54,298 bases of DNA from a virus, in IMG/VR virus record IMGVR_UViG_3300020465_000027, positions 1-54,298 of that record; one strand, 5' to 3'. Position numbers and translations under genes: made by a program. The notes beneath the pieces are model-generated. The model searched no databases, was not told the origin of the DNA, and worked only from the letters and a program-made list of their open reading frames with translations. Below, piece after piece: positions 1-54,298 of this stretch (positions are counted from its first letter, which is position 1; every line of letters begins with the position of its first letter).

Positions 1-5
1 AAACC

Positions 6-761
6 TTATTCATCCTTTAGGTCAGAGTAATCTGTCAATAGTTTACTTCTAGTGCTAGTATCTTTATCAAGATATTTAATTTCTGATTGTGATTGTTCTC
101 TTAAATGATCAATTCCAGATGCAACAACACCACTATATCTCATTGCAGCATTGAGTACTCCATGTTGATGCTTTTCTGGCATTTGAAGAATAGACTCTAC
201 ATTTCCTGCATTAATTGTTCCAGTTGAAATCATATCAACAGCAGATTGTTTTGCCATTCTAGCAATCCAATACTTATCTTCTTCTTTTTTATTGCCACTT
301 AATGATTTTAAAATCTCTTCCTGATTATCACCACATTCTTCTTTGATATAACTCAAGAAATAACCTTGCTCTTGATAACCTTGAAGAAGTTTTTTCTCCC
401 ATACTTTATTATCAATCCATTCTAAATCAATTTCACATTGTATTAATTCTTTCCTTAACTCATCAGGTTCTGCTTCTTTATCTTTTGTTAAAAGTTTTAT
501 CCTAATATCACTCTTTCTTTTAGCAATTACTATTTTCTTTATTCCTTGTTCTCTAGTACTTATTTCTAAACAAGCTTGTCTAATGGCAGAATATTTTGTT
601 GGATGTGATTCCACGACAAAATTACGACATTGATATTCTGATTGTCCAAAAGGAGCATTGGAAGAGTGATCAATTATCCATTCATCAAGTGCAGATCTAC
701 TAGAGGAAAGACGGTTTGTTTCTCGTCGTAGTATATTTTCTGGTGTGTCCATCGCTTTCAT
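6..761 (-). CDS. Conserved-looking phage hypothetical protein, 251 aa
   Basis: I do not recognise a named family. The protein is charged and mostly helical-looking, with a Lys/Glu-rich middle (about residues 75-165) and a C-terminal part containing YWIARMAKQSAVD and an NAGNVESILQMP stretch that resembles small helical accessory proteins of marine T4-like phages; that resemblance is from memory. There is no signal peptide or membrane segment. It is the last gene on the low-coordinate side and overlaps the 3' end of the upstream gene by about 60 bases, unusually long for this window. Met4 is an alternative start that shortens the overlap by only nine bases. No Shine-Dalgarno motif is obvious. 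The coding call is good; function is unknown. Confidence 0.8.
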   Translation of the reverse strand: MKAMDTPENILRRETNRLSSSRSALDEWIIDHSSNAPFGQSEYQCRNFVVESHPTKYSAIRQACLEISTREQGIKKIVIAKRKSDIRIKLLTKDKEAEPDELRKELIQCEIDLEWIDNKVWEKKLLQGYQEQGYFLSYIKEECGDNQEEILKSLSGNKKEEDKYWIARMAKQSAVDMISTGTINAGNVESILQMPEKHQHGVLNAAMRYSGVVASGIDHLREQSQSEIKYLDKDTSTRSKLLTDYSDLKDE

Positions 762-1287
762 ACAAATTCAAATCAGTGGCATCTTTTCTTGGAAGTCCTG
801 CTCCAAGAAAGTTTTCATATATTATATTTATTTGTGTTATAGTAGCACTATTTTCAATGTCCGTCAATAATTCTGAGTTATACGGATCACTATCACCACT
901 ATCAATTGCCAGTTGAACTAGCATTTTAGCATGTTGTTTCATTACTGTGAGAGTTTTTGCTCTCATATCATCAGTAATTTCTATTTTAATTTTTCCAGGA
1001 GTTCCATCTGAATATCTATCAACATCACTATCTCCTTGATACACACTTCTTTTTTCCCTAACGTCACCCCAACAACGACTTGCTATACGGGCAGTATCTT
1101 CATCTACTATATCTGTAATGGGTTTAGAAGCTTTAAGTGGTTCAATAACAGCATCATAATCTGATTCTTCACAACCACATATAGCAAACCACACTTTAGA
1201 ATTATGCATGGTCAATGGTGTAGTACTACCATTACGCCATGATTCTGGTAAGTCATCTAAGTGTATGTTAAAATATTTTATAGCCAT
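700..1287 (-). CDS. Hypothetical protein following the fibre genes, 195 aa
   Basis: Unrecognised soluble protein. It starts MAIKYFNIHLDDLP, has a middle acidic stretch (GDSDVDRYSDGTPGK, about residues 84-98) and a predicted helical region around residues 105-130. It contains two Cys close together near residues 37-39 (CGC). It lies 20 bases downstream of the 330-aa structural gene, so it is probably in the same late transcript; by position it could be a fibre or assembly accessory factor, but no motif supports that. Its last 62 bases are shared in another frame with the next gene. The start chosen is the first ATG, which fits the short spacing. Confidence 0.8.
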   Translation of the reverse strand: MAIKYFNIHLDDLPESWRNGSTTPLTMHNSKVWFAICGCEESDYDAVIEPLKASKPITDIVDEDTARIASRCWGDVREKRSVYQGDSDVDRYSDGTPGKIKIEITDDMRAKTLTVMKQHAKMLVQLAIDSGDSDPYNSELLTDIENSATITQINIIYENFLGAGLPRKDATDLNLYESDGHTRKYTTTRNKPSFL

Positions 1288-1307
1288 CTTTAAAATCTTT
1301 TGTATCT

Positions 1308-2300
1308 TTAGTAAGAAGGTGGAGTAACACCATAGGTTGTATTTACGAAATTACATGCATGTCCCATACCAGCAGAAGACATTCCAGCATGTCCAACAGG
1401 TTCCAAAGAACTCATCATTTGAAAGGTGTCAGAGGTGTAACTCATTTTATATGATTCATTATTCTGAGAACCATCATAATGTCCTAAACAATAACCTTTA
1501 TATGTTCCTTGTTGATAATTTTCTTCACCAGAGTAATCTACATTATATGTGGTAATCTGAGCACCTGTAGTATCATTATGTTTACAAATAGATTCTCCAC
1601 AGTTTCCTTGGTTTTTCATATAAAAATTACCCAAATAACCTGAGTTTGCTTTACCCCATCCATTAGTTCCTGGTACTGTACCAGTCCAAGAATTCCAAGT
1701 GTTAGTAGCAAAAGTATAATACTCTTTAGCACTATCAATACTTGTCCATCCTCTATATTGACCTTGGCAAGAAGCGGTATAATGCCCACCATTAGCAGAA
1801 CTAGAAGCAGCACTACGAGCATGATTGTTCATGGCAAACTTATCAACAGTATTATTACTACCACCGTTAGTGTAAAGGTTTCCTCCTGCATGGTGATAAT
1901 CTATGAATACTCCTAAGTCTTCTTTATCACTTCCCATAGTATCATCCATGCTAGTACCTGACTCAGTACTCATCTGCATTCTCCAGACATCATTGTTAGT
2001 TCCAGAGAAACTATTATCCATACCAAAAACATAAAAATGAGTATCACTAGAACCACCATCACCATATGCCATATTTTTACTCATGATATCACCTAAATCA
2101 GATGATGAATCATTATTATGTTGTGTTCTATTTACATTTTTCCAAGGACTAGAATCTTTATAACCACCACCTGTGTACCCATGAGTAATGATTCTAGATC
2201 TTGACCACAGACCACACCTATTTTTTCCAGAAGCATTTGAACCTCTGGAGTTAGGCATGGCGTGACCCATGATTGCTTGACCAGCTCTATGTTGTGCCAT
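1308..2300 (-). CDS. Putative virion structural or receptor-binding protein, Gly/Asn/Ser-rich, 330 aa
   Basis: No named domain recognised. The sequence is very rich in Gly, Asn, Ser, Thr and Tyr and poor in long hydrophobic runs, typical of phage adhesin or fibre-tip proteins. Similar His/Met-containing elements flank the body: AIMGHAMPNSRGS near residue 10 and GHAGMSSAGMGHACN near residue 305. There are several Cys residues (for example CGLW, CQGQ, CGESICKH, CLGHY), possibly structural or metal-binding. It follows the 1681-aa fibre by 10 bases and has a good ribosome binding site (AAGGAG) just before its ATG. By position and composition it may form the tip of, or decorate, that fibre; this is inference. 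Confidence 0.75.
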   Translation of the reverse strand: MAQHRAGQAIMGHAMPNSRGSNASGKNRCGLWSRSRIITHGYTGGGYKDSSPWKNVNRTQHNNDSSSDLGDIMSKNMAYGDGGSSDTHFYVFGMDNSFSGTNNDVWRMQMSTESGTSMDDTMGSDKEDLGVFIDYHHAGGNLYTNGGSNNTVDKFAMNNHARSAASSSANGGHYTASCQGQYRGWTSIDSAKEYYTFATNTWNSWTGTVPGTNGWGKANSGYLGNFYMKNQGNCGESICKHNDTTGAQITTYNVDYSGEENYQQGTYKGYCLGHYDGSQNNESYKMSYTSDTFQMMSSLEPVGHAGMSSAGMGHACNFVNTTYGVTPPSY

Positions 2301-2310
2301 ATTCTACTCC

Positions 2311-5300
2311 TTATGTTGTGTAGTAGTTGTAAGAAACATAAACATTCCAGTTACCTGGATCATCTTTAATCAATGTAAATGTATATACATCGTATGCATT
2401 TGTAGTTCCAGTAGGAGCTCCAAAACCACCTAAGTATCTTTCACTCACGTTACTACCATCAATAGTAACATCAGTTAACTTCCTAGCAGTACCACCATTT
2501 TTTGTGATAAGAGTTGCGGTTACAGATTCACCAGAAAGAACATTTGATGTTAACGCATTACTAGCATCAAATCTGAAGTTAACAACGAAGTCAGAAGAAG
2601 CATCTCCACGGAAATGATACACTTGATATGTACCAAGATTAAAGTCAAAGTTACCACTTATACCACTACCAGAATCTGCAACTCTTTCTTTTAGTTGTGC
2701 TCTAACAAATCCTCCATTAACTGTTATTCCAGCAGCAGTAAGAGATCCAGGAATTGTAAGATTTCCAGATGTATCATATGTTGCTGTATTACCACCACCT
2801 GTTTTTAATGTGATGTCAGAGTTGTTTGCAATTGAAACTTCTGAGTTACCATGAACAATCTTGGTAGGATCTATAGAAACCGTTGCCCATTGAACTCCAC
2901 TAGCAGTGCTTTGTAAATACTGACCATTAGTACCAGTACCACCACCAGCACTTAATGTTCCAGTTAATACTGCACCAGAAAGAGTTTTATTAGACAGAGA
3001 CTGTGCAGAATCAAGATCAACAATATCACCAGCTGCTGTTCCACCAATTGTCTTACCAAGCACTGTAGTAGCAGTTAGAACACTAGTATTATTAATATGG
3101 TATCCCTTACCAGAAGCAATATCCATATTCTCAGATAAGATCCAACAATCAGAAGTATCTGACCAATTGAATGTCTTGTCGGTTGTACCCTTCAAGGTGA
3201 TACCACCTCCATTGGCGGTAACATCTGTAGCACCACCAGCACCGAATGTAGCACCAGTAGCAGATCCAGATCCACCGAATGATGAATCAAGTGTTACAGT
3301 ATTTCCACTTAAAGTAGAAACTTTAACAGTGCCAGTAAGTGTTACGTTACCACCACCACTTGTTAGTGTAACAACAACGCCTGGTGCAAGGTTACTTGTA
3401 TCACTTACATTGGTAATCTGATTAGAACCTTGTGTAATATCACCAGTGAAAGATCCAGAATTAACTGAACCAAGTTCAATGTTACGATCCTTTGCTATAA
3501 CAGCAACTGAATCCACTGTTGTTGTAGATCCTTGGACTGTTAAGTCACCACCAATAGTAAGGTTACCAGAAACAGAACTTAGGTTATCAACATATGTCTT
3601 AACCGCTTTTTGTGTAGGACATTTGACATCACTATTTTGTGAAAGAGTTCCGTCTGTTGAGAATTCATTAATAGAAGCACCTAACTGAGCACCAATAGAA
3701 CCCAATCTTAATGATGATAGACCAGTTAAGTCAAACGCAGAAGCGTCTAGAGTTGCCTTACCAGTTGCCTGTTCAACCTTGAAGAACTTACCAACTGCAA
3801 AGTTACCATCTTGGTCAGTAGAGACGTAGTAAACACGACCTGGACGATCTTCGTCAATTTCTTGTGAAGGAACATTAACCTGATTAGGTAAGAACGGCCA
3901 GTTTGTTTGTGCTCTATTTCCTGTACCAACGTCTAGGAAGTCATGTGCAGTTAGACGTACCTGTGAATACTTGTAACGAGTCTTGAATGATTGACCATTA
4001 CCAGCACCAATTGTTTTCTCATCAGCAAATTGAAGGATTGTAATACCTGTTGCATCCGCAGAAGCAGAAGTAACCTTCATAAACTCATTATCAATCTTAA
4101 CGTAGTCAGTAGCAGCAAAACCAATACCTGCTGCCTTAACACGAATAGTTGTTACAGAGTTATCAAAGTCTGCTATAACCTCATCCTGAGAAGCAACCTT
4201 CTGTTGTAGGATTGTAATTGTAGCACCAGAGTTATGTGCAGCTGCACTTGTACCTTCCTGAGCACGATTCAATCTAACAGATGACGCTGTTGGGAATGAT
4301 ACAACCTCAAACATCTCATTACCAATAATGACATTAGCACCAATAACCATTCCTGACACAGTATCAACTGTGACATCATGTGGAGATGAAGCACCTTGTG
4401 TAATGTTTGCTTGAATTGTTGCAGTTGTTCCTACATTATCCCACCAAGCAATTGTTGAAGTACCATCATGTGCAGCAGCACTACTTCCTAATTGTCCTCT
4501 AGTTACTACTAAATTACCACGTCCATCTGGAGCAGAGTAACTAGAACTAGAGATAACATATGATCCTGCATCATTGTTAGATCCATTATCAACATACTCA
4601 ACAGAACCACCTTGGTCTGGAGCGTATGATAAACCTTCAGTAACAACAAGGAATCCTAATTGACCTCTAACAGCATCTGTGTTATTAACAAGAGTTGCTG
4701 TAGCACTTGATGTAGCACCAGTAATTAGTTCACCCTGTGAGAATGTTCCTTTAATTGGAATATAATAAATTCTTTGTGATGTAACTGATTGATCACTTCT
4801 TAGTTCACCAATAGCACCTGATGTACCACCACTGATTCTTTCATTTACTTGGAATGAACCACTAGAAGAACCTTGTGGATCTGTAGTTAGCATTAAACCA
4901 CCAACTGTACCATCAACTGTTGTCTCACCAGCATCAAATCCTCTTGATAAGCAACCATACTTACCATAAGAAGAGTTACCAGATACAGCACGTATTCTAG
5001 CACCTCCAGTAGAGATGTAAGAGATGTGTGCATAATATGTGAAGGAGGACACAACCTCAGCAGCTGCTGTACCCTTACACCAGAACCCTACACCGCCTTC
5101 TAACACCTGTGTATAGGCATCAAAACACATTGACTTAAATGAAGGGGTTGGAGACCCGTCAAAGTGTGCATGAGCATCTCCATCAATCAACGCACCAACA
5201 GCAGCACCACCAATTGCAGAACAGTTTTGAATGTAAGGTGATCTAGTAATTGGTGAAGCGGGATCAAGTCTTATGTAAACACCCTTTGTAGTAGAACCTA

Positions 5301-7356
5301 CAATGTCTTTATCATTAGAACCGCTAGGAACGAATCCTGTCATTCCTTCCATAACTAAGTCTTTAACAATGTTATGTGTTGCAACATAAATCATTGTTGA
5401 TTCGCTGTTTATCTGATTAGTAACAGCTGAGATTGCTTTGTAACCATTTGTACTGGTTGCATGATTCATGTTGCCATTGGTAATGGCAGTAGTGATGATT
5501 GTAGCAAATGTATTAAGAGCAGCTGTCTGTGTAGCACACTTAGGACTGCTAGGATCATTTGTTCCCCCAAACATTGTTTGGTTCTTTGTGTTACCAGCAG
5601 ATTTAGTTACAGTATCACTTTGAATTACTTCTGCACCAACAGTATCAAGATATCCAACAAGTATACTATCTTGTCCAGCATTTCCTGTGATAGCAGAACC
5701 ACCAACATATGCAGTACCATAATCAAATACTTTATTGTTACCACCTGACTTCATGTTGTAAGCAAAATCAGCAACAAGTGCTTGTAGGCGAGATTTAACA
5801 GTTGCTTCTGTACCACTGACAGCACCATTGTTTGCTACATGACGATGATATGCTTCATGAGCAAGGAATTCTGCGTTGCTTGTAAGTAAATCTGAAGCAT
5901 CTCCATGTTTATTAGATAAAACATCAACATACTTGTCGCTAGTTGTCCATAGTCCACCTGATACCATCAGACCGATTACTTCGGTTTTAGCAGCATTGAC
6001 ATCTAAAACTTTGAGTTGCTTAGTTCCAGTATCATTCTCTACAGTATCACCTCTTCTAAATGAAGTTAATGCATCAACTGTTATTGTTATCTGATCTGAA
6101 TTACCTGCAATTGGTTTAATAATTGTGTTTCTAATATTATCACCAATAAGAGAAACGAATGCAGGAATATGAATTGGAAGACTTTCTTCGTAAAGACCAG
6201 CTTTAACATATACACTAATTGGATTTGTAGCACTTGGTTTTAAATTTCCCGTTAATGCAGTGATATAATCCATTGCATAACGAACAGTTCTGAATGCTCT
6301 AGAAATTTGAAGACCATTATTAGTATCGTCTCCAGTTTCAGCAACATAATAAACACTAGGTGTTGTGTTGTTATTTTCCCATCTTGGAAGTAAGGGAGAA
6401 CCACCAACTGTCAGAACTTTTCCACTTGCAGCTGCTTGTTCAGCAGCAGTACCAGTTGATCCAGATGGAAGTGCAATTCTGTTAATACCACCAGCAGCCT
6501 GATAAAGTAAGTCACCAGTTTCTTGAAGAACCTGTGCAGCAGCACCACCTTGTGCAATATAATTCCAGTAGTTACCGTTCGTATCTAATTCAGGAGCTTG
6601 TGCAGCACCAGTAGTTCCAGAAGTTATACAGATATATGTGTTTGAGTTTCTGTTAACAATGTCACCTTTTTGATACACTGTTGAAGCAGACCAAGCACCA
6701 GTCCACTTAAATCCTTCAACTAAAAGTTTCCAATATGCTGTTGCTGTTGGAGGATTACCTGTTGTAGATACTGTACAAACGTATGAATAACCACCATATC
6801 TAACAACATCACCTGGAGCATATGCTGTTGAAGTTGAATAATCTCCTTGAGCAGAGAAACCAGTTGTAACAACAACCCAGTTAGTAGTATCTAAGTTTGG
6901 TGTTGCTGTTTGACCAGTATGATTTGTTTTTGAAGAATAAGTATATCCTCTGAAAGTTACAATATCACCAATTTGATATGTTGTTGAAGCGACCCAACTA
7001 TCTTCAAATTTTAGACCCTCTAAGTAAGTAGCGAAATTAGTATCGGAAAAAGTAGCACCTGATGTATGTCCAGTAGTAACACGATATTGTGAATTACCAT
7101 ACTTAACAACATCATTTACTTTATACCAAGTAGTTGCAACCCAATCTCCTTTACTAACAACCCCTTCTGTGTGAAGCGACCAGTTGCTAAGATCAGATGA
7201 ATAAAATAAATTCTCATTTGATGCTGATGTATGGTTCGTTGTACATACATATGCATTTGCACCGTACTTGACGATATCGTCAATGACGAAAGCAGTGGAA
7301 GTAGTCCAATTACCCTTCCAATTAAACTTAAGTCTGCCGAGTCTAAAATCTGCCAT
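2311..7356 (-). CDS. Giant tail fibre: five CBM5/12-like modules plus beta-helix, 1681 aa
   Basis: Probable host-recognition fibre. Residues about 12-265 hold five tandem 45-50 aa modules of the pattern W...T.Y..GD.V.Y.G..Y.C...HTS, like chitin-binding-type (CBM5/12) folds. Near residue 335 begins a pectin-lyase-like beta-helix signature (YYVAETGDDTNNG, then FRTVRYAMDYI). The middle (about 690-880) is paralogous to the 867-aa fibre (SPYIQN, GALIDGDAH, STGGARIR, SSYGKYG). Two GTF..GE.ITG.TS.A.A modules follow, then a shared block around residues 1214-1250 (GASINEFSTDGTLSQNSD) leading into a GDLTVQGSTTTVDS fibre shaft. Start has AGGA upstream. A CTAAATA late box lies 47 bases upstream inside the previous gene. 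Fibre role is well supported; ligand unknown. Confidence 0.9.
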   Translation of the reverse strand: MADFRLGRLKFNWKGNWTTSTAFVIDDIVKYGANAYVCTTNHTSASNENLFYSSDLSNWSLHTEGVVSKGDWVATTWYKVNDVVKYGNSQYRVTTGHTSGATFSDTNFATYLEGLKFEDSWVASTTYQIGDIVTFRGYTYSSKTNHTGQTATPNLDTTNWVVVTTGFSAQGDYSTSTAYAPGDVVRYGGYSYVCTVSTTGNPPTATAYWKLLVEGFKWTGAWSASTVYQKGDIVNRNSNTYICITSGTTGAAQAPELDTNGNYWNYIAQGGAAAQVLQETGDLLYQAAGGINRIALPSGSTGTAAEQAAASGKVLTVGGSPLLPRWENNNTTPSVYYVAETGDDTNNGLQISRAFRTVRYAMDYITALTGNLKPSATNPISVYVKAGLYEESLPIHIPAFVSLIGDNIRNTIIKPIAGNSDQITITVDALTSFRRGDTVENDTGTKQLKVLDVNAAKTEVIGLMVSGGLWTTSDKYVDVLSNKHGDASDLLTSNAEFLAHEAYHRHVANNGAVSGTEATVKSRLQALVADFAYNMKSGGNNKVFDYGTAYVGGSAITGNAGQDSILVGYLDTVGAEVIQSDTVTKSAGNTKNQTMFGGTNDPSSPKCATQTAALNTFATIITTAITNGNMNHATSTNGYKAISAVTNQINSESTMIYVATHNIVKDLVMEGMTGFVPSGSNDKDIVGSTTKGVYIRLDPASPITRSPYIQNCSAIGGAAVGALIDGDAHAHFDGSPTPSFKSMCFDAYTQVLEGGVGFWCKGTAAAEVVSSFTYYAHISYISTGGARIRAVSGNSSYGKYGCLSRGFDAGETTVDGTVGGLMLTTDPQGSSSGSFQVNERISGGTSGAIGELRSDQSVTSQRIYYIPIKGTFSQGELITGATSSATATLVNNTDAVRGQLGFLVVTEGLSYAPDQGGSVEYVDNGSNNDAGSYVISSSSYSAPDGRGNLVVTRGQLGSSAAAHDGTSTIAWWDNVGTTATIQANITQGASSPHDVTVDTVSGMVIGANVIIGNEMFEVVSFPTASSVRLNRAQEGTSAAAHNSGATITILQQKVASQDEVIADFDNSVTTIRVKAAGIGFAATDYVKIDNEFMKVTSASADATGITILQFADEKTIGAGNGQSFKTRYKYSQVRLTAHDFLDVGTGNRAQTNWPFLPNQVNVPSQEIDEDRPGRVYYVSTDQDGNFAVGKFFKVEQATGKATLDASAFDLTGLSSLRLGSIGAQLGASINEFSTDGTLSQNSDVKCPTQKAVKTYVDNLSSVSGNLTIGGDLTVQGSTTTVDSVAVIAKDRNIELGSVNSGSFTGDITQGSNQITNVSDTSNLAPGVVVTLTSGGGNVTLTGTVKVSTLSGNTVTLDSSFGGSGSATGATFGAGGATDVTANGGGITLKGTTDKTFNWSDTSDCWILSENMDIASGKGYHINNTSVLTATTVLGKTIGGTAAGDIVDLDSAQSLSNKTLSGAVLTGTLSAGGGTGTNGQYLQSTASGVQWATVSIDPTKIVHGNSEVSIANNSDITLKTGGGNTATYDTSGNLTIPGSLTAAGITVNGGFVRAQLKERVADSGSGISGNFDFNLGTYQVYHFRGDASSDFVVNFRFDASNALTSNVLSGESVTATLITKNGGTARKLTDVTIDGSNVSERYLGGFGAPTGTTNAYDVYTFTLIKDDPGNWNVYVSYNYYTT
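6562..7323 (-). repeat. Five tandem chitin-binding-like modules in the fibre N terminus
   Basis: Protein-level repeat covering residues about 12-265 of the 1681-aa fibre. Each copy has a leading Trp, a Y..GD(I/V)V motif, a second aromatic Y..G..Y, and a Thr/Ser-rich tail often containing HTS or HTG. Copies are diverged at the DNA level, so this is an old expansion rather than a recent slippage event. Confidence 0.8.
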
Positions 7357-7367
7357 TTGTAAAAATC

Positions 7368-7733
7368 CTACTTAGGTCCGTTAGTTGTGTGATCATATGC
7401 TTTATTTAGTCTTGCGACTAAGTAACCCTCATCGTCAATGAAATAGGTTATTCTTCTAAAGTCAAACCTAAATTGTTGGTACTTATCATCTGGGTCATTA
7501 AATAATGCTTTTGGTCCTGCATTAGCAGTGACATACTCAGTACCTTGAAGAAAATCTGTGTATTCTTCACCGTCTAATCTATGAAAATCAAAAACTGCAT
7601 CTTCAGTAGACCTTGCTACTGTATAGTACAGCATACCTTCCGAATCTCTTCGTAAAGCATGAACTGTAAAATCATTGGAGTTAGCAACAGTTTGTTGTGT
7701 TTCTCCTGTACTTGCACTAAGATATAAAGACAT
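7368..7733 (-). CDS. Small structural or fibre-associated protein, 121 aa
   Basis: No named family recognised. It reads like a compact beta-rich virion protein (MSLYLSASTGETQQ..., then YYTVARSTEDAVFDFHRLDG and a basic C-terminal RRITYFIDDEGYLVARLNKAYDH). I place the start at the Met whose ATG shares bases with the TAA of the upstream gene (TAATG), rather than 11 codons upstream, because the same junction recurs at six gene pairs in this window. It sits between the Mtd-N-type protein and the giant CBM fibre and may help attach one to the other; that is inference only. Confidence 0.8.
   Translation of the reverse strand: MSLYLSASTGETQQTVANSNDFTVHALRRDSEGMLYYTVARSTEDAVFDFHRLDGEEYTDFLQGTEYVTANAGPKALFNDPDDKYQQFRFDFRRITYFIDDEGYLVARLNKAYDHTTNGPK
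7403..7409 (-). promoter_or_regulatory. Candidate late promoter box CTAAATA before the 1681-aa fibre
   Basis: The minus strand reads CTAAATA, a T4-like late box variant, inside the 3' end of the 121-aa gene and 47 bases before the fibre start. As it is also coding (Arg-Leu-Asn-Lys) it could be coincidence. Confidence 0.45.
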
Positions 7734-8197
7734 TACGCTAAGATCCTCCAGTAAGTTCCGTCCCAAATAAATTGAACATAAAGTCCAGTTACATCAAGAG
7801 TAAAGCAGTTATCTATATTTCCAAATTTATTTAAAAACATTTGGTTACTTCCAGTAGCTACTTCCAAGCTAGCATTATTTATTCCCCAAGTTGCTTTGAA
7901 GTCAACAAGTTCCAACATATCACCAACATGAGGAACTATTCCGTTAGACTCATAAGGCATTGTAAGAGTTAATGCTGAACTTGATGTATCAATTAGATAA
8001 CGTAATCCGCAAACTAAACTACCATTGGTATTTTTAATTTCCCACCTCGCTCGTTGGAGTTCAAAACCACCAACATCACTGCCATCATGTACAACAGCAG
8101 TCTTTTTTTGAGTATCTACAGTTACCTCAGCATTTGCACCAGTAAACTGTGCGTGTTCTGATGTATTGCCTTTTCTAAACTGTACCTGCGTGGTCAT
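7733..8197 (-). CDS. Mtd-N-type tail fibre attachment protein, 154 aa
   Basis: The N terminus (residues 1-50) matches the pattern of the major tropism determinant N-terminal domain found at the base of many phage fibres: VQFRKGNTSEHAQFTG, then AEVTVDTQKKTAVVHDGS and a GGF motif. The remainder is a small beta-rich domain ending in QFIWDGTYWRILA, a type of ending common in phage fibre proteins. It probably anchors or caps a neighbouring fibre. The stop overlaps the next start as TAATG. A CATAAATA late box lies 28 bases upstream in the short gap after the 1482-aa gene. No reverse transcriptase or variable-repeat system accompanies it here. Confidence 0.85.
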   Translation of the reverse strand: MTTQVQFRKGNTSEHAQFTGANAEVTVDTQKKTAVVHDGSDVGGFELQRARWEIKNTNGSLVCGLRYLIDTSSSALTLTMPYESNGIVPHVGDMLELVDFKATWGINNASLEVATGSNQMFLNKFGNIDNCFTLDVTGLYVQFIWDGTYWRILA

Positions 8198-8224
8198 TTC
8201 GTCTACGCACTATCTTTCAAAGTA

Positions 8225-8232
8225 TATTTATG
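8225..8232 (-). promoter_or_regulatory. Late promoter box CATAAATA before the Mtd-N-type gene
   Basis: Minus strand reads CATAAATATAC in the 37-base gap between the 1482-aa and 154-aa genes. It matches the T4-like late consensus TATAAATA at 7 of 8 positions, lies just after the upstream stop codon and 28 bases before the next ATG, a suitable spacing. Confidence 0.65.
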
Positions 8233-8234
8233 TC

Positions 8235-11200
8235 TTAGATAATCCAGACCTGAGTAAACGGTGGTTGGAAGAGTTGTACTTGTATGAGTGCGATACCAGA
8301 AATTGTGAGGTTACCACTTCCAATGTAAGGAGCACGTATAAACGAATCATCTGCGTTATTAACATTTGATATTCTTCCAGAACCTTGATATGCGTGAACA
8401 CGGAGATCAATACTATCTCCTGTAATATCAATTTCAACTCTTGGTTGTTCTGCAAAGGTGAGTAATGGATCTCCTGATGTTCCTCTGATTGCAAGAGTTC
8501 CACCTTGACTGATAAGTCTTGCAGTTCTTGCTTGAACACCTTCTCCAGTAAAGGAGAATAGCATTTGTTTTTCAAGAGGATTGAAAGTGAGAGACTCAGC
8601 AGCACCACTAAGTTTTCTAAGAGAACCAAATCCAACAAAGTCTCTTGTTCTAACAACAGTTGCATCTCCAAGAATCCTTGTTGTACCAGAACCAATATAA
8701 ATTGGAGAGAATTTATCAATGACATCTCCAAGTGTCCTAACTGTTCCTTGACCAACTTTATCTCTTGCTCTCGTGGTTGTAGCTTGACCCAATAATGAGA
8801 AGAGCATTTGCTTCTCATCTGGATTAAAGGTAAGAGATTCAGCAGCACCACTAAGTTTTCTAAGAGATCCAGATCCAATGTAAGGTCTGCTACGAGCAAT
8901 GTCACCATCTCCATTAATCCTAAGTAAGGATGGAAGTGTAGTGATATCAATTGCTCTAGACTCTGCTGCACCAGATAATTTTCTAAGTGAACCAGATCCT
9001 GCAAAATCTCTTGCTCTAACTGTGGTAGCATCACCAGTGATAAAGATATTACCAGAACCAATATTATTTGGAACCAATATATCTCTGGCAACTCCCCTAA
9101 GTCTAAGAGTTCCACCTTTACTAATTTCTCTAGCAAGTCTACTTTCAGAAGATTGACCTGTAAAGGAGAAGAGTAATTGTTTTTCAGTAGGATTGAATGT
9201 AAGAGATTCAGCAGCACCACCAAGTTTTTTGAAGCTACCAGAACCGATGTAATCAGCAGCAATTCTATGAGATGAATCAATATAAAGTTTGAGTCCACCA
9301 ATAGAATTCCAATTAGGAATAAATCTAATATCTAATGCTTCTGGATATAATCTAATATTTCCAGATGCTGTTTCTGTGGTAGATTTGTTTTCTTCACCCT
9401 TACCTGTAAAGGAGAATAATAATTGTCTTTCTTGTGGATTGACTGTAGATGATTCAGCAGCACCGCCAAATTTTCTAAACGAACCACTACCTTTGTATCT
9501 TGGAACTTGAACAGCTCTAGCATCACCACTAAATCTGAAGAGACCAGTAGTTTCGTATGCAATCGCTGATACAACAGTTGCACTATCAAAGGTAAATAAT
9601 ATACCAGTTGCAATCTCAGATGAAGATCTTCTTTCCTCTCCTCTACCTGCAAATGAGAATAGAATTTGTTCTTCGTCTGGATTGAGCGTAATACTTTCGG
9701 CAGCACCAGATAATTTCCTGAGTGAACCAAAGCCAATAAATGGTTTGGTTTGCTTGACAATTCCCTCGCCAGATATAGGAATTCTTCCAAAAACATCTTC
9801 TTGGAATCTGACCTTTGGAATCGCATCTCCAAATATCCGTATTTCTGTTCCTTCTTCTGGAGGATTGGCAGTAACTTTTTCTGTAACAGATCCTGTAAAA
9901 GAGAACAGTAATTGTTTTTCTTCTGGATTGAATGTAATAGATTCTGCTGCACCACTTAGTTTTCTTAGAGAACCAGATCCAACAAACGCTCTTGTTCTGT
10001 CCGTTCCACCAATACCAGATATGAAAATTGTTCCAGATGATTCTTCTGCATATGCAAGTAAAGGATCTTCTGATGTTCCACGTAAACGAACTTCTGCTCC
10101 TTCTTCTGGAGGATTTGCAACAAAACTTTCCTTTCCTTCTCCAAGGAAGGAGAAGAGCATTTGTTTTTCTAGTGGATTGAATGTTACAGATTCTGCTAAA
10201 CCACTTAGTTTTCTTAATGAACCAGATCCAACATAAGTTCTTGTTCTTGGAGTAGAAGCATCTCCAATAAATCTGAATCCACCAGATCCAAAATGCTGTA
10301 AACTGAATAGTGCAAATACATCTCCACTGAATCTAAACAATCCACCAGAAACAGCACCAATAGATGTGGATTCTGATAATCCACCAAAGGCAAATAAGTT
10401 ACCAGATCCAATTTCAGTTGCAGGTGTAAAGGATTCATCAAGAGTTCCAGTAATTCTTGCAAATCCAGATCCAAAGTAAGGAGGTGTCCAGAATGTATCA
10501 CCTTTACCAAATATGTTAATAGTAGCTCTACCACTAACACTAATACCAGTAGAAACAATATTTTCAACAAAGAATGTTGTTGCTGTACCAGTAATGTCAA
10601 ATGCACCGTATGGACATACTTTAGAAAGACTATCAAGTATGTGTCCGTAATCTTCTCTTTCGTTAAAGTTAGGTTCAGATACGAGACCATAATCTTCAAT
10701 ATTATTTGGCGTTGTTATTGAAGGAGGAATTGCATATGCGTTTGGAGGAGCAATTGCAAGTATGGTTCCTGGTGCAACTTTAGTACATCCAGTTGATGCA
10801 GTAGTATTAGTGGTAATAGTACCACTAACTGTTATACAAGTAGCTGGAGCGTTAGGATCAATAATAAATCCGTAATCAAGTTCTATACCTTCTACACATG
10901 CAGAGTTATTATACGCTTCAGTATGTTTTTCGTGACCTTCTTCTAGATTTAACCATTGAAGTTGTGTATAACCAATTTGGGTATTTGCTTGATCATAGAA
11001 TTCAAGATAACCAAGATTAATATATCCGTTGTAAAGATCATAGTAATCAAGAGTAAATTCTCCAAGTTGTGATAGTTGATATATTTCTGGTTTTCTTGGA
11101 TGTAATTTAAATGAACCAGATCCAACATAATCAAATACTGTTTTCTCTGCCTCAAGTGTAGCAAGATTTCTAATTCTTCCTGATCCAACATAAGATTCAG

Positions 11201-12683
11201 TATGTTTCTCACTAAGTCTTTGTCCAACAAATGAGAAGAGCATTTGTTCTTCTGTTGGATTAAATGTGAGAGATTCAGAAGATCCACTGAGTTTTCTAAG
11301 TGAACCAAATCCAAGGTAACTATCAGATTTTCTAGTAACAGAATCTCCAGTAATCTTGTAAAGACCTGTAGTATGTTGAGCAGACCAAAGAATTGATTCA
11401 GCAGAACCAGATAATTTTCTGATTTCACCAGAACCAATATATTTTTCTGTGTGTTTTTCTGTAACAAGTCCATGAACAGAGAACAATATTTGTTCTTCTG
11501 TGGGATTGAAGGTAAGAGATTCAGCAGCACCTTCAAGTATTGGAATTGTTCCAGTTCCCTCAATATGAGGAGTGTAATATGTTTTACTTGTTCCAGTAAG
11601 TGTAAATAATCCTCTCGCAAGTTCTGAAACAAGAGTAGATTCTGATAATCCACCAAAGGCAAATAAGTTACCAGATCCTGAAGCGATGTCTGTATTACTA
11701 TGATGTCCTTCACCTGTAAAGGAGAAGAGCATTTGTCTTTCTTGTGGATTGAAGGTAGCACATTCTGCTGCACCAGAAAATGTAAATAATGATCCTTCAA
11801 GTAATTCGCCAGCTGGTTCGTAAACTTCTGCAACTACTCCAGACAGCAGAATTTCTCCCCCTCCTTTTGGAGATGGGGAGAAGTTCTGATCTGCAATACC
11901 AGCGAATTGGAATGGCGGGACTGATCCATCAACAATGTAACCATATACATTAAGACCTTCTTGTTTACTGAAGATCGTGATTTTTCCTTCACCTACCCAT
12001 GCATTAGTTGCTTTTGCCTCAGCCTCACCAATTGTCTTAACGAATCCAAATGCTCTTTCTGATCTTGTACGCCAAATAAATCCGTGATCAATTCTAGTAA
12101 CCTGATCAAGACCAGTTATTAATCCATTATCCTCTGCAAAATTATGCGTATTTGTAATTAAACCATAATCTAGTTCAGTAAATTCATCAAATACATTTGC
12201 ATCATAAACATAAGTTCTTCTTTCATCAGCATTATTAAATCTGAATAATGATTGATGATCTCTGACACTAGTAAAGGATCCAATAGTTCTATTTCCAAGA
12301 TCATCAACTGTGCTAGGACCATGCAATCCTACTGTATCAGAAACAACTCCAGATTCATATGAAAATATACAAATTCCACCAGAACAATTAATATTTGTGT
12401 AAGGAACAACATTTGGAAATGTTACTGCTGAACCAGAAATAAAACTTCTTCCTCTCTCACCAACTATTAATATTCCACCCTTTCCATCTGTGGTATTAGA
12501 TCCTATTCCCTCTGATCCATAATTTCCAACGGTTCCATAATTAACTTCTTCAATTCTTTGTGTTAATGCTTGTTTGTAGTTATATTCGGTAACTACTGTA
12601 TTACTTTGGCTAGAGATTGTTTCATCTTTGTGCTCAAAGATGATTTTAGATAATATTCCCGATGACTTATAATTGTAACGCAT
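8235..12683 (-). CDS. Giant repetitive virion structural protein, 1482 aa
   Basis: Large beta-repeat protein without an enzymatic motif that I can see. About ten close copies of a unit G(S/F)GSLRKLSGAAES followed by (F/L)NP.E.Q.LFSF.G alternate with looser GSG..., TGL(F/Y)..(S/T)G and SGNLFAFGGLSES elements from roughly residue 270 to 1450. The N-terminal 250 residues are less repetitive and contain DYGLI / DNGLI / DHGFI elements; similar DYGHI-type elements recur near residue 660. Composition and repeats suggest an elongated fibre or tail decoration. It begins immediately after an intrinsic terminator with only AGG as a ribosome binding hint, so it may rely on read-through. Similar very long repeat proteins occur among cyanophage virion proteins; that is from general knowledge. 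Confidence 0.85.
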   Translation of the reverse strand: MRYNYKSSGILSKIIFEHKDETISSQSNTVVTEYNYKQALTQRIEEVNYGTVGNYGSEGIGSNTTDGKGGILIVGERGRSFISGSAVTFPNVVPYTNINCSGGICIFSYESGVVSDTVGLHGPSTVDDLGNRTIGSFTSVRDHQSLFRFNNADERRTYVYDANVFDEFTELDYGLITNTHNFAEDNGLITGLDQVTRIDHGFIWRTRSERAFGFVKTIGEAEAKATNAWVGEGKITIFSKQEGLNVYGYIVDGSVPPFQFAGIADQNFSPSPKGGGEILLSGVVAEVYEPAGELLEGSLFTFSGAAECATFNPQERQMLFSFTGEGHHSNTDIASGSGNLFAFGGLSESTLVSELARGLFTLTGTSKTYYTPHIEGTGTIPILEGAAESLTFNPTEEQILFSVHGLVTEKHTEKYIGSGEIRKLSGSAESILWSAQHTTGLYKITGDSVTRKSDSYLGFGSLRKLSGSSESLTFNPTEEQMLFSFVGQRLSEKHTESYVGSGRIRNLATLEAEKTVFDYVGSGSFKLHPRKPEIYQLSQLGEFTLDYYDLYNGYINLGYLEFYDQANTQIGYTQLQWLNLEEGHEKHTEAYNNSACVEGIELDYGFIIDPNAPATCITVSGTITTNTTASTGCTKVAPGTILAIAPPNAYAIPPSITTPNNIEDYGLVSEPNFNEREDYGHILDSLSKVCPYGAFDITGTATTFFVENIVSTGISVSGRATINIFGKGDTFWTPPYFGSGFARITGTLDESFTPATEIGSGNLFAFGGLSESTSIGAVSGGLFRFSGDVFALFSLQHFGSGGFRFIGDASTPRTRTYVGSGSLRKLSGLAESVTFNPLEKQMLFSFLGEGKESFVANPPEEGAEVRLRGTSEDPLLAYAEESSGTIFISGIGGTDRTRAFVGSGSLRKLSGAAESITFNPEEKQLLFSFTGSVTEKVTANPPEEGTEIRIFGDAIPKVRFQEDVFGRIPISGEGIVKQTKPFIGFGSLRKLSGAAESITLNPDEEQILFSFAGRGEERRSSSEIATGILFTFDSATVVSAIAYETTGLFRFSGDARAVQVPRYKGSGSFRKFGGAAESSTVNPQERQLLFSFTGKGEENKSTTETASGNIRLYPEALDIRFIPNWNSIGGLKLYIDSSHRIAADYIGSGSFKKLGGAAESLTFNPTEKQLLFSFTGQSSESRLAREISKGGTLRLRGVARDILVPNNIGSGNIFITGDATTVRARDFAGSGSLRKLSGAAESRAIDITTLPSLLRINGDGDIARSRPYIGSGSLRKLSGAAESLTFNPDEKQMLFSLLGQATTTRARDKVGQGTVRTLGDVIDKFSPIYIGSGTTRILGDATVVRTRDFVGFGSLRKLSGAAESLTFNPLEKQMLFSFTGEGVQARTARLISQGGTLAIRGTSGDPLLTFAEQPRVEIDITGDSIDLRVHAYQGSGRISNVNNADDSFIRAPYIGSGNLTISGIALIQVQLFQPPFTQVWII
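8560..11760 (-). repeat. Degenerate coding repeat array in the 1482-aa gene
   Basis: Ten NP.E.Q.LFS units, nine of them paired with an (R/K)K(L/F).G..ES unit, recur at irregular spacing. At DNA level the segment reading GATTCAGCAGCACCAC or close variants on the plus strand is the most conserved part, so copies are similar enough for homologous recombination. Confidence 0.85.
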
Positions 12684-12701
12684 CGCAACCTAATAATCCA
12701 A

Positions 12702-12730
12702 TAAAAAAGGGGTCGCAAATCGCAACCCCC
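12702..12730 (-). terminator. Intrinsic terminator after the 480-aa structural gene
   Basis: Minus strand shows an 8-base-pair GC-rich stem (GGGGTTGC pairing with GCGACCCC, one G-T wobble) around the 5-base loop GATTT, followed directly by TTTTTTATT. Only the minus orientation has the T-run, so it ends transcripts coming from the 480-aa gene. It is the only clear hairpin terminator I found in the window and lies in the 86-base gap before the 1482-aa gene. Confidence 0.9.
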
Positions 12731-12769
12731 ACAAACTAAAAATATAAATTGGGTACACCCTATGTATAA

Positions 12770-14212
12770 TTAGTCTAGGCTGACATTTAGAGTAACCTTA
12801 ATTTGGTCACCGTTGTTTTGAATACTGTAAGGACCATTTGTAAATTGTTCTGCAAAGAATATACTTGAGTACAATGTAGCATCTCCAGTTCCTGAAAGAG
12901 CAGGTGTAGTAGTAAATGTACTGTTAGTAGGAACAGTATGAATTGTGTAATGTTGTGCAGTAATTGTACTTGTAGTTCCTTGTCCAATGTAAATAACATC
13001 GCCAGGATTTAGATTATGATCAACAGCACTACCACTAGGATCTGTTGTCATAACTGAATAATCAAAATCTACTTTGTCATTACTACTTGCTGTACCAATG
13101 TTATCTGTAAGTTGATTGTTTAGATAAACACGTGGTCCTTGCTCACCAGCTTTAGTTGCAAAATCAATACCTGTAATAACTGTGCTTGCAGGAAATGCAT
13201 CAGGACCTCCTTGTCCACCACCACCTGTCTTAGAAACTGCTTGTCCAACAGTCAATTCTTCAGCAACATTTACTTTAAAAGTAGCGTTACCAGAAGCATT
13301 ACCACCTGTGATAGGTTTATCTAGATAAATGTCATTAGTATCAACACCAACAACACGTGTTTCTGATGGAATATTTGTACCAGTAACTACCTGACCTGTT
13401 TTAACACCAGATCCAGAAGCAACTGTAATAGTAAATCCATTTTGAGCACCAGAACTAATAGCACTAACAACAGTAGTATCTTTTAACTCAACATAGTTAT
13501 TACCAATAACTCCTTTACACTCTGCTTTTTCAACAGAAGTTCCAACAGCAGCAACAGATCCACCATCAACAACACCACTCAATGTAACAGGCATGTTATT
13601 AGCACGTGCTAGATAGTAACCATAAACATCACCAGCAGCACCAGAGAATGTAAAAATTTCTTCAGGATATGTTGCAGTTGTTCTTCCTCTACCAAAAGAA
13701 GCTGCTGTACCACTAGCAATAGTAGCAGTTAATTTTTGACTTATTTCAATATTGTTACCGTCAATATCAACAACAAAAGTGTTTAAAGGAATGCCAGCAG
13801 CAGTGGTTACATAGTCACCTTTTTTAATATCTGCGTTAGTAGAAACAACAATTTGATATGTACCAACTGTACCTGAGATTGTAGGAGTAGCAACAGGTGA
13901 TGATGTAGTAGCAACTGTCCAACGGTTACCATTTAGGAGTATACCATAGTTTTGAGTAAAATCTTGGTTTTCTTCAGTTCTGTTATTAACAACTGAAGGA
14001 TATCCTGTAGTAGGTGCAGATCCATATCCGCTATTATTACTAGCATTATATGGTTCAAAGTACTTCGTTGCAGAAGGTACATCCTGTTCCGTAGGTGCTG
14101 TGGTAGGTCCTGTATACAGTTTCAATACCAAGTTCCTTGGAATTTCGTGTGTCGCATTTAATAAGGTGCGGAGTGAATCAATCTCACCCTGATCGGTAAC
14201 TAGCAGTGCCAT
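12770..14212 (-). CDS. Virion structural protein, 480 aa
   Basis: Probable tail or fibre structural protein. The N terminus (MALLVTDQGEIDSLRTLLNA, then LVLKLYTG) looks like a conserved head region of structural proteins in marine T4-like phages. The body is beta-rich with repeated elements: GTYQIVVSTNADIKKGDYVTT around residues 115-135 and a similar NGFTITVASGSGVKTGQVVTG around 260-280, each followed by a (T/E)(F/R)VV.(I/V)D.N.I motif, suggesting duplicated beta modules. The C terminus (FFAEQFTNGPYSIQNNGDQIKVTLNVSLD) resembles the end of many phage fibre subunits. A GAGGAG ribosome binding site and an AATAAATA late box lie upstream, and a strong terminator lies downstream, so this gene closes a transcription unit. 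Confidence 0.85.
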   Translation of the reverse strand: MALLVTDQGEIDSLRTLLNATHEIPRNLVLKLYTGPTTAPTEQDVPSATKYFEPYNASNNSGYGSAPTTGYPSVVNNRTEENQDFTQNYGILLNGNRWTVATTSSPVATPTISGTVGTYQIVVSTNADIKKGDYVTTAAGIPLNTFVVDIDGNNIEISQKLTATIASGTAASFGRGRTTATYPEEIFTFSGAAGDVYGYYLARANNMPVTLSGVVDGGSVAAVGTSVEKAECKGVIGNNYVELKDTTVVSAISSGAQNGFTITVASGSGVKTGQVVTGTNIPSETRVVGVDTNDIYLDKPITGGNASGNATFKVNVAEELTVGQAVSKTGGGGQGGPDAFPASTVITGIDFATKAGEQGPRVYLNNQLTDNIGTASSNDKVDFDYSVMTTDPSGSAVDHNLNPGDVIYIGQGTTSTITAQHYTIHTVPTNSTFTTTPALSGTGDATLYSSIFFAEQFTNGPYSIQNNGDQIKVTLNVSLD

Positions 14213-14250
14213 TTAAGTTTACTCCTCGTGATCTTTTCCTATGTTACTGT

Positions 14251-14258
14251 TATTTATT
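14251..14258 (-). promoter_or_regulatory. Late promoter box AATAAATA before the 480-aa gene
   Basis: Minus strand reads TTAATAAATAACAG, one base from TATAAATA, 39 bases before the ATG. The TAA stop of the preceding 241-aa gene lies partly within it. Confidence 0.7.
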
Positions 14259-14982
14259 AAAGTGCTAGCTTCATTGAAACTACGCACCTCTGTATATTTA
14301 TAGCATATACAATTTTAAATTGTAAAATGTCTCCAGCATTCAGTGCAGTATTCCATGTGGAGAGTGACGTATCTTGATTTATACGTTGTGTTGTTCCTTG
14401 TCCAATATCACCTAAAGTTGGTCTTTCTGAACCACATATAGATGAAAAATTTGGAAAATTAGCAAAATCAACTTTACTAATATCAAACTGAACTTGACCC
14501 TCTTGATCAGCAATAATTGTCCATGATTCAATTTTGCCAGTTACATCAAGAGTCATATCTCCTTTGATACCAGAAGACATTGGTGCAGATCCAGCATCAA
14601 CAACAAAATTAATTGTTCTCGTTAAATCTGCTGTTGTAGATAATCCTACAACATAAACTTTTTGTCCTGAAGTTGGAGGTGTTGTAAAAATTAAATTGGT
14701 GCCACTTGTACTGTAATCAATACCAGGAACTTGCACTAAACCATCAATAGCAACAATCAATTGTTGATCATTTGCTGGTGTATATGGATCTCCAACAGGA
14801 TCAATTAGAGGAAATCCAGTATTGGTTCCATTAAATACCCAACTAGATGTATCAAGTATTTCGTTACCATACTGAAGATACTTACTAGGAATCTCATAGT
14901 TGACACCAACATTAAATTTCTTCTGAGGTTCAGAAAGAACCTGATAGTTAGAAGATTTTACTGATACGTTATAATTAGGCAT
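14257..14982 (-). CDS. Structural protein with a small beta domain, 241 aa
   Basis: Unnamed family, structural in character. Around residues 48-115 it has a fibre-type pattern: W.FNGTNTGFPL, then DQQLIVAIDGLVQVPGIDYSTSGTNLIFTTPP, a module also present in the 2819-aa baseplate protein (LLITLDGIFQEPGVAYTVSG, NITFAQPP), so the two share a domain. The C-terminal half (FVVDAGSAPMSSGIKGDMTLDVTGKIESWTIIADQEGQVQFDI) resembles a receptor-facing domain common at ends of phage fibre subunits. The start codon overlaps the stop of the 111-aa gene upstream as TAATG, suggesting coupled production of the pair. Confidence 0.85.
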   Translation of the reverse strand: MPNYNVSVKSSNYQVLSEPQKKFNVGVNYEIPSKYLQYGNEILDTSSWVFNGTNTGFPLIDPVGDPYTPANDQQLIVAIDGLVQVPGIDYSTSGTNLIFTTPPTSGQKVYVVGLSTTADLTRTINFVVDAGSAPMSSGIKGDMTLDVTGKIESWTIIADQEGQVQFDISKVDFANFPNFSSICGSERPTLGDIGQGTTQRINQDTSLSTWNTALNAGDILQFKIVYAINIQRCVVSMKLAL

Positions 14983-15317
14983 TAGGTAACTCCTGGTGTT
15001 ACTTCTACAATTCCCTCTATAACTCTTGTCTTAATACTTTGTGGTGATGTTAAAACTATATCATAAACATAACGTCTTGGATCTAATGCAGAAGTAGCAG
15101 TATTGTTTAATCCAATTTTTAAAATACCATTATAACGATCCACAAATGTAACAACAAAACTTGTTGCGGTAGTAGAAAAATAACTTCTCCGCATTTTAGC
15201 TTCTGCTGTATATCCTGTTAAATTAAGTGGAGTTGTATTATCCTCATTTTGGATATTGAAAGTAGCATCAAAATCTGTGCCCTTTTCTAACAGTAGATTT
15301 AAAGGAATTGCTGCCAT
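14982..15317 (-). CDS. Small conserved tail or fibre protein, BppU-N-like pattern, 111 aa
   Basis: The pattern L.L..GTDFDATFNIQNEDNTTPLNLTGYTAEAKMRR (residues 8-44) is typical of small beta-sandwich tail proteins with a G.....D.TG.T...K.R core, as in BppU N-terminal-type domains and related phage minor tail proteins; this is a pattern match, not a proven homology. The C-terminal half contains DPRRYVYDIVLTSPQ and EGIVEVTPGVT, matching the usual end of that fold. It lies between the fibrinogen-like fibre and the 241-aa structural gene, coupled to the latter by TAATG. A role as adaptor in a baseplate or fibre assembly is likely. Confidence 0.8.
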   Translation of the reverse strand: MAAIPLNLLLEKGTDFDATFNIQNEDNTTPLNLTGYTAEAKMRRSYFSTTATSFVVTFVDRYNGILKIGLNNTATSALDPRRYVYDIVLTSPQSIKTRVIEGIVEVTPGVT

Positions 15318-15322
15318 AATTT

Positions 15323-17293
15323 TTAATTAGTATCTCTAATCCACATGGTGTAAGAGTATTGAACATTGCTGTTTAAATCTCCTGGTTCATCTCTAAATTG
15401 ATTATCAATATTACGACATCTCTGATAACTAGAAGTATCTGCACGGGAAACACCAATCCCTTGCGTAGCAGAAACAGACTCACTATTTAAACCTTGTGGT
15501 GTAATCATAGAACGGTCTTGGTTACTTTCTTCAGTACCACTTGGTTCACCAAATCCAAAATATATTGTTGTTGCATTTGCAAAAACATCATCGTTTTGAC
15601 TGTATGATGTTACACTTAAACGTCTGAAACCACCGCCACCACTATTTCTTTGAGTACCTGCATCAACCCACATATTGTTTCCTCTTCCAAAGAAAACACG
15701 AGTATCAGCAACAGATGTAAATGTTTCAGTGTACCAAAGTTTTCTCAACCTCAAACCTTGGTCTTTCATCATAACTTGGTTTAAAGAAGCATTTGCATAT
15801 AATTGTGGATGTTTAAAGTTCTTACCAAAATTACCTGGCCAACCTATAGATCCCAACATGTTATATTCATCATCTGTAAATCTTCCACCATGAGAACTTG
15901 CTGATGTATAGTTTCCAGAATCCGTTCTGTGTAAGAAATAACCCCACATCCATTTGTATTGAGCAAATGAATTCTTCCATGTTGCTCCATCTTCACCCAT
16001 AACTCTAGTTCTATGGTCATCCCAGAAAGTTGCAACATGCATCCAACCACCACCATCAGTATCCATATCACAGAATACCTCAAATGCACTACCACCATAT
16101 CCTGATGGTTTTATCCAATATATCCCTGTCTCAGCAGTAGAATTAGATGCTTTAATTGCTCTAGCACTTGTTGCGGGATTTGATTGTGAATTTCCTAACG
16201 TCTCAGATTCACTAATTTTATATGAGACACCTACTAGTCCTTGTCCACCATCACCACCACGTCCAGTGTTGTCTTCGGCATTTGGAGAACCACCTTGATA
16301 TCCTCCGCAACCACCACCACCGCCGCCACCTAGTCCATCAGTACCACTTGATCCTTCTCTCATACCCCATCCAGTATCTCCTCCTCTACCAGTACCACCA
16401 ATTTCGCCACCAGCAATAGCAGTATCATAGGTATCATTTGCATATCCAGAATCACCACCTTGTCCACCATAACTTCCACCAGAATCGGGAGTAGAACCAG
16501 CACCACCGCCACCTCCACCAGCAGCAAATTGGGATGTAGCACCACCAAAAACAAATTTAAGATCTATTGCACCACCACCAGATCCACCACCTTGTGCCTT
16601 GTTCCCATTGTTTTGTTGAACATCTCCACCACGACTACCAGCACCACCGCCACCTGCTCCATATGGATACGAACCATCGGAATAACCTGTACCACCACGA
16701 TTTCCAACACCAACTACATTATTTGATCCATATGTATTTTGGTTTGTGACACCGTACTCATTATGTCCTCCAGAAGAACCTGGACCACCACCAGATCCAC
16801 CATCTTTAGCGTCGTTACCTGTTCCTGATCTACCACCTCCACCACCACCATTGGCTTGGAATCCAAAGAAGTTAGTATTTCCACCAGTATTACCAGGATT
16901 TGCACTACCAGGTCCCGCACCTTGAGGAGCACCAACACCACCGTCTCCTCCACCACCTAAAGAAGCACCATGACCAGTAGCACTGTAATTTGTGTATGCA
17001 GTAGAGTAAACAACTCCACCAGCTCCACCACCACCGCCACCAAACCAGTCAGCGTCATGACCACCAGCACCACCACCGCCACCTGCAACAGCTGCAAAAG
17101 CAATAGGTCCATCAGCTTTAGTACATGTCCATGTACCATTGTCCAAAAACATATGTGTTTTATGTTTATATCCATCACTGTCAAACCAGACGTATTCAAT
17201 TCCTCCAGAAGCTGCTACATCTGGTTCATATTGACTATCCAATGTTCTAAAACCCGAAACGGATCCTCCACCAAGTGTTTGTAAAAAAGGCAT
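15323..17293 (-). CDS. Glycine-rich fibre with C-terminal fibrinogen-like domain, 656 aa
   Basis: Probable adhesin. Residues 1-66 form a short N-terminal domain. Residues about 70-352 are an extreme Gly-rich region with runs of up to seven Gly separated by Asn/Ser/Asp and aromatics, like polyglycine adhesin tips of some T4-like phages. Residues about 375-656 carry the signature of fibrinogen C-terminal or COLFI domains: SARAIKAS, TGIYWIKP, FEVFCDMDTDGGGWMHVATF, followed by a Trp-rich body and a C-terminal YSYTMWIRD. Related domains are typical of animal lectin-like proteins and some bacterial or phage adhesins that bind sugars. GGAGTT lies before the start. The antisense strand gives His/Thr-rich spurious frames because of the Gly codons. 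Confidence 0.87.
   Translation of the reverse strand: MPFLQTLGGGSVSGFRTLDSQYEPDVAASGGIEYVWFDSDGYKHKTHMFLDNGTWTCTKADGPIAFAAVAGGGGGAGGHDADWFGGGGGGAGGVVYSTAYTNYSATGHGASLGGGGDGGVGAPQGAGPGSANPGNTGGNTNFFGFQANGGGGGGRSGTGNDAKDGGSGGGPGSSGGHNEYGVTNQNTYGSNNVVGVGNRGGTGYSDGSYPYGAGGGGAGSRGGDVQQNNGNKAQGGGSGGGAIDLKFVFGGATSQFAAGGGGGGAGSTPDSGGSYGGQGGDSGYANDTYDTAIAGGEIGGTGRGGDTGWGMREGSSGTDGLGGGGGGGCGGYQGGSPNAEDNTGRGGDGGQGLVGVSYKISESETLGNSQSNPATSARAIKASNSTAETGIYWIKPSGYGGSAFEVFCDMDTDGGGWMHVATFWDDHRTRVMGEDGATWKNSFAQYKWMWGYFLHRTDSGNYTSASSHGGRFTDDEYNMLGSIGWPGNFGKNFKHPQLYANASLNQVMMKDQGLRLRKLWYTETFTSVADTRVFFGRGNNMWVDAGTQRNSGGGGFRRLSVTSYSQNDDVFANATTIYFGFGEPSGTEESNQDRSMITPQGLNSESVSATQGIGVSRADTSSYQRCRNIDNQFRDEPGDLNSNVQYSYTMWIRDTN
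16238..17086 (-). repeat. Polyglycine-coding region
   Basis: Low-complexity DNA (CCACCACC-type on the plus strand) encoding residues about 70-352 of the fibre. Gly runs of 3-7 residues recur at irregular spacing. Locally GC-richer than the neighbouring DNA because of Gly codons. Confidence 0.85.
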
Positions 17294-17312
17294 TTATCTT
17301 AACTCCGTTTGT

Positions 17313-19916
17313 TTAACCATAAGTGGACATACTACCAAGAACTGTCCAAGCAGCATTTCCTGTCTTAACAACTGAGAAAGTATATACATCAATTGCATTA
17401 GCAGTACCAGCCGATATAGCAGTATCATTTGCCCATTTAACTGTAACTGAAGTACTATCAATTTTAAAACTGTTCATATAATATGCTGTTCCACCTTGTG
17501 TAGTCAACATAGAAACAGTCATAACCTCACCAGTATTCATCATTGCATTTAATTGAGTAGATGGGCCTCCACGTAAATTAAATCCCCAGTTAGCACCTGC
17601 ATTATTAGTGTAATAATGGAGTGCATTATCTTCTAAGTTAATATTAACATTAGCTCCAGTTAATGTGTCAGTCTTAATATCTGCGTTTTCAAGAATTTCA
17701 TTAACAACAAGTCTATTGACTTCTAAACGACCTACTTTTACATCTGCATCACTATATGTTAAATCATTTCCAGCAGTTGATCCATCAAACGTACCAGTAC
17801 CAAATACAATTTTATTCTGACTCTCATCCCATCCCATGAAGACGTTAGAATCAGAACCACGTTCAATAATAATACCAGCATCCTTAGTAGCACTACCAGT
17901 AGTACCAGTTCCTAATTCTATTCTTACATCAGAAATTGTTGTATTGCTAGAGTTAACTGTACTTGTAGTACCATTAACAGTCATGTTTCCAGTAACTGTT
18001 AAGTCATTTCCAACAGTAAAATCGCCACTACTGGAACTAATAGCATCAACATATGTTTTTACAGCACGTTGAGTTGGAACTTTAACATCACTGTTTTGAG
18101 ATAAAGTGCCATCTGTTGAGAATTCATTGATAGAAGCACCAATAAGTCCACCAATAGCACCAAGTTGTAATGACTGAAGACCCTTCAAATCAAAAGCAGA
18201 AGAGTTAAGAGTTGCTGTACCTGTTGCTTGGTCTACCTTAAAGAATTCTCCAACATAGAAATTACCTAAGTCATCAGTTGCAACATAGTAAACTCGTCCT
18301 GGATCAGTTGCGTTAGTGATAATCTGATCTGCCTGAGATGGAGATTGTGTTGGTTCACCTGGCCAGTTAGTTGTTGTTTTATCACCAGTACCAACTTGTA
18401 AGAAGTCGTGACCAGTGAGTCTAATAATACTAAATCTCTTTCTACATTTAACGATTGTAGCATCAGCAACAGGTGTAGCTCTAGAGGTAGAAAATACAAT
18501 TACATGATAAGCAACACTATTTGCTGTAACAGAACTTACTGACTGAATCTGATAAGCGTTACCATCTGTCTGAGCAAATTCTAATGAGTCACCTGCAACA
18601 GCTGAGTTACTAAATTGTGTTACCAGTATTCTACCAGACTGATTACTTTCAAATGAACCACCAGAATCTAGTGTTGCAGTAGCACCAGAAGCACCACCTG
18701 TTACAGTTTCACTTGCTTGGAATGTACCTGTCTTTCCTACAATATAAATTCTTTTTGGTTCTGACTGAACATTAGCAACGTAGGCAGTAGCACCTGATGT
18801 TCCACCAGTTATTTGCTCACCAAGAGTAAAGGCTGTTGTAATGACGTTAGTGTAGGTAAGCATTGTACCTTTAACAGTTCCGTCATTTGTTGTTTCTGTA
18901 GAATCTGAACCAGCAGAGTACACACCATACTCACCATAAGAGTTACTGGAGTTTAGAGATCTTATCTTAGCACCACCAGTAGCAGCATAACCTACTTGAC
19001 AATAGTATGTAAAACCACTAATAATCTCAATAGCACCATTGTCTCTTGCATAAATTCCAAGACCATCACTATGAATAGCAGTATATGTATGGAATAACAT
19101 ACTCTTGTTACCAGAGTTATGTAAAGCACCATCAACTAATGCACCAGTAGCACCATCACCAAACGAAGTTACATTATAGATGTAAGGTGATTTAGTTGCA
19201 ATTGGACTAGCAGCATTCAATGCAAAATAAGTACCACCAATTGTTGCATTTTCGGGTTTATATGCTGGACTTCCTGCTGTGTATCCACCCATACCATCAA
19301 GAATAATATCTTGAATAATAGTACCATCACTACAACGGAATAGTGTAGAACGAGTATTGAGAATAGAACCACCAGAATCTAGTCCTGAACCTGGTTTAAT
19401 AATAGTTGATCTTAAACTGTCACCAGCAATTGTTGTATATGGAGGAATAACAATTGGAAGTTGAACTTCTTCGTATACACCTGCCTTTATGAAAATGATT
19501 GCGGGATTTAATGCATCAGGTGTTCCTATAGAACCAGAAGCATACTTAAGACTTCTAAACGCTGTATCAATAGAACCACCACGACCTTGTGCATCAACAC
19601 CATTAGTAGAAACATAGTAAACTGTTGGAGCACCACCAATACCACCCCAAGATACATCAGTTCCGTCAGTTTTAAGAACAGATCCAGCAGCACCAATATT
19701 TAACTTGGCAATCTTACCGTTAGCATCATAGTAAAGAATGTCTCCTCGTGTACCCGTATTGATGTTCTCTCCTTGAAGACTTAATTGACCACTTGCGGTA
19801 AATGCTTGAGTACCAGTAACAGACATTGTACCCGTTACTGCAAGACTGTGAGAGTCTGGGATTGTGACAGTCGTACCAGTACGACCTTTAATATTATCTA
19901 CTCTTAATGTTGACAT
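17313..19916 (-). CDS. Beta-helix tail fibre, paralogue of the 1681-aa fibre, 867 aa
   Basis: Probable tail fibre. It begins MSTLRVDNIKGRTGTTVTIP, a frequent N-terminal attachment motif of phage fibres. Residues about 99-170 contain YYVSTNGVDAQGRGG and FRSLKYASGSIG, then a beta-helix run (IFIKAGVYEEVQLPIVIPPYT). The middle aligns by eye with the 1681-aa fibre (SPYIYN, GALVDGALH, TGGAKIR, SNSYGEYGV), followed by two G.TSGATA modules and the shared block GASINEFSTDGTLSQNSD near residue 590. The C-terminal 110 residues form a compact beta-domain ending in TGNAAWTVLGSMSTYG, which also resembles the paralogue's end. A perfect TATAAATA box lies 40 bases upstream. Confidence 0.9.
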   Translation of the reverse strand: MSTLRVDNIKGRTGTTVTIPDSHSLAVTGTMSVTGTQAFTASGQLSLQGENINTGTRGDILYYDANGKIAKLNIGAAGSVLKTDGTDVSWGGIGGAPTVYYVSTNGVDAQGRGGSIDTAFRSLKYASGSIGTPDALNPAIIFIKAGVYEEVQLPIVIPPYTTIAGDSLRSTIIKPGSGLDSGGSILNTRSTLFRCSDGTIIQDIILDGMGGYTAGSPAYKPENATIGGTYFALNAASPIATKSPYIYNVTSFGDGATGALVDGALHNSGNKSMLFHTYTAIHSDGLGIYARDNGAIEIISGFTYYCQVGYAATGGAKIRSLNSSNSYGEYGVYSAGSDSTETTNDGTVKGTMLTYTNVITTAFTLGEQITGGTSGATAYVANVQSEPKRIYIVGKTGTFQASETVTGGASGATATLDSGGSFESNQSGRILVTQFSNSAVAGDSLEFAQTDGNAYQIQSVSSVTANSVAYHVIVFSTSRATPVADATIVKCRKRFSIIRLTGHDFLQVGTGDKTTTNWPGEPTQSPSQADQIITNATDPGRVYYVATDDLGNFYVGEFFKVDQATGTATLNSSAFDLKGLQSLQLGAIGGLIGASINEFSTDGTLSQNSDVKVPTQRAVKTYVDAISSSSGDFTVGNDLTVTGNMTVNGTTSTVNSSNTTISDVRIELGTGTTGSATKDAGIIIERGSDSNVFMGWDESQNKIVFGTGTFDGSTAGNDLTYSDADVKVGRLEVNRLVVNEILENADIKTDTLTGANVNINLEDNALHYYTNNAGANWGFNLRGGPSTQLNAMMNTGEVMTVSMLTTQGGTAYYMNSFKIDSTSVTVKWANDTAISAGTANAIDVYTFSVVKTGNAAWTVLGSMSTYG

Positions 19917-19955
19917 GCTATGCTATTCCGTAATTTGGCGAGTACTATTCTGTGT

Positions 19956-19963
19956 TATTTATA
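19956..19963 (-). promoter_or_regulatory. Late promoter box TATAAATA before the 867-aa fibre
   Basis: Exact T4 late consensus on the minus strand (context TTATATAAATAACAC), 40 bases before the ATG. The TAA stop of the 187-aa gene lies inside the box. Confidence 0.8.
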
Positions 19964-20522
19964 TAATCAATACTGCTCCGTCATCAACAGTCATAGTAAA
20001 AGTATCATCTATATCCACAGGTATATCTTCTTGGGCGTAACTTGGAACAATAATATATCCAACTTTCTTTTTACCAGTTAGAAACATGTCTTTGACAATG
20101 GATGTTCTGATATTATCTGCAAATCCAACCAATTTCTGTGAATTAGTTTGCTCAGTATTATTTGAGAAAAACTCATATGATGTAGTGTCTGAAATAATCA
20201 ATGCACAATCATCATCTATAGTTACTGTAATTGTATCATCAATATCAACTGTTGCATCTTCGTGACTGTATATTTCTGCTAGTTTTGCAGGTGACCCTAT
20301 AGTAGAATCTACATCAAACCCACCATAGTAAAAATATATTGTTTTATCATCTACATCAGATATTGTACCAATATCCGAACCAGCAACTTGAATACTAGCA
20401 GCGTTGATAGCAGCAGTGCCCGTAAAAACACTATGAATATCAGTTGCTATATCGTTAATAACCTGTCTTTGAAACTCAATCGTATTAGACGGTTGTACGG
20501 TCTTTTTTGTTGTTGCTGGCAT
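19959..20522 (-). CDS. Fibre-associated protein with anchor-like N terminus, 187 aa
   Basis: Function not recognised. Residues about 13-31 read NTIEFQRQVINDIATDIHS, closely resembling the N-terminal peptides of the 757-aa and 891-aa fibres (FEQQRQEIN and FEQQRKEIN), so it may bind the same baseplate site. It carries an internal duplication: VDIDDTITVTIDDDCALII near residues 92-110 and VDIDDTFTMTVDDGAVLII at the very C terminus. Residues about 125-160 look helical and basic. Its own CTAAATA late box lies 24 bases upstream, and the next gene's promoter overlaps its stop codon. A small fibre, fibre adaptor or capping protein is possible. Confidence 0.8.
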   Translation of the reverse strand: MPATTKKTVQPSNTIEFQRQVINDIATDIHSVFTGTAAINAASIQVAGSDIGTISDVDDKTIYFYYGGFDVDSTIGSPAKLAEIYSHEDATVDIDDTITVTIDDDCALIISDTTSYEFFSNNTEQTNSQKLVGFADNIRTSIVKDMFLTGKKKVGYIIVPSYAQEDIPVDIDDTFTMTVDDGAVLII

Positions 20523-20545
20523 TTAACTAAAATATACCCTAGGGT

Positions 20546-20552
20546 TATTTAG
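20546..20552 (-). promoter_or_regulatory. Late promoter box CTAAATA before the 187-aa gene
   Basis: Minus strand reads GACTAAATAACCC, 24 bases before the ATG. The TAA stop codon of the upstream 81-aa gene is embedded in the box. Confidence 0.7.
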
Positions 20553-20794
20553 TCAGAAGAGACCGCTGTGGATTCTAAAGGGGTCTCCTGTATTTCTGGT
20601 TCTGTAAGAGGTGGCGATTGCTCTTGGACTCCATCCTGCGTTTTTGGGGAGAGTAACTCCAATGTTTCTAATCCACCTAACAATTTTGTTTTGTATTCGT
20701 TAAGTTGTTTTAAATTCTTTTCCGCTTCAGCAATTTTTGCTTCAGCATCTTTTAATTGTTTGTCAAATTCAATTTTTAAACTTGCAGGATCCAT
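20549..20794 (-). CDS. Small coiled-coil protein, 81 aa
   Basis: Unrecognised. Residues about 5-45 are a charged heptad-like helix (KIEFDKQLKDAEAKIAEAEK, then LKQLNEYKTKLL) likely to form a coiled coil. The C-terminal half is acidic and Pro/Thr/Ser-rich, likely disordered. It has its own perfect TATAAATA box upstream. Located between the probable tail assembly chaperone and fibre genes, it could be a fibre assembly or trimerisation helper; this is inferred from position only. Confidence 0.75.
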   Translation of the reverse strand: MDPASLKIEFDKQLKDAEAKIAEAEKNLKQLNEYKTKLLGGLETLELLSPKTQDGVQEQSPPLTEPEIQETPLESTAVSSD

Positions 20795-20818
20795 AATAAT
20801 TAAATGGTAATATAGTAA

Positions 20819-20826
20819 TATTTATA
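20819..20826 (-). promoter_or_regulatory. Late promoter box TATAAATA before the 81-aa gene
   Basis: Exact T4-like late consensus on the minus strand (context CATATAAATATTAC), in the 40-base gap after the chaperone gene and 25 bases before the next ATG. Confidence 0.8.
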
Positions 20827-20834
20827 TGAGTATT

Positions 20835-21191
20835 TTACGATGGTTTTGTTGGCCAAGTAATGTTTGATAAGTTGATATCAGAAGGAGTTTGATTTGCTGG
20901 AAGATCTCTTAATTCTTGTCTATAAGATTGCCACTTAGTTCTAGTTGCTTCGGGAATATCAATCTGTTGTGTCCAATCTGTAGATTCTAATAACCCATTT
21001 CTTTTTTTTCTTAACACTTTCATTGGTTCAGCATTATTCAGTTCTGTAATTTTATTATTAATTTCATCCTCTGTTGGTTTTGTTGTACCACTATCTAACC
21101 AAGTAAGACCAGAATATCCATCATCTTCATCAAACAACCATTCTGAATTAGGTCTTAGTGCTATTAATGCTGTAATTAAATCATGTTCCAT
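20835..21191 (-). CDS. Probable phage tail fibre assembly chaperone, 118 aa
   Basis: The C-terminal part has the pattern of the Phage_tail_APC/XkdW-type family: LRKKRNGLLESTDWTQ, then IPEATRTKWQSYRQELRDLP, then a NITWPTKPS end, with the typical R(N)xLL..TDW and W..YR..LRDLP motifs. The N-terminal half (ALIALRPNSEWLFDEDDGYSGLTW) precedes a short helical linker. Such genes usually sit directly after a collar-type tail fibre and help fold or attach it; here it follows the 996-aa tail-collar fibre with a 4-base gap, which agrees. Start chosen at MEHDL; an ATG 10 bases earlier is in another frame. Confidence 0.87.
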   Translation of the reverse strand: MEHDLITALIALRPNSEWLFDEDDGYSGLTWLDSGTTKPTEDEINNKITELNNAEPMKVLRKKRNGLLESTDWTQQIDIPEATRTKWQSYRQELRDLPANQTPSDINLSNITWPTKPS

Positions 21192-21195
21192 ATCA

Positions 21196-24186
21196 TTAAA
21201 TAAGTTCTTGTACTGTTAAAGATGTTCCCTTCATTATTTTAACAGGTCCATTATCATTAGTACCATATCGTCTAAATTTAAGATAATATGTTACGTTGTT
21301 TCCACCGTGATTATTAGTATCCTTAACAGTTAAATTAAAACCTGTATTAGTATAACCAGAGTCACCACTATGATCTGCTAAACTACTTACACAAGATGTT
21401 CCTATTATAGAACTATCTCTATATAATACTGCTTCACATCTGTTTTTTTCTGGGTCATCATAATCGTCTTGTCGCCATGATCCCATCATACCAGCAGCAA
21501 CAATTAACAATGATGAACTAGATACGTTTGGATTAACAGTTAAAACATGTGCTGTTTGATAGGATTGGGAACTAGTTGATATATCACTAGTTCGTATTAC
21601 CGATTCAACAACTGGTACAGTGCTACTAACAGATCCCCATATAGGTTGTGAACTAGAACCTTGACTAATTAATACTTCTCCTGATGATCCATAATCTTCT
21701 ACATCAACCTGACCAACTCCAAAAGCACCAGATCTATTGATTGCAAATCTTTGAGTGTTTGTTACTTGATCAATAAACCTCAATCTAGAATTAGAGGTAG
21801 TAGTTCCATATACATCAATTGCAAATGATTGAACACCGTCAGAATCTTCAAATTGTAAATGACCACCTTCTACAGATGTATTAGTTCTTTTGAGAATTGT
21901 TTCACCATTATTTTGTACTCTAAACCTCTCAGTACCATCTATCACAACTTTAAAATATCCAGATCCACCATCAACTATTTCCGCACTTGTATTGCCTTCT
22001 ATTATTTTATCAGCATCAGGTATGGTAGGTTTACCACTTAAAGATGACCAAGTACCATCAAACAAAGTAGGTTTATTGGATAGATCATTCCATGATCCAG
22101 AGAACAATGTAGGTTTATTGGATAGATCATTCCATGATCCAGAGAACAATGTAGGTTTGTTAGATAGATCATTATAGTTACCAGAAAATCCACCTGATTG
22201 AGTTCCTACCACCCATTGACCAGTTGAAGAACTCCATTTAAGAATGGAATCATTAGCAGGTGATCCAGAAAAATTAACATCACTTAACTGACTAAGTTGT
22301 GTAACTAATGTAGGTTTATCTGATAGATCATTCCATGATCCAGAAAATATTGTAGGTTTGTTAGATAGATCGTTATATGATCCAGAAAACAAAGTTGGTT
22401 TATTAGATAGATCGTTATATGATCCAGAAAACAAAGTTGGTTTATTTTTAATAAAATCTACTGAACCACTATTACTTTGATTCCAATCAGATTGAATTTG
22501 TGATACACCACCACCTGTTGCATCATCTGCAAGTTCCCAAGAAGACCCATTGTACTTAAGAATTTTACCAACAGCAGCACCAGTCGTCGCATCTACATCA
22601 GTAAGATCATTAAGAGTTGATGGTATTGTAGGTTTACCACTTAAGGATGACCAAGTGCCATCAAATAAAGTAGGTTTATTTGTTAGATCAGTATATGATC
22701 CAGAAAATAATGTAGGTTTACCACTTAAAGATGACCAAGTACCATCAAATAAATTTGGTTTATTAGATAGATCGTTATACGATCCAGAAAATAAAGTAGG
22801 TTTATTAGATAGATCATTATAGTTACCAGAAAATCCAGAGGGAGGATCTACCCATATAAGAGCACTACCATTAGATTGTAAGTACTTACCATTATTATGA
22901 GAAATAGGTGTATCATCTAGTCCAATAAAAGTTTGATTACTACCAGTGGCTGTACAGTAAATATAACAAAGAGCGTAGTATGGAGGTATTGTATTAACAG
23001 TATCAGATCCAGAAATATTAACTGTATCAGATCCTGTGATAGTAACAGTATCAGAACCTGAACCACTAAAAGAGTGCTGATGGGCATTATAACCGCTACT
23101 TGGATAACCACCACCACCTTCAGTTGCACCACCAGTAGTTCCACTGATGGTTATATTGACTGTATCAGATCCTGAGATAGTAACTGTGTCAGAACCAGAA
23201 ATATTGACTGTATCAGTTGCAGAACCACCAGTCGCACCAACACTGTAATTATTACCTGCACCAATAACAAACTTATCTCTCAAATCTGGTGATCCATTAG
23301 TGCCATCGCATAATTGCCAACCTGTAGGAATACTAGCTACCGAACCAGACCACATCATTACAGATCCTACAGCAACATTACCACCTCCACTGCCTGCTCC
23401 ACCACCATCATCTGCCACTACCCAAGATGTTGTACTAAGATCATATTTAAGAATCTTACCATTTGCTAAGTTAGTTGTTGCATCTACATTACTAAGATCG
23501 TTAAGAGTATATGATGGATTTGATGACAAATAAGTAGTACTGTCTATACTACCATCTGCTTTTAAAAATTCTGATGATGATCCTCCTATCTTTTTAAAAC
23601 TACCTGCGGACAATTCTCCAGATGTAGAATTAAATTTAAAAGATGAATTTGTGTGTGGAGTTTGATTATTTGTTGGAGCACCACAAAAAACTGGAAAACA
23701 TTCTGTGTCTCCAGATTCATCTGTTAAATTTAAGTTAGTTGTAGTGGATGATGATGACGCAGTAATTACACCATTATTGATAGTGATAGAAGTTCCGTCA
23801 ATTTTTACACCACCAAGAACAGTGGTAGTTGCGGTTGGTAAACTGTACGTACTTGCTCCACTAATTACTCCATTAGCATCAATATTGATTGAGGATCCGT
23901 CAACTTTTACACCACCAAGAACTGTAGTAGAAGCGGTTGGTAATGTGTATTGTTGTGTAATATATGATGATAAATCTGGTGGAGTATATGTAAATACGCC
24001 AGTTGATTGATTATAAGATAATGATGCTGTACCTACTGAAGAAGTGTTTACAGAAAGATCACCAAGTCCTATTCCACTAGTAGAACTACTATAAATTTTC
24101 CAAGTGGTTCCATCCCATATCCACGATTTACCACCATCAGTATGGATATCATTTGGGTTGGGATTGTCAGGAAAATTAATTGCCAT
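21196..24186 (-). CDS. Tail-collar fibre with SNKPT repeats, 996 aa
   Basis: Host-recognition fibre. N terminus MAINFPDNPNPNDIHTDGGK then SWIWDGTTWKIY is an attachment motif seen in many marine phage fibres. A block with TLPTASTTVLGGVKVDGSS follows and is shared with the 891-aa fibre. Residues about 267-408 form a phage tail collar domain (GSVMMWSG, PTGWQLCDG, PDLRDKFVIGAG, closing with PPYYALCYIYC), interrupted by GSDTV(N/T)ISG repeats. Residues about 425-710 contain many 14-aa units of the form FSGSYNDLSNKPTL. The C-terminal beta domain may be the receptor-binding end. The chaperone gene is immediately downstream. Confidence 0.92.
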   Translation of the reverse strand: MAINFPDNPNPNDIHTDGGKSWIWDGTTWKIYSSSTSGIGLGDLSVNTSSVGTASLSYNQSTGVFTYTPPDLSSYITQQYTLPTASTTVLGGVKVDGSSINIDANGVISGASTYSLPTATTTVLGGVKIDGTSITINNGVITASSSSTTTNLNLTDESGDTECFPVFCGAPTNNQTPHTNSSFKFNSTSGELSAGSFKKIGGSSSEFLKADGSIDSTTYLSSNPSYTLNDLSNVDATTNLANGKILKYDLSTTSWVVADDGGGAGSGGGNVAVGSVMMWSGSVASIPTGWQLCDGTNGSPDLRDKFVIGAGNNYSVGATGGSATDTVNISGSDTVTISGSDTVNITISGTTGGATEGGGGYPSSGYNAHQHSFSGSGSDTVTITGSDTVNISGSDTVNTIPPYYALCYIYCTATGSNQTFIGLDDTPISHNNGKYLQSNGSALIWVDPPSGFSGNYNDLSNKPTLFSGSYNDLSNKPNLFDGTWSSLSGKPTLFSGSYTDLTNKPTLFDGTWSSLSGKPTIPSTLNDLTDVDATTGAAVGKILKYNGSSWELADDATGGGVSQIQSDWNQSNSGSVDFIKNKPTLFSGSYNDLSNKPTLFSGSYNDLSNKPTIFSGSWNDLSDKPTLVTQLSQLSDVNFSGSPANDSILKWSSSTGQWVVGTQSGGFSGNYNDLSNKPTLFSGSWNDLSNKPTLFSGSWNDLSNKPTLFDGTWSSLSGKPTIPDADKIIEGNTSAEIVDGGSGYFKVVIDGTERFRVQNNGETILKRTNTSVEGGHLQFEDSDGVQSFAIDVYGTTTSNSRLRFIDQVTNTQRFAINRSGAFGVGQVDVEDYGSSGEVLISQGSSSQPIWGSVSSTVPVVESVIRTSDISTSSQSYQTAHVLTVNPNVSSSSLLIVAAGMMGSWRQDDYDDPEKNRCEAVLYRDSSIIGTSCVSSLADHSGDSGYTNTGFNLTVKDTNNHGGNNVTYYLKFRRYGTNDNGPVKIMKGTSLTVQELI
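22026..22840 (-). repeat. Tandem 42-base coding repeats in the collar fibre
   Basis: Units encode LFSGS(Y/W)NDLSNKPT or variants. Copies at 22067-22108 and 22109-22150 are identical over 42 bases. Further near-identical runs occur at about 22310-22445 and 22630-22840, separated by non-repeat linkers. The near identity suggests recent slippage or recombination. Confidence 0.9.
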
Positions 24187-24188
24187 TG

Positions 24189-24437
24189 TTATTTGTTATA
24201 ATATCCTCTTGGGAATTTTAAATTATACACAGGTCTTCTACCATGTATAAATCCACGAATAGATTTTTCAAGACCAGTAAATACAAAACTATTTTGAAGA
24301 ACATCTGTTTGTCCTTGTGCTCTCGCACTAGAAGATGTTGTTAGTGGATTAAAAGCAGTTGCTGTCGTTGCTTTGAATTCTATAGAAGGATTCTCCATTG
24401 TTACTGGAGATTCATTTATGAAATTGAAATTTGCCAT
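24189..24437 (-). CDS. Small structural-operon protein, 82 aa
   Basis: Unrecognised. Sequence starts MANFNFINESPVTMENPSIEF and ends RRPVYNLKFPRGYYNK with a basic aromatic tail; low in charge in the middle and rich in Ser/Thr/Ala. Its ATG overlaps the stop of the 790-aa gene as TAATG, so it is probably made in fixed proportion to it. A small virion or adaptor protein is plausible. Confidence 0.8.
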   Translation of the reverse strand: MANFNFINESPVTMENPSIEFKATTATAFNPLTTSSSARAQGQTDVLQNSFVFTGLEKSIRGFIHGRRPVYNLKFPRGYYNK

Positions 24438-26809
24438 TATGTTGTCCTCGCACAGAATAACATACCTTCAGCTGTATTATTTGCAATACCATCTTGACCA
24501 GTTTGATTAGTTAAATTATCAGCATTGACAACGGTATAAACTTCACTCGCACTAATAGTTACTGTATCACCTGGCAAAAATTCTGTTGCACCAGGAGATA
24601 CCTCTGCCATTATCATTACAAAATCATCAGGTATGTAATATGGACAAGGTGCTAAATTATATGAAATAGGAAGTCCTTTTATGGGTTTGTAATAATTTAC
24701 TCCCACTGAAGCTTTTTGATCTGCTTTTAATTGAAATACATCTTGAGTATTTTGATAAAAATCATAAGTATTACTTCTATAATATACATGGACATCCTGT
24801 TCACTAGTTTGATTAAAACCATTAATGTTAGTATTGTACTGAGTAACTGCTACAAAATCTCCACCAGTATTTCTAAGATAACCATATGATGCTTCTCGTG
24901 CTAATGATTGACTTGATACGGGATCGGCATTAACACCAAAACTACCTCCTGATGAATAACCAGTAGAAGTCATATATCTAGTTTGCACATATTTATCATG
25001 AGATTTTTGTGATTGCCATTGAGTTCTAAAATCAGTATAAGTTCCTAAGAAAACATCATCTAGATCCCATACGTTTCCACCAAATGTTGATCCTTTATGT
25101 AATGCAAAAGTAAAATATGTTCTGTCTACACCATTAATTGTTTGTATGAATGATATCACAGCAAAATTAGTATCTTGTGGTGCTTGTGCTTTATGATATC
25201 TTATTTTTAATGTATAGTTTGTAGGTCCTGCACTTGTAGCATAATCATGAACATCATAATATGTAGTTGAATCTCTGCTCATATACTGAAGTCCACTACC
25301 ATAATCTAATCCCATATCACCATTAAAACAACCAAAATATCCTGGATAACTAGAATCGTAAACAAAATGTTTTCCTAGTCTATTCAGATATGACCATCCA
25401 GAACCAGAGTAAATTTTAAGTTGATAATTATTACTGTGTAAAGTAAATCCCCAATAAGTAGTGCCAAATTTTTTATTAGCATCATTTTCAATTCTTAAAA
25501 CACCAAAAGAACCATCAGGATGTTTCTGATACATATTTGCACCAGCACCTAAACTTGTAGTAAGGATACTACATATACCATCAGCAGCACCAACACTAGT
25601 TTCATCTGTGTTAGTTCCAAATACAATATCATTTGCAGGTGTAGAACCACCTATTGCAGTACCAGGAATTGTAAATACTTCATTGTCAGACCATCCAGTT
25701 GCTTTACTACAAATTAGGATACCACTAATTGTTCCTTTGTCAGTGCCCCCTTCATCACGAAATATTCTCAATTTTAATTCACCTCTACTACCACTAGCAG
25801 GTACAGTGTATTTGTAATATGCCCTATTATTATAACTTGTATTGTCTAATCCAAAATTTATAACGACATTACCTTTCATACTTGAATTAACGGTATTAGC
25901 ATAACCATAGGCATGTATTCCTGTATATCCAGTGCCATCAATTTGTGTTGGATCTAAAACTTCATTTTCTGTTTGTCTAAAATATTCAGTGTCCCATAGG
26001 TAAGGATCAAGATAAGTTCCACTACCAGTTATTCGTTGAACAGATGAATATATGTTATCATCATTATGAAAATCTCTATCTGATGCATATGCAGCACCTT
26101 TTACAAAATCACAAAATCTAAAATCACCACCATCATTTGAATTTACATGAACTCTAATTTGATCTCCTTTTGAAACTGTTATGGTTGGATTTGTCTGAGA
26201 ATCTTTTCTGAAATGTTTTGGATCAGACATTGATGTATAAGTTATGGGAATTATACCTACGTTATTATTAGCATCCGATTCTGAATTATGTAATGTAATT
26301 GAATTATCATCAACTCTTCTCATATAATAAGTATTGCCAGAACTAAGTCCAGTAAATACATCAGATCCTTGACCAGTGTAATTAAGTTTTGTTCCTGTAG
26401 GAAATATAATTGGATCCATATTACCACTGAGATCTATTATATTACTAGAACCAGAACTAGTTGGTCTTATTTCTTCAGCAATTTGATATGATGTTGTGCC
26501 ATTATTAGTTACATATAAACGTCTTGAATAATTTGTCCAAGTTATAGCAGATCCACCACATTTTGCAAATGCATCATCTCCATCTGGTATGGGAGTTGCA
26601 TCGTAATGATATCTAATACATCTGGCAAAGTTGCTAGATTGAGATAAATTAAAACCAGGATATAAGATAGCAATAGGAACACCATCTTCCTGAGAACCGC
26701 TATTGAATCCCATGTCATAGAAAACTTTTTCTAAGGCATTCATAACATCAGCGTTTGTCCAACCACTGTTGCCATTGTTTACCAATTCAGTTCCTATAGT
26801 AACTGCCAT
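24437..26809 (-). CDS. Large virion structural protein, 790 aa
   Basis: No named domain recognised. The N terminus (TADVMNALEKVFYDMGFNSG-like region, residues 18-38) and the C terminus (GVNYYKPIKGLPISYNLAPC, PGDTVTISASEVYTVVNADN) look like conserved structural proteins of marine T4-like phages. The middle is Gly/Asn/Tyr/Thr-rich beta sequence with NGT, YYKYTVPASGSRGELKLRIF and many aromatic residues, as in fibre or adhesin shafts. GGGGAA before the start is a good ribosome binding site. It is followed by an overlapping 82-aa gene. Likely a peripheral fibre or tail-associated protein. Confidence 0.82.
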   Translation of the reverse strand: MAVTIGTELVNNGNSGWTNADVMNALEKVFYDMGFNSGSQEDGVPIAILYPGFNLSQSSNFARCIRYHYDATPIPDGDDAFAKCGGSAITWTNYSRRLYVTNNGTTSYQIAEEIRPTSSGSSNIIDLSGNMDPIIFPTGTKLNYTGQGSDVFTGLSSGNTYYMRRVDDNSITLHNSESDANNNVGIIPITYTSMSDPKHFRKDSQTNPTITVSKGDQIRVHVNSNDGGDFRFCDFVKGAAYASDRDFHNDDNIYSSVQRITGSGTYLDPYLWDTEYFRQTENEVLDPTQIDGTGYTGIHAYGYANTVNSSMKGNVVINFGLDNTSYNNRAYYKYTVPASGSRGELKLRIFRDEGGTDKGTISGILICSKATGWSDNEVFTIPGTAIGGSTPANDIVFGTNTDETSVGAADGICSILTTSLGAGANMYQKHPDGSFGVLRIENDANKKFGTTYWGFTLHSNNYQLKIYSGSGWSYLNRLGKHFVYDSSYPGYFGCFNGDMGLDYGSGLQYMSRDSTTYYDVHDYATSAGPTNYTLKIRYHKAQAPQDTNFAVISFIQTINGVDRTYFTFALHKGSTFGGNVWDLDDVFLGTYTDFRTQWQSQKSHDKYVQTRYMTSTGYSSGGSFGVNADPVSSQSLAREASYGYLRNTGGDFVAVTQYNTNINGFNQTSEQDVHVYYRSNTYDFYQNTQDVFQLKADQKASVGVNYYKPIKGLPISYNLAPCPYYIPDDFVMIMAEVSPGATEFLPGDTVTISASEVYTVVNADNLTNQTGQDGIANNTAEGMLFCARTT

Positions 26810-26814
26810 TTTTA

Positions 26815-29490
26815 CTATTCCCCTATTTTTAATGCGGTTAATGTTATATCTATCGCAGAAGATGTATTACTTCTGTTTACAACTGAGATATACATTGTTG
26901 TAGTTCTAGGATTATCATTGTTGAATCCCATAACGCCAGGTGTGACCAATACACTTTGATTGGAACCTGATGTTCTTACCTCAGCAATTACACCTCCACC
27001 TGGCGTTGGATCGGATCCTTCACTTCTAGTATCATCTGCTTGTCTAGATGCATCATCAACAAAAACTCTAATCCACGCCTCTACAGAAGATGTAATCTTA
27101 TATAGAACGTACCCTTTATAACCATTAATATTTAGATCAACTGTTGCTCCTGGTGCAACTGAATTAGTAGTTCCTGTTAAATCAGTAATAGATGGTGTTG
27201 TTGACCCTCCTGATGAACTGATAACCCCATTACCATCAATAGTAATAGAAGTCCCGTCAATTTTAACACCACCAAGGACAGTAGTAGAAGCTGTTGGTAA
27301 TGTGTAATTTCCCTGTACTGCACTTAACGTGCCATCTGCTGATATTGTTAAATTATTTCCTACCTTAATACCACCAAGAACTGATACACTAGCAATAGGT
27401 AGTGTGTATGCACTTGGTATGCTAGGTTTATTAAGTATCTGTGCCAAACCAGACGTGGCATCCCAATCAGATTGAACAGGAGCAGTGCTATTAACTGTAA
27501 TCTTATTGTTAGAACCATCCCAAGAAATATCAGTTCCATTACTACCTACAAATTCAATTGTATCTGTGGTTCCACTTGCAGGAACTAAATTTAATAATGC
27601 TTGGTTACTTGTGTTATTACTACCAGTAAGATCATATGTCGTACCTCCTCCACCTCCACCACCTGCTTGTGCAGTAGCACTTAATGTTTTGTTTACACTA
27701 TCGTAAGTAAATGATATATTTTGATGTGTGCCACCAAGAATCATTGCAGAAGCAGCGTCTTTAGCATCATTATCAGTATAAGTTCCACCTCCACCTGCAC
27801 CTTGTCTAAAGGTTAAGGTATTAGCATCTGTTCTTTCTACTGTGATACCATCAGCACCTCTAAATTCAATATCATCAGTTCCTGCTACATCCCCTGTTCC
27901 TGTCAATCTAAACTTTGCAGCACTACCTGTTCCTTGCTCTGCTGAAATAGAATACCCATAAGTAGGTGCATCTAATATAGGAAATGCATCTACCCATTGT
28001 TGACTATCAACATCGTGATAACGAACTTTTAATCTACCCTCATTTGATTTGTACCAAAGATCACCGTTTTGTGGAGTTGGATTTGTAGGAGGAGTATCAG
28101 AGACACTAACATTAGCTCCACTAGAACTGCTACCACCACCTCCACCAGCGTTGTTAGAAGTATCTACCCATTGATTACTAGATCCATCTTCATACCAAAC
28201 CTTAAGTTGACCTTCATCAGATTTATACCATAAATCTCCGCTACTAGGATTTGATGGTGCTGTGTCAGAAACTGTTACAGAACTGCTACCTCCACCACTA
28301 CCAGAAATATCAGTATCATTAATCCAACTAGTCCCATTATATTTTAATACTTGTCCATTGGTAGGACTAGTAATACTAACATTAGATAATCCCTCAAGAG
28401 TTATTATATCTGGAGCAGATTCCCAACTGCTACCATTATATTTTAATATATGTCCATTAACTGCTCCAACTGTAGATACATCAGTTAGATTTGCTAATGT
28501 TCTTTGTGTTAGATCTGTAAAACTACCAGTAGTTGCTACAGTTGCAAGAGATGGTTTGTTTAAAATAAATGATGGTTTTGAACTATCTTGTTCTGCCCAA
28601 TCAGATTTAAATTGTGCTAAGTGTTGTGTGGTTGGTTCATTAACCCAGTTAGATCCATTCCAACGTAACATCTCATCAGTCTGTAGGTTGGTCAGAACAG
28701 GAAGTAGATAACCTTGTGCAGCATGATTACCCCAACCATGTGCTGTATTCCAATTATTAATTAATGTTGATGTAATGCCAGATGCAACAGAAGCAGAAAA
28801 TATAGGATCTGTTTCTGTAAATGATGAGATATATGTGGGTGTAAAATTTTCCCACCTACCTGCACCAGAATTATATTTTAATAGTTGACCATTTTGTGTA
28901 TTTGTATCAGTAACATTACCAATGTCATTGAGAGTGTTGATTTGAGTTCCACCAGCATCAACAGCATTTGTCCATCTATTATTGGTGCTATCGTATTTTA
29001 ATACCTGATTATTCTGAACATTACTAATAAATACATTTCCAATATCATTAATATCAGAAATACCCGTAAGTGGTTGATTAACCCAAGAACTACCATCATA
29101 TTGAAGAACATGGGTATTTACTGGATTACTTATAATTACACCAGGAATGTCATTAAGTGTTGCTGTATTAAGTCTGTAAAGACTTAAATTTGCTGGAGTA
29201 AATGTAAATGTGCCATTTGTATTATTATATGATAAGGATCCATTACCAGCTGGACTAGCAGTTATGATAGAAAAACTGGTACTAACGATGTCCGTGTCAA
29301 GAACCCATTCAGTACCATTGTATTTTATTATTTGTGAATTTGTCGCACCAGATGCTGTTACATCAACAAGGTCATCTAGATTAAATGTATCTACTTGCTG
29401 TTTTAAATTGAATACATCAACAGCTAATTCATTAATTTCTTTCCTTTGCTGTTCAAAAGTATCAGTTTTTGGGACGTTCCTTAATACCAT
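26815..29490 (-). CDS. Modular tail fibre with LKYNG repeats, 891 aa
   Basis: Probable fibre. N terminus RNVPKTDTFEQQRKEINELA matches the anchor-like peptide of the 757-aa gene product. Residues about 40-390 have seven units of the pattern L.(D/N)(L/I)..V......NGQ.LKYNG..W. Two copies of GDLWYKS(D/N)EG(Q/R)LKV followed by QWVD occur near residues 410-500. Then GGGTYTDNDAKDAAS and a block nearly identical in pattern to the collar fibre (TLPTASTTVLGGVKIDGTSI). The C terminus is a beta domain ending in ALKIGE. It overlaps the preceding 75-aa gene by 29 bases in another frame. It could be a side fibre sharing a base with the 757-aa protein. Confidence 0.88.
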   Translation of the reverse strand: MVLRNVPKTDTFEQQRKEINELAVDVFNLKQQVDTFNLDDLVDVTASGATNSQIIKYNGTEWVLDTDIVSTSFSIITASPAGNGSLSYNNTNGTFTFTPANLSLYRLNTATLNDIPGVIISNPVNTHVLQYDGSSWVNQPLTGISDINDIGNVFISNVQNNQVLKYDSTNNRWTNAVDAGGTQINTLNDIGNVTDTNTQNGQLLKYNSGAGRWENFTPTYISSFTETDPIFSASVASGITSTLINNWNTAHGWGNHAAQGYLLPVLTNLQTDEMLRWNGSNWVNEPTTQHLAQFKSDWAEQDSSKPSFILNKPSLATVATTGSFTDLTQRTLANLTDVSTVGAVNGHILKYNGSSWESAPDIITLEGLSNVSITSPTNGQVLKYNGTSWINDTDISGSGGGSSSVTVSDTAPSNPSSGDLWYKSDEGQLKVWYEDGSSNQWVDTSNNAGGGGGSSSSGANVSVSDTPPTNPTPQNGDLWYKSNEGRLKVRYHDVDSQQWVDAFPILDAPTYGYSISAEQGTGSAAKFRLTGTGDVAGTDDIEFRGADGITVERTDANTLTFRQGAGGGGTYTDNDAKDAASAMILGGTHQNISFTYDSVNKTLSATAQAGGGGGGGTTYDLTGSNNTSNQALLNLVPASGTTDTIEFVGSNGTDISWDGSNNKITVNSTAPVQSDWDATSGLAQILNKPSIPSAYTLPIASVSVLGGIKVGNNLTISADGTLSAVQGNYTLPTASTTVLGGVKIDGTSITIDGNGVISSSGGSTTPSITDLTGTTNSVAPGATVDLNINGYKGYVLYKITSSVEAWIRVFVDDASRQADDTRSEGSDPTPGGGVIAEVRTSGSNQSVLVTPGVMGFNNDNPRTTTMYISVVNRSNTSSAIDITLTALKIGE
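28315..29375 (-). repeat. Seven coding repeats with LKYNG..W core
   Basis: Protein repeats of about 30-70 residues in the 891-aa fibre; at least three related copies occur in the collar fibre at about 22180-22260, 22500-22620 and 23420-23510. Confidence 0.8.
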
Positions 29491-29689
29491 CAGGATTAAC
29501 CAATTGCTTTAATAGAGACTTGATCTCACTTAACTCACCTTTTAGATAATCTAATTCATGTTCCATATTTTGAAACTTTAACTTAGACCTCTTATATTTC
29601 TCAAACGAAGACCTATCGGTATTTATGATTGCACCTGAATTAACATCCCTATAGAGATGATCATTGTCTTTTACTTTTATATGGTTCAT
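29462..29689 (-). CDS. Small helical phage protein, 75 aa
   Basis: Starts MNHIKVKDNDHLYRDVNSGA with IINTDRSSFEKYKRSK; this N-terminal pattern is familiar to me from small conserved proteins of T4-like marine phages. Residues about 42-68 (EHELDYLKGELSEIKSLLKQ) form a probable coiled coil. The end overlaps the start of the 891-aa fibre by 29 bases, so the two are translated together. It sits between the two fibres carrying related N-terminal peptides and could help join them to the baseplate. Function unknown. Confidence 0.82.
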   Translation of the reverse strand: MNHIKVKDNDHLYRDVNSGAIINTDRSSFEKYKRSKLKFQNMEHELDYLKGELSEIKSLLKQLVNPDGIKERPKN

Positions 29690-29699
29690 TCATTTTTTA

Positions 29700-31973
29700 T
29701 TAAGGGAATGTGATGTTCATTCTATCATGTGCCCATACAGTGATTTCAACATTGTACTTCACATAGTTATTGTTTGCATCAGTAGTATACTTAAGAGTAC
29801 CACCACCAGCACCATTACTAGTCCAAGCAAGAGATCCGACAGCAATACTAGTTCCTACGATGAAGTTTATGCTTGGTGTTTGTTGACCAAGAGTGTATCC
29901 AGAATCCGATCCAGTTCTTCTTGCATCTGCATATGCTGTAATAATTCCTGCTTGAGCATTTGCAGCAGCAACGCAATACATTTTAAGTTCAATCACAACA
30001 TGTGAATTACCACCAGTATTAGTAAGAGTAAGTATATCATGAGTGCTTTCACTTGTTGCACGAACAAATGAATGTGCCCATCTCTTCACATAATTAGTAT
30101 CAGTACCGTCATCAGTTCTCAATTCTAATAGGTTAGAGGTGTTTGCAGAAACACTTACAGCAGCATTGTGATAAGACTTACTATTATTAGATCCAATAAG
30201 CAAATTACCTGTCGTACCATCAATACGAAGTCTTTCATGTGAACCGTCTGTAATACCTTTTCCAGAATTTGAACCAGATTTTGCATGAAAAGTTAGATTA
30301 CCATTATATGAATATGAAATACCTGCACGAATATCAGCTATATTTGGATTAGCATCATCAATTCTTCCACCGAAACCAATCATAGGTCCAGATTGATCTG
30401 TTCCAGTTCCATTAACCGATTGATCATGATCTTGACCCCAAATGGTCATAGCAAGTTTACTGGAATCATTTGAAACAACTCCACCATAGTCTCTTCTAAA
30501 GATGGATCCTAAATCAGTAGTTGATCTTACATCCAAAAATCCTTGTGGATTAGTTTCATTGATACCGACTTTACCACCAAACGGATTTAACAATAAATTT
30601 TTAGCATTATTTCCAACACCGTTTGCTCCTTGTAAATAAGGAAAAGCATTAACAGTTTCAACTCCTATCCAAAGAGAATCAGAACTGTTAGTAGCACCCT
30701 TAACTCTAAGTGCTGCTTTTGTAACTGAAGTTGCTAAATCATTTGCTGAAGATGCAAATTCTTGAGCACCTTGAACTTCTAGGACTGCTTGATCTGGAGA
30801 TGTATAATTTATTCCAACTTTACCATCAGGTGTGATTCGCATCCTCTCTTCAAGAGTATCATTACTAGTAATAGCGTTAGGATTGGTGGCAAAATATAAA
30901 GCATTACCAGGACCTGGATTTGAATATTCTACTCCAATTGATGCACCTCTATTGGTAGTTCCTGTACCTACGGTGAAATACATGTCAGCAGTAATACCAA
31001 GAGCAGAACCATTAGCATTGTGTATTCTTAAAGCGTCGTATCCAGAAAATTGTGTAGTGTTGCTACTATTCCCGTCAATATTTAAAGCACCACTAACATC
31101 AAGACCACTGTTTGCATCTACGTTTCTGTCAAATATTACGCTACCAGCAGACGCATTATCACTAAATCTTAAATTATCACCATTACCATAAATATCCCAC
31201 TGACCTGTACCACTGCCAGCATACATTCTAACATAATCACCTGAACTTGAACTCTCTGCCTTAAATGTTTTGTTTGCACCAGTAATTATTACATCATCAG
31301 ATGAAGATATAGTTCCTGTTACAGAAAGACCAGTGCTACTAAAACTACCAACTAAAGCATTAGTAGTTCCTCCATAAATTCCAACAGAAGAACCTTTAAC
31401 TCTTAATTCTTTATATGCAGTAGTTCCTCTATCATAAGAAATGATCTGTCCAGTATTCGCATCAGGTGCATTTATCTCAACACCAGATCCAGTGGTAGGA
31501 GAAGTATTTCCTGTAAACTGACCACGAGGTGCTTTTAAGAAAGTAGTCCCTTCAAGACCAATACTACTCACAAGAGCATCATTAGCATCAACAAAATTAA
31601 ATGTTATATCTGTAGCAGAGTCAATCGTAATACCTGCACCATCAGCCTGAGCATCACTAGTGCTTCCTTTAGAAATTAAAATATTTTTGTCAGTGATTTC
31701 AAGATTAGTCGTATTGACCGTTGTAGTAGTTCCTGTGACATTTAAATTTCCACTTATCGTAACAGTACCACTACCACTGTTAGAATTGATTGTGAAGGCA
31801 TTAGGTACTGCTAGAGTTTGACCAGTAAAATCATTACTACCATCATGTTTTAAATAAGTAGGAGCAGCAGTATTTACTGTTGATTCAAAAGTTGTAAAAT
31901 CAGCAGCGAGTAAATTAATTTCTTGCCTTTGTTGCTCAAAGGTAAAATTTGTTGCTACATTTCTTTGTGGCAT
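29700..31973 (-). CDS. Tail fibre with QRQEIN-type N terminus, 757 aa
   Basis: Probable tail fibre. The N terminus has NFTFEQQRQEINLLAADF, matched by two other genes here. Then typical fibre shaft motifs: TVTISGNLNVTGTTTTVNTT, EITDKNILISKG, DAQADGAGITIDS and GATNALVGSFSSTGLSVTG-like beta elements. Several RMRITPDGKVGI, NPQGFLDVRS and RLRIDGTTGNLLIG units in the C-terminal half resemble trimeric fibre repeats. The final 120 residues are a separate beta domain (ELKMYCVAAANAQAGIITAY) ending in NITFP. AGAGGATC precedes the start. No intramolecular chaperone domain is apparent. Confidence 0.9.
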   Translation of the reverse strand: MPQRNVATNFTFEQQRQEINLLAADFTTFESTVNTAAPTYLKHDGSNDFTGQTLAVPNAFTINSNSGSGTVTISGNLNVTGTTTTVNTTNLEITDKNILISKGSTSDAQADGAGITIDSATDITFNFVDANDALVSSIGLEGTTFLKAPRGQFTGNTSPTTGSGVEINAPDANTGQIISYDRGTTAYKELRVKGSSVGIYGGTTNALVGSFSSTGLSVTGTISSSDDVIITGANKTFKAESSSSGDYVRMYAGSGTGQWDIYGNGDNLRFSDNASAGSVIFDRNVDANSGLDVSGALNIDGNSSNTTQFSGYDALRIHNANGSALGITADMYFTVGTGTTNRGASIGVEYSNPGPGNALYFATNPNAITSNDTLEERMRITPDGKVGINYTSPDQAVLEVQGAQEFASSANDLATSVTKAALRVKGATNSSDSLWIGVETVNAFPYLQGANGVGNNAKNLLLNPFGGKVGINETNPQGFLDVRSTTDLGSIFRRDYGGVVSNDSSKLAMTIWGQDHDQSVNGTGTDQSGPMIGFGGRIDDANPNIADIRAGISYSYNGNLTFHAKSGSNSGKGITDGSHERLRIDGTTGNLLIGSNNSKSYHNAAVSVSANTSNLLELRTDDGTDTNYVKRWAHSFVRATSESTHDILTLTNTGGNSHVVIELKMYCVAAANAQAGIITAYADARRTGSDSGYTLGQQTPSINFIVGTSIAVGSLAWTSNGAGGGTLKYTTDANNNYVKYNVEITVWAHDRMNITFP

Positions 31974-31989
31974 TGTATTGATCCTCTAA

Positions 31990-34900
31990 TTAGTATGATG
32001 CGACAGCTCTTAGATCTTGAATCTTAGGAACATAAGCGGGATTACGTGATTTCATTATAAGTTTTACAGCAAATGATGAAAACTCAGGAAGATCTTCAAC
32101 GCTATAACTTAACTCCTGATAAGATGATTGTTTTTCAGTAATGCCACTAATAGCGTTTTCTGAAGTTGCAATCGCATCATTATCTGGTATTCCTATATCA
32201 TTAAAGTATACCCACTCAATGTCTTCAAAGTTTTCTTGTGATGAAGATTTCTTTATTCTATATAGGAGTCCGATGTTGTTTATGTCACTGGTATTAGCAG
32301 TAATTTTTACGTTAATTCCTGTTGCTGGATTTTCAATAGCGACTTCTTTTGTTACATACTTAGCAACATTAGAACTATTTTTTGATTCAATATCTGATAT
32401 AAAATCTACACCATCAGTATATGTAACTTTTGATACTTGAATAAATCCTTCTTCGCCAGTTGTTTGACCTGTATATGAGATGTAATCATCTACACGGAAG
32501 ATGTCAGTTGCTTGTGAATCTACAATAGAATTTCTAGCAAATGGATCATTAGCAATCCCAGTTGCTTTACTTGTGTAATCATCATTTACTGGTTGTTTAT
32601 CATTTGTGATAGTTAATTGACCTGCTTTACTATCCCATAAAACAATAGAACCATCAATTATATTATTATAAGTATTCGCAAATCCATCTGGACTTCTAGC
32701 AATTATTTTACTTACTGCTGTTGTATTAGGGAACTGAGGAACAATCTGTGTAATAGAAGCATTGTTAACAGTAACTTTATTTGTACCATTATCATTTAAC
32801 GCTGTTTGTGTGGTAAATTTCAATGTTTCACCAGCTAAAAATGTATTGGTTGTTTTAACAACCACAGTTAAATTAGCACCATCAACTTTAACAAGTTTTC
32901 CAGAAGCATTACTTGTAACACCTGTAACTGTATCTAATCCTTGTACATTAGTGCCAGGAGCTGTAAAGTTAACTCCACTATGTGTATTTGTAACTGAGAA
33001 TTGGTACACAGGATAAAATTCTAGAATCTGATCTCTACGTCCAAATCTATCTTCTTTACCAGCAACATATTCTACTCTATTAGAAATAGTTTTAAGAGAT
33101 GCTCTAGAAAGATCTACTAGTGGAGAAAGAGAGTCAACTGTACTTGAAAGATCAAGTTTATATGTAATAGATCTACTAATATTATTAATAGATTCATTAA
33201 TAGTTGACGCAATAACTTTTTGATTAATAAAGAAGAAATCTTCGTTTAAAAATGTCTTCTCATAATCTGATTGTGTATATGATTCAAATGTTCCTACATT
33301 ATCATCTACAGGTTTAATATTAGTAGTTTTAACTGTAGAATCAATCTTAGTTTGTGAGAATGAAAGATTAGGAATAATAGCATGAACTTTTTCAAACTTT
33401 CTATTATAAGATGCTAGTACATTTGTACCACCACCAAATGCATTAGAAGATGCTCTGTTAGATGTTGTGATTACATAACTATCAATACCACTATTACTTA
33501 CTTGATATAATTCAGAATTTAATTTAGTTGCAGTTACTCCACCAACATTAGTTGCTGATTTAAAGAATACATATGATTTTCCAGAATCTTCAAATCCATT
33601 GTCAAAATGATTAACTTTAACCTTAAAATTATTATTTTTAAATAACGATGACGTAGCACCAGTATTTGCTTCTGCGTTAGTTTCTATCGGATCAACATCA
33701 AGTTTTTCATATCCAAGTTCTTCATTTGTAAGAAGTAATGACGCAGTTCTAGAAATATCAAATTTAGCACGATTAATATTAAATTTGAGATCTTCAAATA
33801 AATCTTCAGTCCAATCATTAGTGTTCTGAGACTTATAAAGAGATCCAAGCAAAGGTTGTGTTGTAACAGTTGTACTTGTAGCAATTTCTACCTCACCTAA
33901 TTTAGATGCCCATACAAGATAATCAACAGAATCTGTTTCTAATACTAGAGCATACTCAGTATCATTTTCTAAGTAAACAGGATAATCAAAAGCAAAATTA
34001 GTTGCAGTTGTAGAATTAACAGTGTTGGTTGATGCATCATCAATAGCAATACCCATTCTAACAGCTGGACTATCAATGGTAATAGAAGATGATATTACAG
34101 CACCAGCATTTCCTGTACCTGTACCTGCAATAATAACAGCAGGTGGTTCGGTATATTCAGAACCAGAAAGAACTACTTCAGAATTATAAACTTTACCATC
34201 GCCAACTCTAACAGTTGCAGTTGCAGTACCACCGCCAGGTAACTGAGGACTCTCAATAGTTACAATAGCAGATTCATAAGATGATCCAGTATTAGTTACC
34301 GATAATCCAGTTACTCTACCAGAATCTTTTACTATTTTAAAAGTGTTAGTTGTGTTACTAGTATTGTTAGCAAGTATTAAAGAAGGTACATTTAATATTT
34401 CATCTTGTTGGAAAGATACACCAGTATGATTATCAAGAACTAATGTATATACTTGATCATTTGTTAATGTAAATACGCCAGCAGAAGATGGAGTAACTTC
34501 AATTTTATTTTTATCAAACACTCTAGAAATAGGACCTGATGCATTAGATATACTACCAGTTACTTTTTCTCCTTTAGTAACTTCTAAAGTAGAACTAGCA
34601 ATTACTCTCAAGAAAGTATCTGGAGAAATAACTTTTTGTGTGCCAGGCACAATGTTTTTACCAGGTTTTCCATTTTGTACATCTGTTAGATATACTCTAA
34701 TAGGAATTTTATCACTCTTAGCAGAGAAGTATAAATCAACACCTGTTGTAAATACACCACCATCAAAATTCTCAACCTTAAATGTTTGAGCAAGAGGATT
34801 AGGTCTAATTGGATTAGCAGTGTTACTTGCTGTCAATTGTGTTCCTTCATTTGCTTTAAAGAATGCAGGAGATGTAGATATGATTGAAGATGGATTATCA

Positions 34901-37900
34901 GGAATTGCTCCAGTAGCATAGAATTTTACTTCAGCATATGTTTCTACTGCATTTTTATCAGCATCAGTTGAACTTGATGTAAATCTTATTGTTTTGATAC
35001 CTGTAGTAAATCTAACTTCACTTGAAGCATCGTCATAAAGAACAGTATCTACATTTCCAGTCCATATAGTATTTTCTCTAGGTGCTTTTCCAGAAGGTAT
35101 TAAAATAATACCACTAGCATTTCCATTTTCATCTGTTGTAATAGAACCATTAAACGCAGACAAAGAATTACCAGCAATACCTGTAAATCTTGCGTCAGGA
35201 TTTACCCAACGAGCAATATTTTGACCTTCCATAAAAGCAAATACTGTTGTATTTGGTTTTAAACGATTGATTACATATTTTACAGGAATACTTCTTGCGA
35301 AGAATGATAAAGATGTAGCGACAACATTAGATCCAACACCCTTTGTATTGATGCCTTTACCAATTTCATTATTCTGAGGACTAATGTTAGAAGAACTACC
35401 AACAGAAGCATTAGCAACAGTTGAACTAGAAAGATTATTATTAGTTTCAGCAAAAGATCCAATATTAAAGAATGCTCTATTTGCTCCTATCCAATTAACT
35501 TTATATGAATTATAAAGACTTGATAGAGAATCTCTTATACTATCTTTTGCTAAGAATATAGAATATAAATTAGTGTTATTATCATTTACTAATGGTGCTG
35601 TGCTATTATCATACCAAGAATCAACACTAGGTCCTATAAATGAATCTCCAACATATTGTAATACAACAAATGGATTTGGATTTATTGTTTTAGTAGCAAA
35701 ATCATTACCAAGTAATTTTAGTTCTGTATATGGTAAAGTTACACGATCTCCAATCCTTTTGTAACCAGCAGTTGTTCTTTGATCATCTCTGGTATAAACT
35801 TCTTTTAAATTAAGTGATTCTTCTTTAGATTGTGCTCTCATTACAGATTGTTGTGTGTCAATAGCACACTTGTAATCAACGGATCTTAATGAACCAATTC
35901 TATGTGTCTCAAAATTGTCTACTATAAAACCACTCTTAAAACGATTATTTCCACTACTATCAATAATTTCCATATTGAGTGCTTGTTGCTCAAGTATACT
36001 CAATGTTGTATAGTATTCTAATCTTTCAATTCTTTTTTCTAATTTGCCGATATCACGCATTGTATAACGCTTATTATCAACAGGAGAAATTCTTACATCT
36101 TTATTTGATTGTGTAAATGCAGGAATATAAAGATATGCTAGTGCAATAGCATCACCAACTGGATCAGGTTTAGATGGATTGAGAGAGGAGTTACCCTCTT
36201 TAATAATAAAATCACCCTTGTTGTTTAAAAAGACTCCATCAATACGATCTAGATACTGTTTCTGTGTAAATGAGAATGTATATTCTAACCCATTATCAGG
36301 TGCAGGTGTACTAGAAACAATACCACCACTACCTGTAAATGATCTTGTATTTGCAGCACCTAGTAAAGTCGCATTAGTGGTAGCACTATTTTGGAAACCA
36401 GAAATAATTGCAGCACTATCTACTTTAGGTCTAAAATCAAGAACATCACTCAAATTAACATTACCTAATGCGGGTGAATTATATGTTGGAATCTTATCAG
36501 CTGTAACACCAGCTTCGTGCAAGTAAGAATCTACTACACAGAAATCTCCAGCTGTATGTTCAAAATAATCAAAAGCAACTACAATTTTTCCTGTTGGAAC
36601 GTCAGCACCTGGTTTTAAAACAATTCTAGAAACATCATATAGAGTGTCTCTTTGTCCATTATCAAATGTAAATCTATTTGTAATATCTGTACCACTAACA
36701 AGAGTTCCATTCTTATCTACAGTTGGAGCATCAGATGATGATCCCATGTAAACATATCTTAAATTGTATACATCAGCATATGTTGATACAGTTGTACTAG
36801 TTGTATCATAGTCAGTTCCTCTTAGAGGAAGAACTCTATCACCGACAGAATCTATAACAATTCTCTTATTTTCAATAGAAGTCTTAAGTCTTGGTTTTGC
36901 CTTAGTAACTTCTAAAGTAGCAGTTAACTTAAGTTTAGGAAATGCACTGTATGTTGAAGATGCAGAACCAAAATAATTATCTGGAAGATTTAATGTAACA
37001 CTACCAGAAGTAAGTCCGCTTGAAGCATCAATAGATGATGTGATAGTTACTTGATCTGAAGTGATAAACAATACATCACCCTCAGATATGAGAGAGGTCC
37101 CAGATGTAACGCCAGGATTAAGAACAGTAATTAAGAAATTACTTTCACTGAATGAGACAAATCTTTGTGTACCAAAATCTAATTGTGCAGCAAAAGCAAA
37201 TCCACCATTAGTTAATCCACTACCAGTGCTTACAAAATCTCTTCTTAGGAAGTATTCTATCTTAGAATCATCAGCACTTGATACAAGTGAACTAACTTGA
37301 TTAGTTCCTGTTTTGTAAATAAGAGCACCAGAATTAAAATTACTGATTGCAGGTCTTACTCTAACAACACTACCATTTGTTACATTAGCAGATAAAGATC
37401 TATCTAGATAAATTCTAGATTTTAATACTCCAGATGGTTGTGTAGCTTGTTGAACAATTGCACGAATAGTTGTATCAGTTACATCAGTAAATTGTATTAA
37501 ATCTCCTTGCTGTAAAAATCTAGAAGTATCTCCACCGAATCCATTACATTCTATAAATTTTTCACCAAGTTTACCACTAAATGTAAAGTCTGTTACTGAT
37601 GTAACCTCAGCATATTTTTCTCTATTGATTTCAATATCAGCAGTATACTTATTAGCATTGCCAGAACCAAACTCGCAGAAGAATGATTTGACATTTTGTG
37701 GTGTATATGTAACCACTGAATCTCTTGCAAGAACTGGAGTAACAACTGCACCAGTACCCGCACCACCACTAGGATTAACTACAGTAACAATAGGAGGTCT
37801 TGAATATTCTACATTAACAAGATCTCTATTTACAATCTCCGCACTTATAACTGAATTTCCAGAGAGTGTTAAATTAATTTTTGATATATCAAAATCAACA

Positions 37901-40194
37901 CCATCAATTCTTAATTTTGTTCCTACATTATAATTTGATCCTCTAGAAGTAACAACAAAATGAGATATTGTATTGTCTTTACGAATCCTTAAAGTATTGT
38001 TGCCTTCATCTCTAATTGGTTCACCAGATTGGAAAGTTCCAAACAGTGTTTTAACCATTAATGTTTTATTTGAAGTAAATGATTTATCCGTTGCACCTTC
38101 TATAACACCATAAGCACCACTTTGAAGACCAAAAACATATTGTCCATTACCAAAACTACCTGTAACAGAAATTGGTTCATCTAGAGTTAACTTAGTAAAG
38201 AATTGAGGATCAAAATAAGATAACCCAAATGTGGTATTGTATACAGCACTACCATTAGATTGTCTTCCTTTAGAAACTACAACATCTATATCTGGATTAA
38301 ATCCAGAACCTTTTTCTATAAGAGTAACATTACTTGGTTTTGTTAATCCTATGACAGGTGTAATAGTTTCATTATAATCAACGATAGTAGCAAATTCTGT
38401 AGCAGATCCATTTTTTGCATCATTTTCTGTCAAGAATAATTTTCTATTTTTATCTGAATCTCCACTGTCAAACTCAAGTAAAAATTCATCTAGATGACTT
38501 TTTTTACCACTAACAGTAACTTCAAAAAATGTGTTAGATGTATTAGAATCAACTTCTATTCTACTTACAATAGAAAGTGCAACTCCAGATACGTTGCCAA
38601 CCACTGATGGAGAACCAGTATTAGTTCTACTAATAACAAACCAAAGATTTGATATTGCTGCTAACTTTGAGTCATTATCAGTTGTAGCAGAACCGCCAAT
38701 ATTATCAATGTTTACACCACTATCAATCTTTAGATAAATTGTTTTAAGACCTGTATCAATGTCAAAAAAGTTACCACGACGATCTGTAGTTTGTTTTAAA
38801 TCAGTTACAGTTTCAGTATTGTTTAATCCAATAGAACCATCGTTAAAATTAGCACATAAGAATATATTAGGATAAGAAGTTAAATCAGATCCTTCTGCGT
38901 TTAATGGAACTGTACCAAAAGTATTGTTAACTTTGTAAGTGGGCAATCCACTAGATTTTAAACGAATGTCAGATCTATTAAGAGTTTCTCTTGCTTTATT
39001 AACAGTTAAGTATTTTGTTTCTTTATTAACAATTTCAAAACCTTTAACATATGCCTTACCAGGACCTATGCTTGCTAGTAATTTTTCTGCTGCTACTGTA
39101 GTTGTAAATCCATTAACTAATCCAGTAACTGAATCAGGAGAATATACACCTAAGTTGCCATCTGTCTGTAAATATTCTCTAATATCAATAGAAAAATCAT
39201 CTACAACATAATCTCCAGACTCATCAAATGTTCTTCTTGCAAGAGTATTTTCTAAAAGATTATAATCAGTTGGTATTATTTGACTTTGTACAGCACCAGA
39301 TTTAATGGTTAACAGTTGTATAAAGTTTTTATCTGTAGGTGCATTAAATTCAAACTGTGTTAATGTTAAATCTATTTTTAATCTATCTGCACCTGGTGCA
39401 CTAAAATTGCTTGACCCAATAGCGTTATCATATAAAGTCTCATCAGTCTCAGCTGAGATTATACTTTCTGTAATTTTAAATCCAACCTTTGTAGATGGTT
39501 TATCATAATACTTGTCAATTACTAACAATTGAGAAGAGTTTCTTACAAAATATCCATTTACAAAATAAATTCCCTCTTCTACTTTTACAGCAGAAGCAAA
39601 TCCCATCGCATTACTTATGAGCGATGACGATGCACCTGTGTCAGGATCAGTAATAGAAATACTAGTAGGAAGTACGCTTCCATCGGTTCCAACCACTAAT
39701 AGTGGTGTATTTACTCCGTCTATAACTTCTAAAGTCTCACCTTGACGGAATGTTTCCTCATCGCCTGCATTACCACTATTAATATAATTAACATATACAA
39801 CATCAGAAGTAGTTTCTGTTGCAACAATTGCTTCAACTACACTAGCAGTAACGCCAGATGATAATCCTCTTAATTGTTGTCCTTTCAGTAAACTAATATC
39901 ATACTTTTTAAATACAATATTACCATCTATATTGGTTGGAATTTCCGATACAGATGATAATTTGACAAAATTTAATTTAGTGTTAAGAGCAACTTCGCCA
40001 GGTATGACAAGTTCACCCTGTTTAAAAGCATATTTACCAAAACTTTCAATTTGATTTTGGAGACTTGACTGTAACTGGGTTAACTCTCTCGCTTGGATTG
40101 AGTAGCCAGGACGAAAAAGAACCTTGTAAAAGTTTTTATCCTGGTCAAAATCATCGTAGTATGGAGCTACGTTTAGGTTCGTCTTCTGAGGCAT
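31990..40194 (-). CDS. Giant DUF4815-type structural protein after gp8, 2734 aa
   Basis: Residues 1-250 have the start of the DUF4815 family (LNVAPYYDDFDQDKNFYKVL, FRPGYSIQARELTQLQ, QIESFGKYAFKQGELVIPG). Near residue 1380 is a conserved helical element (RYTMRDIGKLEKRIERLEYY). The body contains many beta modules, including GSSYESAIVTIESPQLPGGG and SEYTEPPAVIIAGTG, shared in pattern with the 2819-aa protein. It follows gp8 by 25 bases, the place of gp9/gp10 in T4, so a baseplate periphery or fibre-attachment role is likely. Its size is very large for a single polypeptide. An AAGAGATAAAG stretch before the ATG may be the ribosome site. Confidence 0.88.
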   Translation of the reverse strand: MPQKTNLNVAPYYDDFDQDKNFYKVLFRPGYSIQARELTQLQSSLQNQIESFGKYAFKQGELVIPGEVALNTKLNFVKLSSVSEIPTNIDGNIVFKKYDISLLKGQQLRGLSSGVTASVVEAIVATETTSDVVYVNYINSGNAGDEETFRQGETLEVIDGVNTPLLVVGTDGSVLPTSISITDPDTGASSSLISNAMGFASAVKVEEGIYFVNGYFVRNSSQLLVIDKYYDKPSTKVGFKITESIISAETDETLYDNAIGSSNFSAPGADRLKIDLTLTQFEFNAPTDKNFIQLLTIKSGAVQSQIIPTDYNLLENTLARRTFDESGDYVVDDFSIDIREYLQTDGNLGVYSPDSVTGLVNGFTTTVAAEKLLASIGPGKAYVKGFEIVNKETKYLTVNKARETLNRSDIRLKSSGLPTYKVNNTFGTVPLNAEGSDLTSYPNIFLCANFNDGSIGLNNTETVTDLKQTTDRRGNFFDIDTGLKTIYLKIDSGVNIDNIGGSATTDNDSKLAAISNLWFVISRTNTGSPSVVGNVSGVALSIVSRIEVDSNTSNTFFEVTVSGKKSHLDEFLLEFDSGDSDKNRKLFLTENDAKNGSATEFATIVDYNETITPVIGLTKPSNVTLIEKGSGFNPDIDVVVSKGRQSNGSAVYNTTFGLSYFDPQFFTKLTLDEPISVTGSFGNGQYVFGLQSGAYGVIEGATDKSFTSNKTLMVKTLFGTFQSGEPIRDEGNNTLRIRKDNTISHFVVTSRGSNYNVGTKLRIDGVDFDISKINLTLSGNSVISAEIVNRDLVNVEYSRPPIVTVVNPSGGAGTGAVVTPVLARDSVVTYTPQNVKSFFCEFGSGNANKYTADIEINREKYAEVTSVTDFTFSGKLGEKFIECNGFGGDTSRFLQQGDLIQFTDVTDTTIRAIVQQATQPSGVLKSRIYLDRSLSANVTNGSVVRVRPAISNFNSGALIYKTGTNQVSSLVSSADDSKIEYFLRRDFVSTGSGLTNGGFAFAAQLDFGTQRFVSFSESNFLITVLNPGVTSGTSLISEGDVLFITSDQVTITSSIDASSGLTSGSVTLNLPDNYFGSASSTYSAFPKLKLTATLEVTKAKPRLKTSIENKRIVIDSVGDRVLPLRGTDYDTTSTTVSTYADVYNLRYVYMGSSSDAPTVDKNGTLVSGTDITNRFTFDNGQRDTLYDVSRIVLKPGADVPTGKIVVAFDYFEHTAGDFCVVDSYLHEAGVTADKIPTYNSPALGNVNLSDVLDFRPKVDSAAIISGFQNSATTNATLLGAANTRSFTGSGGIVSSTPAPDNGLEYTFSFTQKQYLDRIDGVFLNNKGDFIIKEGNSSLNPSKPDPVGDAIALAYLYIPAFTQSNKDVRISPVDNKRYTMRDIGKLEKRIERLEYYTTLSILEQQALNMEIIDSSGNNRFKSGFIVDNFETHRIGSLRSVDYKCAIDTQQSVMRAQSKEESLNLKEVYTRDDQRTTAGYKRIGDRVTLPYTELKLLGNDFATKTINPNPFVVLQYVGDSFIGPSVDSWYDNSTAPLVNDNNTNLYSIFLAKDSIRDSLSSLYNSYKVNWIGANRAFFNIGSFAETNNNLSSSTVANASVGSSSNISPQNNEIGKGINTKGVGSNVVATSLSFFARSIPVKYVINRLKPNTTVFAFMEGQNIARWVNPDARFTGIAGNSLSAFNGSITTDENGNASGIILIPSGKAPRENTIWTGNVDTVLYDDASSEVRFTTGIKTIRFTSSSTDADKNAVETYAEVKFYATGAIPDNPSSIISTSPAFFKANEGTQLTASNTANPIRPNPLAQTFKVENFDGGVFTTGVDLYFSAKSDKIPIRVYLTDVQNGKPGKNIVPGTQKVISPDTFLRVIASSTLEVTKGEKVTGSISNASGPISRVFDKNKIEVTPSSAGVFTLTNDQVYTLVLDNHTGVSFQQDEILNVPSLILANNTSNTTNTFKIVKDSGRVTGLSVTNTGSSYESAIVTIESPQLPGGGTATATVRVGDGKVYNSEVVLSGSEYTEPPAVIIAGTGTGNAGAVISSSITIDSPAVRMGIAIDDASTNTVNSTTATNFAFDYPVYLENDTEYALVLETDSVDYLVWASKLGEVEIATSTTVTTQPLLGSLYKSQNTNDWTEDLFEDLKFNINRAKFDISRTASLLLTNEELGYEKLDVDPIETNAEANTGATSSLFKNNNFKVKVNHFDNGFEDSGKSYVFFKSATNVGGVTATKLNSELYQVSNSGIDSYVITTSNRASSNAFGGGTNVLASYNRKFEKVHAIIPNLSFSQTKIDSTVKTTNIKPVDDNVGTFESYTQSDYEKTFLNEDFFFINQKVIASTINESINNISRSITYKLDLSSTVDSLSPLVDLSRASLKTISNRVEYVAGKEDRFGRRDQILEFYPVYQFSVTNTHSGVNFTAPGTNVQGLDTVTGVTSNASGKLVKVDGANLTVVVKTTNTFLAGETLKFTTQTALNDNGTNKVTVNNASITQIVPQFPNTTAVSKIIARSPDGFANTYNNIIDGSIVLWDSKAGQLTITNDKQPVNDDYTSKATGIANDPFARNSIVDSQATDIFRVDDYISYTGQTTGEEGFIQVSKVTYTDGVDFISDIESKNSSNVAKYVTKEVAIENPATGINVKITANTSDINNIGLLYRIKKSSSQENFEDIEWVYFNDIGIPDNDAIATSENAISGITEKQSSYQELSYSVEDLPEFSSFAVKLIMKSRNPAYVPKIQDLRAVASY

Positions 40195-40219
40195 CTCACT
40201 TTATCTCTTTTTGGATTTA

Positions 40220-41926
40220 TTAAAATTCAATTACGAGCTTAATGTCCTCTATTTGGTCAGCAGCTCTAGTAATTTGTCTTCTGTTCTCTATGTATACAAT
40301 ATCTCCAGAGTTAGGTGCGATTTCAGGATTTGATTTTCCGTCTGTGAAAGAGATGTCAGCAAGTGCTGTATCTTGGTTTCCATCAATAGGACGTGCGGTT
40401 GATGATGTAGCACCTGTCACATTATTTGTAGCATGATCAAATGCTAGAACTTTACCATTATGTGTATGGAGGTCAGGGGATTGGAAATATTTTAAAATAC
40501 CATTGGTTGAATCCCATGAAACAACTCTACCCTTAGCAGTACCACCACTAACAGTTTGTGTAATTTCTTCATCAATGGTATAGTCACCACTACCTGTTAA
40601 CTTAAGTGCAGCAGTACCACGAAGAGTACTTGCACTAGCAACAGTAGTAGTACCAAAATTAAATGGATCTTGAATAATTCCGATTCTACGGAAGTCATTA
40701 TCAACTGGGAAGTCTCCAGATCCTTCTGCATAAGTTAGACGGATATTCGTCATAACTCTCTTAGCAAAAAACTCAGCAGCAAGATCAGAACCATGTCCAC
40801 CTTCAGGTGACATGATTACTTCAACAGCACCAGTAGCACTAGCATTAATGTTAGCAGCATTGGATAATGCAGTATCTGTATAGATGTTACCATTAACTAA
40901 ACGCACATTACCATATGTGTATCCACTACCAACATCTTGCATTTCTACAGTAGAAATTGTTCCAGAACCACTTGTAGTAATCTTAACGATTGCACCAGAT
41001 CCATCACCATCAACAGGAACATAAACTGTTCCATTTGTAGGCATGTTACCACCACCATCTTTGACTAATGCAATATGAACTGCACCATCAACAACAGCAG
41101 TACCTGCATATGTTGATATTGGAAGAAAGTCACTTGATAAAAACGCTATGACATCAGAAGTAGAAAGAGTGTACATATACTTCCAAATATATCCTGTAGC
41201 ACTCTCAACAAAAAGACCATTTGCATATGTACCTTGACCAGCAGTAGGAGTAGTTTTTGGTTCATATACAGCGTTAATACCTGTTGGGTTAGCAGGTGTT
41301 TGACCATTATATAAACACTTAAACACCTCATAATTGGCGTTCATAACATAATACTTAGATCCAGATAATGCGGAACTACCCAATGCAGTCTGCACACCAA
41401 TTGCTCCACCTCCACCAGGTGTAGGAGAGTAATTAGGACGATACATGTCAAACTTAGGATTTGTTGATAAACTCCAGTTATAACGAGGAGCAACAAGACG
41501 AGCAAATGTTGATGTGATACGTTTGGCAGCAATCAAATCATCATATACAGCAGCTTTTTCATTTTGATTGTCTATTGGAGCAGGAGGAGCATCTTCAGTA
41601 GCAAATCTATATGTTGATGCCTTAGCAGTAGCAGTTGAAGTTCCACCTGTGATTGTGGATCCTGTTGCTGGTGCTGCTGTGGTATTAGTAGTAGCAATGA
41701 GAAGACTGTTAGCATGAACTTCTTGTACTGTTCCGCTTAAACCTCCACCTGTAACTGTTTCTCCTACTTGAAATGTTCCACTTACATTGTAAATTTCTAA
41801 GTAAGCGTACCATTTTTGAGGACGACCAACGAAAAAATACATGTTGGTTGCTGACGCTTCACTAAGCGACTCTAAGAATTGCTTCGCATTGAAGATTCTA
41901 AACTTTTCTGAAATAATAGCTGCCAT
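40220..41926 (-). CDS. 8: Baseplate wedge subunit gp8, 568 aa
   Basis: Homologue of T4 gp8, which with gp6 and gp7 builds the baseplate wedge. Signature: EKFRIFNAKQFLESLSEA, NMYFFVGRPQKW, then after an insertion PPAPIDNQNEKAAVYDDLIA and KRITSTFARLVAPRYNWS. Later YYVMNANYEVFKCLYNGQTP and GYIWKYMYTLS are also typical. Residues about 41-105 look like an extra beta module (GTFQVGETVTGGGLSGTV, STITGGTSTATAKA) inserted in the gp8 core; a related element recurs around residues 475-505 (DYTIDEEITQTVSGGTAKG). The gene has two late promoter boxes upstream. Length is greater than T4 gp8, in part because of the insertion. Confidence 0.93.
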   Translation of the reverse strand: MAAIISEKFRIFNAKQFLESLSEASATNMYFFVGRPQKWYAYLEIYNVSGTFQVGETVTGGGLSGTVQEVHANSLLIATTNTTAAPATGSTITGGTSTATAKASTYRFATEDAPPAPIDNQNEKAAVYDDLIAAKRITSTFARLVAPRYNWSLSTNPKFDMYRPNYSPTPGGGGAIGVQTALGSSALSGSKYYVMNANYEVFKCLYNGQTPANPTGINAVYEPKTTPTAGQGTYANGLFVESATGYIWKYMYTLSTSDVIAFLSSDFLPISTYAGTAVVDGAVHIALVKDGGGNMPTNGTVYVPVDGDGSGAIVKITTSGSGTISTVEMQDVGSGYTYGNVRLVNGNIYTDTALSNAANINASATGAVEVIMSPEGGHGSDLAAEFFAKRVMTNIRLTYAEGSGDFPVDNDFRRIGIIQDPFNFGTTTVASASTLRGTAALKLTGSGDYTIDEEITQTVSGGTAKGRVVSWDSTNGILKYFQSPDLHTHNGKVLAFDHATNNVTGATSSTARPIDGNQDTALADISFTDGKSNPEIAPNSGDIVYIENRRQITRAADQIEDIKLVIEF

Positions 41927-41963
41927 TGTCTAAGCTCGTGATTTTATAAGACTGAATCTGGTT

Positions 41964-41971
41964 TATTTATA
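41964..41971 (-). promoter_or_regulatory. Late promoter box TATAAATA before gp8
   Basis: Exact late consensus on the minus strand (context CGTATAAATAAACC), 38 bases before the gp8 ATG. Confidence 0.8.
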
Positions 41972-41973
41972 CG

Positions 41974-41981
41974 TATTTATT
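41974..41981 (-). promoter_or_regulatory. Second late-like box AATAAATA before gp8
   Basis: Lies three bases upstream of the first box and overlaps the TAA stop of the 2819-aa gene. It may be a second start site or a chance match. Confidence 0.45.
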
Positions 41982-44900
41982 ACGCACTTCTAAAGAAAGG
42001 TTCACTAGTATCATGAGATTGTGCGGTAGTGCCATTAACACCTCTTACACATCCTGTAAAACGATCACTCTGTTTACCAGTATAGGTGATCTGTTCCTTT
42101 CCTAACTGTAAAGTTCCCGTTGCGGAAAAATTAGTAGTATTTTCTACATAAACAATAGTATCAGTACTGTTTAAGTTTTGATTTATCCTTCCCAAATAAT
42201 GATTTATACTTGGATACCCAACATTGAATGCATATCCAGCATCAGATATACCTGATCCAGGATAACTAGAGAAGTCCTCAAGATCAAATCCCCAACGTGC
42301 AAACTCCTCAATTGTATATGCGGAAACAGATACACCATTATGTAGCACGTTTCCTGTATCCATAAATTTAGCATTCTCCCACATCTGGAATGATGGTCGT
42401 AAAGTTGTATTAGCAAAACCGCTAGGTGGAGTAGACCAGAAACGATAATCTGTAAATCCAAATTGATATACAGTTACCTTCCATATTTGATTTGAAAGAA
42501 CTGGTTGAGACTCAATACTTCTATCAAGTTCAAGACGTACCTTTATATTAGAATCTGATGTTTTAACATCAGCAGTTCCTGTGCTTGGTGGACGAATGTA
42601 AAGTAATTCTTGCCTAACAATAAATGTTGATGCTTGATCAAGTGCAATAGAAGGAAGTTCAACTGTTATTACCGTACCACCAAAAGCAGCAGGAGATATC
42701 ATTGTACCTACAATAGCAGCATCTGGATTTGTTGTTCCACTACCAGACTTAGTAAACACAACAGAACTTTCTGCATTAACAGGACCTGGTTGAGCAATGC
42801 TAGAGAATTGATTATGTAAAATTAAATTTACAAACGAATCAATCTTTCTATTTTGCTTTTTAATAGAATATTGTTTTGCAACAACAACTCTTGGTACTTT
42901 TGTATATCCAGAACCACCATTTGTCAATACAATATCTACAATAGTGCCATCAACAACAATAACCTCTGCTCTAGCACCTCCACCTGCTTGATTTACAGGG
43001 ACAAAATGTAATATAGGTGCTTTACTATATCCAGACACAGGGATGTTTTTATCCCATGTTATAGTGTCAACCGAACCATTTGAAATAGTACAAGATACGG
43101 CAAACCCAATACCTTTTTCTTCACCATTGTAATTAGTAGTAGCAACCGAACCAAAGAAACTATTAGAGGGGTCATCACCTGGCAGATAGGTCTTAGGTTC
43201 AAAGTATTGAGGTAACTCATTAATTGTTCTATACTCATTTTCACCATTAATCTTAATAAGATCACCTTTGTTTAGATTAGCAAAACCATTTTTTCTAACG
43301 TAGAACGCTTCATCTGCTTTCTTAGTTCCATACAACCATCTAGATGCATTTCTTTGCATTCTGTATGTGTTATCAGAATTTGTAGTTACAGTTACGGTAC
43401 GTGATTGTGACAGAGATATCTCATCACTAAAATCATCCAAACCAGAAAAGAATATATCACTACCATCAACATCAGGATTGAAACCTGCAATTTGTATTAC
43501 TAAATCATTACCCTCAATATAGTAATGTTTTAAACTACCAATAAATTTTTTAATTCCCCCAACTTTCTGATACGCAACCATATCAGTTTGGTTAAATTTA
43601 CCCCACCAATTTTCAAATTCATCAAAATCTCCACTAACACCAGTAAATCTAACTATGATCTCATTGTAATACTCACTTCTTTCATAATCATACAGAGTTA
43701 TACTCTGTGAAATATCTCTACCATAAAGATATAGTATTTCTATATTACTATCTTGGAAAATTTTTCTTGAGAATGTGATAGTAGGTCCGTTAATGATATA
43801 TGAGTCTTGATCTCTCTGTAATACACCATCAATGAATACAAGAGCAAATTGAGGATCAGAAATATTGATAACCTTCTTATCATCACTATTAAGTATTAAG
43901 AATGCACCATTAGATCCTGTTGGAATATCATTCTTATCAATCTCACATCTAAGATAACTTCCTATACTATGTGCAAAGAATTTATCAACTGCAATTCCTT
44001 CTTGTAGTGTTTTTGTATTTACTCCTTGACTCCAAATAGGTGGACTAGAAAATACAACTTTATTAGGTACAGATGTTCTATCAATACTATATGCAGAATC
44101 GTGTTGTACAACACCACTAATTCCTATCAATAAATTTTCATTTGGATCTGTTGATAAACCTGTACCATCTTCATAATACAATTCAAATATTGTATTTTTA
44201 CCATCAATATAATCGGGATACGAAATTGGTATGGTTCCTACACCACCAGCAAGTGTTTTTTCTATTACCTCTCCAAGAGTTGATAATGCTGCTACAACAT
44301 CAGCACACTTATTAGGGTCAGGATCAACAATAATATTGGTATTAATGTATGGAGGAACAGTTGTATATGTTCCTGTAGGAAGAGTGTTATTGATTGCTAA
44401 TTTTGCAAGACCTACAAGGTACTCATATGCTTCTGTAGTCTCTTGTAACTCTCCTATGATATAATCTAATATATCGTTATTAAAATACTTCTCAATAGCA
44501 GTAACGGTGTAGGAGTTACCACCAAATCTTATATCGTTTGCTAATGCATCTGCTACAAGTCCAATATCTCTATAACATTTTGTCTCTACCTTACCCCATG
44601 TAACATTTGGAAATTTATTTTTTATATAACCAAGTGTTTCTGATTGTAGATATACTCTATTACGTTCAATTTGATTAGCAGCATCAATCCATCTACCACT
44701 TTTTTGGAATATATTTTTAATTTTTCTTAGATACTTAGCATTTAATGTATCATTTTTAAATTGATAGTTCTTTCCATAAAATCTTACACCAGGCACTGCC
44801 TGACTATTTTTATTTGTAGGACCTAGGGGTGGTTGTGCAAATGTTATGTTGCTACCAGAAACAGTATATGCAACGCCTGGTTCTTGGAATATACCATCAA

Positions 44901-47900
44901 GTGTAATTAACAATGCTTGCTCATTATATGGAGTTACCGCATTGTTATTCATATCAAGGATACCAAAAGTTTTAGTTCCTGCAAGATTACCATTATTAGA
45001 TAATGAACCATCAAAAGGAGCACTTAACTTAATTTGAGATGATTTAATTTCAGTTGTGTTAGTAGCATCTTTTGCAACAGAACCAACACCATCTTCAATA
45101 GTAGTAGTTTGTGCAGATATTAAATGTTGTGTAATTTGTTTGGTTGTGCTTTGTACAGTGATATTAGTTTTAAGTTCTACAAAACTATTGTGTGTAGTAA
45201 CAGTATCACTGCTCATGGGTGTTGTGGCAGCAGATTCCACATCAACCTCACCAAACATCTTGAAACCAGCAGGATGTGTAGTTTCCTTTATTAAAGATCT
45301 CCAAGAATCTATAGGAGTTTTTGACTGAATTAAATATGAAAAATCTTGATAAAAATATGAATCATGTATTTTTTGATTTTGATCACTTAGTTTTCCAACA
45401 TCAGAAGTGAATTTACCAATATTATCAAAGAAGGTTTTGATGATAGGAGTAAATTCTGTAAAACTAATGCTATCAACAGTTGCAGTTTTATTACCAGATA
45501 ATCCGATAATCTGTTGATTCTCTCTAAAAATGCCTGTGACATTTGATACACTAAGAATATTAGATCCTTTTCTCCATGATGTTACTTTTGCTTTAGCAAC
45601 CTCTGTTGTTCCAGATTTTTGTACTATTGTTTCACCAACATTATACCCATCACTAGTAAAATTAGATAAAGTTAAAATAAAATTAGATCTAATACTAGAT
45701 TTTATTGTTTGGTCACTATGATAAGATCCACCATTATTATGGATTTTTATATTTCTAGGTACACCAATATCTGTGCTATTTAAAAAGCAACTAACATTGG
45801 AATCAATATTTCCATCATTATCAACAATACCAGTTACGATAGGAATTTTTTTATAGTTATTACCTACATTAGTAATCTTAATAGAATTAATTTTACCAAC
45901 AGAAAATAAAGATTTAGATGTGTAAGACACAATTCCTGTCCCATCATGAGACGCTTGAGTCTCAGTAGAATAAAGAATTTGCGTACTTGTAACGTATAAT
46001 GAGTTTTTAATTCCTTGTAATGGATCAGTAACAACATTAAGATATGACATCTCAGAGTTAACTAAACCATCTCTATCATAGTAATAATATTTTGTATATA
46101 AACTTGGTTGTTTTTTACCATGAGTATTTGTAGATACTCTTGACCCAAAACCTAATTTAATATCAACAAATGAGTTATTTGCTGCTACTGTTTTTTCTGG
46201 TGTAACAAGATTAAAATTTCTACTTGGAGAAATATCAAAACCAACTCCATTCATTGATACGTGAGAAGTATCAAATTTATACTTGTAATAATTTTTGATG
46301 TCAATAATTTGATTTCTTATGAATGTAGTGTTATCTAATGAAAATTCAAAGTAAACATCTGGATTAGTAACCGATTTTATTTGTATAAGTTTTACATCTG
46401 CACTAGTATCATAAAAAACTGTTGATAAAGTTATCTTATTGATTGATGATACTGTTTGATCATAATCCCAAACGAATACTGCCTTTTGAGTAGATGGATC
46501 ATAAGAAAGAACCTTTGCATCCTTAATAGTATTACCTACAGGATGATTGACAGGAATGTTATATCCAAATTCAAACACAGAAATAGTAGCACCGTCAAAA
46601 TGGTCAACTGCTGTAGTTGCGTTCTGTGCTCTTGCAACAGTTAGAGCATTATTATTCTTAGCAGTAACTTTTACAATTTCACTACCAATTTTTAGAAAAT
46701 CATTAACTGTAATGTTATCAGAATTATCAACATTCAATACAATGTTCTCAGCTGCAAAACCTGCATGATCAACACGCACTTTAAGGTCTGGTTTGCTAGA
46801 ATTAGTAGCTTTACCTAAATCAGTTGCTCCAACTGTAAGAATATCAAATCTATTATATCCAGTTCCTTTATTTGTTAGTATAATACTATTGACAACACCA
46901 GTAGAAGAAACAACTATAGTTGCTTTTGCACCAGAACCTGCTCCACCAGACAATGCAATATCAAGATATGTGTTTTGTGTGTAATCACCACCACCATTTA
47001 ATATAGTAAATCTACCAATACTATTATCGTTAAGAGTCGTTGTTATAACTGAGGTTTGAAGGATTGCTTCCTGATACACTCTCTTCCTTACATAGTAAGT
47101 TGTTGTTGATACTGCATCATCTGGATTTACATCAACATTTATCTCCTCACCAACACCAACACCATGTGCAGAAGATGTGGTTAGTAGTGCCACATTATCT
47201 TGTATTTTGAAAACAGGAAGATTTTCACTTAATGATGTTATAGAGACAATTTTTGAACCTGTGGTATTGATTAAGTTAGAACTTGTTAAGAATAAAGTAG
47301 TAGAAACACTGAATGTTCCTGATAAAACTTTTATTTTGACAGTATTTTGATCTACAGTTGTTTCCAATACTTCACCTGTTGCAACCGCAGCTGCAATACC
47401 ATCACTAAACGATAAAGTAGCACCTTTAGTATATGATGATTGTTGATCTAAAATTAAATTAAGTACTTTAGTGTTAGAAGATAGTACATCTGTACTATTA
47501 AAAGTTCCTGTTACTGCACGTAAAGCAAATCTATTAGCAGTAAATACATTACCAACTACTTTACCTGTAGCACCTGTATTTGTTTGTGTGATAGTATCAC
47601 CATCAAAAAGATAACCATTATTAATAAGTTCAACATATAATACTTTAGTAGTTTGAGATTCAAGTGACGATACTGGTTTTCCTTTGACTGAATCAATTTC
47701 ACCAGCAACATTTGATCCTTCTGTACCACTGTTGTCAATTACTAATGAACCACCAACAGAAAAATTAGATCCGCTATTTACAATTGTAGCAGATGATACA
47801 ACTCCTCTTGTTACATCTTCAATTTTTGCTATTGCTTGTACACCATTTTTAGATATATCAGAGGTTCTTAACCTGTTAGCATTAACTGGTAAATCATCCT

Positions 47901-50439
47901 GAGTCATCTCAGAATTATAATTAGATTCTAAAGGTAAAGAATAGTAACATTTACCTATGATGTATGGGAATAAAGGATCACCATTACTATCAACAGTAAT
48001 AAAGTAAGCATAAGTCCCTTCAGGATATTCAGGAGTTACACAAAAACGTCCATTATTTTTATCTAATGTGCCAGATCCATCGTTAAATGTATAATCATCA
48101 ATAAATGTTCCTATAGGATAAGTAGTTGTACTCGGTCCTACTCTAGTAGAATTTCTAAAATAACTAGAACTCATTTGTGTAACAACGCTAGAACTGTCTA
48201 GAGGATTAGAAAACCCATAGGCACCATATATGGGGTTGCCATCATATGCAAAACCTAATATAGGAGAATGAGATGCTCCTGTATCATTTGCTCTCAATGT
48301 AGTGGGAGATGCATAATAAGCATATCCATGCCCTTTAGAAGGATTGAAATTTTGGAACCAATACCCATTATCAGAATCTACATTATTTTTGTTTATAAAA
48401 TATTTGTCTTTTCTCCATTCCTTGATAGTAGCAGTAGCGGTAGCACCAGAACCAACAGGAATTAAATCAACTGTAACATTTTCTTGTGAATAAAAGTTAC
48501 CACCATTAATCTTTGTAAATCCAGTCACAGCACCGCTACCAGATACAGTAGCTACATAATCTGCAAATCTACCTTTTCCTACACTATCAGTAATTCTAAC
48601 TTCTGGTGGAGTAGAATAGAACTCACCAGCATTAGTAACACTGATGCTTGTAATCTCTCCATTCGTGACTATAGCAGTCGCAGTAGCATTTCTACCAGAT
48701 AATACCTCAACAGTTGGAATAGCATTATATGAACCTGCATTTCTAATTGTTATTGATTCTAATACTTGTCCAGATAAAGATGATGTTGCATTACCAGACA
48801 CACCATCAATCAATACAAATGGAGCATCCTTATATCCATTACCACGAAGATTAACTGTAATAGATTGAAGAGCTCCATTGAAGACTACACTCTCATCCTT
48901 ATAACTTGCAAATGGAATACCGTTAATAGCAATACCTACATCTCTAAACTTAGTCTCATAAGTCTCAGTTGTAGATATTGGTGTTTTTCTAATAATTTTT
49001 AATTGCTTTTGATCTTTGGTATCAGATGGTTGGTTTGTTGTACCTATTACATGTGAAGGAAATCCTGAAGAAGCTATGTAATAACCCTCACCATCCTCAT
49101 AGATAGATGATACATTGGTGTTTAAGTCACTAATTAGTGGAGAAGCACCAGGCAATGTCCAACGAAGATTATTCTGTGCATCAAAGATTTTTATATCATT
49201 TGTTACAAAACCTGGTTCAGATATCTCAAGTATATCACCTACATTTGAGTATGGTGCGTCTGTCTTATTAATCGCATTATATAAGACACCATAGACTAAC
49301 AATGATACATTAGCACCAGATACATTAGCACCAAATGTTACAGGTGTTCCTATAGGATATGTCGTAGTTCCTTGTCTACTTTTTATAACAAACTGATTAA
49401 CATTTTTATCTTCAAATGTAAAGACCTCATTACCAATAGTAAACTCACCTTCTTTATCCCACCCCATTGTAGATTCTACATCAACTCTGTCACCCACAGT
49501 GTCAGTAACAAGAATAGATTCCGTTAACTTAGTTCTTGCAGCTATAGAAAAGTTTCCATTTACACTTGCTTCATTAAGTATGATTTCGTATAGATCTTCT
49601 CCATCAAACGTACCATTAAAACGTACGTTATCAACAATAGCAGATGCAAATGGCGTTGTTTGAGAAATTGTTTTACCAATTAAGTCAGTTACTGTACCAG
49701 ATAATACCTTGACCTTTAAAGAATAATTATTGACCCAATTAGACTCAGAACTTTTTAGTGTAAAATCTCGTGGATATGCAATTTCTGGTTCAGGATCATC
49801 TTTAATTAAACATTTAAATATAAATTTAATAGATTTATCAGTTCCTTTTGATTGATAAAATGAACTTACATTTTTGATGAGAGTTCTTTTATCAACAGCG
49901 TCGTTCAAAAACGCTTCTGGAAAATCATTTAAGTATTCAGTCTCAAAACTTTTGATTAACGCATATAAGAAAAGGTTGCTGATATTTAATACCTTAGATC
50001 CATTGGTATGACTAGATGCTTGGGTTGTAACAAATTTACTTTTGTTGTAGATGTCTCCTAATGTTGTATTGCCACTTATACCCCTAGAACAATTCTGTAA
50101 TGTGGTGTTAGTTCTAGTTTCATAAAAAATTATCTCATCATTTATTTTTACGTATCCACCTTGTTTTGGAAAACTGGTTGCATCTTGTAATACAATTGTA
50201 GTAGCATTATTAGAAATACTACCGTCCAAATTATCATGCTGTTTAAGTATATTTTGTTCATAAAAATCAATATCACGATAAGTTGCAAGATTCTCAACAA
50301 TATCGTATGGTTGCCCTTGAATTTCTAATTGCTCATAGTATTTTTGTATGAACTTCGTAAACAGTTCATACTCTTCGTTGATAAAATCAGGAAGTTGAGA
50401 ATCAACTAAAAATGAGATTCTATTAGCAGTCTTTGGCAT
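41980..50439 (-). CDS. Giant YHYH-domain baseplate protein in the gp7 position, 2819 aa
   Basis: Lies between gp6 and gp8, the place of wedge gp7. The N terminus (SFLVDSQLPDFINEEYELFT, KFIQKYYEQLEIQGQPYDIV) and LIKNVSSFYQSKGTDKSIKF near residues 187-206 are typical of large wedge-associated proteins. Residues about 695-845 are a YHYH-type domain: FAYDGNPIYGAYG, DKNNGRFCVTPEYPEGTYAY, FPYIIGKCYY. Many modules of the form GSGYTKVPRVVV with GAGSGAKATIV surround it. A fibre-like DGIFQEPGVAYTVSG module is repeated as ISGVVQHDSAYSIDR and IDGVLQRDQDSYIING. I assign gp7 by position, not by proven homology. Stop is two bases before the gp6 side's next unit. Confidence 0.9.
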   Translation of the reverse strand: MPKTANRISFLVDSQLPDFINEEYELFTKFIQKYYEQLEIQGQPYDIVENLATYRDIDFYEQNILKQHDNLDGSISNNATTIVLQDATSFPKQGGYVKINDEIIFYETRTNTTLQNCSRGISGNTTLGDIYNKSKFVTTQASSHTNGSKVLNISNLFLYALIKSFETEYLNDFPEAFLNDAVDKRTLIKNVSSFYQSKGTDKSIKFIFKCLIKDDPEPEIAYPRDFTLKSSESNWVNNYSLKVKVLSGTVTDLIGKTISQTTPFASAIVDNVRFNGTFDGEDLYEIILNEASVNGNFSIAARTKLTESILVTDTVGDRVDVESTMGWDKEGEFTIGNEVFTFEDKNVNQFVIKSRQGTTTYPIGTPVTFGANVSGANVSLLVYGVLYNAINKTDAPYSNVGDILEISEPGFVTNDIKIFDAQNNLRWTLPGASPLISDLNTNVSSIYEDGEGYYIASSGFPSHVIGTTNQPSDTKDQKQLKIIRKTPISTTETYETKFRDVGIAINGIPFASYKDESVVFNGALQSITVNLRGNGYKDAPFVLIDGVSGNATSSLSGQVLESITIRNAGSYNAIPTVEVLSGRNATATAIVTNGEITSISVTNAGEFYSTPPEVRITDSVGKGRFADYVATVSGSGAVTGFTKINGGNFYSQENVTVDLIPVGSGATATATIKEWRKDKYFINKNNVDSDNGYWFQNFNPSKGHGYAYYASPTTLRANDTGASHSPILGFAYDGNPIYGAYGFSNPLDSSSVVTQMSSSYFRNSTRVGPSTTTYPIGTFIDDYTFNDGSGTLDKNNGRFCVTPEYPEGTYAYFITVDSNGDPLFPYIIGKCYYSLPLESNYNSEMTQDDLPVNANRLRTSDISKNGVQAIAKIEDVTRGVVSSATIVNSGSNFSVGGSLVIDNSGTEGSNVAGEIDSVKGKPVSSLESQTTKVLYVELINNGYLFDGDTITQTNTGATGKVVGNVFTANRFALRAVTGTFNSTDVLSSNTKVLNLILDQQSSYTKGATLSFSDGIAAAVATGEVLETTVDQNTVKIKVLSGTFSVSTTLFLTSSNLINTTGSKIVSITSLSENLPVFKIQDNVALLTTSSAHGVGVGEEINVDVNPDDAVSTTTYYVRKRVYQEAILQTSVITTTLNDNSIGRFTILNGGGDYTQNTYLDIALSGGAGSGAKATIVVSSTGVVNSIILTNKGTGYNRFDILTVGATDLGKATNSSKPDLKVRVDHAGFAAENIVLNVDNSDNITVNDFLKIGSEIVKVTAKNNNALTVARAQNATTAVDHFDGATISVFEFGYNIPVNHPVGNTIKDAKVLSYDPSTQKAVFVWDYDQTVSSINKITLSTVFYDTSADVKLIQIKSVTNPDVYFEFSLDNTTFIRNQIIDIKNYYKYKFDTSHVSMNGVGFDISPSRNFNLVTPEKTVAANNSFVDIKLGFGSRVSTNTHGKKQPSLYTKYYYYDRDGLVNSEMSYLNVVTDPLQGIKNSLYVTSTQILYSTETQASHDGTGIVSYTSKSLFSVGKINSIKITNVGNNYKKIPIVTGIVDNDGNIDSNVSCFLNSTDIGVPRNIKIHNNGGSYHSDQTIKSSIRSNFILTLSNFTSDGYNVGETIVQKSGTTEVAKAKVTSWRKGSNILSVSNVTGIFRENQQIIGLSGNKTATVDSISFTEFTPIIKTFFDNIGKFTSDVGKLSDQNQKIHDSYFYQDFSYLIQSKTPIDSWRSLIKETTHPAGFKMFGEVDVESAATTPMSSDTVTTHNSFVELKTNITVQSTTKQITQHLISAQTTTIEDGVGSVAKDATNTTEIKSSQIKLSAPFDGSLSNNGNLAGTKTFGILDMNNNAVTPYNEQALLITLDGIFQEPGVAYTVSGSNITFAQPPLGPTNKNSQAVPGVRFYGKNYQFKNDTLNAKYLRKIKNIFQKSGRWIDAANQIERNRVYLQSETLGYIKNKFPNVTWGKVETKCYRDIGLVADALANDIRFGGNSYTVTAIEKYFNNDILDYIIGELQETTEAYEYLVGLAKLAINNTLPTGTYTTVPPYINTNIIVDPDPNKCADVVAALSTLGEVIEKTLAGGVGTIPISYPDYIDGKNTIFELYYEDGTGLSTDPNENLLIGISGVVQHDSAYSIDRTSVPNKVVFSSPPIWSQGVNTKTLQEGIAVDKFFAHSIGSYLRCEIDKNDIPTGSNGAFLILNSDDKKVINISDPQFALVFIDGVLQRDQDSYIINGPTITFSRKIFQDSNIEILYLYGRDISQSITLYDYERSEYYNEIIVRFTGVSGDFDEFENWWGKFNQTDMVAYQKVGGIKKFIGSLKHYYIEGNDLVIQIAGFNPDVDGSDIFFSGLDDFSDEISLSQSRTVTVTTNSDNTYRMQRNASRWLYGTKKADEAFYVRKNGFANLNKGDLIKINGENEYRTINELPQYFEPKTYLPGDDPSNSFFGSVATTNYNGEEKGIGFAVSCTISNGSVDTITWDKNIPVSGYSKAPILHFVPVNQAGGGARAEVIVVDGTIVDIVLTNGGSGYTKVPRVVVAKQYSIKKQNRKIDSFVNLILHNQFSSIAQPGPVNAESSVVFTKSGSGTTNPDAAIVGTMISPAAFGGTVITVELPSIALDQASTFIVRQELLYIRPPSTGTADVKTSDSNIKVRLELDRSIESQPVLSNQIWKVTVYQFGFTDYRFWSTPPSGFANTTLRPSFQMWENAKFMDTGNVLHNGVSVSAYTIEEFARWGFDLEDFSSYPGSGISDAGYAFNVGYPSINHYLGRINQNLNSTDTIVYVENTTNFSATGTLQLGKEQITYTGKQSDRFTGCVRGVNGTTAQSHDTSEPFFRSA

Positions 50440-50441
50440 TC

Positions 50442-52244
50442 CTACTCTTCTTTATATGCTATGAATTTACTCTTTGATACATCTACGTCTAGATACATCT
50501 CACGTTTTACTTCAATATCTCTATTTCTAGGTTTAACTCTTAATTCAACACGATTGTCAGAAAAAGTTCCCTTTAAAATAGTAAAGTTATTCATTACAAT
50601 CTCACCTCTTTCATAATCAACAGTTCCTATAGAATCATCTAATAAAATCTTATCACCACTTACAGGATCTAGTCTATATAGTACTAATTTTCCATTTCTA
50701 TCTTCTAAGAACGAAGTAACATTAGGAAATTCAAAAACTGTCATACCAGTAGATGTTACAACAGGATTATTACAATCTATTAAAAATGGATTTTGATAAC
50801 ATATCTCATAGAACGATGAAGCGTTGATCTGTGCTATAAAATCTTTTCTCATAGTAACATTTGTTACATTTGAGTTGATAGATATATCTGAATTATCAAT
50901 GACACCAATAAATTTACTGTATCTAAACTTACCATTGAACTTTTCAGTTTGAGATGTCTTTAAATACTCAACTATTGCTGTAGACGCTTTTGTTGCTATC
51001 TCTGTGGGTAATAACTGGGTTTTTGTACTACTGTAATAAATGTCACTAGTCAATTCTAGAAATAAGATAGACGGATCAATAAATTCTGGTCTAATAGATG
51101 CAACACTAAATTTCTTAAGTTCCTGTGTTAATTCGTTCTTAGTAAATGAAGACAATGTTGCAGCTTCAGTAGGTTTAACAGAAAGAAATACTTTACCATA
51201 CGCAGGTGGCACTTGTTCCTCACCACCAAACACAATAATATCACTTACCGCAGGATATATATTTCTTACAATTGCTTTGTAATCATTACCAGTTACTGCT
51301 CTATTCTGAGATCCAAAAAACTTAGGAGCATTAAATTTAATTTTATCAATGGTCTCTATATCAGCACCACCAGACGCTATTGAAGATGTATTGATGGATG
51401 TTATAGAAAAAGGAAGAGTTATAGTGGTACCATTCTCATCCTCCATGAGACCATTGAATGTAAAAGTCTTAGCACCATTGGTAGCAGTACCATTTGTTAC
51501 AATATAACTTAGTTCAATTACATTAGCGTTCTCTAATTTTTTACCGAGAACTCCATCTCCAAAAAATATCTCGTATTTTTCATCTTCTATCTCACTAACA
51601 AAATATACCTCATCATCAGCACCAACATCTAAAATGTTATTTGCTCGTTTATAGTCTTTAAATGTACTGGATTGAGATGATTCAAATACTCTTACATTTA
51701 AGGTATTAATGTCAGTACCAGCATTTTCAATAATAAATCTCTGAGTAATACTAGTATCAAATATGTTACTAGACACAATTTGAGATCCTTCAAATATTGG
51801 TATGTTTGTAAATGTTGCTACACTATTGACAACAGGAACCTTCATATTGTCTTTTAATATAAAACGATATAGACTACCATCGTAATTTGTAACAAATCCA
51901 CTACCTGCTTTTATGGTTACTTCCGCAGGTGCAGTACCAGCGAATGTCAATGACATATCAACAGACGCTTGAGGTGCTGTAATGGATTTGGGAGTATACC
52001 CTAATTGTTTAGCAAGAGATACTACGTTATCCCGCAGAGTTGCGGAATCTAAGAACAACTCATTCACTACCATATTGGTATTAAATGCGGTGTAGTAAGT
52101 GTTGTATGCTAATACATCTAGAATCTGACTAATTGCAGATCCTTCAAAATCGTAATCAGTAAAATCCGTTTGTGCTCTCATGTAATCTTTAAGAGCAACC
52201 TTTATATCAACGAAGTCTAAGTTGTTTAACTGGGTATATGGCAT
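50442..52244 (-). CDS. 6: Baseplate wedge subunit gp6 (baseplate J-like), 600 aa
   Basis: Homologue of T4 gp6, the core wedge protein that joins neighbouring wedges around the hub. The N terminus has YTQLNNLDFVDIKVALKDYM, then SQILDVLAYNTYYTAFNTNM and NELFLDSATLRDNVVSLAKQ, typical for the family. Residues about 285-345 carry the baseplate-J-like part (ASGGADIETIDKIKFNAPKF, RAVTGNDYKAIVRNIYP). The C-terminal part includes GKFRYSKFIGVIDNSDISI. Length is close to T4 gp6 (660 aa). The start codon overlaps the gp25 stop as TAATG, and the stop is followed after two bases by the next gene. Confidence 0.95.
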   Translation of the reverse strand: MPYTQLNNLDFVDIKVALKDYMRAQTDFTDYDFEGSAISQILDVLAYNTYYTAFNTNMVVNELFLDSATLRDNVVSLAKQLGYTPKSITAPQASVDMSLTFAGTAPAEVTIKAGSGFVTNYDGSLYRFILKDNMKVPVVNSVATFTNIPIFEGSQIVSSNIFDTSITQRFIIENAGTDINTLNVRVFESSQSSTFKDYKRANNILDVGADDEVYFVSEIEDEKYEIFFGDGVLGKKLENANVIELSYIVTNGTATNGAKTFTFNGLMEDENGTTITLPFSITSINTSSIASGGADIETIDKIKFNAPKFFGSQNRAVTGNDYKAIVRNIYPAVSDIIVFGGEEQVPPAYGKVFLSVKPTEAATLSSFTKNELTQELKKFSVASIRPEFIDPSILFLELTSDIYYSSTKTQLLPTEIATKASTAIVEYLKTSQTEKFNGKFRYSKFIGVIDNSDISINSNVTNVTMRKDFIAQINASSFYEICYQNPFLIDCNNPVVTSTGMTVFEFPNVTSFLEDRNGKLVLYRLDPVSGDKILLDDSIGTVDYERGEIVMNNFTILKGTFSDNRVELRVKPRNRDIEVKREMYLDVDVSKSKFIAYKEE

Positions 52245-52636
52245 TATCTCGTCCTATCTAGGAAGAATTCTATAGTTACTGGTGGTTCGTCTGTTCCTCT
52301 TATTGTATAAGTTAAATCTACATCAAATCCATTATCATCAAAATTAGGAACACAATTAATATTTGAAACAACAATTCTTGGTTCAAATTTATCTAAGGAA
52401 AACCTTATGTTTTCTTTTATCTGATAACTAGTACCATAATCTAAGGGTTCAAACAAATATCTTCGTATATCAGAACCATATTGAGGGTTCATTAACCGTT
52501 CACCTTTATTAGTCAACAACACACTAATAATTGCTTGCTTAATAGCAGAAGCATCCTTACTAACAACTAGGTCATCAGTAACAGGATGCTTCTTAAAAGT
52601 AATATTGATATCCTTATAGGATAAAGTGGTCGGCAT
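52244..52636 (-). CDS. 25: Baseplate wedge subunit gp25, 130 aa
   Basis: gp25/gpW-type protein, related to T4 gp25 and contractile-system sheath-initiator proteins. The hallmark lies at residues 41-66: LTNKGERLMNPQYGSDIRRY followed by LFEPLD, where the conserved Arg/Glu residues (GER) organise the wedge core. The C terminus (DVDLTYTIRGTDEPPVTIEF) is the usual beta-hairpin. A CTAAATA late box is 27 bases upstream, making this gene the likely first gene of a unit containing gp25, gp6 and the giant gp7-position protein. Confidence 0.96.
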   Translation of the reverse strand: MPTTLSYKDINITFKKHPVTDDLVVSKDASAIKQAIISVLLTNKGERLMNPQYGSDIRRYLFEPLDYGTSYQIKENIRFSLDKFEPRIVVSNINCVPNFDDNGFDVDLTYTIRGTDEPPVTIEFFLDRTR

Positions 52637-52662
52637 TTTCCCACAATATACGAAGTCAGTTA

Positions 52663-52669
52663 TATTTAG
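52663..52669 (-). promoter_or_regulatory. Late promoter box CTAAATA before gp25
   Basis: Minus strand reads GCTAAATATAAC in the 39-base gap between the SET-domain gene and gp25, 27 bases before the gp25 ATG. Confidence 0.7.
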
Positions 52670-52675
52670 CGACTT

Positions 52676-52960
52676 TTATCTTACTTTATAAAAAGTATAC
52701 TTTAAAAATAACTCTTCGCCCTTCTTAATCTCTCTTATCGTCTTCACATAGTAAATATTATCTTCGCACCACTTAATACAGTTAGGGTCGTCAGAATGGT
52801 TTATAAACCCTCCTAGAGGGGTTCTCCATATCATATCATCTATTATAATATGAGACACACCAAGATACATCATAGCATCTATATCCTCTCTAGCGAAGAT
52901 ACCTTGACCTGCTATGGAACTATCCTTTACATGTAATTCTTTTGGTAGTGCTTGGTACAT
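52676..52960 (-). CDS. Small SET-domain protein (lysine methyltransferase-like), 94 aa
   Basis: SET fold signature in order: SSIAGQGIFAREDI (residues 14-27), a central RTPLGGFINHSDDPNC (46-61) with the NHS..PNC motif that binds S-adenosylmethionine, then IREIKKGEELFLKYTFY (75-91) with GEEL and the catalytic-type Tyr. At 94 residues it is shorter than typical SET enzymes and lacks pre- and post-SET regions, so it may be a minimal methyltransferase or a binding protein. Its ATG overlaps the oxygenase stop as TAATG. Located directly before gp25, it may modify a virion or host protein; the substrate is unknown. Confidence 0.88.
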   Translation of the reverse strand: MYQALPKELHVKDSSIAGQGIFAREDIDAMMYLGVSHIIIDDMIWRTPLGGFINHSDDPNCIKWCEDNIYYVKTIREIKKGEELFLKYTFYKVR

Positions 52961-53472
52961 TATTTAAAATTTATGTTAACCACAATTCTATAAGGAGTTT
53001 TTCTAGGATGAGATGATGAATGCCAAACACTTCCGTCTATGATGAAACATCTTCCTTTCTTTGGTTGTATCTTTTGTATTATTTTACCATCTTTCTCACA
53101 GATGTTTGTAGGACCATCACTGTCATTCGCATAGTATATCAGAGTTTTATGTGGTTCTAGTAAATCAATATGATGCCTATGCTTGCTCACATTTTCATTC
53201 TTGTAGAATAGTCCACATCGTACACGCAATACTTCTTTAACCTTAATGTTTTGCTCCTTACAAGCATTAAACAATATAGGTAAGAAATGTATATGACGTG
53301 GACTCATGATAGGTTTTTTCTTATCCGTAGAATATAGTACAGCACTATTAGACCAAACCGCATCTTTTTCATATGCGGTAGGCGACATGTACCACGCAAA
53401 ATCATCGTGAAATATAGCCATTAGATAATCTTGGTGTTCTTCAGATATTACGTTATCAATTACTTGTACCAT
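52960..53472 (-). CDS. 2-oxoglutarate/Fe(II)-dependent oxygenase, 170 aa
   Basis: Probable dioxygenase of the prolyl-4-hydroxylase-like group. Visible iron ligands are His101 and Asp103 (HHID) and distal His151 in DGSVWHSS; Arg162 (PYRIVVNINF) fits the 2-oxoglutarate-binding Arg. The segment LEPHKTLIYYANDSDGPTNI and the PKKGRCFIIDG motif are characteristic. Such enzymes use Fe(II), O2 and 2-oxoglutarate to hydroxylate protein or small-molecule substrates; they are frequent in cyanophages, substrates mostly unknown. Translationally coupled to the SET gene. Start at the first Met; no strong ribosome site is visible. Confidence 0.92.
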   Translation of the reverse strand: MVQVIDNVISEEHQDYLMAIFHDDFAWYMSPTAYEKDAVWSNSAVLYSTDKKKPIMSPRHIHFLPILFNACKEQNIKVKEVLRVRCGLFYKNENVSKHRHHIDLLEPHKTLIYYANDSDGPTNICEKDGKIIQKIQPKKGRCFIIDGSVWHSSSHPRKTPYRIVVNINFK

Positions 53473-53505
53473 TTCGGAGTCTTCGCTCGGAGATCACGCC
53501 CTTTT

Positions 53506-53679
53506 TTACCATTGTTTAGGATGATTGTTAATATCACCCTCCACATGGTTATGCTCAATGTCATCTATATGAGCATGATCTATGTTTACATGTGCTCCTT
53601 CCTCCAAAGCAATGGCAATTCTTTCTAAAGAATCTGCAATTCTCTTGAGATCAAGAGTATTTCCAAAAGATACAGTCAT
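53506..53679 (-). CDS. Very small His/Asp-rich protein, 57 aa
   Basis: Translation gives MTVSFGNTLDLKRIADSLER followed by an amphipathic helix end (IAIALEEG) and a C-terminal part with six His and several Asp (for example NIDHAHIDDIEHNHVEGDIN), ending in HPKQW. The ATG overlaps the stop of the upstream 45-aa gene (ATGA), and AGGGCAG just before it can serve as ribosome site. The His/Asp tail could bind metal. No family recognised; small helical proteins of this type are common in T4-like cyanophages. Confidence 0.72.
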   Translation of the reverse strand: MTVSFGNTLDLKRIADSLERIAIALEEGAHVNIDHAHIDDIEHNHVEGDINNHPKQW

Positions 53680-53813
53680 CTGCCCTGACCTCTGTATCTT
53701 TTCTTTGCACCATTACGAGCTGTCGCAGAATACTTTGAATGTTTTCCAGTTCCCTGACGACTCTTCTTTGGTCTTGGTTCTTTAGTTTGATTTGAGTTGT
53801 TATAAAGTGCCAT
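53676..53813 (-). CDS. Very small basic protein, 45 aa
   Basis: Translation starts MALYNNSNQTKEPRPKKSRQ and ends with a strongly basic RNGAKKRYRGQGR. At least 12 Lys/Arg in 45 residues suggest nucleic-acid or acidic-protein binding. The KxYRGQG ending is familiar to me from small cyanophage proteins, but I cannot verify this here. It is coupled by ATGA to the 57-aa gene and begins 36 bases after the PAAR gene. No clear ribosome binding site; an AT-rich stretch precedes the start. Confidence 0.68.
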   Translation of the reverse strand: MALYNNSNQTKEPRPKKSRQGTGKHSKYSATARNGAKKRYRGQGR

Positions 53814-53848
53814 AATAAGTTTCAGTTAATAATATTATATCATAAAAT

Positions 53849-54169
53849 TCAACCACCTGCAAATACTTTCTTTGCATTACCTACCGTAATTGTACCACCA
53901 ATGTCAACAGAATCACCCACTCTCGCAATTGGTTCTCCATTTACGAAAACACTTGTAGATCCTGTGTTGACAACTTGACCAGGATGATTAATACACGGTG
54001 GAATTCCAGGTGGTGCATTATTGATAGTATGTACTGCTAAAGGATCACCCTGTGTTAACACACCAGTATTTCCAATTTTTACATTCGGACTACCACCTAA
54101 TACAGTAGTTACTGCATCACATCCATGACCTGTTGTGCATGCTGCACCTGTAATTCCTACTAATGCCAT
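53849..54169 (-). CDS. PAAR-repeat spike tip protein, 106 aa
   Basis: Full-length PAAR protein that would cap the central spike of the contractile tail, like T4 gp5.4. Features: MALVGITGAACTTGHGCDAV, VTTVLGGSPNVKIGNTGVLT, then PPCINHPGQVVNTGSTSVFVN and GEPIARVGDSVDIGGTITVG. Candidate metal ligands at the tip are Cys11, His15, Cys17, His47, Cys59 and His62. The ATG overlaps the upstream stop as TAATG. It lies just ahead of the small genes and oxygenase in the same direction as the baseplate genes, consistent with a baseplate/spike operon. Confidence 0.95.
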   Translation of the reverse strand: MALVGITGAACTTGHGCDAVTTVLGGSPNVKIGNTGVLTQGDPLAVHTINNAPPGIPPCINHPGQVVNTGSTSVFVNGEPIARVGDSVDIGGTITVGNAKKVFAGG

Positions 54170-54298
54170 TATCCTATATCCTCTGGTGATGGTATTCCCT
54201 TACTTTTGATAAATGTCATAGGAGGTTCTCCATGCGACATTTTATCTATATCATTATGTAATCTATCAAGTGTCTCAGATATCTTCTCGTGTTTCTCT
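54169..54298 (-). CDS. C-terminal end of an unidentified upstream gene (partial)
   Basis: Open frame on the minus strand running off the window edge; the visible 42 codons include EKHEKISETLDRLHNDIDKM and a tail SHGEPPMTFIKSKGIPSPED before IG and the TAA stop. The stop overlaps the PAAR start as TAATG. The helical start and Pro-rich tail are not diagnostic. By position it could be the tail lysozyme/hub protein (gp5-like) or another spike protein; this is a guess from gene order only. Confidence 0.7.
   Translation of the reverse strand, partial: EKHEKISETLDRLHNDIDKMSHGEPPMTFIKSKGIPSPEDIG

Follow-up and report, generated by a model that had tools for sequence, protein, structure and literature searches.

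The polyglycine tips of gp38 in phages S16 and PP01 bind receptors (PMC12892980), and receptor binding has been proposed for the polyglycine tip of Pam3 gp24 (PMC9608196). In pelagimyophages and cyanomyophages, the region beside VrlC is a hypervariable host recognition cluster (PMC7029224), and the variable genes of marine phages include one described as a 'fibrinogen-like coiled coil protein' (PMC3909814). Catalogues of bacterial and phage domains already include the fibrinogen-like module considered here, and its cyanophage homologues are hypothetical proteins. In the literature that we searched, we found no paper describing fibrinogen-like domains (FReDs) on phage fibres, no paper naming the family NF040941, and no description of an exchangeable polyglycine tip that occupies a defined fibre slot and bears a FReD-like head.

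Here, we describe a 656-aa ORF in a window of 54,298 nucleotides, positions 1 to 54,298 of IMG/VR virus record IMGVR_UViG_3300020465_000027. We propose, with a probability of roughly 70%, that this ORF encodes an exchangeable receptor-binding tail-fibre tip of a T4-like marine myovirus, built from a polyglycine body and a FReD-like head.

Gene neighbourhood and layout of the candidate tip protein

The features of the locus, all on the minus strand, are as follows.

17313..19916 (-): 867-aa tail fibre protein encoded next upstream (489 bits to phrog_9851, tail fiber protein)
15323..17293 (-): candidate tip protein, 656 aa; ORF from ATG to stop, in the slot between the fibre gene and the LtfC-like gene
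17096..17293 (-): N-terminal anchor, residues 1-66 (MPFLQTLGGGSVSGFR...), a probable fibre dock; sister tips have an MPFLQT-type start
16220..17095 (-): body of residues 67-358, rich in glycine (40%), assigned from composition, a phrog_2295 match and sister tips with Gly_rich_2
15326..16219 (-): C-terminal head, residues 359-656, with a FReD-like N-terminal core and last strand
16151-16180 (-): motif NPATSARAIK, residues 372-381
16034..16168 (-): GGGWT or fibrinogen-like core module, residues 376-420 (NF040941)
16106-16126 (-): motif GIYWIKP, residues 390-396
16043-16084 (-): motif FEVFCDMDTDGGGW, residues 404-417
15860..15883 (-): RFTDDEYN, residues 471-478, which fits a motif of other GGGWT domains
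15326..15352 (-): YTMWIRDTN, residues 648-656, the conserved last beta-strand, predicted as a strand
14982..15317 (-): LtfC-like protein of 111 aa, a probable chaperone of fibre assembly, encoded next downstream (87 bits to phrog_3304, L-shaped tail fiber protein assembly)
14257..14982 (-): conserved virion structural protein g241, 241 aa (phrog_10330, 303 bits), used as a neutral bait

The GC content is 35%. The LtfC-like protein scores 25.4 bits against PF23926, slightly below the cut-off of 27. Farther upstream lie baseplate wedge proteins and a VrlC-like protein of 2819 aa that is nearest to those of cyanomyophages (~43% identity); the fibre/tip cluster sits downstream of the VrlC-like protein. 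An Endonuclease V-like gene (52960-53472, minus strand; phrog_274, E 1.4e-33) adjoins the baseplate genes. The same structural cluster encodes a 1681-aa protein (2311-7356, minus strand) in which three stretches match Pfam CBM_5_12 (E 7.8e-22), a carbohydrate-binding module of the chitin type. A 1482-aa repetitive protein (8235-12683, minus strand; phrog_11522) contains recurring GSGSLRKLSGAAESLTFNP...KQLLFSFTG units, varies strongly across sister loci in length and identity (~25-75%), and is possibly a second variable adhesin.

The glycine-rich body that an initial annotation, made from the letters alone, had placed under the head is present, and the phrog_2295 profile matches residues 30-377. 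In the layout that we propose, residues 1-66 would attach the tip to the far end of the adjacent fibre. Residues 67-358 would form a polyglycine-type body, as composition and relatives suggest, probably with the polyglycine packing of S16/PP01 gp38 and Pam3 gp24. Residues 359-656 would form a globular head whose core, on HMM and fold evidence, is of the fibrinogen/intelectin/COLFI type. The LtfC-like neighbour probably aids folding or assembly of the tip.

A fibrinogen-like core and a diverged middle

The initial annotation had assigned a fibrinogen or collagen C-propeptide (COLFI) domain to about residues 375-656, naming as its signature GIYWIKP and FEVFCDMDTDGGGW, both of which are found where it put them; ten Trp residues were counted by eye on the sequence within the same stretch. 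The profile NF040941, "fibrinogen-like YCDxxxxGGGW domain", matches residues 376-420 over model positions 1-46 of 46 with 58.8 bits (E 3.8e-16) against a cut-off of 30 bits, a score that rules out a chance match for the core and by which we assign the ORF to this family (GGGWT_bact). The two HMMs proposed for checking the domain both reach or exceed their cut-offs, with alignments confined to the opening part of each profile: Pfam Fibrinogen_C (PF00147) gives 25.9 bits against a cut-off of 22 and spans only profile positions 11-47 of 221, and COLFI (PF01410) gives 26.2 bits, equal to its cut-off of 26.2, and covers only positions 24-70 of 233. The closest PDB sequence match (E 3.3e-5, residues 376-428) is the intelectin XEEL, or Xenopus embryonic epidermal lectin, and this similarity ends after ~53 residues, so that an intelectin-like body with calcium/glycan-binding residues is not found. 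The fibrinogen-like signature amounts to ~46-60 residues and not the entire stretch from 375 to 656. The observation that 59 of the 60 aligned members match Fibrinogen_C was not counted as evidence, because these members were fetched by the same motif.

In classical FReDs, an N-terminal Cys is bonded to the Cys of YCDM and a second pair lies towards the C terminus; the calcium/ligand site carries the motifs DxDxx and GWWxxCH. NPATSARAIK of the 656-aa ORF contains no Cys, and the classical disulfides are thus lacking; the head has only two Cys, C408 and C626, of which C626 is missing in the sister sequence. Inspection of the ORF sequence found neither DxDxx nor GWWxxCH. Because profile coverage, disulfides and ligand-site motifs all fall short, we refrain from classing the ORF as a complete FReD, intelectin or COLFI domain. 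It is plausible that the head acts like a FReD or intelectin lectin, and we infer that it binds sugar.

An AlphaFold2 (AF2) model of the domain, built with 59 relatives, is confident only at ORF residues ~360-425 and the last strand. Among the FReD subdomains A, B and P, this corresponds to a subdomain-A-like core plus the last strand, with pLDDT of 94-97 at domain residues 11-60 and 87 at the last strand, and ~30-40 across most of the ~220-residue middle. With this model as the Foldseek query, the best 50 PDB matches were all to intelectin, lamprey lectin, ficolin, FIBCD1, tenascin, angiopoietin, MFAP4, fibrinogen or the collagen C-propeptide (best E 1.9e-3; 47-103 alignment columns). Among viral models, the only meaningful matches were P-HM2 E3SSV2 (E 5e-4) and metaG-MbCM1 H8ZN14, 'phage tail fiber-like' (E 0.05). 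The family profiles and the Foldseek matches of the model thus agree in assigning the core of the head to the FReD/intelectin/COLFI type. What survives of the domain first claimed is thus its N-terminal part, by HMM and fold, together with a confidently modelled last strand; the claim does not extend to the whole stretch, since the Fibrinogen_C profile ends at about position 47 of 221 and the middle is modelled at low pLDDT.

The C-terminal 220-230 residues have no homologue in 50,697 phage records (best E 9), no match to GTDB genomes by exact peptides, and nothing in common with S-ShM2-type heads by profile-profile comparison. Among IMG/VR contigs, relatives of this part are limited to L002, an identical sequence that possibly comes from the same virus as the record under study, and L003, with 92% identity over the head. 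Aligned phage members had in common the N-terminal module and, at the end, a hydrophobic strand, with many non-aligning subtypes in between; this closing strand, ending W/Y-V/I-R, occurred in 51 of 60 aligned domains compared to 93 of 804 control ORFs. The pattern [KR]x[ST]Dxx[IY]N, picked after some sequences had been seen, occurred 29-53 residues past GGGW in 10 of 201 distinct domains, compared to 0.06 expected from shuffling.

These observations bear on the possibility that the head is a chimera, FReD-like only in ~60 residues at its N terminus and in its last strand, with an unrelated insert fold as its middle. This arrangement, which would be compatible with the adhesin role, fits with profiles that end at position 47, with a middle for which AF2 gives no confident fold, with the absence of the FReD cysteines and calcium/CH motif, and with relatives that have the N-terminal core and end strand in common and not the middle. 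We consider it possible but rather unlikely, given that [KR]x[ST]Dxx[IY]N recurs 29-53 residues past GGGW in the 656-aa ORF and in other phage and bacterial members, and that a binding surface is expected to diverge strongly in sequence. For a FReD-like head as we propose it, the N-terminal module and closing strand would flank a strongly diversified middle bearing the binding surface, and the ligand would be a host surface structure, most likely a glycan.

The initial annotation had called the domain best known from animal lectins, which understates a catalogued bacterial and phage domain. The pattern [YF]CDMxxxGGGW was found in at least 118 viral stretches and in several hundred bacterial genome loci, mostly in Myxococcota and other Deltaproteobacteria, and further in Bacteroidota, Planctomycetota, candidate phyla and two archaeal bins. 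Cyanophages S-ShM2, S-MS29, P-TIM40 and P-RSM4 encode the module downstream of a fibre gene. Because so many bacterial loci and viral stretches carry the core, a prokaryotic pool is a simpler source for it than capture of an animal gene by a phage, for which there is no support. In the freshwater Actinomycetia phage DSL-LC01, a gene with the GGGWT core (L007:2408-4882) lies just downstream of collagen-like proteins, another type of stalk.

Exchange of the proposed tip slot among sister phages

Using g241 as a domain-independent bait against viral contigs, we recovered 66 loci. The gene order g187 - fibre - tip - LtfC - g241 - g480 - g1482 is kept in close relatives where the contig extends far enough. 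Across sister contigs, LtfC (79-100% identity) and g241 (74-100%) are retained, but the tip differs. Two loci, L133 and L135, encode the same tip and head as the 656-aa ORF. In L194, a glycine-rich body carries a GGGWT head of the cyanophage S-ShM2 subtype (full-length alignment; phrog_10681, 111 bits; AF2 pLDDT of 33 with 16 sequences), and in L175 it carries a third FReD-like head, in which 57 residues are similar to the core of the ORF at a score below the NF040941 threshold. The tip of L178 (1150-2697) has the FReD core directly past the anchor, with no glycine-rich body; by eye, the ~250 residues after this core look laminin-G/concanavalin-like, and no Pfam match passed. The tip of L143 (2657-4576) combines a glycine-rich body with a phrog_1710-related head that lacks the CDMxxxGGGW core and has possibly lost or replaced it. 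This head resembles the L037/L053 subtype and ends in GYTTWVR. A laminin-G lectin domain fills the slot in L174, short tips of other kinds are found in L134, L139, L140, L142 and L157, and L134, L140 and L180 have unrelated or glycine-rich tips without the FReD core. In more distant sisters, the slot holds either a glycine-rich tip that lacks the core or a different gene.

The tips of L143, L175 and L194 pass Pfam Gly_rich_2, and an MPFLQT-type start is common to those of L143, L175, L178 and L194 despite their different bodies and heads. Tips with MPFLQT- or MSPF-type starts pair with fibres whose C terminus resembles that of the upstream 867-aa fibre (731-867, the last ~135 residues); in L134, L136 and L139, the fibre lacks this C terminus and the next protein starts differently. 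Such co-variation of fibre end and tip N terminus, in a small sample, is the pattern expected from a docking interface, and we infer docking because of this pattern and the gene order. One alternative is that the protein decorates the capsid or neck. Many structural genes occupy this region of marine myoviruses, and PHROGs annotates g241 as 'head and packaging', but the fibre gene lies directly upstream, the LtfC-like fibre-assembly gene lies directly downstream, and exchange of the slot is coupled to the fibre C terminus, all of which make a decoration very improbable. The same two neighbours and the exchange of the slot between sister phages uphold the phage fibre setting given in the initial annotation. 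As in the tip-adhesin class, the gene is encoded beside a fibre and a chaperone and its cassette is exchanged between relatives; an adhesin role is likely.

Between the ORF and one sister, dN/dS from small counts was 0.75 for the glycine-rich body and 0.45 for the anchor; the head gave 0.42 overall and 0.09 within its core module. The head is under purifying selection and is not drifting freely, on these small counts. Compared to L135, dS was 0.20-0.30 in the anchor and glycine-rich body and 0.11 in the head, a difference that could reflect recombination of the head. Substitutions between sisters are not restricted to adenines, which speaks against a diversity-generating retroelement.

The lower constraint on the glycine-rich body relative to the head is one of several observations in keeping with a different division of labour, in which the head serves for trimerisation or as an end cap, in the manner of the procollagen C-propeptide (COLFI), and it is the loops of the polyglycine body that touch the receptor, as they do in S16/PP01 gp38. 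The COLFI profile match is about equal to that of Fibrinogen_C, NPA...(I)YWIxP is common to the ORF and COLFI, and polyglycine tips alone are able to bind receptors (PMC12892980). However, the heads of sister phages differ far beyond the needs of a structural cap, and the slot is also filled by a laminin-G lectin domain (L174) and by a head without any glycine-rich body (L178). We therefore regard a cap as unlikely. With the head as the receptor-binding part, marine phages of this group would re-target by swapping the tip gene or its head; the exchange is seen in synteny, and re-targeting is what it suggests.

Comparison with known systems

We tentatively suggest, at somewhat below even odds, that the fibrinogen-like scaffold, its conserved core and closing strand enclosing a middle free to diversify, is a general means by which marine T4-like phages display host-recognition surfaces, that it is swapped together with polyglycine stalks at a single slot of the fibre tip, and that it is a prokaryotic counterpart of the FReD/intelectin lectins that recognise microbes. 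If so, the same core would serve microbial-surface recognition in animal immune lectins and in marine phage adhesins, and the exchangeable slot would link a named, uncharacterised domain, NF040941, to host recognition. Sister phages that differ mainly at one tip gene could provide a ready comparison set for matching head to host.

The ORF resembles FReDs (PF00147) and intelectins in the sequence and predicted fold of its N-terminal core, with XEEL (4wmo/5zc0) as the best PDB match. Unlike these proteins, it lacks the first cysteine (SARAIK in the ORF compared to SCNEIK in XEEL), the second Cys pair, GWWxxCH and DxDxx, and two thirds of the domain cannot be aligned. With COLFI (PF01410) it has in common the segment NPAxxxR...YWIxP...VFCxM, but its CDMxTDGGGW is FReD-like, the first cysteine is again missing, and its polyglycine body is not a Gly-X-Y collagen helix. 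S16/PP01 gp38 and Pam3 gp24 are similar in having a glycine-rich fibre tip whose recognition elements vary or can be exchanged (PMC12892980, PMC9608196), a likeness of glycine-rich composition, to which the ORF adds a separate FReD-like head of ~300 aa. Proteins of phrog_10681 and of the S-ShM2, S-RIM14 and P-RSM4 fibre clusters have the GGGWT core and a genome position near a fibre gene; between their heads and that of the ORF only the core is detectably common, and the remainder belongs to another subtype. NF040941 is matched over all 46 positions; that family comprises only the 46-residue core, which here is carried on a glycine-rich phage tip.
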